A stretch of 46,643 nucleotides of DNA from a virus. The stretch spans positions 1 through 46,643 of the IMG/VR virus record IMGVR_UViG_3300033145_000583; one strand, written 5' to 3'. Numbering within the stretch: the first letter of the stretch is position 1; every line of letters starts with the position of its first letter. The notes below the pieces were generated by a model. It was not told the DNA's origin. It searched no databases and saw only the letters and a program-made list of their open reading frames with translations. Below, piece by piece: positions 1-46,643 of the stretch. Made by a program: the position numbers and the translations under genes.

Positions 1-114
1 CAAAAAATCAACGAGAGATACTTAACCACACATTATACAGAGCGGCAAGTAACTATTACTGTGGCGATTCTGCCGATATGCAAGCTCTTGTATCTCAGGG
101 ATTGATGATATCAG
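1..114. repeat. Terminal direct repeat, left copy
   Basis: These 114 bases are identical to the last 114 bases of the window (46530-46643). A gene starting at 46520 continues in frame through the repeat to a stop at 201-203. This is what a circular or circularly permuted phage genome looks like after linear assembly; a true short terminal repeat is less likely because the repeat lies inside a gene. Confidence 0.95.
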
Positions 115-203
115 TGGGCAAAAAAGGGACATGGGCTCCCGATGAGTATTTTACGATAACTGCAAAAGGTAGACAAGCCCTTAAGGAGAATGACAATGGA
201 TAG
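1..203 (+). CDS. Hypothetical protein, 3' part (gene spans the junction)
   Basis: This is the C-terminal part of a 70-residue protein whose ATG is at 46520 at the other end of the window, behind an AAGGAG site. It contains an AADSNYYC-like central stretch and ends in KENDNG. No family is recognised. The stop at 201-203 overlaps the start of the next gene (196) by 8 bases, as is usual in this tightly packed operon. Confidence 0.75.
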   Translation, partial: KNQREILNHTLYRAASNYYCGDSADMQALVSQGLMISVGKKGTWAPDEYFTITAKGRQALKENDNG

Positions 204-342
204 GTGGGGTACATGCGAAGACTGTAAGATATGCGGGCAGGCCACAAGCGTTATAGACTTCCGGCGATGCCAGGTCTGCGAACGCGATATGTGCAAGCAT
301 TGTATTGAGAATCACGAGTGCAAGGAGAATGAAAATGGCTAA
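196..342 (+). CDS. Small zinc-finger-like protein (48 aa)
   Basis: A 48-residue protein starting MDRWGTCEDCKICG. It carries about eight cysteines in CxxC pairs (CEDCKIC, CQVC, CKHCIENHEC), which suggests a metal-binding mini-domain resembling B-box or RING fragments. It starts behind AAGGAGAATGACA and overlaps both neighbours by 8 bases. The function is unknown. Confidence 0.7.
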   Translation: MDRWGTCEDCKICGQATSVIDFRRCQVCERDMCKHCIENHECKENENG

Positions 343-541
343 TCTCGCAAGCCTACAGAGGGTTGGGGAGTATTCTGTGTACCCGAAATGGAAGTGCAAA
401 AAGTGTGGGGAGTTGTTGTGGACAGAACGATCCGCACGGAGTCACGGACGGACATGGTATATCACGCGGGACGGCAATCGCCACTTAAAAACTGTTTGCA
501 AAATTATACCATTAAAAAAGGAAAATGACGATGAAGCGTGA
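335..541 (+). CDS. Small Cys-containing protein (68 aa)
   Basis: The start at 335 (MANLASLQRV) is chosen because AAGGAGAATGAAA lies directly upstream; an earlier in-frame start at 305 would lie deep inside the previous gene. It has one CKKCGELLW motif and a later lone Cys, so it may be a small zinc ribbon. It directly precedes the recombination block. No family is recognised. Confidence 0.7.
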   Translation: MANLASLQRVGEYSVYPKWKCKKCGELLWTERSARSHGRTWYITRDGNRHLKTVCKIIPLKKENDDEA

Positions 542-1145
542 ATATTTCTACGAACTCGAACAAGGCACGGAAGAATGGAAGATGATACGCCTGGGCATTG
601 TGACCGCCAGCAACTTCGCCAAAGTCCTGTCCAAGAAGTCGGGCCGTGATACGTACATGATGCGCAAGCTCGCCGAAATGCAGCAGGGCCGGTACGTCGA
701 AGGCTACCATAATCAAGCGATGGAGAACGGCAACGAACACGAGGCGAACGCACGGAAATATTACGATGATTGGAAAGGTATCCAATTAGTTGACCGGGTC
801 GGATTCGTCAAGATGGGCGGTCTTGGTTGCAGCCCCGACGGATTGGTTGGCACGGAAGGCATTATTGAAATCAAATGTTCCGAAGGGCCGAGCCATTATC
901 GTATCGTCAAAGCAAACAAAATGCCAACGGTTCACAAGCCGCAGGTTCAAGGGAATCTATGGATAGCCGAGCGACAATGGTGCGATTTCATCAGCTACGA
1001 TCCGTGGGGTAAGTTCAATCCGTTCTGGTGTATCAGGATTCCAAGAGATGACGACTACATCAACAACACTCTCAAGCCCGCGTGCGACCTGTTCGTGCGG
1101 GAACTAAACGAAAGAAACGACTTTATTACAGGAGCAAAACTATGA
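531..1145 (+). CDS. YqaJ-like viral recombinase / 5'-3' exonuclease
   Basis: A 204-residue protein of the YqaJ / lambda-Exo-type PD-(D/E)XK nuclease family. The N-terminus contains the family's EWKMIRLGIVTASNFAKVL block. The catalytic core is visible as SPDGLVG...IIEIKC, with Asp and the E-x-K pair at about residues 103-118, followed by a conserved QVQGNLW helix. Such enzymes resect double-stranded ends to expose 3' tails for a single-strand annealing protein, and an ERF-type annealer lies two genes downstream. The start at 531 is preferred over 525 because AAGG at 518-521 has better spacing. The product is cytoplasmic and acts with the ERF protein and SSB in phage recombination or replication. 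Confidence 0.88.
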   Translation: MKREYFYELEQGTEEWKMIRLGIVTASNFAKVLSKKSGRDTYMMRKLAEMQQGRYVEGYHNQAMENGNEHEANARKYYDDWKGIQLVDRVGFVKMGGLGCSPDGLVGTEGIIEIKCSEGPSHYRIVKANKMPTVHKPQVQGNLWIAERQWCDFISYDPWGKFNPFWCIRIPRDDDYINNTLKPACDLFVRELNERNDFITGAKL

Positions 1146-1741
1146 ACGAAACAGACATACAATCAATCCAAAAAACCGGCGACGCCCTTGTCGGGATAGC
1201 CAACACGTTTACGGTTGAAAACCAAGAACAGGCTGACGCAGCTAACGGCATACTATCAGACCTTACTGCGGGGCTAAAGTCAATCGAGGCCAAACGCAAG
1301 ACGTTCACCGGGCCGCTCAATCAGTCTCTGAAGGAAATCAACGCATCCTTCAAGGCGGTTGTGGCCCCGATAAACGAGGCCAAGCAAGGGCTGAGCTACC
1401 GCCTGATGAGATGGCGATACCAAGAGCAGGACAGAATCAACACCGAAAGAGAGAAGGCTCGCAAGGAAGAAGAACGTCGCCGCAAGATTCAGGAAGCCCA
1501 CGCCGCCAAAGGCCATCAGGTCAAGGAAGAAATCACGCCTGTAGCAATGCCGGTTCCCCTTGCTCAGACGGACAAGACAAAGACCCGGCTCACGTGGACT
1601 TACGACGTTGAAGATGAAGACAAGGTGCCGCGTGAGTACCTATGGGTACATCTCCCATCAATAACATCGGCTGTCAGATCAGGTGTCAGGGTCATTCCCG
1701 GCGTTAAGATATACCAAAAAGAAACCCCAATATTCGGATAA
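1142..1741 (+). CDS. Coiled-coil protein of recombination cluster
   Basis: A 199-residue, highly charged helical protein starting MNETDIQSIQ, with its start overlapping the exonuclease stop by 4 bases (ATGA type). The middle (about residues 40-130) is a long coiled coil containing EAKRKTFTGPLNQSLKEIN and an Arg/Glu/Lys-rich segment. The C-terminus ends GVRVIPGVKIYQKE, a pattern I associate with conserved phage proteins that sit between YqaJ exonucleases and ERF/RecT annealers (DUF1351-like). The biochemical role is not known; an accessory or inhibitor function for host nucleases is only a guess from position. Confidence 0.75.
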   Translation: MNETDIQSIQKTGDALVGIANTFTVENQEQADAANGILSDLTAGLKSIEAKRKTFTGPLNQSLKEINASFKAVVAPINEAKQGLSYRLMRWRYQEQDRINTEREKARKEEERRRKIQEAHAAKGHQVKEEITPVAMPVPLAQTDKTKTRLTWTYDVEDEDKVPREYLWVHLPSITSAVRSGVRVIPGVKIYQKETPIFG

Positions 1742-1752
1742 GGAGTTAAACT

Positions 1753-2541
1753 ATGGCTAAAGAAACAAAATCAGAATTGACGTTACGGCAAAAGCTTGCC
1801 TATATACAGCAGATGTTAAAGGCGCACAAGGGTCAGTTCAATGCGTTTGGAAAGTACAAATACCGCTCTTGCGAGGACATTCTGGAAGCCGTAAAGCCTC
1901 TACTACTCAAGACTGGCACAGTGCTTATCATTTCGGACGAGCTTTGCTTTGTTGGCGAATGGCATTACGTTAGGGCTACAGTAACGTTTGCGATTAGCGA
2001 AGCCGTTAATGAGGCAGATATGAAGACGACAGCCTATGCCCGAGAGCCAGAGGTAAAGAAGGGTATGGATGCGAGCCAGATAACAGGCTGTGCGTCCAGT
2101 TACGCCCGGAAGTACGCATTGAATGGACTGTTCTGCATCGACGACACAAAAGATGCTGACACTATGGACAATCGCGGTGAGGGCGAACGGAAGCCCGCGA
2201 CGTTTACACCCCCTGCAAAGAAAACCGGACCAGCTACCAGCACGTCGGTACAGACAATCACCGCCAAAGCAAAAGAGGCCAAGGCGAAAGAACTCAAGGC
2301 CAAGATTGACGAATTGATAGGCGTTGCTTACGTCGAGTACCAACTTGTCAACGCCCCTGACGTACCGGAAGGCAAGACATTTAAGAAGGAATACTTCATA
2401 AACGAAGTGCGGGAAGTCTACAAAAAACTCGATCCCAAAGACAAGAAGATATTCGAGTGGAACCTCACCGGCGTCAAATGGCTGGCCAATAGTGTCAATC
2501 TAACCAACTGCCTGACACGCTTTGAGGGCAAAGATGAGTAA
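1753..2541 (+). CDS. erf: ERF-family single-strand annealing protein
   Basis: A 262-residue protein with the ERF superfamily core: KLAYIQQML, GKYKYRSCEDILEAVKPLL, and the diagnostic block GMDASQITGCASSYARKYAL followed by NGLFCIDDTKDAD (about residues 105-137). ERF proteins form rings on single-stranded DNA and promote annealing, which circularises or recombines phage genomes. The N-terminal domain is followed by an Ala/Lys-rich linker (about 150-190) and a C-terminal segment. It follows an AAGGAG site at 1741 and sits with YqaJ and SSB in a classic phage recombination module. Confidence 0.9.
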   Translation: MAKETKSELTLRQKLAYIQQMLKAHKGQFNAFGKYKYRSCEDILEAVKPLLLKTGTVLIISDELCFVGEWHYVRATVTFAISEAVNEADMKTTAYAREPEVKKGMDASQITGCASSYARKYALNGLFCIDDTKDADTMDNRGEGERKPATFTPPAKKTGPATSTSVQTITAKAKEAKAKELKAKIDELIGVAYVEYQLVNAPDVPEGKTFKKEYFINEVREVYKKLDPKDKKIFEWNLTGVKWLANSVNLTNCLTRFEGKDE

Positions 2542-2752
2542 TCCCGTCAAAGAATATGTAAATACCAGAATCGCCGTAACTAAATGCCTACAGAAGCATT
2601 TTAAGCAGCTGTGTAGTAGGTGCCCCAAGTACACAAAGTGTGAATTGTACGCTCATTACTGCGATGCTTGGAGAGAGTTACAAATTGTTGCTGATAAGGA
2701 GATAAGCAGCTATAACAACACGCACGGATTAGCGGAGAAAGCCGATGAGTAA
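2534..2752 (+). CDS. Cys-rich small protein (72 aa)
   Basis: It starts at the ATG at 2534 (MSNPVKEYVN), overlapping the ERF stop by 8 bases. It contains CSRCPKYTKCELYAHYC, four cysteines spaced like a zinc or metal knuckle. The function is unknown. It may assist the neighbouring DNA-processing proteins, but nothing in the sequence proves this. Confidence 0.7.
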   Translation: MSNPVKEYVNTRIAVTKCLQKHFKQLCSRCPKYTKCELYAHYCDAWRELQIVADKEISSYNNTHGLAEKADE

Positions 2753-3185
2753 GTTCTTTGAGGGCGAGACAAAAAGCAAAGTGCCAAACGCCGACTGGCC
2801 GGGGATATACGCCGAGTGCGCCAAGCACGGAAAGTTTGGGATTCAGGTAATGACAAAAGCAGAATACATCACAGCACAGCAGCGGAAGTGGTATTCGGGA
2901 ATTTGCTTACCGGGCTTAGTCAAGAGGGACGAGAATGGCGAAACAAAGGACTCTTGGGATAGGAAGCTCAAGGCCGAGTGCGGTGGGCAGGCGTATCTTA
3001 AGAAGGAAACTGTTTTTGTAGAGCTTGTACTCGGTGGGTGTTCCAAGATAGTCCCATTGACCAGGCTCACTACAAAAGGCGTAGGCGTAAAGAACATGAC
3101 ATTGTTCATCGAGGAAATACTTTCACAATCAATACACAAGGGTTGGGGCGTTGCAGCCCCGGACGTTTCGTTAAGGAGAAAATAA
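2745..3185 (+). CDS. Hypothetical protein, possibly NinB-like
   Basis: A 146-residue protein. The segment TKAEYITAQQRKWYSGICLP, followed later by WDRKLKAECGG and a C-terminal helical part, has the feel of phage recombination-associated proteins of the NinB type (an N...QR.W..G motif near the N-terminus). The similarity is weak and judged by eye. It overlaps the previous gene by 8 bases and the next start by 1 base (TAATG). Its position between ERF and SSB supports a DNA-metabolism role. Confidence 0.65.
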   Translation: MSKFFEGETKSKVPNADWPGIYAECAKHGKFGIQVMTKAEYITAQQRKWYSGICLPGLVKRDENGETKDSWDRKLKAECGGQAYLKKETVFVELVLGGCSKIVPLTRLTTKGVGVKNMTLFIEEILSQSIHKGWGVAAPDVSLRRK

Positions 3186-3349
3186 TGTACTGGATCTCAA
3201 CCACAGAAGCAAAGAATGGATGGGTAATCGAAGAGTTTAAGGGAGATGACAGTAGTCAAGTTATCGCCACCGACATACCTGATCTTATCACGAAAGTAAA
3301 ATGGCTGTTAGAGGAGTATGAGGCGGAAGGAGGGAACAATGGACTATAA
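3185..3349 (+). CDS. Hypothetical acidic protein (54 aa)
   Basis: A 54-residue protein starting MYWISTTEAK; its ATG shares a base with the previous stop (TAATG) and has AAGGAGAA just upstream. It is rich in Glu/Asp with a Trp-containing amphipathic pattern. No family is recognised. It overlaps the SSB start by 11 bases. Confidence 0.7.
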   Translation: MYWISTTEAKNGWVIEEFKGDDSSQVIATDIPDLITKVKWLLEEYEAEGGNNGL

Positions 3350-3740
3350 CAAGGTCATACAAGCAGGCCGCCTGACCCGCGACCCGAAACTGAGCTACAC
3401 ACCCAGCCAGACGGCAGTAGTCGAGTTCGGCATAGCCAATAACCAAAAATGGGTTAAAGACGGACAACAGCAGGAGAAGGTATTATACCTCGACTGTTTC
3501 ATGTACGGTAAGCGGGCGGAAACCGTCAATAAATACTTCAAAAAAGGCGACCCAATCCTCGTAGAAGGTAGTCTGGAACTTGACCAATGGGAGCAAGATG
3601 ACGGCCTGAAACGGTCGAGGATCCGCTTGAAAGTCCAGAACTTCGAGTTTGTGGCCGGGGCCGAGGAAAAGGCGAAGGCCAAGCCGCAAGAACAATCGAA
3701 ACCGAAGGTAGACGATGACGACCCAGGAATTCCTTTCTGA
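3339..3740 (+). CDS. ssb: Single-stranded DNA-binding protein
   Basis: A 133-residue SSB. The OB-fold begins MDYNKVIQAGRLTRDPKLSY and continues through VEFGIANN and a YLDCFMYGKRAE beta-strand to EGSLELDQW. The C-terminus is the diagnostic acidic tip DDDDPGIPF, which recruits partner repair and replication proteins. The start at 3339 is fixed by AAGGAGGG at 3327-3334. It coats single-stranded DNA during replication and works with the YqaJ/ERF pair encoded just upstream. Confidence 0.95.
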   Translation: MDYNKVIQAGRLTRDPKLSYTPSQTAVVEFGIANNQKWVKDGQQQEKVLYLDCFMYGKRAETVNKYFKKGDPILVEGSLELDQWEQDDGLKRSRIRLKVQNFEFVAGAEEKAKAKPQEQSKPKVDDDDPGIPF

Positions 3741-3759
3741 ATTGGAAATAGGAGAAATT

Positions 3760-4236
3760 ATGACACTTATTGAAAAACTCAAGGCCAATAAACGTCCTTG
3801 GATATTCTTAACCATTGAAGAAAAAGATTGTTTGCGTAAGGCAAATGAAACCGGCATGGTAGAAAACCTCATATATAACGGGGAATGGGAATGTCTTGGG
3901 AAACCGTGGAAAGGTCTCGGATCAGGAAAAAATGGAACCTACCGAATCAAGCCCGACTACCAGCCGGAGCCGGAGTTCGAGGACTTGGAAATAGTAAAAT
4001 ATTATCAAGGTGTTGCTAAGCAAGCTTGTTGGCTCGGAGTATGGAAAGAAGACTACGATTTTCTACCCTATGAATTCACCCATCTTCACTGCCTGCCGAG
4101 CCTGCCGAACTTCAATAAATTCTGGTTCACCGATGACTTGACCGGGAAGGAATGTAAAGTGCTTTATTCTGACGTATCCAATGCAAGAGACCAAGGCAGC
4201 AAAGTCTTTGCTCGTTTCAGGAAGGAGAAACCATGA
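3760..4236 (+). CDS. Hypothetical protein (158 aa)
   Basis: It starts at 3760 (MTLIEKLKANKRPW) behind ATAGGAGAA; an earlier in-frame ATG at 3715 would overlap the SSB acidic tail and has no RBS. It is rich in aromatic residues with a Pro/Glu-rich linker (QPEPEFEDLE) separating two small domains. No family is recognised. It overlaps the next gene by 4 bases. Confidence 0.75.
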   Translation: MTLIEKLKANKRPWIFLTIEEKDCLRKANETGMVENLIYNGEWECLGKPWKGLGSGKNGTYRIKPDYQPEPEFEDLEIVKYYQGVAKQACWLGVWKEDYDFLPYEFTHLHCLPSLPNFNKFWFTDDLTGKECKVLYSDVSNARDQGSKVFARFRKEKP

Positions 4237-4511
4237 GGCCCGGCAAAAAAATAGTGTGGGGAATATGTTCTACCATACGAATAAATTCTAATTCTAAATG
4301 GGGTTCTTGGACGGGGCCAATAGGTGTTTACGGAATAAAAGAAGTCCCGCAGGAATTAGAAAACCAACTTGCCGGACGGCCTTATTTTTTCAGAACACGG
4401 ACAGAAGCAAGGAAAGCAGTCAGGGCAAAGGAATTAGAAAGCAATAAGACCTGGACATGGTGCAAATTCAAGGTTGTGAAGTATCAATTATCGTGGGAGG
4501 AAGTAAAATAA
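4233..4511 (+). CDS. Hypothetical protein (92 aa)
   Basis: A basic, Trp-rich protein starting MRPGKKIVWG. A helix TRTEARKAVRAKELE lies in the second half. The next gene product has a comparable layout (an N-terminal WGI motif, an ARKEA helix and a VKY strand), so the two may be distant paralogues; this is by-eye similarity only. The function is unknown. Confidence 0.7.
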   Translation: MRPGKKIVWGICSTIRINSNSKWGSWTGPIGVYGIKEVPQELENQLAGRPYFFRTRTEARKAVRAKELESNKTWTWCKFKVVKYQLSWEEVK

Positions 4512-4528
4512 CGCAAAGGACAAAAACA

Positions 4529-4768
4529 ATGGCTAAGAAATATGTAGGATGGGGCATAGCTTACCAGCGGAATGGACAATTGAGTATTACAATAGTTCCC
4601 GCTATGGCCAGAAAAGAAGCTGTTAAGATGTTTGAAATATTGGACTATCCCGTACAAAACAAGCGTCATTTGCGTCGTGTCTGTATCGTGAAATATCCCG
4701 GCTCCACACAAGTCAGGGCAATGCCCGAACAAAATTGGGATGAAAGTTTTGAAATAATTAAGGACTAA
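4529..4768 (+). CDS. Hypothetical protein (79 aa)
   Basis: The start at 4529 (MAKKYVGWGIAYQ) follows a weak AAAGGAC site 12-16 bases upstream. It shares a possible WGI...ARKEA...VKY layout with the preceding protein. It is small and basic with no transmembrane segment. The function is unknown. Confidence 0.65.
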   Translation: MAKKYVGWGIAYQRNGQLSITIVPAMARKEAVKMFEILDYPVQNKRHLRRVCIVKYPGSTQVRAMPEQNWDESFEIIKD

Positions 4769-4772
4769 GACA

Positions 4773-5015
4773 ATGAAGACTAAATATAAGTACATTGAAT
4801 TTGAGTTTATCGACAGAAAAAACCACAAAAAAGGTGGTTTTTGTAAGAACAAAAAAACCAAGTATACTTTGGGATATTGGGATTTTCACAAGCCTTGGAA
4901 TCAATATGTAATTGAGTTTATGGAAGATTGTGTTTTCAATGAATCGTGTTTACAGGATATAGCACACTTTCTTAATCAACTTAACGGCAAACCGAAGGAC
5001 AAAGACAATGGCTAA
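4773..5015 (+). CDS. Hypothetical Lys/aromatic-rich protein (80 aa)
   Basis: An 80-residue protein starting MKTKYKYIEFEF, rich in Lys, Tyr and Phe, ending KDKDNG. The coding DNA is noticeably more A+T rich than its neighbours. It overlaps the next start by 8 bases. No family is recognised. Confidence 0.65.
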   Translation: MKTKYKYIEFEFIDRKNHKKGGFCKNKKTKYTLGYWDFHKPWNQYVIEFMEDCVFNESCLQDIAHFLNQLNGKPKDKDNG

Positions 5016-5367
5016 AGACTATTCAATAGCGTTTGAAGAGTTCTGGCGAGCATACCCGTCACGATGGAACAAGAACTTTCAGGGCGGTTCGTGGATCAAA
5101 CGGAAAAAACACCCGGCGTTTCTATCCTGGTGCAAGCTCTCCGACGATGTTCGTGCCAAGTGTATGAGAATCGTTAAGAAGATAAAGTCCGCCGAGGGTG
5201 GCACAGTTCGGGATTGTGTAACATGGCTAAATCAAAAGGGGTGGGATGATATTGAAGAAGAAAAGTGGACGCCTTCCATGCCCGCAATTAAAATGAAGGG
5301 TGTGGGGTCGAGCGTGAACGTGAACGACCGGCGTAACGAGCAGATGGAGCTTTTAAGGAAAAACTAA
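5008..5367 (+). CDS. Replication-protein-like small protein
   Basis: A 119-residue protein whose N-terminus FEEFWRAYPSRWNKN and following W..KLSDD segment match the pattern (FxxFWxxYP...K..A...W.KL) common at the C-termini of phage replication initiators or helicase loaders. Here the domain stands alone, without the usual N-terminal winged helix. Gene order (after SSB, before NinG) fits a replisome accessory. No helicase or primase is encoded nearby, so it may recruit the host helicase; that is inference. Confidence 0.6.
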   Translation: MAKDYSIAFEEFWRAYPSRWNKNFQGGSWIKRKKHPAFLSWCKLSDDVRAKCMRIVKKIKSAEGGTVRDCVTWLNQKGWDDIEEEKWTPSMPAIKMKGVGSSVNVNDRRNEQMELLRKN

Positions 5368-5368
5368 A

Positions 5369-5773
5369 ATAGATAAGCAATATTGCCCAAAATGCAAATG
5401 CTGGGTTGGCGGTGAAGGTGTAGATATGAATTTTCATACTTGCGGGTGTCGAGTTGTGCCTGCATATTCTCAAGCCATGAGGCTCAAGGCTGAGAACAAC
5501 GCACTTATACTTGAAAATGCACGCTTGAGCAAGATTGTAGAGCTTGATGAAATAATCGAGAACACACTCAAGGCTGAGAACAAAAGAGTAAAGGAAATTA
5601 TGAATAATCGCAACCAGTCTCTTCATGCGGCGATGAAGGCAAACAACTACCTCAAGGCTGATGTCCATGACCTCCAAAAGAAATACGACGAGGCTGTAGT
5701 AGAATTGGTGGAATTACAAAAGGAATTAAACGAGGCCGAGAAAGGAAAATCCGATGATAACGATAACATGTGA
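5369..5773 (+). CDS. Zn-knuckle plus coiled-coil protein, possible ATA start
   Basis: The reading frame is open from 5357. The first ATG (5426) would cut off a segment encoding KQYCPKCKCWVGGEGVDM, which supplies a CPKC pair matching the later CGC pair, so the true protein probably begins earlier. A good AAGGA site (5355-5359) lies 9 bases before an ATA codon at 5369, exactly where an ATG is expected. The rest is a coiled coil (about residues 45-130) with repeated LKAEN heptads. Either ATA is used for initiation, or an ATG was lost and a shorter protein is made from 5426. Confidence 0.6.
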   Translation: MDKQYCPKCKCWVGGEGVDMNFHTCGCRVVPAYSQAMRLKAENNALILENARLSKIVELDEIIENTLKAENKRVKEIMNNRNQSLHAAMKANNYLKADVHDLQKKYDEAVVELVELQKELNEAEKGKSDDNDNM

Positions 5774-6080
5774 GGATTTATATACTTTTTATGCTGATAT
5801 GTGGAACAATGCCGAGCAAACTGGTGGTAGGAGTAGGTATTTTCGGCCATTAAGCTGTTGGCTTTTTGGCTGCACTTACAAAGAATTGCCCGAATACATG
5901 AAAAGCGAATATAACAGAGGGCGGATAATTTTATATCCACTATTTCCCGGAAATAATACCGAAGATATGTGTGACAAAGAAACAGCAATATCCCGAATCA
6001 AGAAACCGCCCAAAAAAGAAAAAGGGTTTTGGTCAAGCCTAATTAGGGGCTTGGGGTTTAAGGAGAAAGACGATGGCTAA
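5754..6080 (+). CDS. Hypothetical protein (108 aa)
   Basis: A 108-residue protein starting MITITCEDLYTFY behind AAAGGAAAA. It is aromatic-rich with a basic Lys/Pro stretch (IKKPPKKEKGF) near the C-terminus. It overlaps the preceding coiled-coil gene by 20 bases and the NinG gene by 8. No family is recognised. Confidence 0.7.
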   Translation: MITITCEDLYTFYADMWNNAEQTGGRSRYFRPLSCWLFGCTYKELPEYMKSEYNRGRIILYPLFPGNNTEDMCDKETAISRIKKPPKKEKGFWSSLIRGLGFKEKDDG

Positions 6081-6522
6081 GGCGACCGGCCCTAAAAAGA
6101 CAGCTTGGGACGCTTTCGCTCAATGGGTACGGGTAAGGGATTGCATTGCAACGTCAGGGTTTCCTTTTACGGGCGATTGCATCACTTGTGGCAGGCGGTT
6201 TCATATCAGGACTTTAGAAGCTGGCCACATGACGCCGGGAAGAAGTAATGGTGTGCTATTTCAGGAAGAATTGGTTCGTGCCCAATGTTATCGCTGCAAC
6301 CAATTATTCCACGGCAAGGCTAAGAAATTCCGTACAGTTATGGTAGCCGAATACACTGAAAAAAAGGTTGCTGAATGGGAACGTGAAGGCAGAAAACCCA
6401 TTAAAGACATAGATATGGACTTTCCCGCCATAACCCAAGAATACCGTGCTAAAATCAAAGAACTATTAAAACCGTTTGGATATAACACCTATCAAGAAAT
6501 GCTCAACGGCCACCAATTTTAG
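6073..6522 (+). CDS. ninG: NinG (Rap)-like recombination endonuclease
   Basis: A 149-residue protein of the lambda NinG/Rap family, which cuts branched recombination intermediates such as Holliday junctions. Visible signatures are the zinc/HNH-like core CITCGR (about residue 34), EAGHMTPGRSN, AQCYRCNQLFHGKAKKF, and the C-terminal helix AEYTEKKVAEWE. It is slightly shorter than lambda NinG because it lacks a long N-terminal extension. It belongs with YqaJ, ERF and SSB as the late step of phage recombination. Confidence 0.85.
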   Translation: MAKATGPKKTAWDAFAQWVRVRDCIATSGFPFTGDCITCGRRFHIRTLEAGHMTPGRSNGVLFQEELVRAQCYRCNQLFHGKAKKFRTVMVAEYTEKKVAEWEREGRKPIKDIDMDFPAITQEYRAKIKELLKPFGYNTYQEMLNGHQF

Positions 6523-6532
6523 GAGTAAGACT

Positions 6533-7153
6533 ATGAAATACAAAATAGGCGACGAGATACACTCAAAGAAATACGGCGTAGGCGAGGTCGTTCAAGTAGA
6601 TTCTCGTGAGATACTTTGTGCAGATATGCCGTACAGAGTTCTCTTTGAAGAAGGACAGAAATATTGGATTTATTTGAGTGATATTATTGAGAAACCCAAA
6701 GAGTCGGAGAAGTCTGTGGAAACAAAGAAGGACTGCTCGACCTGTGGGGCAGGTCAAACTAAGGGAGTATGTTGGTCATTAAGAGAATGCCATGATTATG
6801 ATAGAGGGAGACCCAAAAAATCAATTAAACCTATATTTAAGGAACAAACAATGTGGAAAAGAACATTACACCTATATCGTATGGCCGGAACAGCGTGGTT
6901 GGCGTATGGCCATTGGATCGTCGCGGCATTCATTACGCCGTGGTTAGTCAAAGCGGTGAATCTGGGCTTCGGCTTCCTGCCTGATACTGAAAAGGTTGTT
7001 GACGGCGAGGCGGTAATGATGCACCCCCAACTTATTGAAGGTGTGTGGGGTGTATTCTGGGCATGGGCACTCGCCATCGCCGTTATCCTTGCCGTTTGTG
7101 GATTAACTTGGTTATGGAGCAAAGCCACGGCCTTTTGGTTCAACGAAAAATAG
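6533..7153 (+). CDS. Two-part protein: Cys-rich N-half, membrane C-half
   Basis: A 206-residue protein starting MKYKIGDEIHSKKYGVGEVV (RBS AGGAG). The first half has an SH3-like GVGEVVQVD barrel pattern and a cysteine cluster (CSTCGAGQTKGVC, C). The second half, from about residue 107 (TMWKRTLHLY), has two hydrophobic helices (about 120-140 and 180-200). An internal ATG at 6851 has its own AAGGA at 6839, so the membrane part may also be made separately. The layout looks like two genes fused in frame. The function is unknown. Confidence 0.65.
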   Translation: MKYKIGDEIHSKKYGVGEVVQVDSREILCADMPYRVLFEEGQKYWIYLSDIIEKPKESEKSVETKKDCSTCGAGQTKGVCWSLRECHDYDRGRPKKSIKPIFKEQTMWKRTLHLYRMAGTAWLAYGHWIVAAFITPWLVKAVNLGFGFLPDTEKVVDGEAVMMHPQLIEGVWGVFWAWALAIAVILAVCGLTWLWSKATAFWFNEK

Positions 7154-7206
7154 AGGAACCGCATGCCGAACATTGATTTTGTCCTGAAATAATAATTAAA
7201 AAAAGG

Positions 7207-7235
7207 TTGATAATTCTCCAATAATGATTTATAGT
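7207..7235 (+). promoter_or_regulatory. Sigma70-like promoter before RNA/HNH cassette 1
   Basis: TTGATA (7207-7212), a 17-base spacer, then TATAGT (7230-7235). The predicted start falls at about 7241-7243, just before the first base-paired strand of the structured RNA at 7244. The matching cassette at 42095 has the same arrangement with stronger boxes. Confidence 0.7.
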
Positions 7236-7243
7236 AATGATAT

Positions 7244-7332
7244 GGAACGCAGAACAAAACATTCAATTACGGCCAGCCGAAGGCAATTCGGGCGAAAGCT
7301 CAATCTGCGTTCCAACTTCGGCTGGCTGTTTT
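7244..7332 (+). ncRNA. H-type pseudoknot RNA upstream of HNH gene, copy 1
   Basis: Stem 1 pairs GGAACGCAGA (7244-7253) with TCTGCGTTCC (7304-7313). Stem 2 pairs GCCAGCCGAAG (7272-7282) with CTTCGGCTGGC (7316-7326). The strands alternate, so both together make a pseudoknot. Between them lie GCAATTC and a small hairpin GGGC-GAAA-GCTC (7290-7301). Stem 2 is followed by TGTTTT, so it can also act as an intrinsic terminator. The same layout recurs at 42137 with different but still complementary stem sequences. It sits 4 bases before the RBS of the endonuclease. It could be a regulatory leader, a stand-alone RNA or part of a mobile element. I cannot assign it to a known RNA class. Confidence 0.8.
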
Positions 7333-7347
7333 ATTGGAGATAGTCAA

Positions 7348-7845
7348 ATGAAACAAATACCCCTAACGCAAGGCAAGTACGCACTGGTTGACGATGTCGA
7401 TTTCGAATGGCTGAATAAATGGAAATGGCGTGCAAAGAAAGACTGCAATACTTGGTATGCTATGAGACATGTTTACCATAATGGTATTCATACGACTATT
7501 TATATGCACCGAGCCATCTTGGGATTAGAAAACGGTGACCCTCGTCAATGTGACCATATCAATCATAATGGCCTCGACAACCAGAGAGAAAACCTGCGAA
7601 CTTGTACCGTTTCTCAAAACCGACGCAATAGCAATCCAAACAAAGATACCTCTTCGATATACAAAGGTGTTAGTTGGCATAAAGGTGGGGGCGGTTGGCG
7701 AGCAATGATTTATGTTAACGGCCATAATGTCAATCTTGGTTATTTCGCATCTGAGATAGAAGCAGCTAAAGCTTATGACGTATTAGCTATTAAATACTTT
7801 GGCGATTTTGCATATACCAATTTTAAGGAGGTTGCATGTACGTAG
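7348..7845 (+). CDS. HNH homing endonuclease with AP2 domain, copy 1
   Basis: A 165-residue protein. The N-terminal part (LTQGKYALVDDVDFEWLNKW, YAMRH, MHRAILGL) leads into the HNH_3 core CDHINHNGLDNQRENLR (about residues 68-84). It is followed by an AP2-type DNA-binding domain (YKGVSWHKGGGGWRAMI...AAKAYD). Such enzymes cut DNA and spread their own gene. The start at 7348 is chosen because GGAGA (7336-7340) precedes it; an in-frame start at 7237 would run through the structured RNA. A relative lies at 42236. There is no sign of an interrupted host gene on either side. Confidence 0.9.
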   Translation: MKQIPLTQGKYALVDDVDFEWLNKWKWRAKKDCNTWYAMRHVYHNGIHTTIYMHRAILGLENGDPRQCDHINHNGLDNQRENLRTCTVSQNRRNSNPNKDTSSIYKGVSWHKGGGGWRAMIYVNGHNVNLGYFASEIEAAKAYDVLAIKYFGDFAYTNFKEVACT

Positions 7846-8174
7846 TGATGAAGAACAAGCATAATAAAGTTCTACACGTGTCCAACGGTAAAGTAGTCAG
7901 GATTCTAACCATCACATATAAAGTCATAGAGTCTACTGTAGATACGACGTGTCCCTTGTGTTCGGTCAGGGGGGAAGAGATTGCCGAAGTGCGTGAAATT
8001 GTCGGGTTGACCTTTCGCCAACTCGCAAAACGGTGTTCATGGCCGTGGTCTCACCAAAAAAGGTTCGAGAAGCCCGGCCTTAATAAGGTACCCCTATATC
8101 ACGTCTTGAAGATGATACGAACACTGTCGCCGGGCAAGACTATCGGAGAGCAGGTGTGCCGGAGGCAGAATTAG
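7836..8174 (+). CDS. Hypothetical protein with HTH-like segment (112 aa)
   Basis: It starts at 7836 behind AAGGAGG, overlapping the HNH gene end; a second ATG lies at 7848. A CPLC pair sits mid-protein. It is followed by LTFRQLAKRCSWPWSHQKRF, which reads like a helix-turn-helix of XRE or sigma-region type. It could be a small regulator, but the HTH call is by eye only. Confidence 0.6.
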   Translation: MYVVMKNKHNKVLHVSNGKVVRILTITYKVIESTVDTTCPLCSVRGEEIAEVREIVGLTFRQLAKRCSWPWSHQKRFEKPGLNKVPLYHVLKMIRTLSPGKTIGEQVCRRQN

Positions 8175-8213
8175 CCAACGGGCAGGGAGCGTTGTTTGAA
8201 TAAGGAGAAACTA

Positions 8214-8729
8214 ATGGTGTGTAAAAGATGTGGCCAATGCTGTATTAAAGTAGGTTCAACGTTTTGGACTCATGCCGATGGCAGTGGTTATCCAGAACTA
8301 CAAAAATGGATCAACGATGCGGTTCTCAAGGGCGACGATGGTATGCCGTGCGAGATGCTCGTAATTGAGGATGGGATGGCGGAATGTTATATAGAAACTT
8401 GTTTCGGCAAAGAAGCTAAGCCCGAAGTATGCCGAGATTATCCCGAAGAAGGTCTATGTTTTTTCGAGCAGGAAGAAAAACCCGACACAGAAATAGTAGT
8501 TAGGCTCAAGAGACGTATCAAGAGGCTTAAGCGTGAAGTCGAGTCCAAAGAGGTAGAAATGGTCACGCGGGGTGAAGAAATAACCAAACTCCGGCGTTTA
8601 ATCTATTCTTGCGGCGACATGATTGCAAAGGGGCTTTACGAAAAGATGTTAGCTATAGTCGATGAATACGATAGCCGGTGCTTACTGGCTACGAAACGGA
8701 AGGAGCCTACTTCCACGACGGGGGCTTGA
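8214..8729 (+). CDS. YkgJ-like Cys-cluster protein with coiled coil
   Basis: A 171-residue protein. The N-terminus CKRCGQCCIKVG, followed by later cysteines in CYIETCFG and PEVCRDYPEEGLC, matches the YkgJ / zinc- or iron-cluster family pattern. The second half (about residues 100-150) is a charged coiled coil. The start at 8214 is fixed by AAGGAGAAA. The last six codons (TSTTGA) come from a repeated DNA element shared with an unrelated gene at 9448. The role in the phage is unknown. Confidence 0.7.
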   Translation: MVCKRCGQCCIKVGSTFWTHADGSGYPELQKWINDAVLKGDDGMPCEMLVIEDGMAECYIETCFGKEAKPEVCRDYPEEGLCFFEQEEKPDTEIVVRLKRRIKRLKREVESKEVEMVTRGEEITKLRRLIYSCGDMIAKGLYEKMLAIVDEYDSRCLLATKRKEPTSTTGA

Positions 8730-8741
8730 TGAGACGAAAGG
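8706..8741 (+). repeat. Interspersed repeat CTACTTCC...GAGACGAAAGG, copy A
   Basis: A 36-base element: CCTACTTCCACGACGGGGG, then CTTGATGAGACGAAAGG. It forms the last codons (PTSTTGA) of the upstream gene and supplies the AAAGG ribosome-binding site of the downstream gene. Copies lie at 9031 and 9425. Confidence 0.85.
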
Positions 8742-8747
8742 AATATT

Positions 8748-8972
8748 ATGGACAAAACAGAAGAACTAAGACGTTGGCGTGAGAACATACCAAATATTCA
8801 CGATGGCTCATACCGCCGACAATGGGATAAGGCTATCAGGAAAGAGTCTATGAGGGCTGCGGTCAATAGTAAATGCCTCGATTGTATGTGTTGGCAAGCT
8901 GCCGAGGTTAAGCGGTGTGATATAACCACATGCCCTTTATGGCGTTACAGGCCCTATCAGTCGAAAGAGTAG
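8748..8972 (+). CDS. Cys-rich small protein (74 aa)
   Basis: A 74-residue protein starting MDKTEELRRW. The second half CLDCMCWQAAEVKRCDITTC is followed by PLWRYRPY. This is a recurring phage small-protein pattern with metal-binding cysteines (C..C.C....V..C....CPL..R). It uses the AAAGG of the upstream repeat as its RBS. The function is unknown. Confidence 0.75.
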   Translation: MDKTEELRRWRENIPNIHDGSYRRQWDKAIRKESMRAAVNSKCLDCMCWQAAEVKRCDITTCPLWRYRPYQSKE

Positions 8973-9030
8973 TGATGTTTTCCTCGCACTGCCTTGGGTA
9001 CGGTGTATCTGCGCCAGAATTGAAGATAGA

Positions 9031-9065
9031 CTACTTCCAAGACGGGGGTCGGACGAGACGAAAGG
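9031..9065 (+). repeat. Interspersed repeat, copy B (intergenic)
   Basis: This copy (ACTACTTCCAAGACGGGGG, then TCGGACGAGACGAAAGG) lies in a 140-base noncoding gap (8973-9112) and differs from copy A at a handful of positions. The rest of the gap shows no gene. Confidence 0.8.
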
Positions 9066-9112
9066 CTAACGTTTCTTCCCATGCCTAAGCTTCAAATATT
9101 AAGGAGAACGAA

Positions 9113-9448
9113 ATGAGTAGAACACAACACTTTTTAGATTGCGGATGCAAATCATGCGTCAATCAATTATTGGTTGACATCGAAAAACTTGAAGCCAAGA
9201 ATGCTGCGACGAAAAAACGGATACAAGAAATGTACGCAGGGGATTTAAGCCCTGAGAGCCGACTGAGCGGTTACATAGTTATCGTAAAGCATCTACAAGA
9301 GAGAATAGCTAACGTGTCTAACGATCTAAATTGGTATCAGAAAGCATTGGAAGATATTGTTAAAATGAAAGACTCGACAATGCTACGCGATATAATCGAC
9401 GTGGTCGAGCAAGCTCTAAACCGGCCTACTTCCACGACGGGGGCTTGA
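9113..9448 (+). CDS. Coiled-coil protein with Cys knuckle (111 aa)
   Basis: It starts MSRTQHFLDCGCKSCVNQLL behind AAGGAGAAC. An N-terminal CGCKSC cluster is followed by a coiled coil (about residues 20-95). The C-terminal PTSTTGA is encoded by repeat copy C and is identical to the end of the unrelated gene at 8729. It is the last + strand gene before the convergent late unit. Confidence 0.7.
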   Translation: MSRTQHFLDCGCKSCVNQLLVDIEKLEAKNAATKKRIQEMYAGDLSPESRLSGYIVIVKHLQERIANVSNDLNWYQKALEDIVKMKDSTMLRDIIDVVEQALNRPTSTTGA

Positions 9449-9457
9449 CGAGACGAA
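9425..9457 (+). repeat. Interspersed repeat, copy C
   Basis: CCTACTTCCACGACGGGGG, then CTTGACGAGACGAA; nearly identical to copy A at 8706. It encodes the C-terminal PTSTTGA and the stop of the gene at 9113-9448. Confidence 0.85.
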
Positions 9458-9526
9458 CAATAAAGGCTCCGACCCTCATTAGAGCAACGAATAAGCCACC
9501 GAGTATGCGGTTTGGTAAGGGTTCTT

Positions 9527-9784
9527 TCATTGTATTTTACCTTCGCAATCCAAAAGATATTCATGCCTGCCAAGAGTAATCAACACGCCCTTAAATGGCG
9601 CAGGTTCGTTTGGCTCTAAGACTTTAATCCTTTGGGAGTCGTTTAAATAAACGATTTCTCTTTTTGCACAAACGCAACCATTGTTTACGAAGAATATGCC
9701 AATGGCTATCAAAGCCAGCAGCCAAAGCGTCTGCCATAGCCTGACGTTTCTTCTCAACCTGCTTTTCGAGCTTTTCGAGTTCAT
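9527..9784 (-). CDS. Membrane protein, possible o-spanin-like partner
   Basis: An 85-residue protein with its start at 9784 (MNSKSSKSRL) fixed by a strong AAGGAGG 6 bases upstream. A hydrophobic helix (LWLLALIAIGIFFV) ends at NNGCVC, which could be a poor lipobox, followed by a short periplasmic-type domain (VYLNDSQRIKVLEPNEP). It starts out of frame inside the preceding TM-plus-coil gene, an arrangement like Rz/Rz1 spanins. It is the last gene of the late unit, after the holin-like genes. The spanin role is inferred from layout only. Confidence 0.65.
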   Translation of the reverse strand: MNSKSSKSRLRRNVRLWQTLWLLALIAIGIFFVNNGCVCAKREIVYLNDSQRIKVLEPNEPAPFKGVLITLGRHEYLLDCEGKIQ

Positions 9785-9851
9785 TTTCGTCCTCCTTCTT
9801 AGGCGCAAACAACGCCATTAAGAACCTAATTATCAGGAGTAGCTTTTTCAT
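9624..9851 (-). CDS. TM plus coiled-coil protein, possible i-spanin-like
   Basis: A 75-residue protein. The hydrophobic N-terminus MKKLLLIIRFLMALF is followed by an acidic/basic coiled coil (ENELEKLEKQVEKKR) and a basic WLRLCKKRNRLFKR end. It overlaps the next gene by 161 bases in another frame. Both translations look protein-like, so both are probably real. Position among holin-type genes suggests host lysis. Confidence 0.6.
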   Translation of the reverse strand: MKKLLLIIRFLMALFAPKKEDENELEKLEKQVEKKRQAMADALAAGFDSHWHILRKQWLRLCKKRNRLFKRLPKD

Positions 9852-10038
9852 TTGGCTTCACCGTGCCCGCAACCTTATTGACCCCAGAACGCAAGGTAGT
9901 AAGCCCCAGGCCGCCCGCTATGGCCCAAACATGCTCCGGCACGGTAAATATGTCCATGCCTTGTAAAAAGCCCAGAATGACCACTACGGCGGCTATGAGG
10001 TATGTCCGTTTACCGTTTATAAATTCAAGCACTTTCAT
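9826..10038 (-). CDS. Holin-like small membrane protein
   Basis: A 70-residue protein starting MKVLEFINGKRTYLIAAVVV behind AAAGGAAG. It has one clear membrane helix and a second, weaker hydrophobic stretch (VWAIAGGLGLTTL). The INGKRTYL...GLTTLRSGV pattern recurs in small phage membrane proteins near lysis genes. It is probably a holin or holin accessory; no endolysin is recognised beside it. Confidence 0.6.
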   Translation of the reverse strand: MKVLEFINGKRTYLIAAVVVILGFLQGMDIFTVPEHVWAIAGGLGLTTLRSGVNKVAGTVKPNEKATPDN

Positions 10039-10052
10039 AGTCTTCCTTTCAA

Positions 10053-10310
10053 TTAGTCCTCAATCTTTTCGTATGTCTGCTCGAAAATGTCGGGCTTGCA
10101 GGGGTAAAAGTGTTTCCCATCCGGCTCTGGGATCACCCAGTCACCCGCTTCTAAAAGAACCATCTGGTTATTGTGTATGGTATGGACGTGGGGTTGGTTG
10201 TTTCCGTTAGCATAACAAGACTGAGAATTACACATACCCTTGACCAACTTGCCATGCTCTATGTATTGCACCGCATCAATTACTACCGGTTTCTTCCTGT
10301 ACTTCGCCAT
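10053..10310 (-). CDS. Conserved phage protein, YPCKPDIFEQTYE family
   Basis: An 85-residue protein. It has the widespread phage pattern MAKYRKKPVVIDAVQY at the start and LEAGDWVIPEPDGKHFYPC, then KPDIFEQTYE, at the end. Family members are common in many phages, often near structural or lysis genes, with no firm function. RBS AAGGAAAG. The middle includes His and Cys residues that could bind metal. Confidence 0.8.
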   Translation of the reverse strand: MAKYRKKPVVIDAVQYIEHGKLVKGMCNSQSCYANGNNQPHVHTIHNNQMVLLEAGDWVIPEPDGKHFYPCKPDIFEQTYEKIED

Positions 10311-10464
10311 AGTCTTTCCTTTCTTCTAAAGTTTTTCTTAACTCATATATCATAATATCAACATCTGCATAAGTCAAGAGAAAATTCGGGTCGTATCGCA
10401 AACCCCTGAGTTTATGATACTCTTCAAGTATATCGCCAATTTGTTCTTTAAGGGTTTTTCCCAC
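10276..10464 (-). CDS. Hypothetical helical protein
   Basis: A small acidic helical protein (VGKTLKEQIGDILEEYHKL...). Two non-ATG starts are possible: GTG at 10464 or TTG at 10482. The GTG is listed because the TTG has no usable spacing from its AGGA. It overlaps both neighbours. No family is recognised. Confidence 0.55.
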   Translation of the reverse strand: MGKTLKEQIGDILEEYHKLRGLRYDPNFLLTYADVDIMIYELRKTLEERKDYGEVQEETGSN

Positions 10465-10672
10465 GGAGTTCGTCCACTCCAATCCTGATATATTTCAAGT
10501 CAGACTCTATCCTGATAATAGCTTTGCCCTGAGCCTCGACTTCCGGCTCGATCTTATCAAGTCTATCGTCATGTCCATATACAGTTGCAATTATCCCGCC
10601 GGCCGTAACACATATCCCTGCGAGTACAATCACTACCATCGCCCATTTCGCCGTACCATTTGTTTTCGCCAT
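10448..10672 (-). CDS. TM-coiled-coil protein, holin/XhlA-like
   Basis: A 74-residue protein starting MAKTNGTAKWAMVVIVLAG. One membrane helix (about residues 8-30) is followed by a coiled coil (DRLDKIEPEVEAQGKAIIRI). The layout resembles small lysis-associated proteins such as XhlA, but sequence identity cannot be claimed. It directly follows the large internal-virion-type gene and begins the lysis-type cluster. Confidence 0.6.
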   Translation of the reverse strand: MAKTNGTAKWAMVVIVLAGICVTAGGIIATVYGHDDRLDKIEPEVEAQGKAIIRIESDLKYIRIGVDELRGKNP

Positions 10673-10682
10673 GCTGTTCTCT

Positions 10683-13600
10683 CTATCTATATGTCGGTCT
10701 GCTCCTACGCCTTCTTGACGTTCTACCCTTACGTTCATAGGGAGGATACGATTGCACTCCCGCACCATAAAAACTTAATATCGCTGCTGTAACAGCCATT
10801 GGAATGCCTTCTTCCCTATAGGCATCGTTAGTATCCTGTATGACCAAAGGAATCATCCGATTCCACGTCTCTTTACTTACACCTTGCACCCATTTTGGTA
10901 CACCCATTTCGGTCATCACTTCACCTGCTGCCCCCTTGGGCGGTGTGCCAACGGGTTCGCCATAAAACGTACTGCCCGATGCGACATCAATAACAAGACC
11001 CATTACAGGGTTTGCCTTTGACCGGCCGAATTGATATAAAAGTTTCGGTACGGGCATGTAATAATATTGGCCGTTTTGACTTTTTCTGTTGTCTTTACCC
11101 CCCAAAGAAGCCGCAAGCCTTGTAAATAACTGTGCCGGTTGGAGGTACCCTGACCATAAATCTATGCGGGTGTCTCCAATCTTAACCTTACCCCCATTGG
11201 CAGACCGCAAATCAGGGTCTATTTCAATCTTGTCATCTTCGTCTGCGAGTTTGAGTAGGAACATTATTGCAAGGTTAGTAGCTATCAAAGACGTCATCGC
11301 CCCTGTATTCATTTTGAGTTCTTCTCTAAACTTGCCGTCCCTCATTGACCTGTAAACGTCTGTAGGTAAAGAAATGACCGGCTTGATTCGTGAAATAGAA
11401 AACCTTGGAGAAAACAGGGCGTTCAAATACGGAGCCATGGCCTTTGTCGCCTTTGTCTTGGCAATATTACTTCGGCCCGTCAAGTCGTTGATTCTTGCGG
11501 CAAGGATAAGTCTCTCTTGGAGGGTCGGCTTTTTGCCCTGTTTGGTTTGTTCTGTACGTATCTTGCTATATATGGCCATCCTAAAGGCATTTAGAGCAGT
11601 TACAAAACTTCTCTCCGACGCCCTAATTCCAATACCAAGAACGGGTATTCTTTCAAGCAACCCAGCGGCAAGGAATCGCTCCGACCGTTCAAACGCTTCT
11701 CCCATTGTCGTGCCCCAACTGACTATTTCAAGCCCCTTGCCTGTAGCATTTCTCTGGACTTTGCCTTTCGGCCCCGTATGTCTGTCTTTTGTAACCTCTT
11801 TATAATACGGGTCGGCCATGTACTCTTTTTCTATTCTCTCGGCGGCGTCGTTACTCCAGAACGCGCTGTGGTAGTTCTGTGCCATTTCTATAAACTCGCT
11901 GGGGTTTATCTGCCCTAAAGCTCTACCTTGTCTTAGGATGCCACTCTGGTCGTATGAAGCTAACATGGTTCGGGGGATATTTACTACTTCTGATAAAATC
12001 GCCCAAATCTTATCGCCCCACGGAACGTGAGACCTTGCAACCTTGCCCATTTCCTTGCCGAACATCTTTTCAATCAGCGCTGCTTCCCTTAGAGTCAGGG
12101 CGTATCCGTCAATAAGTTTTCTAAAGGCGTCGTAAGTATCGAGCATACCAAAATAATCAAGACCGCCGTTCTCAAACTTCTCTTGTATAGCTCTAAAAGC
12201 ATTGTCCACAACTTCTGGATGAAGGAGTTCCCTGATAGGTTCAAACAACCTATACTCAGTTAGTTCACCTTTTAACGCACCCGTTGACTTACCAATAGCA
12301 GACTCAGCAGTACCCTTCTTGCTCTTTGCCATTCCAGCAGCCTTGCCTACACGCTTTGACTTTTCCTTACTCTGTTTTTCGATAACTTCCGGCGCTAAAG
12401 CCTTTGTTTCTTTGGCTGCTCTCAATATAAGCGTAATCGGGTCTTGCCCTCCCGACCATTCAGGTTCACCTTCTGTAACGGGCTTGGCCACCTTCGCTGG
12501 GGCTGGGGTTGCCTCAGCCTTGGCGGGGGCTTTTTCGGCATGAGCAATTTGTTTATCAAGAATGCCAGTTATTGGCATAAAATCTTCTGCTTCTTGTTTA
12601 GTAAAGCTCTCTTTGAGTTTTTCGTAGCTGGAACGTATATCTGGACTAACACCTTCTTGGTAAAACTGTTTCAGGAGCATTTCTTTGGTTGCTGTATCGG
12701 CATCAATAAACGGGTTTTCTTTATCTACTCCCAAAGCATTTTGAGCCTTCAGTTTTTGTGCCTTAAAGAATTGTCTTGCTTCGCTCGCACTATTAAATAG
12801 TTCCCCTTGAAATACTTCATTGCGGGTTCCCCTAAACATCAATTTCCATTTTCCACCCGTTTGTTTTTCAGCCTTCACATTACCGATAGGAATATTTGGT
12901 GCTGTTGCTAAATCACTTTTCTCCCACGGCTGTTTCACTTCCCCCTCAGCCTTGGTAGGGGCTTGTACGAGCTTGTTGTAAATCCTTACTTTTGCAGCAT
13001 GGTACTTTTTACTCCACGCCCTTTCCTGTGCGTCCGTAACATTGATACCTAAAGGTTTTTCTCCAACCTCCTCTATTGCAAGTCGGCCAGCCTTAAATCC
13101 CATCTTTTTTCTATCTACCACTTCCCCCTCAGCCTTCGCAGGGGCGTAAACGAGTTCAAGAACGGGTGTCAATGCGTTACCAATGCGTTGTTCACCCCTA
13201 AAATAACGCAGGTCTTTAACATTAACTGTATCTTGTATTACATTCGGCCCATAAATAGATTTTGCAGCCTTTTTGTCGGGTGTAACAAAATCTCCCCGCT
13301 CCAACACCGCCCCTTCAACATTTCCTACGCCACGATAAACTACCACTTCTGTTTGACCCGGCCTTACTCCTATTTTTATTCTCTCATCTTCGCTCATTTC
13401 CGTTATTGGTCTTGAGCGTTCAAGGCCAACCCTTTGTGTTTGTTGCCGTCTTTGCGCTGCTGTTCTACCTAAACCATCCACTTCATCCTCAGCCTTGGCG
13501 GGGGTAATGTCGGATAAACGAACGGGCTTTTTGGCCTTTTTCTTTTGAAGTTCCTCATACCTGGCTCTAGCCGGTGGGGATAACTTACTTAAAAGGTCGG

Positions 13601-14579
13601 GTTCTTGTATCGGGGGTAGTCCCTTGGATATTTCCGCGCCCTGCTTACCAAGTACCGGGGGCTTGAGTTGTGCTACGTCGGTCTGGGATGTCATAGGAGC
13701 CACCGGGGGCCGCGACAAGCCCCTTCCGGCCATGCTTGCACCTCTCATGGCTCCGCCAAGGAACGCACCACCAGCAGCGGCACTGAGCGTCCTATCGACA
13801 CGCTCCGACCAGTCAACATCTCTGTAGGTTTCCTCGCCGGTAATAGCTGCGACTTCCTGCCCAGCCTCTTCAAGTGCCTCTACGATCGTACCTGTACCAA
13901 ACACCGCGGCGCCCTTAGCCGCTTTACTCTTTAATTTAGCAGTGGCTTTATTCAATAGCATCTCCGTACCTTTGCCGCCAAAAGACTCGATGGCACCACT
14001 CACTATACCAACGCCAATGCCTATCTTCTTAGCCTTGCCGGGATCAACGCCGTCGTCAAGGGCTGTGCGGTAAGCACTATTACCCTCCACAAGAGAACCT
14101 ACGGCAAAGGCACCCATCGGGCCTGCTGAAACAAAAGCCGCTGTTGTAGCCGTTATATAAGGAATCGTCTCGCCTATCAGGTTTAACGCTTTGCTCGCAA
14201 GGTCTTTGTTCTTAGAAGCTATTGACGGGTCTTTTGCGACTTTCCATAACAAGGCCGCATCCGAACGCGCCTTTTCTATTGCCTGCTGATTAGACTTTCT
14301 CATTGCAGGTGCATAGGGACTGCCGGGTGTAGGTAAGTTCAAAAAACCAGCTATCCCCTGAGATAGACCAGAACCAACATTCGCCGTCCCCCTTGCAGTG
14401 GCATCTTGAAACTCTTGCAGTCTTGGCCTTGGCGGAGGGGGGCCTTGGAAACTGGATGGCTGATGTAGAGGTTCAGTAAACCAGTTCTTATTGACGAAAC
14501 CAGGAGGCGTAGGCGGCCCTGCTATCTCCGAAAGACGGATAGGCTTTTTGGGTGTTATTTCTGATAACCGAATAGGCAT
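10683..14579 (-). CDS. Large polyvalent internal-virion-type protein
   Basis: A 1298-residue protein. The N-terminus repeats an IRLSEI motif (residues 3-8 and 14-19; again as VRLSDI near 350). A Gly/Ala-rich region with hydrophobic stretches (about 120-260) could insert into membranes. Around 375-480, a segment with VVYRGVG...GDFVTPDKKAAKSIYG...ELVYAP has the look of an ADP-ribosyltransferase-like fold. Domains are joined by PAKAE/PTKAE linkers (about 355, 480, 545, 690). The C-terminal 300 residues (LFSPRFSISR...) resemble the LPD38 domain of phage polyvalent proteins. It probably is carried in the virion and ejected into the host. Its start overlaps the upstream stop (TAATG). Confidence 0.7.
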   Translation of the reverse strand: MPIRLSEITPKKPIRLSEIAGPPTPPGFVNKNWFTEPLHQPSSFQGPPPPRPRLQEFQDATARGTANVGSGLSQGIAGFLNLPTPGSPYAPAMRKSNQQAIEKARSDAALLWKVAKDPSIASKNKDLASKALNLIGETIPYITATTAAFVSAGPMGAFAVGSLVEGNSAYRTALDDGVDPGKAKKIGIGVGIVSGAIESFGGKGTEMLLNKATAKLKSKAAKGAAVFGTGTIVEALEEAGQEVAAITGEETYRDVDWSERVDRTLSAAAGGAFLGGAMRGASMAGRGLSRPPVAPMTSQTDVAQLKPPVLGKQGAEISKGLPPIQEPDLLSKLSPPARARYEELQKKKAKKPVRLSDITPAKAEDEVDGLGRTAAQRRQQTQRVGLERSRPITEMSEDERIKIGVRPGQTEVVVYRGVGNVEGAVLERGDFVTPDKKAAKSIYGPNVIQDTVNVKDLRYFRGEQRIGNALTPVLELVYAPAKAEGEVVDRKKMGFKAGRLAIEEVGEKPLGINVTDAQERAWSKKYHAAKVRIYNKLVQAPTKAEGEVKQPWEKSDLATAPNIPIGNVKAEKQTGGKWKLMFRGTRNEVFQGELFNSASEARQFFKAQKLKAQNALGVDKENPFIDADTATKEMLLKQFYQEGVSPDIRSSYEKLKESFTKQEAEDFMPITGILDKQIAHAEKAPAKAEATPAPAKVAKPVTEGEPEWSGGQDPITLILRAAKETKALAPEVIEKQSKEKSKRVGKAAGMAKSKKGTAESAIGKSTGALKGELTEYRLFEPIRELLHPEVVDNAFRAIQEKFENGGLDYFGMLDTYDAFRKLIDGYALTLREAALIEKMFGKEMGKVARSHVPWGDKIWAILSEVVNIPRTMLASYDQSGILRQGRALGQINPSEFIEMAQNYHSAFWSNDAAERIEKEYMADPYYKEVTKDRHTGPKGKVQRNATGKGLEIVSWGTTMGEAFERSERFLAAGLLERIPVLGIGIRASERSFVTALNAFRMAIYSKIRTEQTKQGKKPTLQERLILAARINDLTGRSNIAKTKATKAMAPYLNALFSPRFSISRIKPVISLPTDVYRSMRDGKFREELKMNTGAMTSLIATNLAIMFLLKLADEDDKIEIDPDLRSANGGKVKIGDTRIDLWSGYLQPAQLFTRLAASLGGKDNRKSQNGQYYYMPVPKLLYQFGRSKANPVMGLVIDVASGSTFYGEPVGTPPKGAAGEVMTEMGVPKWVQGVSKETWNRMIPLVIQDTNDAYREEGIPMAVTAAILSFYGAGVQSYPPYERKGRTSRRRRSRPTYR

Positions 14580-15247
14580 TACAATGGCTCCACAAGAGGT
14601 TCGCCGTCTGTATCGAAACCGACTACTTTATAATTCTTGCCGTCTGGCCCCTTTACCGGCTGTCCTATTTTGTATTTAGACTGAGTTTTCGGTATTTGTA
14701 ATCCGGGACTCTGAATAACACCAGTGTTCCTAAACGCCCTCGCCAATCTTTTGCCTAAAGACTCTCTCTTTTCCGTTGTTGGCTCAAGACCCACATAAAA
14801 TGCTTCTATCTGTTGTGGAGTGGCCTGCATACCTTCTGGGCTACGAAAAAACCGTTCTATCTTATTTACTCTTTCCATATACTCTGGCCTACTAAGCTTC
14901 TTCTCCTCATAAAACCGCTTGTCGAGGTCGATTAAATAAGTCTTTTTGGCATTCTCCATTTCAGGAGTGGGCTTTTGTACAGGGTTCTGAAGAAGTTTCG
15001 TCCTTTCATCGTAATAACCCGTCTGTGCTTCTTGTAATGGGGTTTGCATCTGTTGCTGGGCATACACAGGCCCGTACAGCTTACTTCGAGGGACATAGCC
15101 CGGCTGGGTCATGTTCGTCATATCCATTCGCTGTCTCTGGCTCTCTAATCCTTGTTGATAACCCTGCATGGCTGGCCCGAACCAGTTATATTGCCCCGGC
15201 ATCTGTCTGGGCGGCGGTGCCCATCCCAAAAATTGTGTCTGTGCCAT
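14579..15247 (-). CDS. Probable internal virion protein (222 aa)
   Basis: It starts at 15247 (MAQTQFLGWAPPPRQMPGQY) behind AAAGGA. The first 70 residues are Pro/Gln/Met-rich; the middle is helical (KRFYEEKKLSRPEYMERVNKIE). The last 45 form a small basic domain ending YKVVGFDTDGEPLVEPL. The low-complexity N-terminus and its position between two other ejection-type proteins suggest an internal virion component. No family is recognised. Confidence 0.65.
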   Translation of the reverse strand: MAQTQFLGWAPPPRQMPGQYNWFGPAMQGYQQGLESQRQRMDMTNMTQPGYVPRSKLYGPVYAQQQMQTPLQEAQTGYYDERTKLLQNPVQKPTPEMENAKKTYLIDLDKRFYEEKKLSRPEYMERVNKIERFFRSPEGMQATPQQIEAFYVGLEPTTEKRESLGKRLARAFRNTGVIQSPGLQIPKTQSKYKIGQPVKGPDGKNYKVVGFDTDGEPLVEPL

Positions 15248-15263
15248 ATCGCTTATATCCTTT

Positions 15264-17018
15264 CTACCCGTAGTAATAAGGGTTATCCATAGCTGCTTTT
15301 TGTTGGTTCCACGTCGTTCCCCCACCAGTAGTTGGCCCTGGAGGACCTCCTCCGGCTATTTCCATCCCAGAACCAACAACATTACCTAATAACTTTCCGG
15401 CGGGTCCGGAAATCTGGCTCATTATACTCGGCGTTTGAGTACCCGCTATGCCCATGTAGTTATACGCCGGCTGGTTGGCCTGAGCCAATAACATACTTAA
15501 TCTGGGATCCATGCCCGGCTGCTGCATCTGCCACTTCTGGAAGTCCGCAGTGGCTTGGGCCTGAGCCTGCTGTTGTGAGGTCGCTGCCTGCTGTGCACCG
15601 TAACCTAACATGCCAAGACCGCCCTGTACGCCTAACTGCTGTGCTCCCAGTCCTCCGGTCATTTGCATCTGGGCGGCTTGTAACTGCCTGTTTTGTTGGG
15701 CCTGCGAAGCCCCATACTGCCTGTCTCTCGACGCTTGTTCTGCGGCAAAAGCTTGTGGAGCCAACTGCCCGTAAATCCCTTGCATCATTTCGCCTGCCGA
15801 TCTACCAAGAACGTCGTACATTCCCGAACTCCGTGCTGAGTCCTGAGCACCGAAGGCGTTGGCTATCATTGGAAGTGTTCTATTCCCAAAGGTACTAAAG
15901 GCACTTGCCATCATCGGCCCACCGACCCTGTTCAGGTAGTCGTTCATATCGAAGCCGCCGAACTGCTGCTCGAACTGCTGAGGATTGAACTGGGCGGCTT
16001 GTCGGGCCTGCTGTTGCTGTTGTTGCTGTTGTAAGTTCCAATCCTGCTGAAGACTCTGCTGCCCTTCAAGGCCGGTCTGAGCCGTACCCATCAACCCTGT
16101 CAATCTGTCAATCTCAGACTGGTCTCTTGTCTGTTCGGAAGTTAATCTTGATAAGTCCTTCTGTGCCCTGCTATAATCTCGTTCGGCCCCCTGTGTTTCG
16201 TCTCTTGCCCTTCTCGCGTCCCTACCACTCAACTCCCTGCCTTGGAGTTGTTCTATCTGGTTTTCGTATTGCCTTCTCTGTGAATCCGCAGCTCTTCTTT
16301 CGTCCCTATCGCCACCTACACCAAGAGCATCCATATTAGCTTGTATCTCAGCTATTTGAGCCTGTTTAGCGGCTTCAGCCTCGGCTTGCTGGGCCTGTTG
16401 TGCTTCGTAACCACCAATCCGTTCCCGATACTGTTCCATCCTTGGGGCGTAACGATCCATGCCCTGTTGGAGACGGGATATTTGACTTTCATAACCACCG
16501 ATCTGCTTACCAAACTGATCCATAGATGAAGTATCAAAAGGCGTTTGATACGTCTGGCCTGAGAACTGGCCCAATCCCTGCATACCCAAAGCGTAGTTGG
16601 GATTAACGCCGCCCATCATACCCATGCCCATACTCGTAGCCTGACCACCTGTTCGTTGGGCCTGCGCCGACAAAGGCGTAGTGCCAGCCGCTAATGAAAA
16701 GTCCGGGGCCTCACCCCTCTTGGTAAACAAACCCTCCTGACCGCCAGCGGGGAAGTTCTGAGCGTTGGTTATCTTGGTTTGTATAGCATCCATTTTCTGC
16801 TGCCATTGCGTGGCGTAGGCTTCGTGACCGCCCCATGCAGCAGCATCGTCCCGATTCTTTGTGGCTATTTCCAGTTCCTTTTGCAACGCCGCAATATCAA
16901 CATCCCCTTGCGCCGGTACGCCGCCAAGTAACCCTGCGGCCATATCCATGAGGTTCTGCTGGCCGGGAGTGCTGGTGTTTAATTGTCGTATGCTCGGATC
17001 GGTATCGTTAGAGTCCAT
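15264..17018 (-). CDS. Gln-rich coiled-coil internal virion protein
   Basis: A 584-residue protein dominated by Gln, Ala and Gly. It includes a poly-Gln run near residue 335, a long coiled coil (about 180-330) and a Met/Gly-rich region (about 125-150). Such compositions are typical of podovirus ejection proteins that form a trans-envelope conduit. It starts at 17018 behind TTGGAGG. Gene order (fibre genes, then this, then polyvalent protein, then lysis) fits. The function is inferred from composition and position, not from a sequence match. Confidence 0.65.
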   Translation of the reverse strand: MDSNDTDPSIRQLNTSTPGQQNLMDMAAGLLGGVPAQGDVDIAALQKELEIATKNRDDAAAWGGHEAYATQWQQKMDAIQTKITNAQNFPAGGQEGLFTKRGEAPDFSLAAGTTPLSAQAQRTGGQATSMGMGMMGGVNPNYALGMQGLGQFSGQTYQTPFDTSSMDQFGKQIGGYESQISRLQQGMDRYAPRMEQYRERIGGYEAQQAQQAEAEAAKQAQIAEIQANMDALGVGGDRDERRAADSQRRQYENQIEQLQGRELSGRDARRARDETQGAERDYSRAQKDLSRLTSEQTRDQSEIDRLTGLMGTAQTGLEGQQSLQQDWNLQQQQQQQQARQAAQFNPQQFEQQFGGFDMNDYLNRVGGPMMASAFSTFGNRTLPMIANAFGAQDSARSSGMYDVLGRSAGEMMQGIYGQLAPQAFAAEQASRDRQYGASQAQQNRQLQAAQMQMTGGLGAQQLGVQGGLGMLGYGAQQAATSQQQAQAQATADFQKWQMQQPGMDPRLSMLLAQANQPAYNYMGIAGTQTPSIMSQISGPAGKLLGNVVGSGMEIAGGGPPGPTTGGGTTWNQQKAAMDNPYYYG

Positions 17019-17493
17019 TTTGTTCCTCCAATGGTAATTCCATAGTTACTGACTTTGCTCTTACCCATCCCCTGCGCTCGTAGACTTTGGGATGAGTGGT
17101 TGACGCCTGTATATTAGGCAGTAGTTCGAGTTTTAATTTCTTGAGCATAGCTTTCACTTCATTTCTTTTGGGGATGCTTCGTATAACCTCTGTTGCGTAT
17201 TTAGATACCTTACCACCATTATCCTGGTATTCTTTATTCATCGAAAGAATAACAACCGCAAACTGGCCGCTGAATAGGTTGATTTGCGCATAGAGGAATC
17301 CCTTGATAGCATTGTCTTTATCCGAGAACACGCCAATGATTTTAGATTCATCTACCAGTAAAAACGGAAGAAGAATGAAGAACCTTTCCGTAGTAAAGTT
17401 CTTGTCCCTGGCCTGGTCGATTAGGCTTCGCGGAACCAAATCAGCATTAGCTGGATGAGTTAGTCGAATAAATTTTAAGTCTTTGATTTCCAT
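17008..17493 (-). CDS. GNAT-like protein (161 aa)
   Basis: A 161-residue protein with alternating strands and helices like a GNAT acetyltransferase: IIGVFSDKDNAIKGFLYAQI, FAVVILSMNKEYQDNGG, then a C-terminal HPKVYERRGWVRAKSVTMEL. That ending is typical of the last GNAT strands. The acetyl-CoA loop (Q/R-x-x-G-x-G/A) is not clear, so it may be catalytically inactive. Its stop lies inside the next virion gene, suggesting a virion-linked role. The start is one base after the previous stop with no strong RBS, so coupled translation is likely. Confidence 0.6.
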   Translation of the reverse strand: MEIKDLKFIRLTHPANADLVPRSLIDQARDKNFTTERFFILLPFLLVDESKIIGVFSDKDNAIKGFLYAQINLFSGQFAVVILSMNKEYQDNGGKVSKYATEVIRSIPKRNEVKAMLKKLKLELLPNIQASTTHPKVYERRGWVRAKSVTMELPLEEQNGL

Positions 17494-17494
17494 A

Positions 17495-18310
17495 TTAGTA
17501 GATAAAGATTACTTGTCCTCCTGATGGCGGTGCACCGCCTATCCCGCCATACCACCACAACGGAAATACCGGCTCGAACATCTGGAAGGGATTGGCGTAG
17601 AGGTCGGATATTTCTCTGGCGGTGAGGGCACGGTTGTAAACCATTATATGGTCGAATAATGTAGGACTATTATAGCTGTTACTGCCCAATTCAACATCTG
17701 TTCCTGTAACAGCATTAATATCAGTTCGTGTAGTCGTTCCTAAAAGCATCCCATCCATAAAATACTCAAAATGGCCGCCTTGTTTCGTTAACACCCATTG
17801 CTGCCATTTACCGAGTTGAATTGGAGGGGATCCAAAGTATGAATAATCAGATGAAATACCATCACCATACAATACCTGAAATCTGTCCATGTCAACCCTG
17901 CGATAAACCGTCATTCTGTAATAATCAGAAAAAGCAGAGCTGACAATATGCCAATCTTGTTCTTCACTAATTACTTTAATCCAGGCAAGTACAGTGAAGT
18001 CAGAAAAATCCCATTTTGGGTTTGCTACATTTACATAATCGCCATTACCAAACGAAAGACAAGGGCCAAATTTGCCTGAAACAAAATGAGTGTCGCTTTC
18101 TAATGTCCCGTCATTCCCATTCCCGCTTACATCCTGAACGATCTTTCCATCGTTCTCGTTAAATATCCAGAAGCCTGCGAGACCATCAGTAAGAGGATGA
18201 CTCCAGTTTATCTGTTGGCCGAGCCACGGCTTCTGGTCGGGATACTCCCAAAACTGAGCCTGTGCCGCAACACACAACAAAAGCGTAAGTAGAAGAGCTT
18301 TCTTTATCAT
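17495..18310 (-). CDS. LamG-domain protein with Sec signal peptide
   Basis: A 271-residue protein. It begins with a textbook signal peptide (MIKKALLLTLLLCVAAQAQ, likely cut after AQA). A concanavalin-like LamG fold follows (about residues 35-235): GLAGFWIFNEN, GNGNDGTL, FSDFTVLAWIKV and YNRALTAREISDLYANPF are all typical of Laminin_G_3 domains. The C-terminus is Trp/Gly-rich. LamG domains bind glycans, so a receptor- or polysaccharide-binding fibre tip is likely. A signal peptide is unexpected for a virion protein. Confidence 0.8.
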   Translation of the reverse strand: MIKKALLLTLLLCVAAQAQFWEYPDQKPWLGQQINWSHPLTDGLAGFWIFNENDGKIVQDVSGNGNDGTLESDTHFVSGKFGPCLSFGNGDYVNVANPKWDFSDFTVLAWIKVISEEQDWHIVSSAFSDYYRMTVYRRVDMDRFQVLYGDGISSDYSYFGSPPIQLGKWQQWVLTKQGGHFEYFMDGMLLGTTTRTDINAVTGTDVELGSNSYNSPTLFDHIMVYNRALTAREISDLYANPFQMFEPVFPLWWYGGIGGAPPSGGQVIFIY

Positions 18311-18975
18311 AGTCCTGTCGTTACCGTCTTACCAACCTTCCAGTTAAGCGAACTTGCAGTACCATCACCGTCATAACCATTGTTACATATTACCCTTGCC
18401 CTCGAACCAGCCCCCAACGGAACCATAACCGTTTTGGCAAAAGCAACATCCCACAAAAGAGTAGAAACGGCGTGCTCATTTGTAGTTCCATCCTGAATAG
18501 TAAAACTGGTATCATTTGTGAAGTTTGTTATCCATACCAATTCAGAATTGACAAGCGTGCCGTCCTCGATTGCAATCCACTTTCCCATCGGTTCGGTTTC
18601 GTAGCCGCCACCCGTATTCGATATAGTTATCGTTGTGGACGTCGCCACTAAGGGATCGTCGTCAATGGGTTCGGCGTCACCGTCGCCGTTAAGAGCAAGG
18701 AACACATGAAAGTCCGTCCAATCCTCATCTCCTGAACTATTGGCCGATACCTGTATTCTGAACTCAGTGCCCTCGTGGGCATCATTCATATCGGTAAATC
18801 CCCAGAGATGGATTGCCGTAACGTAATTGGCTGAAATATCAATTACCGTACTCTCATCAGTAGCATCCTCGGCAACAGCAGACCAGTCATCTATAATACT
18901 GGAGGTTACGGTTATCGCCGCCTGAGCCGAAGAACAGAAAGCAAGCACAATTAAAATTATTAGTATTCGTTTCAT
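18307..18975 (-). CDS. Beta-rich fibre-type protein with signal peptide
   Basis: A 222-residue protein. The N-terminal signal peptide (MKRILIILIVLAFCSSAQA, AQA cut site) is followed by a Thr/Asp-rich beta-strand protein with TSTTITISNTGGGYETEP and a C-terminal LNWKVGKTVTTGL. No family is recognised. RBS AAGGAG. It overlaps the LamG gene by 4 bases and probably forms part of the same fibre or adhesion apparatus. Confidence 0.7.
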   Translation of the reverse strand: MKRILIILIVLAFCSSAQAAITVTSSIIDDWSAVAEDATDESTVIDISANYVTAIHLWGFTDMNDAHEGTEFRIQVSANSSGDEDWTDFHVFLALNGDGDAEPIDDDPLVATSTTITISNTGGGYETEPMGKWIAIEDGTLVNSELVWITNFTNDTSFTIQDGTTNEHAVSTLLWDVAFAKTVMVPLGAGSRARVICNNGYDGDGTASSLNWKVGKTVTTGL

Positions 18976-18984
18976 TATTTCTCC

Positions 18985-19260
18985 TTATGTTACGTTTTCA
19001 TTCAACCACGTTACGGCTGTATTCAATTTCGCGGCATTGAAAGTGTTTATCTCTGACTTGCAACTATCAAGAAATTCCTGCATCTTCTCTTGCAATTTCT
19101 TTACTTCATCTTCAATGTCGGACTCGCTGTTGTAATCCAATCTGAAGTCTTTCGCCGCCCAATCCACGCCGTTATCTTTTACGGTTTCCCTCATAGTAAT
19201 CATCTTATTACCGTGAGACTCTTTTACACTTACTTTGATAATTTCTTTTGTAACTGCCAT
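18985..19260 (-). CDS. Hypothetical protein (91 aa), fibre chaperone candidate
   Basis: A 91-residue protein, with a beta-rich first half and a helical second half (VKKLQEKMQEFLDSCKSEI). It has no signal peptide, unlike the genes on both sides. RBS TTAGGAG. A small cytoplasmic assembly factor between fibre genes is possible, but this is speculation from position. Confidence 0.6.
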   Translation of the reverse strand: MAVTKEIIKVSVKESHGNKMITMRETVKDNGVDWAAKDFRLDYNSESDIEDEVKKLQEKMQEFLDSCKSEINTFNAAKLNTAVTWLNENVT

Positions 19261-19268
19261 TATTTCTC

Positions 19269-19376
19269 CTAATCTCTATAATCGTTCATGTTTACTGGGC
19301 CGGGTAATACAATTCCCTGTTTCTTAAACTTTTGCCATAATATCTGGTCGTCTTTCGGCGTATACTCTCTTTCCCC
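19269..19376 (-). other. 35-codon in-frame extension after the fibre stop
   Basis: Directly after the TGA of the long fibre gene, the same frame stays open for 35 codons to a TAG. The predicted sequence is protein-like (YTPKDDQILWQKFKKQG, then IVLPGPVNMNDYRD). No ATG, GTG or TTG begins it, although AGGGGAAAGAG sits like an RBS. It may be a UGA-readthrough tail of the fibre, or a small gene that lost its start codon. Confidence 0.5.
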
Positions 19377-22300
19377 TCAATCAACATCTGCTAAGAAATA
19401 TCCACATATACTAATTTTGACCCAGCCGGGATCGTCGGTATCGTCAAAGTCAAGAACGATTAAGGAATCCGCCGCTATCGTATTTGCAGTTATTGTTGTT
19501 TCTTCAGTAGAAAACATAGCCACTTCGTCAGTCTGAATATTAACAGCGTCCACAGTCGCATTATTATCCCAGTCTGAATCAACAGTCTCTACATTAAATT
19601 CCGTATTATCCGTGTCTGACCACGCGCGTATCTTCGTTACAACAAATGACATTCCCGTATTATTTTCCCAAAATGGAAGGGCGTCTCTTGTGGCGTCGGC
19701 TAAGTCGTTAGGTGTAATTATCGTGCATTGAAAAGACTTCTGTTGCTGGCACAAGGCTATCTGTAAAGGCGTATTACCTCCATCAATCGACCTTAAAACC
19801 ACATCGTTAGGCTCGTTTGCACCGTCACTGTCTATTGAAAACTCTCCCACCGCATCAACATCGGGATCAGTCCCGGTCGCGGGCATAATATCGTCCGTAA
19901 TAAACGTCGAAACATCGCTTATTTGAGTAGTAAGCTCTGATAAATCGCTAAGTTCTGTTTCGTAGAGTAAATCAGCAGTATCTGATAAATCCGTAGAAGC
20001 CAACGTCAGTCCGGAACCGCCCCCTGAGAACTCTGTGGCCGCCAAAGTCCCGGAAGTAGCATCGTATGTCAGGGCACCGTCAGTTTTTGGGGCAGCGGTC
20101 GTCACAGCACCACCTATGAGCAATACATAGTCGCCCGCATAGGTACTGTCAACTGTGGTTAACATATCAACGCCACCTGATGCACCAGAGTCGTAAACGG
20201 CTTTTGTCATATCACCAGCACCGCCAGCCGTCCATACCAAAGCACCGGGGTCATCGTCCCACATTAGGATTCTGTCAGCATCGGGGTCAGCGGGGAATAT
20301 GGTATCCGAACCGCCAACAGCAAGAACTCCCTCTATTTCATTGGCGTTATAAACTGCTATATCCGCTCCTTCGGTAAGAGTTCCACCATTGAGAGCGCCT
20401 GTAACGTCCAGGCCCCCTGTAAGCGTCCCCACGGCCTCGCCATCGGCACAATTCAAGGTTATGTTGAAGTTATCCCCATCCTCATATAAAGTCAGCACAC
20501 CGGCGTCGTAGAGGCTCAGATTGCCTGCTGCGGAGGTTGCTGTACCAACTGTAACCGCCCCAACTACATTCAACGCCCCGCCAAGAAGGTTTGCCGCCGT
20601 GCCATTTTGGTAAATACCATAGTCTATACCATCGGCCTCGTTAAGATAGACACCGTAAACAGTACCGGTAGCACCTTGATCGTCGTCTATGTCGATTTTG
20701 AGACCAAAAACATCACCACCAACCGCCGTTACAGCCTCTTCGATATCTATGTTAATATGTACGCCAAGCACATCATCTGTAACGGTATCGAGATTTATAT
20801 CAACTTCTTGGTACAATCCGATGAAGTCGTCGGCAGCAGTTCCCCCGTTAAGCCTTGCTATCGACTGTATTCCTAACACATCATCAGTCCCAACACCAAT
20901 AGTTCCGGCACTTATAGTAGATTGAAAATAGCCGCCAACCAAGTCTCCTATCGTACTGTCTCCATCATTCAATTGCATCGACGAATAAACACCATACATA
21001 TTATCGGCTTGGTCTGTAGCCCCAGCAGTTTTTATCGTGTTTACTTTTAGTCCATACTCTGCAACAGTTGTATCTATTGTTGTGTCGTATATTGTTAACC
21101 ATCCATTAAGTTCTACATTGTCTGCAACAAAATTCAAGCCCGTTGTTGCAGTCACTTGAACATCTTCCGAGCTTTGTATAACTTCAAGCTGCTGCGTACC
21201 AGCGGCATCGCTCATTATAAGGTAATGGCTGTTCGTGTCGCCATCATCGGTAAAGGCTAAAGTCAGGAGTTCCGAATCGCCATCAAGGTCAGCATGAGTA
21301 TTACTAATAGTTATACCAACCCATTCATCGTCAGAACTTGTATAAATACCTGTCTCAGCAGCATCAAAGGATATTGAGCCGGAACCTGTCGGGTCGGCTA
21401 TATCGTCATAGTCAGGAGCACCACCCGAATCAGCATCGGCCTCCCACACGACTTTATGAGTTCCGGCATCGTATTTGAGAATATTATTATCGGCACCGGG
21501 ATAACCCGCCGAACCAAAAAAGTATATTGCCTCAGTACCATCATGGGCGTTTATTACACCGGAAGTAATCGTAGCTCCATCGCCGTCGGTATCGAATCCG
21601 AACTCGCCGTCAGAGTCCGGGGTGGAATCCCCGAATATCATTGCTCCAGTTGCCACGGTTTCAGAGACAACCGCGTTGCCATTTAGAGTAATGACATCAG
21701 CCTCAAGTGTACCGTCAAAGTAACCATCCTTGAATTGAGCAGCGGCGGTGCCAATATCTATATCGTCGTCGGTAATAGGAGCAAAAACACCGTCGTAAAA
21801 CGTGACTTGTTCGGTGGTCGTCGCCGCACCGTCAGGTGCAAGAGCCAGAACTATTTCCGTAGGAAGATCGTTGTTACCGGCATCGCCATGAACACGAGCC
21901 ATTATCTTAGCCCCAAAGTTCATGTCGTTATCGGTATCATCCCATCCAAAGAACCCAAACTGGCCTAATATATCGTTATCAACTACTTGTGTAGGCGCAG
22001 CATGAATTCCTCTTGCTCTTGCAATTATCATTGTAGGCGAATGTGTATCGGACGCCCTGTCCATGTAAGAAACGTATTTATTCGCAACATCGTCACCGTG
22101 AACGCTGAATTGTATCTCTTTAGTTACTCCGTTAAGGCTAATTGTGTGATGGGAATCGACACCAACAGCAAGAAAACCATCTATGTTTGTATCGCCATCT
22201 TCTTGTATATTGAACACAACGCCACCAGCGTCCTCGCATTTGAAGTAATCCGCGTTGTCTTGGTCGTCGTCAACGCTGTATATCAAGTGCATCAGGTAAG

Positions 22301-23264
22301 TGTTCGCAGCTACATCGGCATCAGAATCGTTGATAGTAAAGAATGACCCCGCACTATCTTCGGCTGTAGTCCATGTTACCGTTTCGTCATCGTCGAAGTC
22401 AATTATAGACGCCGCATCAGGGTCGCCTATATCATCATAAGCCGTTGCACCACCATCGTTGTCGTCGTCTTTCATATAGAAGCCATCGGCGTCGGCGTCG
22501 TAAGCCACTACATGGTCGTCGTCTGTGGCATCAGTTTCAAGATCGACAAGAATCCTTACGCTATTATTGTCATACCATCTTAAACCGCCGCCGGACATTC
22601 CGGTTACATCGTTATCATAGACTATCGTTCCCGCCCCGGCAGGGTCTGCGTTAGCACCCGTCAACAGAATAGATGTCGTGAAAGATGGAGCCGTTGCGAA
22701 AACCGCCTTCCCAGTTCCGGTTTCGTCGGATATTTCATCTAACAACTGGGCCGATGTCGTACCGCCAAAAAAGCCTAAATGGTCGGTAGCATTGGGGACG
22801 GCGTTGGCACCTTCCAGAAGCGACGTTGCACTCAACGCACCTGTATTGGAATTAAAGGCTAAGGACGCCGCTGTCTTGCCGCCCAAACTGCCCGTGGCGG
22901 CGGTAACAAACGCCGGGAAACAAGTTGTGTCCGTAGTCTCATCTTCTACCGTAACCGTCGTAGCCAAAGTCGCTAAGTCTATAGTGATATTATTGGCGAC
23001 ATAAGCATCGACGATCGCCGTGCCATTCCACACACCCGTTCCTATCGTACCTAAAGTCGTTATGCTTGTAGACCCTATCCACGAGGCAAGGAAATTGGCG
23101 TAGGTAATCTTCTTATCAAGAGGCGAACCAGCAGGGTCGCGAACCAGATAAACCAAGTCTGTAGCCGCTGGGGTCGTAACAGCAGTGAAGTCTATAAGGT
23201 TAGGGTCAGCCGCATTGACCACGCTACTTATTAAAATAACTAATATAATAATTGCTTTTTTCAT
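19377..23264 (-). CDS. Long acidic tail fibre with signal peptide
   Basis: A 1295-residue fibre-type protein. Residues 1-18 form a signal-like segment (MKKAIIILVILISSVVNA). The next part (DPNLIDFTAVTTPAATDLVY, ITYANFLASW) is a typical fibre N-terminal repeat unit. The body is Asp/Gly/Thr-rich with recurring blocks such as AYDDIGDPDA and DYDDIADPTG, each followed by alternating strands. This suggests repeated beta-structural modules, perhaps calcium-stabilised. The start has GGTGGAG upstream. It may be the long receptor fibre. The frame continues beyond the TGA stop. Confidence 0.8.
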   Translation of the reverse strand: MKKAIIILVILISSVVNAADPNLIDFTAVTTPAATDLVYLVRDPAGSPLDKKITYANFLASWIGSTSITTLGTIGTGVWNGTAIVDAYVANNITIDLATLATTVTVEDETTDTTCFPAFVTAATGSLGGKTAASLAFNSNTGALSATSLLEGANAVPNATDHLGFFGGTTSAQLLDEISDETGTGKAVFATAPSFTTSILLTGANADPAGAGTIVYDNDVTGMSGGGLRWYDNNSVRILVDLETDATDDDHVVAYDADADGFYMKDDDNDGGATAYDDIGDPDAASIIDFDDDETVTWTTAEDSAGSFFTINDSDADVAANTYLMHLIYSVDDDQDNADYFKCEDAGGVVFNIQEDGDTNIDGFLAVGVDSHHTISLNGVTKEIQFSVHGDDVANKYVSYMDRASDTHSPTMIIARARGIHAAPTQVVDNDILGQFGFFGWDDTDNDMNFGAKIMARVHGDAGNNDLPTEIVLALAPDGAATTTEQVTFYDGVFAPITDDDIDIGTAAAQFKDGYFDGTLEADVITLNGNAVVSETVATGAMIFGDSTPDSDGEFGFDTDGDGATITSGVINAHDGTEAIYFFGSAGYPGADNNILKYDAGTHKVVWEADADSGGAPDYDDIADPTGSGSISFDAAETGIYTSSDDEWVGITISNTHADLDGDSELLTLAFTDDGDTNSHYLIMSDAAGTQQLEVIQSSEDVQVTATTGLNFVADNVELNGWLTIYDTTIDTTVAEYGLKVNTIKTAGATDQADNMYGVYSSMQLNDGDSTIGDLVGGYFQSTISAGTIGVGTDDVLGIQSIARLNGGTAADDFIGLYQEVDINLDTVTDDVLGVHINIDIEEAVTAVGGDVFGLKIDIDDDQGATGTVYGVYLNEADGIDYGIYQNGTAANLLGGALNVVGAVTVGTATSAAGNLSLYDAGVLTLYEDGDNFNITLNCADGEAVGTLTGGLDVTGALNGGTLTEGADIAVYNANEIEGVLAVGGSDTIFPADPDADRILMWDDDPGALVWTAGGAGDMTKAVYDSGASGGVDMLTTVDSTYAGDYVLLIGGAVTTAAPKTDGALTYDATSGTLAATEFSGGGSGLTLASTDLSDTADLLYETELSDLSELTTQISDVSTFITDDIMPATGTDPDVDAVGEFSIDSDGANEPNDVVLRSIDGGNTPLQIALCQQQKSFQCTIITPNDLADATRDALPFWENNTGMSFVVTKIRAWSDTDNTEFNVETVDSDWDNNATVDAVNIQTDEVAMFSTEETTITANTIAADSLIVLDFDDTDDPGWVKISICGYFLADVD

Positions 23265-23267
23265 TAC

Positions 23268-25442
23268 TTATGCTCCACCAGTATTGTCTGCGCTTACATC
23301 TACAAATCCCAACAATCGCCATACCGAAGTTGTTGTTCCCGGCGTTTCGCATATCCACCTTGTTACATCGCCGGAAGCCGTAACAATATCAAGACTACTC
23401 CCTATCAACCTATCCGCCGGAGATGTGTTGTAAGTAATGACCTGTTTGGAAATAACAGCGATTTCCTGGCCGTAATAGCCATGATCGAACCTGTCAATCT
23501 CCTCGGCGGCTGTGCCGGAAAGTATCGTATCGCCCATCCCAAGTACCGAAGGAGTAGCGTCAACATTTGCAAAGGACTCAAGATGCTCTTGTCCCAATAC
23601 ATTAACTCTTGGCGACGTACCCGAAGATGAAAACTTTGCCGGGGTAAGTGAACGACCGCCGACAATTACAGTATCGTATCTGGAGTTGTCGTCGAATAAA
23701 ACGTTATAGGTAGCACTTGCAAGATATTGGGCATTAACTGTACAAGCATATGTATCCTCAAAGTGAATCGCATTGGCGGCGTCCGTATAGAACATACTTC
23801 CCGGTGTTACAACAAATCTTTGCACCGACGTAACGCCTTCTTCGCCCAATCTCAGAGCGTCACCGTCATCCATCGAACCGGCGTAAATACACAACTCGCC
23901 GTAAGTTGCTTCTTTAATCCATACACCATTGGCAAAGGTTGATAAGTAAACGCTACCTCTTAACTTGGAACCATCGTCACACAAAAGACCCGTTCCAATA
24001 TCTATCCCGTATAAAACCAAATTATTCAGAACGCAAACACTACCCGCTCCCTCTATGACCAAACCATTACTACGGCATCCGCGAGCCTCGCCGTTAAGGA
24101 CTGTGTAGTTGGAACTAATTAAATGGATGGCGTTTGCAGTGGATTGCTCTGCCGTAATATAAACAACGCCGGAAACCTTGCCGTTAGTACCATCAACCTT
24201 ATAGACTGTTCCGCAAGACCTTGCATTGATGAAAAACATATTCTCGTCGGGAGTGTACAAATCGACCCCAGAGTACATATACACTGCAACGGTACAGTTA
24301 TAAGCGCCGATGTATATTACCTGTGATTCAGTGTTCCCTGTAATCTCTATGCCGGTATCGCAGTTCCATGCAGCTACAGTTGACGGTTCGTGAACAGTGT
24401 TCAAGTGCTTAAACCTAATCCCGATAACAGCGGTGTTGTTATCCATATTGCCGTCAAATATCAACCCGTGTACGGTAACGTACTTCTGGGAACCGCCTGT
24501 CACCGTCATAAGAGTAGTCAAATCGGCACCGTCCGGCTGTGTGATTACCACACCGTGACCCGCGACGTGGACGGGAAGACCCGCTGCTGACGTTACCGTT
24601 AAGGTCGTTTCTACAGAGTACACCCCAGGAGGAAAATAGACAGTACCACCAATGGAAGCAGTGGAGTCAATAGCGGCCTGAATAGCCGTCGAGTCGTCGG
24701 TAACACCGTCACCACGCGCACCGTAATCCTTCACGCTATACGTGTTCTCATTCTGATAATTTACCGTAGTGTATATCTGCGTACCGGATACACTAAAAAA
24801 GTTATTGCCTGAAACTGTTTGAAATGCCCCACCGGTACTTGCCCACGTACTAATCGGAATCTTCTTCCAGAAGTCGGTTGCTACGCATATATATAAATTG
24901 CCGTCGTCCCAGCATATATCACCTTTAACGCCGGTAGACGCGCCACCGGAGATTGTTCGTTCACCTACAATATTTATTGTATCACCCGTAATGTCAAGGT
25001 CTGCTGCTACCACATCACCGTCAGCTGAAACAGCAAAACTGCCGTCGATAAATTCTAACCCGTTAGTATAAGATAATTTGACTATATTAGTCCATATACC
25101 GCTAATCTTCTTCTGTATCTCAAAGTCGTCCGCACTGACTCTGTATATCCGCCAAGTGTCGTCGGCATAAATACCATCCGAACCTGGCAGGGCAAAGTAT
25201 CTTTCCGTAATGTTATTAAGGTCTATTCCTTGATTAACGGCAATCCTTATATTGTCTATGATGTCTGACAACTCGTCTACTAAGGTTCTGATATATAAAT
25301 TGACCAAGTTAGGGTCGTCACTGAGCAAATTCTGCTTCCAGTACGGTAACGGAGATTCGTCGACTTTACTAATCGACCCGTGACCCTTGTTACCTAACAA
25401 CAAAGTAAGTAACAGCAATAATGTCAGTAACGGCTTTTTCAT
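23268..25442 (-). CDS. Tailspike with pectate-lyase-like beta-helix
   Basis: A 724-residue protein. After a hydrophobic N-terminus (MKKPLLTLLLLLTLLLGNKG) and about 200 residues of N-terminal domain comes the hallmark of pectate-lyase-superfamily tailspikes: YSVKDYGARGDGVTDDSTAI, then QAAIDSTASIGGTVYFPPGVY. Beta-helix rungs follow (GLIFDG, GIEITGN, GLVIEGAG). Such spikes degrade or bind capsular polysaccharide or LPS. A Thr/Gly-rich C-terminal domain follows. The start overlaps the upstream stop (ATGA). A leader-like N-terminus on a tailspike is unusual. Confidence 0.85.
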   Translation of the reverse strand: MKKPLLTLLLLLTLLLGNKGHGSISKVDESPLPYWKQNLLSDDPNLVNLYIRTLVDELSDIIDNIRIAVNQGIDLNNITERYFALPGSDGIYADDTWRIYRVSADDFEIQKKISGIWTNIVKLSYTNGLEFIDGSFAVSADGDVVAADLDITGDTINIVGERTISGGASTGVKGDICWDDGNLYICVATDFWKKIPISTWASTGGAFQTVSGNNFFSVSGTQIYTTVNYQNENTYSVKDYGARGDGVTDDSTAIQAAIDSTASIGGTVYFPPGVYSVETTLTVTSAAGLPVHVAGHGVVITQPDGADLTTLMTVTGGSQKYVTVHGLIFDGNMDNNTAVIGIRFKHLNTVHEPSTVAAWNCDTGIEITGNTESQVIYIGAYNCTVAVYMYSGVDLYTPDENMFFINARSCGTVYKVDGTNGKVSGVVYITAEQSTANAIHLISSNYTVLNGEARGCRSNGLVIEGAGSVCVLNNLVLYGIDIGTGLLCDDGSKLRGSVYLSTFANGVWIKEATYGELCIYAGSMDDGDALRLGEEGVTSVQRFVVTPGSMFYTDAANAIHFEDTYACTVNAQYLASATYNVLFDDNSRYDTVIVGGRSLTPAKFSSSGTSPRVNVLGQEHLESFANVDATPSVLGMGDTILSGTAAEEIDRFDHGYYGQEIAVISKQVITYNTSPADRLIGSSLDIVTASGDVTRWICETPGTTTSVWRLLGFVDVSADNTGGA

Positions 25443-27094
25443 AAGTCCAAGTCGCCCCCAGGTGTAAAGAATGGCATAATAGCGTGAATACGGGGACGGT
25501 TGTTTCTGGCGTCGTGTGAGATTTTGAGTCTGTGGAAGTTCCCTTCGTAACCAAGATTGGCAGCGGCCACCCAGAACTTATCGGCGGTATCAAGGCCGCC
25601 GTTGCATGATATTGATTGGGTTGCTGTAGCTACGGAGTCTGAGTCCGTGTAGAAAGACGCTGTGAACGAAGCGTTTTCGTCGTTGTCTACCAGAAATAAT
25701 ACTTTACCAAGTCTGCACTTTTTGTTCTGCTGAATGAAGGGATTCCACCTTGAAGACTGAATATCTATATCAATCGTACCTGCGGCGGCGTCCGTACCGT
25801 CGTAATCCCCCGTGTTCATCTTATAAACTGTGGATTCTCGTGTTCCCATCAGGGTAAATGGATAAGGGTCTCCAAAGACGTAACGCGAATCAATATCCAT
25901 TGCACTTATCAGGGCACCGTCAGCGCCTGTATAGGCGAGATCGGCATCGTCCCACGTTGGAACTTCCTGCCCGTCGAACGTACCAAGACAGTGAACGTCA
26001 TACTTATTGACTGACCACGACTGTTCGAGGATGTTGTAGTCGAGTATCCTGTCGGGGTAACTTTCTCCGGAGGTCGTGTAAGTAAAATAGACGTGCTGGT
26101 CTTCCTTGTTATAATATCCTGTGGTGTATTTCAGTTTCGAGGTATCGAAGTCGTCAATTATATCCCGAACGTTTTTGAGATCGAGATAATCGGCTCTGAA
26201 ACCGTCAAAGAAAACGATGTGATTTAATCCGACAACGCCTATGCCGTCGTTAAATTCTACCCCTGAATATGAAGCCGAACTTCCAATGGTATTGGTTATT
26301 TTCTCCCATTTCAAAGGCAGGTCTACATTACCAGTTGTTCTGATACGCCAGATGCTATTAGTAAAGAATACTACAATATCCTTAGCCACCCACCCCGCGG
26401 AGACTATCACTTCCTGAGTTGGGGCGTCGATATAACCCCCTCCGGGAGCATAAAACGTTGTACTGAGAACCGGGGAGTACCGACACCTCTGAGGTATCCA
26501 CAGACCCTGTTCAACGACGTCAAGCAAGAGCATACGGTCATTCTTAATGAAGATGTACTTACAGGTCTGTATTTGGTTATCCGCCCCCGTAGAGGATACC
26601 TGCACGTTAAATACAGCAGCGTCACCCGAACCCGTGTACCTGTATATCTGGTCTACGTTATTTACGAAGTACGCCGTGCCGAGCCAGTTACAGAAATGGA
26701 AGTAATCATCGGCACCGCCGGAGAATATGTCGGCGTCGCCAGTAATATCTGTCATGGTCGCGTTAGTGGCGTCGTATCTATTGACTCTAAGAGTATCAAA
26801 AATGAGAAGCTGGGGCCGGTCGTCTTTAATGTAGTTGTGGATACCCATTATGGCCGTATCAGTCTGGGCAACATCACCGTGTTTCATTGTAGCGTATAAC
26901 TGATAGCCCTGTCTCTTCTCCAACACGCCTTTATTAGTTCGTGCATTTATTAGAACAGGAAAAGCATCCTTCGGGGAAAGCCACGGTTCCATGCCAAGTG
27001 AAAGACCTGTCTGAAATGGGGCAATTAAGAAGGGCTGATATTCCTGTGCTCTGACAATAGTGCACAATAAAAGTATTAACAGCAACTTTTTCAA
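25439..27094 (-). CDS. Tail nozzle/stabilisation propeller protein
   Basis: A 551-residue protein. After a signal-like start (KKLLLILLLCTIVRAQ) it has FPVLINARTNKGVLEKRQGY, the opening of P22 gp10-type stabilisation and tail-nozzle beta-propellers. This is followed by repeated propeller strands (LIFDTLRVNRYDATN, NDRMLLLDV, NSIWRIRTTG, QSWSVNKYDVHCLG). It ends with a strand-rich domain. It would close the tail and hold DNA in the capsid. Translation appears to begin at a TTG (27094) with GGGAG 8 bases upstream. A Sec-like leader on this cytoplasmically assembled part is striking. Confidence 0.75.
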   Translation of the reverse strand: MKKLLLILLLCTIVRAQEYQPFLIAPFQTGLSLGMEPWLSPKDAFPVLINARTNKGVLEKRQGYQLYATMKHGDVAQTDTAIMGIHNYIKDDRPQLLIFDTLRVNRYDATNATMTDITGDADIFSGGADDYFHFCNWLGTAYFVNNVDQIYRYTGSGDAAVFNVQVSSTGADNQIQTCKYIFIKNDRMLLLDVVEQGLWIPQRCRYSPVLSTTFYAPGGGYIDAPTQEVIVSAGWVAKDIVVFFTNSIWRIRTTGNVDLPLKWEKITNTIGSSASYSGVEFNDGIGVVGLNHIVFFDGFRADYLDLKNVRDIIDDFDTSKLKYTTGYYNKEDQHVYFTYTTSGESYPDRILDYNILEQSWSVNKYDVHCLGTFDGQEVPTWDDADLAYTGADGALISAMDIDSRYVFGDPYPFTLMGTRESTVYKMNTGDYDGTDAAAGTIDIDIQSSRWNPFIQQNKKCRLGKVLFLVDNDENASFTASFYTDSDSVATATQSISCNGGLDTADKFWVAAANLGYEGNFHRLKISHDARNNRPRIHAIMPFFTPGGDLDL

Positions 27095-27537
27095 GTTTGT
27101 GCTCCCACTACATCACCGTCACCATTGGCTGTTGGGGCAACGTCATCGACTTTGAGCGTGCCGTCGTCCTCAACAAAGACAAACCACGACTCTCCCGCAG
27201 GTGCGTGAAGCTGGATATACGCCGGAGTATTACCTGCCGCGCCATCCCATAAGATCATTCGACCCTGTACCGTTCCATTGGCTCCACCGGTCATTATGCC
27301 CTGAGTGATTAAAGTGCCGGAGACGGTAACGTCTGTGTGCTTACCGGTAGTGAAGTCGTGCTCTACGTCTATCATGGTTTCCAAATAGGCCCAGTTGTCC
27401 CTTATGTTATTGTCGGCTACGTTCCAAACCGTATCATCGGCAGGTAAGGTTTTGTCCCACGCACCCATGAAATAGGGCATCCAACATATAAGAATAACCC
27501 ATATAACCCATAATCGGTCTCTTTGGAAATTTTTCAT
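27091..27537 (-). CDS. Small fibre/tail protein with hydrophobic N-terminus
   Basis: A 148-residue protein. The N-terminus RLWVIWVILICWMPYFMG is hydrophobic and signal- or anchor-like. It is followed by AWDKTLPADDTVWNVADNNI and RDNWAYLET, the usual opening of phage fibre attachment domains, then a short beta domain ending TANGDGDVVGAQT. RBS GGAG. Its stop overlaps the TTG start of the nozzle gene. Confidence 0.7.
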   Translation of the reverse strand: MKNFQRDRLWVIWVILICWMPYFMGAWDKTLPADDTVWNVADNNIRDNWAYLETMIDVEHDFTTGKHTDVTVSGTLITQGIMTGGANGTVQGRMILWDGAAGNTPAYIQLHAPAGESWFVFVEDDGTLKVDDVAPTANGDGDVVGAQT

Positions 27538-27541
27538 TGCA

Positions 27542-27955
27542 TTACTCCATATAAAGTTTAACCGCTACGGTGGCTATTTTGGTCCCGACCGCCGACGCAT
27601 CCGGTTTGGCGCTCGGTGTAATTGTGCAAGTGATCGTATCGCATACGGGAATGGGATTAAAGTCGGCATCCCGCGTAGCTTTAAGGCTTATAGCATCTCG
27701 CCAGTTATCTGAAGCGTCGGCAATAGCCGCTTCCGAGAACAGGGCCGTTCCCTCGCTTGTTGCCAAGGCCACCGTGTAGGTAATATTGTCTTCCGTTTCA
27801 GAGATGATTATCTCCATCGCCTTGATTGTACCGTTAAGATTAGCAAGTGTCGGTGCTAAAGCCGCGGTTGCAGTAGCAGGAAACGTCTGGGTTGCAAACT
27901 CTTTTCTTGCAATTGGGTATTTCCCGCCCTCGTTCCTTCTGTCTATCGTAGCCAT
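27542..27955 (-). CDS. Hypothetical virion protein (137 aa)
   Basis: It starts at 27955 (MATIDRRNEGGKYPIARKEF) behind AAAAGGAGA. It is beta-rich and Ala/Thr-rich (TITCTITPSAKPD, TVAVKLYME) with no signal peptide. Its position between the adaptor and the small fibre protein suggests a tail or head-tail component. No family is recognised. Confidence 0.65.
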   Translation of the reverse strand: MATIDRRNEGGKYPIARKEFATQTFPATATAALAPTLANLNGTIKAMEIIISETEDNITYTVALATSEGTALFSEAAIADASDNWRDAISLKATRDADFNPIPVCDTITCTITPSAKPDASAVGTKIATVAVKLYME

Positions 27956-27956
27956 A

Positions 27957-28985
27957 TTAGAATCTCCTTTTGACCACTCCACCGAGTAGCCGTTTAATTT
28001 TGTCTTGTTTGATATAACCTATAAAGTTCTCGTGAAGCTTGCTCAGAGTCGCTATTTTCCCCGAATCGCTCTTTTCCAACGCCCACATAAGAGCCGCCCC
28101 ACAAGCTATGGCCTTCCACCATTTAACGTCGGCGATGACGCTGGTATCCTCAGCCAAAGCCGTGGGCCTGTCGCCGATAGACATTGCCTTGAACTCCATA
28201 GTATCGTTAGCCTTGGGCCTGACGTATAACTTCGTGCCGTATAAGAGTGCAGCCCTTGGGCCTGAACGGGATTCAAAGAGGCCGTCAGTGTAAGTATCCG
28301 TCACCGTAGCGTGGTCTAAAGCCGTGGTTCCGGGAATAAACCCCGTAGCTGCTGTGCATATCACCGTCACAAATCCCATAAAAGCACTATCGCCATCACT
28401 GTTGGCCAGAGCCTCCAACGCCTTTCGAGGCGTTGAGTATCCGGAGGAATTACCCGTTGCTTCGGCGATAGTGATTGTTCCGTCTTTGTCTATCTTCAAT
28501 GAGAACGCCCCGTACTTGTTCTGGGGGACGGTTGACAACCCTGCAAACGCAGTCTCTGCCGAAGCCTTGTTATGTGCGTAGTTGTCGATCTTGTAGGTAA
28601 AGGCACTGTTCTTGACCTTTGCAGAGTCCGTAGAGCCTATCGCTAACGAGGGTGCCGTAACGAACTGTTCATCCCTGAGAGGGAAGTATTCAAAGAACTC
28701 TTCCCGGTCACGAATCAACTGTATATCTTCACCGTCAATCGTTACAGGGTCGTCAAGGCGGTCGATCTCGGAGTCAATGTCATATTCCCCGGAGTCCGTA
28801 GCTAATAGTTCCTGAGTAATCCATACATCGAACTCATCGACACACCCGTCATGGGGGAAGCGGTTCACGTAATAATCGTTTATCCGGTCGTTACAGACGG
28901 CATCCGTCATTTGAGTTGTCTTTGGGAGGCCGGTAAACTCCCTGAACTTCGCTCTTATCTCAGCTAATGTACCCGTATAAGCCAT
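27957..28985 (-). CDS. Head-tail adaptor-type protein
   Basis: A 342-residue protein starting MAYTGTLAEIRAKFREFTGL. The N-terminal part (ICNDRINDYYVNRFP-like segment, then ELLATDSGEYDIDSEI) resembles podovirus adaptor or head-completion proteins with an N-terminal helical pair. The C-terminal third is helical (WWKAIACGAALMWALEKSD...LLGGVVKRRF). Gene order between capsid/fibre genes and the nozzle supports an adaptor. A perfect 8-bp hairpin (TAGGTGGG/CCCACCTA) lies in the leader at about 29007-29034. Confidence 0.6.
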   Translation of the reverse strand: MAYTGTLAEIRAKFREFTGLPKTTQMTDAVCNDRINDYYVNRFPHDGCVDEFDVWITQELLATDSGEYDIDSEIDRLDDPVTIDGEDIQLIRDREEFFEYFPLRDEQFVTAPSLAIGSTDSAKVKNSAFTYKIDNYAHNKASAETAFAGLSTVPQNKYGAFSLKIDKDGTITIAEATGNSSGYSTPRKALEALANSDGDSAFMGFVTVICTAATGFIPGTTALDHATVTDTYTDGLFESRSGPRAALLYGTKLYVRPKANDTMEFKAMSIGDRPTALAEDTSVIADVKWWKAIACGAALMWALEKSDSGKIATLSKLHENFIGYIKQDKIKRLLGGVVKRRF

Positions 28986-29063
28986 ATAAGTACCTCGATA
29001 CCGGGTAGGTGGGAGCCATACGACCCCCACCTATCCACTTAAAGGAAAACCATGCGCACATGA

Positions 29064-29333
29064 TTAATCCACGTTATTCGGATCGACTACGGCGTTAGGG
29101 TCGGGAGTAAGTGCCGCCTGATACTTGGCAAGTTTTATTTGGTTCTCAATTATACTCACCTTCAAACGTACTTCTTCCTCGACAACCCTTAAAACCACAA
29201 CCCGTTCTTTCGCTTCCTCTAAGGCAACTTGAGCCTTCGCTTCTTCAAGCGCAGTCCCTTGAGAGTTGGCATAGCCTGCGAATACGGCGACAAGCCCTAT
29301 CACGGCTACAATAATTAAACTTTTCCACTTCAT
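29064..29333 (-). CDS. Membrane-anchored coiled-coil protein (89 aa)
   Basis: An 89-residue protein. An N-terminal signal or anchor (MKWKSLIIVAVIGLVAVFAG) is followed by a coiled coil (ALEEAKAQVALEEAKERVV) and an Asp/Pro/Asn tail. The start at 29333 is set by AAAGGGAAAA. It sits between two structural genes. The role is unknown. Confidence 0.65.
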   Translation of the reverse strand: MKWKSLIIVAVIGLVAVFAGYANSQGTALEEAKAQVALEEAKERVVVLRVVEEEVRLKVSIIENQIKLAKYQAALTPDPNAVVDPNNVD

Positions 29334-29350
29334 AATTTTCCCTTTCAAAA

Positions 29351-31729
29351 TTAAAGTCCAAGGTCTGTAACAGTATGTATGCGGTAATATATAATCACTA
29401 CTATCGGACTGGTTCCCGTCGCCCATTCACCGTTACCTGTATTATCCAGCACAAGTGCTTGATTAACTGCTGCCGTTTCTGCAACAATAGAGTTTGTGCC
29501 ATCTGCTAATGGCGATACGAATAACACAGTATCGGCAGTGGCATCTGCAAAACCTGTGGCTTCAATAGCCTCTGAAACTATTACACCGTCACCATCGGTG
29601 TACCTGATGGCCAAGTTATCATCAGATTCAGTATAGGCCGTACCGCTGTAATCGAGAGCAATAACCGCAGAGACAAACTCGATCATCGAAGATGCACCTG
29701 GAGTGGCGATCAACGACTGTGGTGTACCCATTAAGCCGTCAACGTCTGTATAGGCAATAGCTACTACTGCTTTACGGAGCATATCATCAGGCAATGTCGT
29801 ATCACCTGTGACGGCAAAAGTTAAGTCGCCTGCCACAGTTAATGTCATGTCATCCGCTGCGTTAATAGCTATATCGCCATTGTCACTGCCGTCAGCGTCA
29901 AGCGAAATCCCGCCATTAGTCGTATCTAAAGCAATAGCTACACCGGCAACCGTACCGGTTACATCAACTGTGAAGGGCTGAGTGGTTCCTGTCATAGTGA
30001 ATAACGACAGGTCACCCACAACTGTTAAGGAATCCGCACCGGCATCCCATGTAATTAACTCACTGGCTGTTTCGCCGTAAATCAAAACATCGGCGGTTGC
30101 AGCAGCAGTACCGATATGAAAAGCCGAACTACCGTCCGCAGTTACAGGTATAAACTCTAAAGTCTTGGCTGTATCGCTTTCGACAGTCCAGTCCGAACCT
30201 GAGCCAAAAATGAGGTCGCCGTTGTCGTCGAACATAATATCAGCGGCAACCATCTCAAGGCGGTTGTCGGTTTCATCCCAAAGGGCGTAATTTACCGTAG
30301 TGTCACCGTAAAGATAAACATCTACACCTTCGGCATCGGCACCAAAATACCATGTGTCGGCGCTTTGATCCCACCAAGCCATCTGAGAAGCTGAGGCACC
30401 ATAGAAGATTACATCCTGCCCATGATCGTCGGCACCGAACTTCATCTGGCCGTTATTAGTATCGCCGGAAGCATCGAAGTGAACAAAAGCCGCCGTGTCT
30501 GCCGCCGTACTCAAAAACTTGACATCGGTTGCCGTAGTACCGTCACCTATCTGAACGGCGTCATGTGCAGTAGTTGCTACGATAACAAGATTGTCAGTGA
30601 CCTCGTCAAAGTCAATAGAGAACGAATCCGTGGCTCCATCGCCAAAGAACAACTGGTCGTCGTCGTTCAATCTAAGGTCGGCCGCGTCAAAAATAAGTTC
30701 CGCAGCACTAATGTCCCATATCATAAACGAAGTATTAGTCGCAGCGTGAAATTTAACATCAAGGGCATTAGTGTACCCGATAAGCAAATCTGCCGCGTCT
30801 TCGGTTGCAACCTCAATAAGTACGTTAGTAGCATCGCCCTTAATAGTTAGGTCAGCGGCGCCGTCATGCGCACCACCAATACCAAGAACAGCATTGTCCT
30901 GAAAGATAAGCATATCAGCGCTGGTGTCCCACGCAACGTCGTAAGTATCGTCGAATAATACGTCTCTTGCTGAAACCAGTAATTCGCCGCCGGTATTAAG
31001 GGTCAAACCACCCTTAAACAACCCAAGACCTACATAACTCACGTTCCAGAGGTCACCTGTGCCCTGTATGTCGTATCCCGCCGTACTGTCAATCTGTAGA
31101 CTAACCGCTGCTCCGTCATCGCCTGCATTGGTAATCTGAACGGCGTCCATAGCATTTGTAGTTACATCATCGTAGTCAATGAGCAAAGCAGCGACGCCTA
31201 AACCGTCGGCAGCCTCAAATTCTATTACCCCGGTGTCTACGGTTATTTTACTACTGGAATTATACGCTTCGTCGAGACTGTTTCCCGACGCAGCGCCTAT
31301 AGCCGTCCACGTCGCTCCGTCCGAGCAGAAATACAGGGTGTTAGTACCATCGTTGTAGTACATCGCACCCTCTGTCAGGCCGGACCCAACAGGGGCCGCA
31401 TCTTGCGGCGTGAAGACATAATAACCGGGATAAACATTGTCGTTCAGCCACGCTCTTAACGATACCGGGTTAGCTGCTTCGGTGTAGGTTATATCCCTTG
31501 CTGAAGCCGCAGTCGCCAAAAGAACGGCAAATACCGCTATGCCTACAAGCGTTTTCACTATGACACTTCCTTTCTTCTTGTCTTTCTTTCTTCTCTTGTA
31601 TGCAAGTTGAGCTTCAAGTTTCTCTATGCGCTCATCTTGAGAATAGAGTGCCTCTTCGTGTCTGCGTACATGCCCTGTTACTTCGAGAAACGTGTTGCAG
31701 TCGCCGAAGGTAATATTTTTTCGTCTCAT
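29351..31729 (-). CDS. Repetitive beta-rich structural protein with internal TM
   Basis: A 792-residue protein. Starting at 31729 (MRRKNITFGD, RBS AAAGGAG) it has a 55-residue basic coiled-coil N-terminus, then a hydrophobic segment VKTLVGIAVFAVLLATAASA that looks like a cleavable signal. A long Asp/Ala/Thr-rich body follows, with repeating units such as DVAWDTSADMLIFQDNAVLG and LIYGETASELITWDAGADSL. These beta repeats are typical of phage fibre or decoration proteins. An internal GTG at the hydrophobic segment has its own AGGAAG, so a shorter, exported form could also be made. Confidence 0.7.
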   Translation of the reverse strand: MRRKNITFGDCNTFLEVTGHVRRHEEALYSQDERIEKLEAQLAYKRRKKDKKKGSVIVKTLVGIAVFAVLLATAASARDITYTEAANPVSLRAWLNDNVYPGYYVFTPQDAAPVGSGLTEGAMYYNDGTNTLYFCSDGATWTAIGAASGNSLDEAYNSSSKITVDTGVIEFEAADGLGVAALLIDYDDVTTNAMDAVQITNAGDDGAAVSLQIDSTAGYDIQGTGDLWNVSYVGLGLFKGGLTLNTGGELLVSARDVLFDDTYDVAWDTSADMLIFQDNAVLGIGGAHDGAADLTIKGDATNVLIEVATEDAADLLIGYTNALDVKFHAATNTSFMIWDISAAELIFDAADLRLNDDDQLFFGDGATDSFSIDFDEVTDNLVIVATTAHDAVQIGDGTTATDVKFLSTAADTAAFVHFDASGDTNNGQMKFGADDHGQDVIFYGASASQMAWWDQSADTWYFGADAEGVDVYLYGDTTVNYALWDETDNRLEMVAADIMFDDNGDLIFGSGSDWTVESDTAKTLEFIPVTADGSSAFHIGTAAATADVLIYGETASELITWDAGADSLTVVGDLSLFTMTGTTQPFTVDVTGTVAGVAIALDTTNGGISLDADGSDNGDIAINAADDMTLTVAGDLTFAVTGDTTLPDDMLRKAVVAIAYTDVDGLMGTPQSLIATPGASSMIEFVSAVIALDYSGTAYTESDDNLAIRYTDGDGVIVSEAIEATGFADATADTVLFVSPLADGTNSIVAETAAVNQALVLDNTGNGEWATGTSPIVVIIYYRIHTVTDLGL

Positions 31730-31743
31730 ACTAATTGCTCCTT

Positions 31744-32379
31744 TCAAATTACGATACCGAACTCTGCGTCAGCCGGAGCGTCTCCAACATACTCAAAGAT
31801 AAATCTGGGCGAATCGTTTGCGGTGTCCCGCACAGACTTCATAACACCGTCAAGAGGGTCTAACTGCTGTTTATATGCAGGGATTACGCATCTGTTTCTC
31901 CATATATTTACCGCGAACTCAGGCAGTACGAATTTCTTACGTGGCCACAGGTGGAAGAAGTATTTCTCGCCTAACTGGAGGATAACGTCTACGTTCTTAC
32001 TGTCTACGTTCGTGAACTTATAGAAGCATCTTTTACTTGCCTCTATACCAATAGTTTCGGGAGAAGGCTTCGGTTTTTTCATTTCCATGCCGAGTTTCTT
32101 CTTGAGCCTTACCACGTCCTGTATGGTTGCTACTTCGGGGTATTTAAGCTTAATACCGGCATAAGTGGCGGCTTCTTTAATTTCCGCCATCTCGTGCTTG
32201 AGCTTAAACTCCATTTGAAGTTTCAACCGCATTTCCTCTTCCTGCCTGACCTTCTTCGCCATGAGAGCACTTTCTATCTTATCACGTAGTAAGTCCTCAC
32301 TTGAATTAGGTCCATAAGTCACTTCAAGAGACCTCGCCGTCTGACGCAGTTGTTCGATTGTCATTTCTTTCACTTCCAT
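31744..32379 (-). CDS. HeH/SAP-like N-terminal structural protein
   Basis: A 211-residue protein. The first 40 residues (MTIEQLRQTARSLEVTYGPN) resemble a HeH/SAP-type helix-extended-helix domain. A charged coiled coil follows (MAKKVRQEEEMRLKLQMEFK). The C-terminal domain is beta-rich (RCFYKFTNVDSKNVDVILQL, FIFEYVGDAP). RBS AAAGGGAAAG. It lies downstream of the capsid genes and is probably a virion or capsid-associated component. Confidence 0.6.
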   Translation of the reverse strand: MEVKEMTIEQLRQTARSLEVTYGPNSSEDLLRDKIESALMAKKVRQEEEMRLKLQMEFKLKHEMAEIKEAATYAGIKLKYPEVATIQDVVRLKKKLGMEMKKPKPSPETIGIEASKRCFYKFTNVDSKNVDVILQLGEKYFFHLWPRKKFVLPEFAVNIWRNRCVIPAYKQQLDPLDGVMKSVRDTANDSPRFIFEYVGDAPADAEFGIVI

Positions 32380-32399
32380 AGCTTTCCCTTTCTTTTGAA

Positions 32400-33053
32400 T
32401 TAAGAACCGTAAATTCCATTCGACCATTCGGCCGAATCGCCAAGTCTCTGCGAACCACCGTCGCCCTGGAATGCAGTGTAATACATCTCATAAGCGTTGG
32501 TCTGAATCGCAGCGGCTACTCTAAAGCCCTGATAACCCTTGCGGAATGTGGCCTCATTGACTCTTGTCCATACCGCCGTACCGTCGAGTAATGTTCCACC
32601 CAACACAGCGGGCCATGCGGTCGGTGCGGTTGCCGAAGACGTTCCGGCAGTCGTACACTGGAAGATAGCGTCGCGGTCTACAACATTACCGTCCTCGTCC
32701 GTGGCATCTACCGGAGGTCTGACAAAACACAGTGCCGGATCGGTGGCTTCCAAGACGTAAGCCGTCGAAACCGCGTGGTTGGTAACCGTCGGGGCCGCAG
32801 CCTCGCCGTCGTAAGCCGCAAAACCGCCCGCAGCCGCAAGTTCGGCATCCGTACCGTCTGTGATACTAATACCGTCAATTACAGTATCTGTGGTCGGGTC
32901 ATAATCTTCCATTTCCCTCCACCACATATAAAGAACCCCAGATCCACTGGCGGAGTTTCTATCGAACGCCAGGAGGAAATCCGGGATGAAGCCGACGGGA
33001 ACATAAACCAGTCCCCCGTCCTGCTCGTAATGTCCTATTTTTACTTGACTCAT
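32400..33053 (-). CDS. Probable capsid decoration protein (217 aa)
   Basis: A 217-residue protein starting MSQVKIGHYEQDGGLVYVPV behind AAAGGAATAAG. It is Ala/Asp/Thr-rich with many short strands (GVLYMWWREMEDYDPTTD, DAIFQCTTAGTSS). It immediately follows the major capsid gene, the usual location of decoration or cement proteins. No family is recognised. Confidence 0.6.
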   Translation of the reverse strand: MSQVKIGHYEQDGGLVYVPVGFIPDFLLAFDRNSASGSGVLYMWWREMEDYDPTTDTVIDGISITDGTDAELAAAGGFAAYDGEAAAPTVTNHAVSTAYVLEATDPALCFVRPPVDATDEDGNVVDRDAIFQCTTAGTSSATAPTAWPAVLGGTLLDGTAVWTRVNEATFRKGYQGFRVAAAIQTNAYEMYYTAFQGDGGSQRLGDSAEWSNGIYGS

Positions 33054-33072
33054 AACTTATTCCTTTCTTACA

Positions 33073-34008
33073 TTATGCAATGGTCGAAATGACCAAGTGG
33101 CCAAAGTGATCGTTGAGGATTTTGACGACGTAATTCATTACCCACGCCAACATTGAGTATCTTTGACCGGGCGAACCTGTCTTATCCGGTGGTGTGTAAA
33201 TCAGTGGTTTGTCGGCAGAGTTGCCGTCAATCTTCACATTGCCGAAGAAGTTCTTACCCAAAATCATTGAGTAGTAATTCCCGCCAGTGTTATAGGCGTT
33301 GGTAGTCAACAGCCATCGAATATCCCCAGTAGAACCGAACTCGTTCTTATAAACCGGCTCCTGCTTAGCGTAGTTCGAAACATGCAGGAATCCACTCACA
33401 CCCTGTAAAGTCGATCTTAGCTTGACGTGACCGATCCCAATAAACGATTCACGGATGGGCGAAGTACCCTGTCCCTGTCCGGCATTTATCTGGGGAGCCA
33501 TCATCTTGCAGTTCTGGGCCAACATATTATCGACAACAGTATCAAGGTCGGTCTTATTGAGATACGTCGCAACATCGTCGCCACTTGACATCGTTGTCTG
33601 GCCTCCACAAGCACGAATACCATCTCTACAAAGGGTATCAATCGTCAATCTCATACATTCGAGAAGAACGTCGGCACGTTCGTTGGCCTCTGCATTCAAT
33701 CCCGTCATCTTCAAGAACGAGGATTCTTTCGTCCAGCCCTCATACTCGGAAACCGTGGCCTGAATGTCGTTCTTGGAGATCATCAATGGTGAATTATCCA
33801 CGCCCTCGCCTACGGGAGTCGTCTGGGCACCTAAGTTGGTGTATCTACGCCACTTGGAAGTACTGCCCGAATGTTTGGGGATTTTGTCCTGCTGCCCAAA
33901 CTGATGGTAAAGTAGGGCCGGTAGTACCCTTGTTAATAGTTTCCTTTGGAAGAAAATATCAACTGGATGTTCAATCCGGCTCGTTGTCATTATCGCTGTA
34001 TCTGGCAT
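33073..34008 (-). CDS. Major capsid protein, N4-gp56 family
   Basis: A 311-residue HK97-fold capsid protein resembling the N4-gp56 family. Visible signatures are KIPKHSGSTSKWRRYTNLGA, TPVGEGVDNSPLMISKNDI, ATVSEYEGWTKESS, and LTIDTLCRDGIRACGGQT. A C-terminal domain includes GNYYSMILGKNFFGNVKIDG. It starts at 34008 behind AAAGGATAG. It assembles with the adjacent scaffold (upstream) and portal into the head. Confidence 0.85.
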   Translation of the reverse strand: MPDTAIMTTSRIEHPVDIFFQRKLLTRVLPALLYHQFGQQDKIPKHSGSTSKWRRYTNLGAQTTPVGEGVDNSPLMISKNDIQATVSEYEGWTKESSFLKMTGLNAEANERADVLLECMRLTIDTLCRDGIRACGGQTTMSSGDDVATYLNKTDLDTVVDNMLAQNCKMMAPQINAGQGQGTSPIRESFIGIGHVKLRSTLQGVSGFLHVSNYAKQEPVYKNEFGSTGDIRWLLTTNAYNTGGNYYSMILGKNFFGNVKIDGNSADKPLIYTPPDKTGSPGQRYSMLAWVMNYVVKILNDHFGHLVISTIA

Positions 34009-34027
34009 CTTATTCTATCCTTTCTTA

Positions 34028-34750
34028 TTAACCGTGCATGCCCTGTTCTATCTCAAGCTCTACCTGCCTGACTTCCTCAGCCGTTTTATACGTCCGAGTT
34101 GTGGTCGAACCGCCGCCTTTTGATCCTGGCGACATTGGCCTTAGATTGTCGTCGATAGCCTGTGCGTCGTTGTGTTCCTGTAATGCCGCAAGTTCAGCTT
34201 CTCTTTTTACTTCCCTGCGGTGATCCATAACGACTTTGTACGCGGCAGAAGGCCCCTGATATGCAGAGGCACGCAAATACGGTTTTTCTTTTAATATTTC
34301 TTTCATTTCTTTCGAAGGTATGAACCCGCCCTGGGGAGGATGTATGCCCACGACCTCACTATAATCGGAATGGGACTCAATAAACGACTTACCGGCGGAA
34401 TACGCCAAGTCCTGAGCAACCTGACTTCTCATTATTTGCTCCTTACGGGCTTCTATCTGGCTCTGTTGAGCGGCATCCGGCCATTGCACATCCTGAAGAC
34501 CCAAGTCTCTTATTGCCTGATCGTGAGCGCTTTGAGGCTGTGCCTGAGTAACAGGAACACGATTAGCTGCGGCAAGAGCGATTTGGTTCTGCAAGAGTTC
34601 CACCTCGGTCTCCGCCGACTGACGCTTCTCTTTCTCGGCCTTATACGCTTCCATCATACCTTCTTCTTTCTTTTCATCCACTGGAGTGGATACGTCTTTT
34701 GTCTGGTCGGCATCACCAGTTGTTTCCGTGCCCGTTGTTTCTTCACTCAT
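34028..34750 (-). CDS. Scaffolding protein
   Basis: A 240-residue, acidic and Gln/Glu-rich protein. It starts MSEETTGTETTGDADQTKD (34750, RBS GGAAAGGAAG), followed by a coiled coil (AYKAEKEKRQSAETEVELLQ) and a C-terminal basic/helical end (RTYKTAEEVRQVELEIEQ). Size, composition and position directly upstream of the major capsid gene are typical of podovirus scaffolds. A strong terminator lies upstream at 34839-34886. Confidence 0.8.
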   Translation of the reverse strand: MSEETTGTETTGDADQTKDVSTPVDEKKEEGMMEAYKAEKEKRQSAETEVELLQNQIALAAANRVPVTQAQPQSAHDQAIRDLGLQDVQWPDAAQQSQIEARKEQIMRSQVAQDLAYSAGKSFIESHSDYSEVVGIHPPQGGFIPSKEMKEILKEKPYLRASAYQGPSAAYKVVMDHRREVKREAELAALQEHNDAQAIDDNLRPMSPGSKGGGSTTTRTYKTAEEVRQVELEIEQGMHG

Positions 34751-34838
34751 AATCTTCCTTTCCTTGCGATAAAGGCCCGACATCGACCTACCGGCGGCAT
34801 CCCAGCACTTCTCTTGCCCGTGTCCGTTCGCATCAATT

Positions 34839-34886
34839 AAAAAACCCCACATCAAAATTCTCACGCTGAGAATAAATGATATGGGG
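34839..34886 (-). terminator. Strong intrinsic terminator inside late unit
   Basis: On the - strand, CCCCATATC pairs with GATGTGGGG around an inner ATTCTC/GAGAAT stem, followed by TTTTTT. It lies between the small Tat-leader gene and the scaffold gene. Nothing between it and the scaffold resembles a sigma70 promoter, so scaffold and capsid transcription must read through it or use an unrecognised promoter. No other gene is seen in 34751-34937. Confidence 0.85.
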
Positions 34887-34937
34887 TCGATTTGTTCGAT
34901 TAGCCCTTTATTAAATTAAATTGTCTCTACTCGACTT

Positions 34938-35186
34938 TTATCCTTGTAATGTATCTTTGCTATGGCTCTGTGCCATACCTTCACACATAGGTGTTGTTTG
35001 CGGGGGCAACGGACTATACCTACGAAATCGCATAACACGTCCTGTTGCAGTGCCAAACTCGATTTCCTTTACGGGAAGACCTTTGTATTCGTCTACATGC
35101 TTCCAACACGACTTTGGCTTTTTCGCAACGGCAACTCCCACAAACGGAATCGCCAATAACGTCTTTAAGAAACTTCTACGTTTCAT
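34938..35186 (-). CDS. Small protein with Tat-like leader (82 aa)
   Basis: An 82-residue protein. The N-terminus MKRRSFLKTLLAIPFVGVAV has a twin-arginine RRSFLK motif, a hydrophobic core and a possible AVA cut site, matching Tat export signals. The mature part is basic with two cysteines (SCWK, MCEG). RBS AAAGGAGAA. It is placed between portal-side genes and the scaffold. No family is recognised; export of a folded, perhaps metal-binding protein is possible. Confidence 0.65.
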   Translation of the reverse strand: MKRRSFLKTLLAIPFVGVAVAKKPKSCWKHVDEYKGLPVKEIEFGTATGRVMRFRRYSPLPPQTTPMCEGMAQSHSKDTLQG

Positions 35187-35196
35187 TGGTTCTCCT

Positions 35197-35361
35197 TTAT
35201 TTTTTGCATAAGTTTTCCTCTACTATACTTTCGTCTATATTGACGTTAGCCTTTCGGCCCGGCTTCATATTGAACCGGAACGAACCCTGATACTTCGGGA
35301 ACTTCCGCCGCAAGTCTCGATGAGTATCCGTTAGAATTTTATTTCTTTCTTTATTGGTCAT
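35197..35361 (-). CDS. Small basic protein (54 aa)
   Basis: ATG at 35361 to TAA at 35197. The protein starts MTNKERNKILTDTHRDLRRK and ends IVEENLCKK. Its start overlaps the stop of the preceding gene, so translation is probably coupled. It is very basic with a phage-like codon pattern. The function is unknown. Confidence 0.6.
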   Translation of the reverse strand: MTNKERNKILTDTHRDLRRKFPKYQGSFRFNMKPGRKANVNIDESIVEENLCKK

Positions 35362-35641
35362 ATATCTCAATCATAACTCTCTTACGAACATGAATACACC
35401 CGAACTTGTCAAATCGCCATTCCAAGTCCTTAACGCCGCATTTGTACTCTTTCGCCCCGTCTTTGAGAGCAAACTTCAACTGACCCTTCTGCTTGGTGGT
35501 AAGTAATGAAAGTGCTCTTGGCCCCTGTATGTTAGGTGAAATCCGGGGGCCGGGCGGCATTACATCGGTTTTGGTCTTAAAACGATTCATCTTCCCCATC
35601 ATCGCAAGACCAACCTTCTTTGTTAAGATTTTACCTGGCAT
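35351..35641 (-). CDS. Hypothetical basic protein (96 aa)
   Basis: A 96-residue protein starting MPGKILTKKVGLAMMGKMNR. It has a Pro/Arg-rich centre and a C-terminal KEYKCGVKDLEWRFDKFGCI pattern. It overlaps the portal stop and the next small gene. Position after the portal suggests a head-maturation accessory; nothing more can be said. Confidence 0.65.
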   Translation of the reverse strand: MPGKILTKKVGLAMMGKMNRFKTKTDVMPPGPRISPNIQGPRALSLLTTKQKGQLKFALKDGAKEYKCGVKDLEWRFDKFGCIHVRKRVMIEIYDQ

Positions 35642-37628
35642 TTACAGTTTTCCTTTCGGTTCGAGCTTGTTTCATCTTTTCAAGCTCAAGGGCCATCTTC
35701 ATTCGTTCACGTATAGGCTTATCTTTCAACTCTTGTATTTTAGCCATTGTATTAACCCTGTCAAGAGCGGCACCAGTCAGGTTTTCTTGTGCCTGTGTCC
35801 TGCGTTCCTCTGATTGGGCGAGTTCCGACTGCGTTAGGGCGTCCTGCATCCGTTGTGAACGCTCATCGGCCTGCTGCTGCACCTGTGCCTGCTGTGCCAT
35901 CTTTTGTTCGCCCTGACGGATAATCTGGATTAAGGACGACTTCCATACCATTGGATGATATTTCGCTACTATGGACAATGGCAATAGTTGCGCAGCATCA
36001 GGGAAGTCCTTGCGGATCTCTTTAAGTTCGATCCAGAATGCTTCTCGCTGACTTGCCGTAAGCAATCCCTCTACAATAGAACAGTCGTATTTAACAAAAT
36101 CCTGCTTATAGAATCCGGGGGCGGGCAACTCGTTAATCAATCGAAAGACCTTTTCAGGACTGTAGTTAAGCTGAACCAACTCCACGATCTTTTTACCTAA
36201 AAGCTTATCGGAATGGTTGGAACTGTCCATCATGGGCATCTGGCCGGTCAAAGCCTGACCTGTTCTGTGCCTGCTTAGAATACCGGGGATGTCCTTATCG
36301 TCCGAGCCGAATATCTCGTTATTCAAACCGCCTGCTTCGGTCTCGGCTTTGTCGGCGGTCTCTAAAGCCTGAAATAGCCCCGGAGGAACGTCCGAGCCGG
36401 TGCCTTGATAAAAAAGTTCCTTGAGAGGTACTTCTCTGGGGCATTTATCGGTAACGTGCATTACCACACCCTGTCCGGACTTGTACGCCTCTTCGGGATT
36501 CATAATGTATTGGTCTCTAACTATCCGGTAAGACTGGATGGTAGACTCGATAATATCCATAATCTGGTTGTATCGGCGGTTAAAGGCCTTTTGGGGGTCG
36601 CGCAGTCTCCGCACAAAAGACTGCAACTTTAACTCCGACCGGGGGTATTCGGCACAATATTCACCCCTGTACCATATAAAGTTCCCCGTCCTCGACCGTA
36701 AAGGATTATTCCCCTCCCATACGAACTCATTATCGAGGAAGATTCTCAACTTAGTCCTATCGACGGGTTTGGAATAACGTGAAAACGCCGGGTCGCCGTT
36801 GGGAGTTCTTATTTCTTTTATCTTGTACTTTGCAAATTTTTCATCACCCCGATATAACTTGCCGGCAAAATCCTTCAAAGGAATCTCCTTACCCCTTTGG
36901 AATAGACCCGGAATACCTATTCGCGGGATGACCATTTGTATGAATTCGGTCTTCTTATACCACCACTGCTCGAACATCCTTAAACCGCCCTTATTCGCTA
37001 AAGCCGGGTTACCGGCCTTTGGCCAACGGTCGGTGTAATTCAAAGGCTCGATTGATTTAATCTCGTCGCTATTTTCAGGTAAAAGCCTCTTTACATTCTC
37101 TTCCGTCAACCATCGACCGGTCAAAATATCGCCGCAATCGCTCAAGTCCAGGTTGTCCGGGGATTCCGATAAGAGGAATTGATTATAACCCAAACGACCG
37201 AACCTCAAATCACCCTCTCTGTCACGGTAGATTTCCAACAGGTTGGAACCTTCCACCAAATTGCCCCACCGGAAGCACTGGTCTTTTATCTCATAACCAC
37301 CGTTAAGCTCCATGAGGTTCATCACTATCCCCGAAAGCTGCTCGCAAGCCTTATCTTCCATATCGTCGGGCTGGCCCTGCGGGCCTATCTTTAAGATGTG
37401 ACGATTCCGTATCCTATAACCTACCAAAAGATTGACTTGGCGGCCTATCTTATCAATGGTCTCAAGATCGCGTTCCTGCTCTTTAGCACGAGCGGCCTCC
37501 TCCTGGGTGTGCTGGGCACGGAAATAGTAGTCAAGGTCTGTTTCAGCTTCGTCAAGATACCCTCCCCATGAAGCTGCTAAAATCTCGTGCTTGTCCTTGA
37601 AGTCGCTTTTTATAGTTTCGTCAGTCAT
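35631..37628 (-). CDS. Portal protein, P22-like
   Basis: A 665-residue protein. The N-terminal part includes LETIDKIGRQVNLLVGYRIR, then NRHILKIGPQG, and the C-terminal third is a long coiled coil (RQGEQKMAQQAQVQQQADER). Both features are typical of P22-type portal proteins with a C-terminal barrel. It forms the dodecameric DNA channel and motor dock. It directly follows the large terminase with a 4-base overlap. Size fits the P22 family (about 700 residues). Confidence 0.82.
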   Translation of the reverse strand: MTDETIKSDFKDKHEILAASWGGYLDEAETDLDYYFRAQHTQEEAARAKEQERDLETIDKIGRQVNLLVGYRIRNRHILKIGPQGQPDDMEDKACEQLSGIVMNLMELNGGYEIKDQCFRWGNLVEGSNLLEIYRDREGDLRFGRLGYNQFLLSESPDNLDLSDCGDILTGRWLTEENVKRLLPENSDEIKSIEPLNYTDRWPKAGNPALANKGGLRMFEQWWYKKTEFIQMVIPRIGIPGLFQRGKEIPLKDFAGKLYRGDEKFAKYKIKEIRTPNGDPAFSRYSKPVDRTKLRIFLDNEFVWEGNNPLRSRTGNFIWYRGEYCAEYPRSELKLQSFVRRLRDPQKAFNRRYNQIMDIIESTIQSYRIVRDQYIMNPEEAYKSGQGVVMHVTDKCPREVPLKELFYQGTGSDVPPGLFQALETADKAETEAGGLNNEIFGSDDKDIPGILSRHRTGQALTGQMPMMDSSNHSDKLLGKKIVELVQLNYSPEKVFRLINELPAPGFYKQDFVKYDCSIVEGLLTASQREAFWIELKEIRKDFPDAAQLLPLSIVAKYHPMVWKSSLIQIIRQGEQKMAQQAQVQQQADERSQRMQDALTQSELAQSEERRTQAQENLTGAALDRVNTMAKIQELKDKPIRERMKMALELEKMKQARTERKTVNAR

Positions 37629-39073
37629 CCTGTCCTCTTATACTTATCATGCCACTGGGCAATTTGTGCCCGTGTTACACCGCCGGAATAACTCTCTATC
37701 TGGCTCAGTCCCCATAAACCCATAATATAACAGTCGGCCTCGTCGGGGGAACCACCTAACCTTTTCTTGATTTCTTCCTTGGATTCTACTAAAACCCTTT
37801 CATTCCTGAACTTATATCTTGGAGTAGTTAGTTGGTTTTGGAGCTTGGAGTCTATATTCGATAAGTGAATCTCATTCCTGGAGAATTTCTCGCCGCCGGT
37901 CATCCACGCCTCGGCACGAAGATTGTAATACTTGCCCGTGTTTACGGCCTTGGCCGATGAGCAGAAGGGTATTACCTTAACACCCAAATCCGTGAGTTCG
38001 TCACAAACACCGGCGCCAACACCTATTTCATCGACTATTGCGGGAAGACCACCGTTTATGTAAGACAATTGCTTTATCCGGCGGGATATGTCCGTAGTCT
38101 TACACTTACCCTTGATTTCTTTCTCTTTGATCTCAGTACCATCCATGACCATGATAACGGTCTCATCGTCGCCAAACCTCGCGGGGTCGCAGGCAATTAG
38201 CTTTTTGCCCATTAAGACTTCTTGATCGTTCTCCTTCGCGGATAATAGCCATCTCAGGAGAATTATCTGGTCGCCGCCCTCGAACTCTTCCCATGACCCG
38301 TCTTTGTAAGCCGCTAAAAGCTCCGGACGATGACCAAAAGCTAACTCAAGGGTCTCAATATAAGTCTCCCCAGTCCATTTGTTATCACGTGGCAACGCTC
38401 GCACAAACGGCATTTGGGCAGTAGGATGGTCTAAAAAGACCTCTTTCAACCAACATTGGGCGGGATTCGCCGTCCATAAGACCTTACTTGGTACCCGTTG
38501 GCCATTAATGACTAACCGGAGAGAAGCCCGTAAAACACTAATATCGTCTAAAGAAGTCTCCTCGGCCTGATCGACAAATATCCGGGCGAACTCGGCAGAG
38601 TTGAACTTTTCCAGGTCTTCTTTGGCCTCAAGGCCACCGGTTCTAATCAAAACCCTGTCGGCAATTACTATCTCCGCCGGGTCGCCCTTAATAGTGTACC
38701 TGTTCGGGGGAATGAACCGCTTCCAAGTATCTAAAGTGGTCTCTTTGAAGTGCTTGGCGACCTTCCTACCCATAAAAGCGACGGGAATTGGGTGCTTTAA
38801 CGGCTTTGGAACGAATTTACGAGCAATTTCATAACATTCACCATACATCCAAAAGCAACCAAAGACACTCTTCCCACCACCCTTAGCACCACCATATAAC
38901 AATTCACGGACGTAATCCTTCTTCAATAGCCAAAAGGCGTCGGATTGCTTCCGTGAAAGCTCAGGCTTCCAATTATCGGGTTGGTGTTCGACTTTTTTCT
39001 TCAAAACCTGTACCTTAAACCTTCTTTTTCTTCTTCTCGGCAAAGACGCCTTCTTTTTTACGACGCATAGCAC
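37625..39073 (-). CDS. terL: Terminase large subunit
   Basis: A 482-residue packaging ATPase/nuclease. The Walker A loop is LYGGAKGGGKS (about residue 60), and the Walker B strand is ARIFVDQAEE (about 165). A coupling segment KVLWTANPAQ follows. The nuclease domain begins LIACDPARFGDDETV (about 288) and has a later DEIGVGAG and a DEADCYIMG acidic site. It uses ATP to translocate DNA into the portal and cuts the concatemer. The listed start is a GTG at 39073; a TTG near 39004, after the upstream stop, is an alternative. Confidence 0.92.
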   Translation of the reverse strand: MLCVVKKKASLPRRRKRRFKVQVLKKKVEHQPDNWKPELSRKQSDAFWLLKKDYVRELLYGGAKGGGKSVFGCFWMYGECYEIARKFVPKPLKHPIPVAFMGRKVAKHFKETTLDTWKRFIPPNRYTIKGDPAEIVIADRVLIRTGGLEAKEDLEKFNSAEFARIFVDQAEETSLDDISVLRASLRLVINGQRVPSKVLWTANPAQCWLKEVFLDHPTAQMPFVRALPRDNKWTGETYIETLELAFGHRPELLAAYKDGSWEEFEGGDQIILLRWLLSAKENDQEVLMGKKLIACDPARFGDDETVIMVMDGTEIKEKEIKGKCKTTDISRRIKQLSYINGGLPAIVDEIGVGAGVCDELTDLGVKVIPFCSSAKAVNTGKYYNLRAEAWMTGGEKFSRNEIHLSNIDSKLQNQLTTPRYKFRNERVLVESKEEIKKRLGGSPDEADCYIMGLWGLSQIESYSGGVTRAQIAQWHDKYKRTG

Positions 39074-39248
39074 TACGCCTCGCTGCTGTTCTACGCTTGT
39101 CTACTATAACAATCATTATAATCCTGCCGTCTTTAGTAATCTCGTAATTTTCTCTGTGAACTAAACCGCAATCACAACATATGCCAAATGAAAGATCTGT
39201 TACATCATTCCACTCGCCGTCAAATATCTGTTTACACTTACCCGCCAT
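39015..39248 (-). CDS. Zn-ribbon-like small protein upstream of TerL
   Basis: A 77-residue protein starting MAGKCKQIFDGEWNDVTDLS behind AAGGAGG. FGICCDCGLVHREN is a common phage motif with a CxxCGLxH knuckle. The C-terminus is strongly basic (RRTAARRSAMRRKK). It overlaps the TerL GTG start by 59 bases. Similar small proteins often sit beside terminases; a DNA-packaging accessory role is inferred from position. Confidence 0.7.
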   Translation of the reverse strand: MAGKCKQIFDGEWNDVTDLSFGICCDCGLVHRENYEITKDGRIIMIVIVDKRRTAARRSAMRRKKEGVFAEKKKKKV

Positions 39249-39326
39249 AAATCCTCCTTATTTCCTTCTTCCTGAGGTATATCTTTGCAACCTCAACTCG
39301 AAAGTCGATTATTTTGCAGGTCTTCT

Positions 39327-39842
39327 TCAAAATGCGTACCTAAAACCCAATGTAGCCTTCAAACCATCGGTAATCTCACGGAGGGCACCGTTGTTATCGT
39401 TCCATTCAACTTCTGCTGTGACCGCTAAAGGACTGTCCGGCTTGTCTTTAATCAAAACACCCATGATCCCACCGTAAAAGCCGTAATCCGTGTCTATGAA
39501 GCCCCACGACGCCTGAGCGCCTATATATGGACTCACAACGGCCTCGTCAGATAAGTAAAACAACAAAACTTCGGGAATCACCGGAACGCCGGAAGATGGA
39601 TCCGCAAGGTCTTGGCCGTACATCACACCACCTAATGTCAAGACTTGGGGATAATCGTCCCGAGGATGCCATTTCGAACCGATAAACGGCTCCAAATTGC
39701 CTACCTGATAACCAATACGACCGGTTACAGCAGCCCTGGAGTCAATTTCCTGCTCGGCACTGCCCCAAATCGTGAGGCCGTCTGCAAAACACGGCACGCT
39801 TAGCACAACAAGTGCTATTAAAAATGCTATTAGTGTTCTCAT
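39327..39842 (-). CDS. Outer-membrane beta-barrel protein with signal peptide
   Basis: A 171-residue protein. The signal peptide MRTLIAFLIALVVLSVPCFA is followed by alternating strands (GRIGYQVGNLEPFIGSKWH, VSPYIGAQASWGF, YGFYGGIMGVL). The final strand ends LKATLGFRYAF, with the terminal Phe expected of BAM-assembled outer-membrane barrels. Eight strands are plausible. Phages can carry such proteins to change the host surface or block superinfection. It lies in the packaging part of the late unit. RBS AAGGAG. Confidence 0.75.
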   Translation of the reverse strand: MRTLIAFLIALVVLSVPCFADGLTIWGSAEQEIDSRAAVTGRIGYQVGNLEPFIGSKWHPRDDYPQVLTLGGVMYGQDLADPSSGVPVIPEVLLFYLSDEAVVSPYIGAQASWGFIDTDYGFYGGIMGVLIKDKPDSPLAVTAEVEWNDNNGALREITDGLKATLGFRYAF

Positions 39843-39853
39843 TTTTGTTCTCC

Positions 39854-40141
39854 TTAAAGTTCCAATCTTGCGGTTATTTCTGTGATTTTAAGGTCTACGC
39901 CATTGAGAATGTCAGTAACGTCATCACACATACGACAACTTGCCGACTCAGTCGCTTCTGCAACCTCACTGTCTCCAAGGGATGGCTTAGTCGCACCGGG
40001 AGTTATTACAGGCTCAAGCACACCCAACAAATCAGAAAGTTTTTCCCGTAACATACAAGATAACTCCCTAATTTTGTCCAATTTCAACATTAAACCGTTA
40101 CTTGACGTACCTTCCATAGATTGCTTACATTCACCTTGCAT
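39854..40141 (-). CDS. Hypothetical helical protein (95 aa)
   Basis: A 95-residue acidic helical protein starting MQGECKQSMEGTSSNG behind AAGGAG, with LDKIRELSCMLREKLSDLLG and a CRMC pair. No family is recognised. It lies between the Zn-knuckle gene and the beta-barrel gene. Confidence 0.65.
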   Translation of the reverse strand: MQGECKQSMEGTSSNGLMLKLDKIRELSCMLREKLSDLLGVLEPVITPGATKPSLGDSEVAEATESASCRMCDDVTDILNGVDLKITEITARLEL

Positions 40142-40333
40142 AATAGTTCTCCTTAAAATGTGTGTGTATATATACTACGCATTATTGTGACCACCCTTTT
40201 GTATGTACCACCCTTTACAGATAAGACGAAAGACTATGCTTCCTTTTCATATGGGACCCTTTTCAAAAGGACGTTCGACTTCCTGAGCGGTTTCCTGAGG
40301 CCGGATCGGTTTTGCTTGATAACTTGCTTCCAA
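40142..40333 (-). other. Gene-free leader with ACCACCCTTT direct repeats
   Basis: About 190 bases between the Zn-knuckle gene and the next gene on the - strand. It holds two copies of ACCACCCTTT (40190-40199 and 40207-40216), 17 bases apart, and a TATATATAC box close to the downstream gene start. This could be a phage-specific promoter or activator site. I see no convincing gene in it. Confidence 0.4.
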
Positions 40334-40684
40334 TCATGCCGATACTCCCATCGCACATGGTAGGCACATGCCCGGATATTGTCGTGGCTGCTCAAGCCGA
40401 GGCAGCACGCCATCACACCCTATGCAATACTCCTCATGGCCGGTGTGTGCGTGGTAGTCTGTACCCCCTGGTCGGGCAAGGCTCCGCTTACTCACTCCGT
40501 CCGCACCCGACGATAAGCGGGGAGGGAATAGCTCGGCATAGTGCTGCGCTGCAAGACACCTGGTCTTCAACTCCTCGAAGTCATCACTAACGCGTTCGAT
40601 GTTGGCTTGTATGTCCGGGGCAAGGCCGGTCATCAGCCTCGACTTCTTACTCCGCTCAGTTCCCGTTAATGTCGTCTTTATCAT
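40334..40684 (-). CDS. Zinc-knuckle protein (116 aa)
   Basis: A 116-residue protein. The C-terminus CIGCDGVLPRLEQPRQYPGM, followed by CLPCAMG, has two CxxC pairs 23 residues apart, a likely zinc site. The N-terminal half is helical. The ATG overlaps the last codons of the small-terminase-like gene. The function is unknown. Confidence 0.65.
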   Translation of the reverse strand: MIKTTLTGTERSKKSRLMTGLAPDIQANIERVSDDFEELKTRCLAAQHYAELFPPRLSSGADGVSKRSLARPGGTDYHAHTGHEEYCIGCDGVLPRLEQPRQYPGMCLPCAMGVSA

Positions 40685-41099
40685 GGTTTTTGCCCCGTTG
40701 CACTTTTGGCGTTTTCCGTCCCATTCGCACCGTTACACTTTTGACGTTTTCCGTCCCATTCGCCTCCGGTTGGACCTGTATCTGCATCGGAACCAGGGGA
40801 GTACCGTCCTTGCCGGTTATCTCCTGCTTATCGGCTTGGCCTAACACGTTCTTACCAAGGAATATCGCCATTGCAGGCTGTTTATGACTCATTGCACGCT
40901 GGTCAGCACGCAGTTCAACCTTGTGTTGCTGCCTTTTTTTGAGTAATTTCCTTGCAATATCCTTACGCTTAAAGATAAATCCTTCTTCCCACCCCATCAT
41001 GCCCTCTATCGTCCCATTCTGGCAGTTGTCCAGTGCATATCCTTCGGCTCTTGCCATATCTTCTGGGCTAATATACTTCTTTTTACCTCTACCTGCCAT
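40656..41099 (-). CDS. Terminase small subunit-like protein
   Basis: A 147-residue protein. The N-terminal helical part YALDNCQNGTIEGMMGWEEG looks like a helix-turn-helix. A middle QPAMAIFLGKNVLGQADKQE block closely follows the A-I-F-L-K-N-LGW-DKQE pattern of small terminases. The C-terminus is basic. Its location at the start of the late unit, upstream of TerL, fits. It would recognise the packaging site and load DNA on TerL. Confidence 0.75.
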   Translation of the reverse strand: MAGRGKKKYISPEDMARAEGYALDNCQNGTIEGMMGWEEGFIFKRKDIARKLLKKRQQHKVELRADQRAMSHKQPAMAIFLGKNVLGQADKQEITGKDGTPLVPMQIQVQPEANGTENVKSVTVRMGRKTPKVQRGKNHDKDDINGN

Positions 41100-41488
41100 T
41101 ATCTTAGCACCTCCCTTGCGTTATATATCTTATTCTCGGCTGTATTTAGGCTTTCGGTTAGCCTCTTTATTGCCTTATCTTTAGTATCTATAAGTGCGTC
41201 CCTACGCTCTATTGCCTGCTTTAGTTGTTCTATTTGTTCGTCTTTATCTTGTGATGGTCGGCTAACATAGTAGTCGGGATATTCTTGCGGCCCGAATAGG
41301 TTTACGGGGTCGATATGATATACTTCGCACAGTTTACAAGCTTCACTCCACAACGGTTCGGATCCCTGTTCGATCGCGTGTATCCTTCCAAAGCTAATGC
41401 CTGATATTTCGGACGTCTTAACAGCCGATATCTTTTGCTTTTGCCTTAATTCCTTTAGTTTACTGCTATAATCGCTTATTTCGGGCAT
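41099..41488 (-). CDS. XRE-type HTH regulator with coiled coil
   Basis: A 129-residue protein. The N-terminal HTH (LKELRQKQKISAVKTSEISG, then ISFGRIHAIEQGSEPL) matches Cro/C1-type DNA-binding domains. The C-terminal half is a coiled coil (DEQIEQLKQAIERRDALIDT) for multimerisation. It is the second gene of the late unit. A near-palindrome at 41612-41633 upstream is a candidate binding site. A TAATG-type overlap joins it to the small terminase. Confidence 0.75.
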   Translation of the reverse strand: MPEISDYSSKLKELRQKQKISAVKTSEISGISFGRIHAIEQGSEPLWSEACKLCEVYHIDPVNLFGPQEYPDYYVSRPSQDKDEQIEQLKQAIERRDALIDTKDKAIKRLTESLNTAENKIYNAREVLR

Positions 41489-41586
41489 AGTTTAGTCCCT
41501 TTGTTTAGTTTTAGCTCCTTAGATTGACTCTCACGACGTCTATCCTCGGCTATTATCCTATTCAAGGTCTTTATTGCTTGTTTCAT
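41476..41586 (-). CDS. Small basic leader protein (36 aa)
   Basis: ATG at 41586, starting MKQAIKTLNRIIAEDRRRES and ending GTKLCPK. The last codons overlap the start of the HTH gene, so it could couple translation. No clear RBS is seen. It may be a true small gene or a chance frame. Confidence 0.45.
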   Translation of the reverse strand: MKQAIKTLNRIIAEDRRRESQSKELKLNKGTKLCPK

Positions 41587-41611
41587 GCTATCTACAACGC
41601 GGCCTAACCTC

Positions 41612-41633
41612 AGTTCCTAATTATATTAGAACT
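41612..41633. promoter_or_regulatory. Inverted repeat, candidate operator
   Basis: AGTTCCTAAT-TAT-ATTAGAACT is an inverted repeat with one extra base. On the - strand it contains a TATAAT hexamer, without a good -35. It lies 26 bases before the small leader gene and may be an operator for the HTH protein encoded just downstream. Confidence 0.4.
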
Positions 41634-41663
41634 AAGCGGCAAGAACAGGGGAAGCTTTGTTTA

Positions 41664-41810
41664 TCATACCCTTTGTGCTTCTGATTCTGTATCCAATACC
41701 AAGCCTGCGATTGATCTGAGTTCGGCTGGGACGTCCCGCCTCAATTGTTCGGGGTGCCGCGTATAGTTCAGGTTCGTGCCTGAGTCCCTTTGTCGTATTG
41801 GTACTATCAT
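41664..41810 (-). CDS. Possible small protein (48 aa)
   Basis: ATG at 41810, preceded by AGGAAC at good spacing. The product starts MIVPIRQRDSGTNLNY and ends with an amphipathic helix (LRSIAGLVLDTESEAQRV). An overlapping frame (41632-41832) also stays open from a TTG but looks less protein-like and lacks an RBS. One or neither may be real. Confidence 0.4.
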   Translation of the reverse strand: MIVPIRQRDSGTNLNYTRHPEQLRRDVPAELRSIAGLVLDTESEAQRV

Positions 41811-41844
41811 AGACTTTTTTGTTCCTGTGCAACTATTACTCTAC

Positions 41845-41895
41845 AAAAAAACCGGCGAAAGGCTCGAATTTTTACTATACGCGAGCCCTTGCCGG
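41845..41895 (-). terminator. Promoter-proximal intrinsic terminator of late unit
   Basis: On the - strand, CCGGC-AAG-GGCTCG pairs with CGAGCC-TTTC-GCCGG to make a long, nearly continuous stem, followed by TTTTTTT (41851-41845). It lies about 45-90 bases after the predicted start of the late promoter, so most transcripts should stop here unless RNA polymerase is modified. Confidence 0.85.
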
Positions 41896-41908
41896 GTTAT
41901 TCCTATTT

Positions 41909-41937
41909 AATATGTCACTACATCCGTGTATCATATT
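41909..41937 (-). promoter_or_regulatory. 5' hairpin of late transcript
   Basis: Right at the predicted start of the late RNA (about 41937), AATATG pairs with CATATT around an inner TACA-CGGA-TGTA hairpin. A structured 5' arm just ahead of a terminator is reminiscent of HK022 put RNA, but the sequence is different. Confidence 0.5.
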
Positions 41938-41943
41938 ATTGGT

Positions 41944-41972
41944 ATTATACGATGAAAATTACAAACCGTCAA
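41944..41972 (-). promoter_or_regulatory. Near-consensus sigma70 late promoter
   Basis: On the - strand: TTGACG (41972-41967), a 17-base spacer, then TATAAT (41949-41944). It points into the structural unit and is the only near-consensus promoter found for it. The 262 bases around it (41833-42094) hold regulatory sequence but no gene that I can support. Confidence 0.85.
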
Positions 41973-42094
41973 AACATTTCTTAACTTTTTATTTTGTTTC
42001 CATTTTTATTGAAAGTATTAGTCAAGTAAAACCCTATTATTGAGCTTGTATCGGCTGTTTTGTAAATACTTGCAATAAAGATTTATTTTGTCTC

Positions 42095-42123
42095 TTGACA
42101 GGATCGAATGTAGTCGATATATT
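42095..42123 (+). promoter_or_regulatory. Sigma70 promoter before RNA/HNH cassette 2
   Basis: TTGACA (42095-42100), a 17-base spacer, then TATATT (42118-42123). Predicted transcription begins at about 42130, a few bases before the pseudoknot RNA. It diverges from the late promoter at 41944-41972. Confidence 0.85.
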
Positions 42124-42136
42124 ATATATATGAAAT

Positions 42137-42223
42137 GCGATGCAGTACAACACAATCTAAAATCCAGCCAGGGGCAATTCGGGTGCAAGCCCAAACTGCA
42201 TCGCAGCCTTGGCTGGTTTTTTT
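42137..42223 (+). ncRNA. H-type pseudoknot RNA upstream of HNH gene, copy 2
   Basis: Stem 1 pairs GCGATGCAGT (42137-42146) with ACTGCATCGC (42195-42204). Stem 2 pairs CCAGCCAGGG (42164-42173) with CCTTGGCTGG (42207-42216; one G-U). The core GCAATTC is the same as in copy 1, followed by a GGGT-GCAA-GCCC hairpin (42181-42192). Both copies have GNRA-type loops and the same 21-base spacing between the second and third strands. Stem 2 is followed by seven Ts and then ATTGGAG, the RBS of the endonuclease. Stem sequences differ from copy 1 at many positions yet remain paired, which is strong evidence for a real structure. Confidence 0.85.
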
Positions 42224-42235
42224 ATTGGAGTTGAC

Positions 42236-42727
42236 ATGAAGCAAATACAACTTACAAGGGGCAAAGTTGCATTAGTTGACGACGCTGACTACGAACGGTT
42301 GAATCAATGGAAATGGTGCGCGATAAAAAACCATAATACATGGTATGCTACGAGATATATTACAAAGTTGGATGGGAAACACACGTCTATTTCGATGCAC
42401 CGGGTCATCTTGGGATTAAAAAACGGCGACCCTCGTCAATGTGACCATATCAATCATAACGGCCTCGACAACCAGAGAGAAAACCTGAGAATCTGTACTC
42501 ATGCCCAGAATCAACATAATCGTCTTTCAAACAAAAACACATCTTCTGTATATAAAGGTGTTAGTTGGCATAAGAATGAGGGCTGTTGGCTGGCAAAAAT
42601 AAGACTTAATGGTAAGTTGAAACATCTTGGTCATTTCGACTCTGAAATCGAAGCAGCAAAAGCATACGACCAAAAAGCTATGGAATTGTTCGGTGAATAT
42701 GCACACGTTAATTTGTCTGTGACGTAA
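42236..42727 (+). CDS. HNH homing endonuclease with AP2 domain, copy 2
   Basis: A 163-residue protein closely related to the product of 7348-7845. It begins with the N-terminal module LTRGKVALVDDADYERLNQW. The HNH_3 core is CDHINHNGLDNQRENLRICT and the AP2 domain runs from YKGVSWHKNEGCWLAKIRLN to AAKAYDQKAME. The start is at 42236 behind GGAG. DNA encoding the HNH core is almost identical between the two genes while the rest has diverged. It sits between the divergent early and late promoters, a permissive site for a selfish endonuclease. Confidence 0.9.
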   Translation: MKQIQLTRGKVALVDDADYERLNQWKWCAIKNHNTWYATRYITKLDGKHTSISMHRVILGLKNGDPRQCDHINHNGLDNQRENLRICTHAQNQHNRLSNKNTSSVYKGVSWHKNEGCWLAKIRLNGKLKHLGHFDSEIEAAKAYDQKAMELFGEYAHVNLSVT

Positions 42728-42754
42728 ATATTACTTTATTAAGGGGCAAAAGCT

Positions 42755-42967
42755 ATGAAAGTGGAAGTAAAACCAGTGCCGTTTAGACCAGTAACGATCA
42801 CCCTTGAGACTCAAGAGGAGGTTGACAAGATATTCGCCATCGCCAACTTCGAGCGCATTTTGCGTGTAATTGGCCTGAGTGAATTGCTGGGCGGATTGGC
42901 AGATGTTAATACTATCGGCTACAAAAAATACCACGACGAATTAGTCAAAATTTTTGAGCACAAATAA
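42755..42967 (+). CDS. Hypothetical small protein (70 aa)
   Basis: A 70-residue protein starting MKVEVKPVPFRPVTITLETQ. ETQEEVDKIFAIANFERILR is a pattern I associate with small conserved phage proteins of the early region (VTI.LET.EEV..L..I..). RBS AAGGGG upstream. The function is unknown. Confidence 0.7.
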   Translation: MKVEVKPVPFRPVTITLETQEEVDKIFAIANFERILRVIGLSELLGGLADVNTIGYKKYHDELVKIFEHK

Positions 42968-43048
42968 GGAGATGATAATTGTTTTCCGGCTTGTAGCTGG
43001 ATGTGGGCAGGGAAAATAGGCAATGAGTCTATTTAGAGAGGAAGTGAA

Positions 43049-43228
43049 ATGAGAGACAGAAGCAAAGACGGTTATTTGTTTTTGGTGGCGTTTGCCGCAG
43101 GGTTTTTAATGGGGCTGATATTGCTCTTGCAGGGATGCGGAACCGCAAAGGGTATGTGCGGAGATGCCGAGTATTTCTTTCATGGCGCCGGAACGTTGGC
43201 CGGTGATATGGAGGATGCGTATAAATAG
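43049..43228 (+). CDS. Small lipoprotein, entericidin-like (59 aa)
   Basis: MRDRSKDGYLFLVAFAAG is followed by a hydrophobic segment ending LLLQGC, a good lipobox (LQGC). The mature part is GTAKGMCGDAEYFFHGAGTL, then AGDMEDAYK. This resembles entericidin-type small lipoproteins (CxT..G...D....G). RBS GAGGAAG. It would be lipidated in the envelope; a role in lysis or host-surface change is inferred. Confidence 0.65.
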   Translation: MRDRSKDGYLFLVAFAAGFLMGLILLLQGCGTAKGMCGDAEYFFHGAGTLAGDMEDAYK

Positions 43229-43241
43229 TCAAGTTCCCTAT

Positions 43242-43278
43242 GGCGGGTCGGCTCGTGGTCGGCTCGCCCCGGGGTTTT
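43242..43278 (+). terminator. Intrinsic terminator built on a 10-base direct repeat
   Basis: GGCGGGTCGG (43242-43251) pairs with TCGGCTCGCC (43259-43268), including three G-U pairs, then CCGGGGTTTT. The hairpin contains two tandem copies of GGTCGGCTCG. It ends the short unit with the lipoprotein gene, and a new promoter follows at 43287. Confidence 0.75.
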
Positions 43279-43286
43279 ATACTAAA

Positions 43287-43314
43287 TTGACATAAAACAG
43301 TATTAAAATAGTAT
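43287..43314 (+). promoter_or_regulatory. Sigma70-like promoter
   Basis: TTGACA (43287-43292), a 16-base spacer, then TAGTAT (43309-43314). It lies directly after the terminator and 15 bases before the next gene, so it probably restarts transcription of the following small-gene operon; the leader would be very short. Confidence 0.6.
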
Positions 43315-43328
43315 GAAAGGATAGGACT

Positions 43329-43568
43329 ATGAAACAGGATGCAGCACATTATGTTAAGGAACAGAAAAAGATTATTGCCAGGCTCAAAGCCGACCGGACA
43401 GCTTTGCTGGTAGTATCTCACAATCTTGCAAAAACGGCAGCAATAAACTATGCAATCAAAAAACTGGCCACCTTGCATGATGATAATTTTGCTGTTGGTG
43501 CTTCTGTAATTCTTGGTGGCATACAAAACCAAGCCAAAGCCGCCATTAGAGAGGTGGAGAAAGGATAG
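43329..43568 (+). CDS. Hypothetical helical protein (79 aa)
   Basis: A 79-residue basic, Ala/Lys-rich helical protein starting MKQDAAHYVKEQKKIIARLK behind GAAAGGATAG. No family is recognised. It is the first gene of the operon that runs through the junction. Confidence 0.65.
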   Translation: MKQDAAHYVKEQKKIIARLKADRTALLVVSHNLAKTAAINYAIKKLATLHDDNFAVGASVILGGIQNQAKAAIREVEKG

Positions 43569-43571
43569 ATC

Positions 43572-43895
43572 ATGGAAGCAGAATATACAAAAGGAGATTG
43601 GACGGTATTACCGGATGATTCAACCGTTCAACAATGTTGTTTGGCGTATGGCGGAAATAGCTTTCCGGGACCGATGAGTAACGCTTTAATGTGTCATTTG
43701 AGTCTTTTACGCAAAGAACATCCCGAATGGGAAGCTGCACCGGAACTGCTGAAAGCGTGTAAGGAATTAGCCGATATATTTCCAGAGTTTTCAATGTCCG
43801 AAATGGATGCCTCTGATTTCAAGGATCGGGCAAATCGAATATGGGCAGCATCGCAATCAGCCAAAAATATAATTGCTAAATGCGAGAAAGGATAG
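43572..43895 (+). CDS. Hypothetical phage early protein (107 aa)
   Basis: A 107-residue protein starting MEAEYTKGDWTVLPDD. EAAPELLKACKELADIFPEF in the middle is a recurring phage motif (AAPELLEAC..L). It uses AGAAAGGAT as RBS. The function is unknown. Confidence 0.75.
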   Translation: MEAEYTKGDWTVLPDDSTVQQCCLAYGGNSFPGPMSNALMCHLSLLRKEHPEWEAAPELLKACKELADIFPEFSMSEMDASDFKDRANRIWAASQSAKNIIAKCEKG

Positions 43896-43899
43896 AAAG

Positions 43900-44124
43900 A
43901 TGAATGATATAAATACAGATCATAGCGGGATAGGTCGTAAACGTCCCCAGAGAAGAATTAGCAAAACGACCAGGAGTGCGAACATCCGGCAGAAACGGAT
44001 TGCTGGAATTGCGGCGTCCAGTAAACATTTTAAGAAGTTCAGATTCTGTGCCGTGTGTGGGTATCACATAAGATCAGAGAACCACGCACAGGGAATCCAT
44101 CACATAAGGGCGGAGAAAGGATAG
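43900..44124 (+). CDS. Basic zinc-finger-like protein (74 aa)
   Basis: A 74-residue protein. It has a very basic N-terminal half (GRKRPQRRISKTTRSANIRQ) and a C-terminal FCAVCGYHIRSENHAQGIHH pattern with CxxC and His residues. This suggests a zinc-stabilised nucleic-acid-binding domain, perhaps a remnant of an HNH-type fold. The start at 43900 is preferred over 43873. Confidence 0.65.
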   Translation: MNDINTDHSGIGRKRPQRRISKTTRSANIRQKRIAGIAASSKHFKKFRFCAVCGYHIRSENHAQGIHHIRAEKG

Positions 44125-44127
44125 ATT

Positions 44128-44232
44128 ATGCTGTACCCAGACGACGAACAAGAAGAATTTGTCTGCTGTGCCGCTGTGGCATGTGTAGTGTTGATAATTA
44201 TTGCGATTGTATTGTATTGCGTTAGCCCGTAA
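44128..44232 (+). CDS. Single-pass membrane miniprotein (34 aa)
   Basis: MLYPDDEQEEFVCCAAV, then a hydrophobic helix rich in Val, Ile and Leu, ending VSP. RBS AAAGG. It is a typical phage early membrane peptide. The function is unknown. Confidence 0.55.
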   Translation: MLYPDDEQEEFVCCAAVACVVLIIIAIVLYCVSP

Positions 44233-44251
44233 AGGCGGAAAGAAGATCACT

Positions 44252-44416
44252 ATGAGAGGTTTAACGTATTGGAAAGCCCGTAAGATTGACCTGCGAGAAA
44301 TCCTAAAGATAATCGACAGGCGCTCCAGCTATTATGGTGAAATCCAGCAAGCGTATCTGTACGCTGTGAAAAAAGTAATTGCAGGCGAGAAAAACCTGAA
44401 AGTGAGGCTGTACTAA
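44252..44416 (+). CDS. Small basic protein (54 aa)
   Basis: It starts MRGLTYWKARKIDLREILKI behind GGAAAGAAG and ends KNLKVRLY. Very basic and helical. Its stop shares a base with the next start (TAATG). No family is recognised. Confidence 0.6.
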   Translation: MRGLTYWKARKIDLREILKIIDRRSSYYGEIQQAYLYAVKKVIAGEKNLKVRLY

Positions 44417-44550
44417 TGAAATCATTATTCAGAATTGCTTTTTCAATAATTACCATCCCATTTATAGCTATAGGATTTTTAGGGTGGGTTATCTTTGCAG
44501 CCTTACGAGTAGGTAAGGAAGAGGCGGAATTGTTTATAGATTGGCTTTAG
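44416..44550 (+). CDS. Single-pass membrane protein (44 aa)
   Basis: MKSLFRIAFSIITIPFIAIG, one hydrophobic helix, then an acidic tail GKEEAELFIDWL. The start overlaps the previous stop. It is probably an inner-membrane peptide; the function is unknown. Confidence 0.6.
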   Translation: MKSLFRIAFSIITIPFIAIGFLGWVIFAALRVGKEEAELFIDWL

Positions 44551-44577
44551 CCCATAAGGGCAGAAAGAAGGTGTAAA

Positions 44578-44787
44578 ATGACTATGCAGGAACAAATTGA
44601 TAAACTAATTGAACTGACAGCTTTGCATGAGAAACGACTTGATAACATTGACAAGATCATCGACCTCCAGCAAAAACAAGTCAACTTACTAAATGACAGT
44701 ATAAATATGTTAGCCGGGCAAACGCATCATCACGGTGTTGGTGACATGGAAAAAAATGGAAATATTATCGCCGATTCCGAGTCGTGA
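44578..44787 (+). CDS. Coiled-coil protein (69 aa)
   Basis: A 69-residue protein starting MTMQEQIDKLIELTALHEKR; heptads continue to QVNLLNDSINML, followed by a His-rich HHHGVG segment. RBS AGAAAGAAGG. The function is unknown. Confidence 0.6.
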   Translation: MTMQEQIDKLIELTALHEKRLDNIDKIIDLQQKQVNLLNDSINMLAGQTHHHGVGDMEKNGNIIADSES

Positions 44788-44820
44788 GGGGTTATTTTAA
44801 GAAAAGTTCAAAGTTTATTG

Positions 44821-44849
44821 TTGACAAAATGGAAAGAATATCACACAAT
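44821..44849 (+). promoter_or_regulatory. Possible promoter for structured RNA 3
   Basis: TTGACA at 44821-44826 and CACAAT at 44844-44849 (17-base spacing, weak -10). The distance from TTGACA to the first stem strand (42 bases) is exactly that of cassette 2 at 42095, and both share TATGAAAT just before the stem. Confidence 0.5.
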
Positions 44850-44862
44850 ACGAATATGAAAT

Positions 44863-44980
44863 CGCAACTCGAAAACGCAGTTATTAGCAAATCGAAAGAA
44901 ACCTCCCAAAAAGCTTTCCTGGCTCGGCCTGTTGCCATTACTTCGAGTTGCGTCTTTTTAGTGGAGCAGCCGGGCCTTTT
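44863..44980 (+). ncRNA. Third pseudoknot-forming RNA, no endonuclease gene
   Basis: CGCAACTCGAA (44863-44873) pairs with TTCGAGTTGCG (44942-44952). GGCTCGGCCTG (44921-44931) pairs with CAGCCGGGCC (44967-44976) with one bulge and a G-U. The strands alternate, giving a pseudoknot. Each 3' strand is followed by a T run (TCTTTTT and TTTTATT), so each stem could also terminate transcription. Spacing differs from the two HNH-linked copies, and the GCAATTC core is missing. No believable gene occupies 44788-45070. Confidence 0.65.
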
Positions 44981-44996
44981 ATTGACCTCCTCCTTA

Positions 44997-45045
44997 GATC
45001 GGGGCACGTCTTTAGCTGTATATGCCGAGTGCCCCGGTCTTTTTT
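44997..45045 (+). terminator. Intrinsic terminator before YopX gene
   Basis: GATCGGGGCAC (44997-45007) pairs with GTGCCCCGGTC (45029-45039; one G-U), followed by TTTTTT. It ends the RNA transcript from about 44856 and insulates the YopX-like gene at 45071. Confidence 0.85.
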
Positions 45046-45070
45046 AAGGAAAACGAAAAAAGGTGATAAA

Positions 45071-45523
45071 ATGAATAGAATTTATAAGTTTAGAGCATGG
45101 GATCCAGACGAAAAAGAAATGCAGGAACAACCGTACATCTGCTGCTTAGGCGGTGGAGGAATGGAGATTGAGTTCGCAGAGGAAGATGGAAATTTTCGGC
45201 CCGCCCCAAATGCAATTCTTGAGCAGTACACTGGCCTCAAGGACAAGAACGGCAAGGAGGGATACGATTATGATAAAGTGTCGTTTGGTGAAACTCAGCC
45301 AATTTTTCAAATTAAATGGTCTATGTGTAATGCAGAATTTTATCTCGAAAGCATGGATGATAGAAAAGAGGTATTGCACATAAGTAATCTAACTGTAGGT
45401 AAAATCATCGGAAATATACATGACAAAAAACTGTCGGGAGAGACCAACATTGATGTAAGTATAGACGACGGTTCTATGTCACTTGGCGAGGAACAAGCTT
45501 TGAGACAATTTGGAATAAGATAA
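45071..45523 (+). CDS. yopX: YopX-family protein
   Basis: A 150-residue protein with the YopX signatures MNRIYKFRAWDPDEKEM at the N-terminus and ILEQYTGLKDKNGKEGYDYD in the middle (usually QYTGLKDKNGKEIYEGD). Members are common in phages and prophages, and their function is unknown. The start at 45071 follows AAAAAAGGTGATAAA; earlier in-frame starts would read through the terminator region. Confidence 0.9.
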   Translation: MNRIYKFRAWDPDEKEMQEQPYICCLGGGGMEIEFAEEDGNFRPAPNAILEQYTGLKDKNGKEGYDYDKVSFGETQPIFQIKWSMCNAEFYLESMDDRKEVLHISNLTVGKIIGNIHDKKLSGETNIDVSIDDGSMSLGEEQALRQFGIR

Positions 45524-45530
45524 GTAATTA

Positions 45531-45695
45531 AGGGGCGGCGGCGTGGGTGAAACGCAGTCTCCACTGAAAGGCAGAGAAAGTGTGGGCATAATACGAACCT
45601 GAAATAGCGGTCACGATTCCCCACAGAGATTCTGTAAGCAGGTAAGAGCATAGAATCAAAGAAAGTTGCAACGCTATGCAATCCTGCCCGCCTCT
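45531..45695 (+). ncRNA. Candidate structured RNA X (about 165 nt)
   Basis: A closing stem AGGGGCGG (45531-45538) pairs with CCGCCTCT (45688-45695). Two bases later a GCGT-GGGTGAA-ACGC hairpin forms. TGTGGG (45581) pairs with CCCACA (45620). GCAGG (45638) pairs with CCTGC (45683), directly stacked on the closing stem and enclosing GCATAG/CTATGC. The 5' AAGGGGCGG.GGCGTGG and the 3' CTGCCCGCC are shared with the RNA at 45951. No gene is seen in the interval between 45523 and 45724. Confidence 0.6.
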
Positions 45696-45723
45696 ATATA
45701 TTTTTAATAAAAAAGGAGAGAAT

Positions 45724-45918
45724 ATGAGTGATACAATAACACAAGAATGTGAATGCTGTGCAACCGACGGCGATTGTATAGATGGTTTATGCCTTAATTG
45801 TCGGATATATAACGAGAAACTACAAAAACAGGTAGACTTGCTCACTTATGGACTGTTGAAAGAAAAGGAAAGACTCAGAAACTTACAAGAGAGTATCAAG
45901 AAGACGTTGATACCATAA
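45724..45918 (+). CDS. Cys-cluster plus helix protein (64 aa)
   Basis: It starts at 45724 (MSDTITQECECCATDGDCID) behind AAGGAGAG, 28 bases after RNA X. The eight or so cysteines in the first 30 residues suggest a metal knot, followed by a basic coiled coil (LLTYGLLKEKERLRNLQESI). It lies between two structured RNAs. The function is unknown. Confidence 0.65.
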   Translation: MSDTITQECECCATDGDCIDGLCLNCRIYNEKLQKQVDLLTYGLLKEKERLRNLQESIKKTLIP

Positions 45919-45950
45919 TCTAAGTGTGTCTAAAGATTTGATAAGTTCAT

Positions 45951-46032
45951 AAGGGGCGGTGGCGTGGTAGCCTGATAATGTGGTTTTAACCTGTATTGCA
46001 GTGCGTATACTTACCAACACTGCCCGCCCCTT
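45951..46032 (+). ncRNA. Candidate structured RNA Y, tRNA-sized
   Basis: AAGGGGCGG (45951-45959) pairs with CCGCCCCTT (46024-46032). One base later GGC-GTGGTA-GCC forms a D-arm-like hairpin. A GGTTTTAACC hairpin (45982-45991) sits mid-way. GCAGTG (45998) pairs with CACTGC (46018), stacked directly on the closing stem. The 78-nt span from 45953 to 46030 and four-way layout recall a tRNA, but there is no TTCGA T-loop and no clear anticodon arm. It is followed by TTTT and may end transcription. Confidence 0.6.
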
Positions 46033-46047
46033 TTACAAGTGAATATT

Positions 46048-46161
46048 GGTTCCGGGGGACGACGGGCACGGAAGAGCCCAACTAAAAACGTAACTCTTTT
46101 GAGCGAATTTAGCATCAGTATGTAGAATGACAAGTGTGAGACCACGGACGCCCCCGGAATC
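46048..46161 (+). ncRNA. Candidate structured RNA Z (about 114 nt)
   Basis: GGTTCCGGGGG (46048-46058) pairs with CCCCCGGAATC (46151-46161; one G-U). Inside lie a GGGC/GCCC hairpin (46064-46079) and a long arm CTAAA-AA-CG-TAA-CTC-TTTT-GAG-CG-AA-TTTAG (46082-46112). It sits just upstream of the RBS of the gene at 46186. No gene is seen between 45919 and 46185. Confidence 0.55.
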
Positions 46162-46185
46162 TATTTTAAGTAAGGGAGAATAATA

Positions 46186-46554
46186 ATGAGTGAATTGCAT
46201 ACATATAAAAGCTATATAGAATATCTAATTGCAGAAGCTCGGACGAGACCGCTTGATAATTTAGCTGCCGGAATACTTTATGTAAATAGACAAGTAGCTG
46301 AACTCAAAGCCGAGAACGAACATCTGTGCGATTTGGTCGAGGACGTCAGGGCGGAGGCAGCGGACTCGTTACTGAAAGAGGAAATTGCCAAGTTAAAAGA
46401 GGAATATGGTACGGCCAACGACATTTTGAGAGACACCGTACAACGACTTAGTCATAGCAAGTGTCCTCACGCTTTGGCTGCAATGGCATGGCTGGAGCAA
46501 GCCCTAAAGGAGAATGACAATGGCAATATCAAAAAATCAACGAGAGATACTTAA
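46186..46554 (+). CDS. Coiled-coil protein (122 aa)
   Basis: A 122-residue protein starting MSELHTYKSYIEYLIAEART behind AAGGGAG. A long coiled coil (about residues 30-95, VAELKAENEHLCDLVEDVRA) is followed by SKCPHALAAMAWLEQAL. It overlaps the next gene by 35 bases. No family is recognised. Confidence 0.7.
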   Translation: MSELHTYKSYIEYLIAEARTRPLDNLAAGILYVNRQVAELKAENEHLCDLVEDVRAEAADSLLKEEIAKLKEEYGTANDILRDTVQRLSHSKCPHALAAMAWLEQALKENDNGNIKKSTRDT

Positions 46555-46643
46555 CCACACATTATACAGAGCGGCAAGTAACTATTACTGTGGCGATTCT
46601 GCCGATATGCAAGCTCTTGTATCTCAGGGATTGATGATATCAG
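46520..46643 (+). CDS. Hypothetical protein, 5' part (gene spans the junction)
   Basis: ATG at 46520 (MAISKNQREILNHTLYRAAS) with AAGGAG at 46506-46511. The frame runs off the window end and continues at position 1 to the stop at 201-203, making a 70-residue product. It is small and alpha/beta-like; the IT.KGRQAL ending suggests a winged-helix fragment, but this is uncertain. Confidence 0.75.
   Translation, partial: MAISKNQREILNHTLYRAASNYYCGDSADMQALVSQGLMIS
46530..46643. repeat. Terminal direct repeat, right copy
   Basis: Exact copy of bases 1-114. Removing one copy closes the circle at 46529 bp. Confidence 0.95.

Follow-up and report, generated by a model that had tools for sequence, protein, structure and literature searches.

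A candidate pseudoknot leader RNA with a predicted 5'-terminal start codon precedes endonuclease and replication genes in phages

Introduction

Leader-peptide control operating together with an attenuator or a pseudoknot is exemplified by pyrBI and by the IncI-alpha RepY/RepZ pair, RepZ being a replication initiator. A different arrangement is found in type III toxin-antitoxin systems, where a promoter, the pseudoknotted ToxI RNA and a terminator-like stem are followed by a gene. Among the homing endonuclease genes of phages, I-TevI, segB, mobE and seg43(25) have structured RNA beside the RBS, which in seg43(25) is a very stable hairpin lying immediately upstream and leaving the RBS free (reviewed in PMC2988022). 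In addition, there are E. coli mRNAs that carry a 5'-terminal uAUG before a Shine-Dalgarno (SD)-led gene, and this uAUG can bind 70S ribosomes and affects how the gene behind it is expressed (Beck, Fleming and Janssen 2016, PMC4965119). Binding by 70S ribosomes has likewise been described for leaderless AUGs (PMC9031893).

The RNA module of about 90 nt described here, which recurs in unrelated phages before endonuclease and replication genes, appears to represent a novel type of leader for phage gene control. Its sharp feature, according to predicted start sites, is a start codon at the first base whose frame remains open through a pseudoknot.

Genomic context and organization of the two copies

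The window, that is, the whole 46,643-nt stretch of viral DNA that was analysed (IMG/VR record IMGVR_UViG_3300033145_000583), is a terminally redundant phage contig in which positions 1-114 are an exact repeat of 46530-46643. This 114-nt repeat at the two ends makes it probable that the contig represents a complete phage genome that was assembled as a circle. Its plus strand carries the early genes, including those of a YqaJ-type exonuclease, an Erf-like annealing protein and YopX, and its minus strand the structural genes. A 34-nt repeat (GCCTACTTCCACGACGGGGGCTTGATGAGACGAA) occurs three times in the early plus-strand region (8705-8738, 9029-9062 and 9424-9457), with 82-97% identity.

Two HNH-AP2 genes, both on the plus strand and 65% identical, encode products with HNH_3 and AP2 domains, and each is preceded in the same order by a sigma70-like promoter, a pseudoknot, a U-rich stretch and an RBS (Table 1). 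The copy 2 gene opens a rightward block and adjoins a divergent regulator-like gene (41099-41488, minus strand). An empty insertion site was sought, and the downstream neighbour yielded no relatives.

An earlier, sequence-only reading of copy 2 had proposed a sigma70 promoter (TTGACA-17-TATATT), a U tract and an RBS before the HNH-AP2 gene, all of which lie where it put them, and the GNRA-capped mini-hairpin and GCAATTC core that it described between the paired strands are also present. Stem B is indeed 10 bp with one G-U pair; stem A, given as 10 bp, is 11 bp long, with all positions paired. The both-side changes that it saw between the two copies are confirmed, and five further loci show them as well.

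Table 1. Features of the two leader copies and their downstream genes in the window (+1 sites and uORFs are predictions)
Feature	Position	Strand	Details
Copy 1 promoter	7207..7235	+	TTGATA-17-TATAGT; TTGATA at 7207, TATAGT at 7230
Copy 1 predicted +1	7242		
Copy 1 leaderless uORF	7242..7343	+	33 codons, predicted; AUG at predicted +1
Copy 1 pseudoknot	7243..7329	+	A 7243-7253 with 7304-7314 (11 bp); B 7269-7282 with 7316-7329 (14 bp)
Copy 1 HNH-AP2 endonuclease gene	7348..7845	+	165 aa
Copy 2 promoter	42095..42123	+	TTGACA 42095-42100; TATATT 42118-42123
Copy 2 predicted +1	42130		A
Copy 2 leaderless uORF	42130..42234	+	34 codons, predicted; AUG at predicted +1; stop TGA ends 1 nt short of the HNH-AP2 start codon
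Copy 2 stem A, 5' strand	42136..42146	+	TGCGATGCAGT
Copy 2 loop L1	42147..42163	+	A-rich
Copy 2 stem B, 5' strand	42164..42173	+	CCAGCCAGGG
Copy 2 loop L2	42174..42194	+	core GCAATTC 42174-42180, then 4-bp hairpin
Copy 2 L2 hairpin	42181-42184/42189-42192	+	loop GCAA (GNRA)
Copy 2 stem A, 3' strand	42195..42205	+	ACTGCATCGCA
Copy 2 stem B, 3' strand	42207..42216	+	CCTTGGCTGG
Copy 2 U tract	42217..42223	+	U7, immediately 3' of stem B
Copy 2 Shine-Dalgarno	42227..42230	+	GGAG
Copy 2 HNH-AP2 endonuclease gene	42236..42727	+	163 aa; ATG at 42236

Conservation of the pseudoknot

The pseudoknot was sought with a descriptor that required two crossing helices (A-B-A'-B'), allowed no more than 3 nt from A' to B' and took the sum of the stacking energies as the score. 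In the window's two copies the best tight pseudoknot near the start codon scored -52.4 and -44.4, and a scan of the whole window returned just two sites below -34, both being the HNH-AP2 leaders. Scores of -40 or lower were reached by 12 of the upstream regions of 166 distinct HNH-AP2 homologues (the two window copies included), as compared to none of 1660 shuffles and none of 679 control ORF upstream regions. In 0.89 Mb of HNH-centred DNA there were 19 matches at -40 or lower with a T-rich tail, 16 of them at the matched HNH gene and 1 more at a second HNH-AP2 gene; this seemingly near-perfect specificity for HNH genes (16-17/19) fell once whole contigs were scanned.

Covariation was studied in an alignment of seven close relatives that could be aligned readily, namely the two window copies and five more loci. 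The structure formed by helix A, the pseudoknot helix B and the small inner hairpin gave 99.4% standard pair cells, with both-side changes in 11 of 25 pairs, a result equalled by none of 500 shuffles, and pairing fell to 26-41% when the helix partners were slid. Distant members have the architecture in common while their stem sequences are unrelated, and their loops vary (L1 of about 10-40 nt, mostly A-rich; L2 of 0-26 nt or longer; L3 of 0-2 nt). Being so poor in sequence, this architecture is missed by homology searches. The near-exact core GCAATTCGGG was rejected as a family signature beyond the close relatives, as the 42 stretches matched in IMG/VR by the exact core pattern GCAATTCGGGNNNAAGCYC were all chance, none having both stems.

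A pseudoknot of this kind could serve as an operator or aptamer and, when bound by a protein or small molecule, keep ribosomes from entering, T4 gene 32 autoregulation and H-type riboswitches being examples of such leaders. The GCANUUC-like core and the small GNRA-loop hairpin, kept in 5 of the 7 near relatives, would suit a binding site, but the core is missing from most distant members, whose L2 can be as short as 0-8 nt, and no Rfam riboswitch matches. Moreover, the proteins encoded downstream differ (see next section), so autoregulation by one protein is unlikely; a bound leader is on the whole distinctly unlikely.

Distribution and downstream genes

Further copies were found in the same contigs with a covariance model. 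When whole phage contigs (0.72 Mb) were scanned with the strict descriptor, 34 matches at or below -40 were obtained, a few of which, without a promoter or in simple repeats, may be chance, versus none in three shuffles and one in reversed sequence. HNH-AP2 genes are the commonest downstream neighbours, and the module also precedes genes for Endonuclease_7 (Endonuclease VII; match 4.8e-24) and HNH proteins, replication-initiator-like genes (one recognised by an HTH_36 match plus a weak DnaD_N match, others by eye), a ParB-like gene (recognised by eye, with no Pfam match) and small ORFs. A DNA pattern scan blind to proteins again placed HNH-AP2, HNH, ParB-like and replication-like genes downstream. 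One 31-kb contig (G004, locus L387) has a separate, diverged module before each of four HNH-AP2 genes and before one helix-turn-helix gene.

The module is carried by about 21-25 of the 166 HNH-AP2 homologues, and its distribution on the HNH-AP2 tree is patchy, since at least 18 changes are needed to account for 25 carriers. No convincing copy was seen in 13 annotated loci of named cultured phages, and the model was unmatched in four bacterial genomes with HNH-AP2 homologues, in a scan run without a positive control.

With respect to known families, Rfam gave no match at the gathering score for the window RNA or the tested relatives; in the window the models of group I introns and of HEARO (IscB-type OMEGA) RNA were unmatched, as was the int-alpA covariance model (RF02996) scanned to E=10, and no description of the module was found in the open-access literature. 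We therefore regard the module as a structured, possibly attenuating phage leader, and judging from sequence the module would be an undescribed, rapidly diverging and structurally constrained class of phage leader RNA.

Of ten other HNH-AP2 loci searched for a similarly placed RNA, int-alpA was detected in eight at E<=0.03, seven of these above the gathering score (L085, L065, L073, L105, L108, L076 and L107) and one below it (L064), in each case directly upstream of HNH-AP2. Through its loop, int-alpA can pair with bases at the RBS or immediately ahead of it. This RNA is a candidate sRNA, and no report of its association with HNH-AP2 was found.

The sequence-only reading, which had not recognised the RNA as a described class and had called for the Rfam comparison, is borne out on that point. 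It had also tied the RNA to HNH-AP2 elements, and an exclusive link of this kind is not supported, given that most homologues lack the module, that others have int-alpA and that further gene types follow the module. HNH-AP2 homologues without the paired strands, which it had named as evidence against itself, are thus the majority, and the substitutions in the seven relatives are compensatory. The differing downstream genes favour expression control, one of the roles it had offered, over a part in a nuclease RNP or a homing site.

An OMEGA-RNA-like or ToxI-like role, in which the RNA would be the endonuclease's partner or antidote, is very improbable, and so is a DNA site for mobility. The likeness of both module and ORF between the two window copies and the frequency of HNH-AP2 as neighbour would agree with such roles, but replication-initiator-like, ParB-like and unrelated nuclease genes also lie behind the module, the free divergence of the stems with pairing kept argues against a DNA target or guide, and repeats of the ToxI kind are absent.

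Predicted 5'-terminal AUG and open frame

Two features not contained in the sequence-only reading are the occurrence of the module beyond HNH-AP2 genes and the AUG at the predicted 5' end of the RNA, with a frame open through the pseudoknot. Promoters were predicted blind to ATG, with +1 assumed 7 nt after the -10 hexamer. Of the 19 members with a good promoter, 16 had an AUG at the predicted +1/+2, versus 11 of 212 (5%) other predicted promoters of the same contigs (Fisher p=6e-15), and in 16 of 18 no stop interrupted the frame from the nearest ATG over the length of the pseudoknot (p=9e-5, the frame being drawn randomly within each member), both p values being somewhat optimistic because the members are partly related. 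Exceptions to the open frame include L394-4488 and L382-6019, where a stop occurs 11 nt before the end of B', and L387-19812, with its ATG at +6. The promoter cut-off leaves out members with weak or other promoters, and those with other promoters (e.g., L080, L097 and L205) have no open AUG frame.

The uORFs terminate shortly ahead of the downstream start codon, on it or a little past it, or their frame enters the gene; in W2, L125 and L129a the stop lies just before or overlaps the next start. In L274 (minus strand, 4214-4301; G007:5099), the module abuts a gene lacking its own RBS and start, and at a T8 run the leader frame and the gene frame join with an offset of one base, which suggests slippage or decay.

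A conserved leader peptide was considered and rejected: identity in frame 0 was barely above that of the other frames and no purifying selection on the peptide was detected. The substitutions are evenly spread over codon positions, meaning that the act of reading would matter rather than the peptide. The predicted AUG-started frame would, we infer, be translated.

Proposed mode of action

The family, its covariation, the position of the promoter, the AUG at the predicted +1/+2, the open frame and the neighbouring genes are the basis on which we tentatively favour, at somewhat less than even confidence, a portable leader acting in cis: a ribosome starting at the 5' AUG would compete against formation of the pseudoknot/terminator, and the outcome would set downstream expression. 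The start of transcription, translation of the leader, termination, their competition and the direction of regulation are what we infer from that basis. In this model, transcription from the sigma70-type promoter would yield an RNA with AUG as its first bases, which immediately adopts a compact A-B-A'-B' pseudoknot with a U tract at its end; the RBS of an early phage gene comes directly after it, in the window that of each of the two HNH-AP2 homing endonucleases. Stem A starts at, or no more than a few bases from, the 5' end of the RNA, so that the folded pseudoknot would bury the 5' AUG, and ribosome loading and folding would be mutually exclusive. Stem B and the U tract are terminator-like. 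A 70S ribosome that occupies the 5' AUG while A' is still to be transcribed would read the leader frame through the pseudoknot, preventing both folding and termination, and would finish at or beside the downstream start codon, or enter the gene in frame, resulting in translation coupling. Without ribosome loading, the RNA would fold and expression would be low. The E. coli mRNAs with a 5'-terminal uAUG (PMC4965119) are a precedent for an AUG in this position influencing the gene behind it.

The intrinsic terminator feature is present in copy 2, with stem B followed by U7, and most members are U-rich at this place, the tract being weak in copy 1 and in several other members; the loop of the stem B/U tract unit exceeds the reach of a simple terminator scanner. 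Helices A and B are compatible, hence there is no classic mutually exclusive antiterminator pairing. The SD is unpaired in the pseudoknot, and both copies have it downstream of stem B and the U tract. In copy 2 a nested fold had raised the possibility of loop L1 sequestering the SD; the signal (p=0.003 over all members) was lost (p=0.21) upon removal of eight cases, mainly mere stem B extensions, and once B-stem extensions were removed conserved L1 pairing with the U tract or SD was not above swapped controls. A T4-type RBS-sequestering hairpin is thus unsupported across members. In L126:1404-1500, L127 and L128 (contig 3300035698_016830), the stretch between SD and ATG duplicates a portion of strand A (CCTGTCC, TTCGACC, ATCCGAC), which would allow it to pair with A' in an alternative fold over the start codon. 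Such pairing, strong in the copies of this contig, is absent from other members and was discarded as a general feature.

The promoter and U tract would equally define both ends of a free small RNA, a stable pseudoknotted molecule of ~90 nt starting at stem A, stopping at the U tract and acting in trans, with the gene served by read-through. The L274 copy, which has no RBS after its U8 tract, is consistent with this possibility, but nearly all copies directly precede an RBS and a gene, with stems that are not conserved there would be hardly any sequence for a common target, and an open AUG frame is not accounted for, making a free RNA unlikely. A more passive role, improbable in our judgement, would be that pairing at the 5' end shields the mRNA from 5'-end-dependent decay and so raises expression. 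Many members do have a stem A that begins with the second base of the predicted RNA, but a plain hairpin would suffice for this purpose, with no need for a pseudoknot, a U tract or an open AUG frame.

To return to the ribosome-competed leader, a module that lies before replication genes and, in the same phages, before endonuclease genes may represent a shared regulatory circuit on which mobile nucleases ride. A rather doubtful extension is a translation-gated phage regulon, in which the leaderless 5' AUG inside a pseudoknot terminator would sense free 70S ribosomes or the host translation state and set the replication-initiator and endonuclease genes accordingly; mobile endonucleases carrying the module would then be expressed in step with replication.

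Comparison with known systems

The int-alpA RNA resembles the module in lying directly upstream of HNH-AP2 genes and in being able to form A-B-A'-B' pairing through its loop, but its sequence and inner hairpins are different. ToxI shares with it the order of promoter, pseudoknotted RNA, terminator-like stem and gene, whereas the module is a single unit without tandem repeats and the protein is of the HNH_3 plus AP2 type, not ToxN-like. As for the phage homing endonuclease genes, the seg43(25) hairpin is likewise just upstream and leaves the RBS free, while the I-TevI, segB and mobE structures sequester it; all four are simple hairpins for which no pseudoknot or 5' AUG frame has been described. 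In pyrBI and RepY/RepZ a leader frame is also read into or through a structure up to the next start codon, but those leaders start at an SD and respond to known signals or antisense RNA, none of which was found here. The E. coli uAUG mRNAs share with the module, by its predicted start sites, an AUG at the 5' end followed by an SD-led gene; what sets the module apart from them is its pseudoknot, its U tract and its covarying family that extends across phages.
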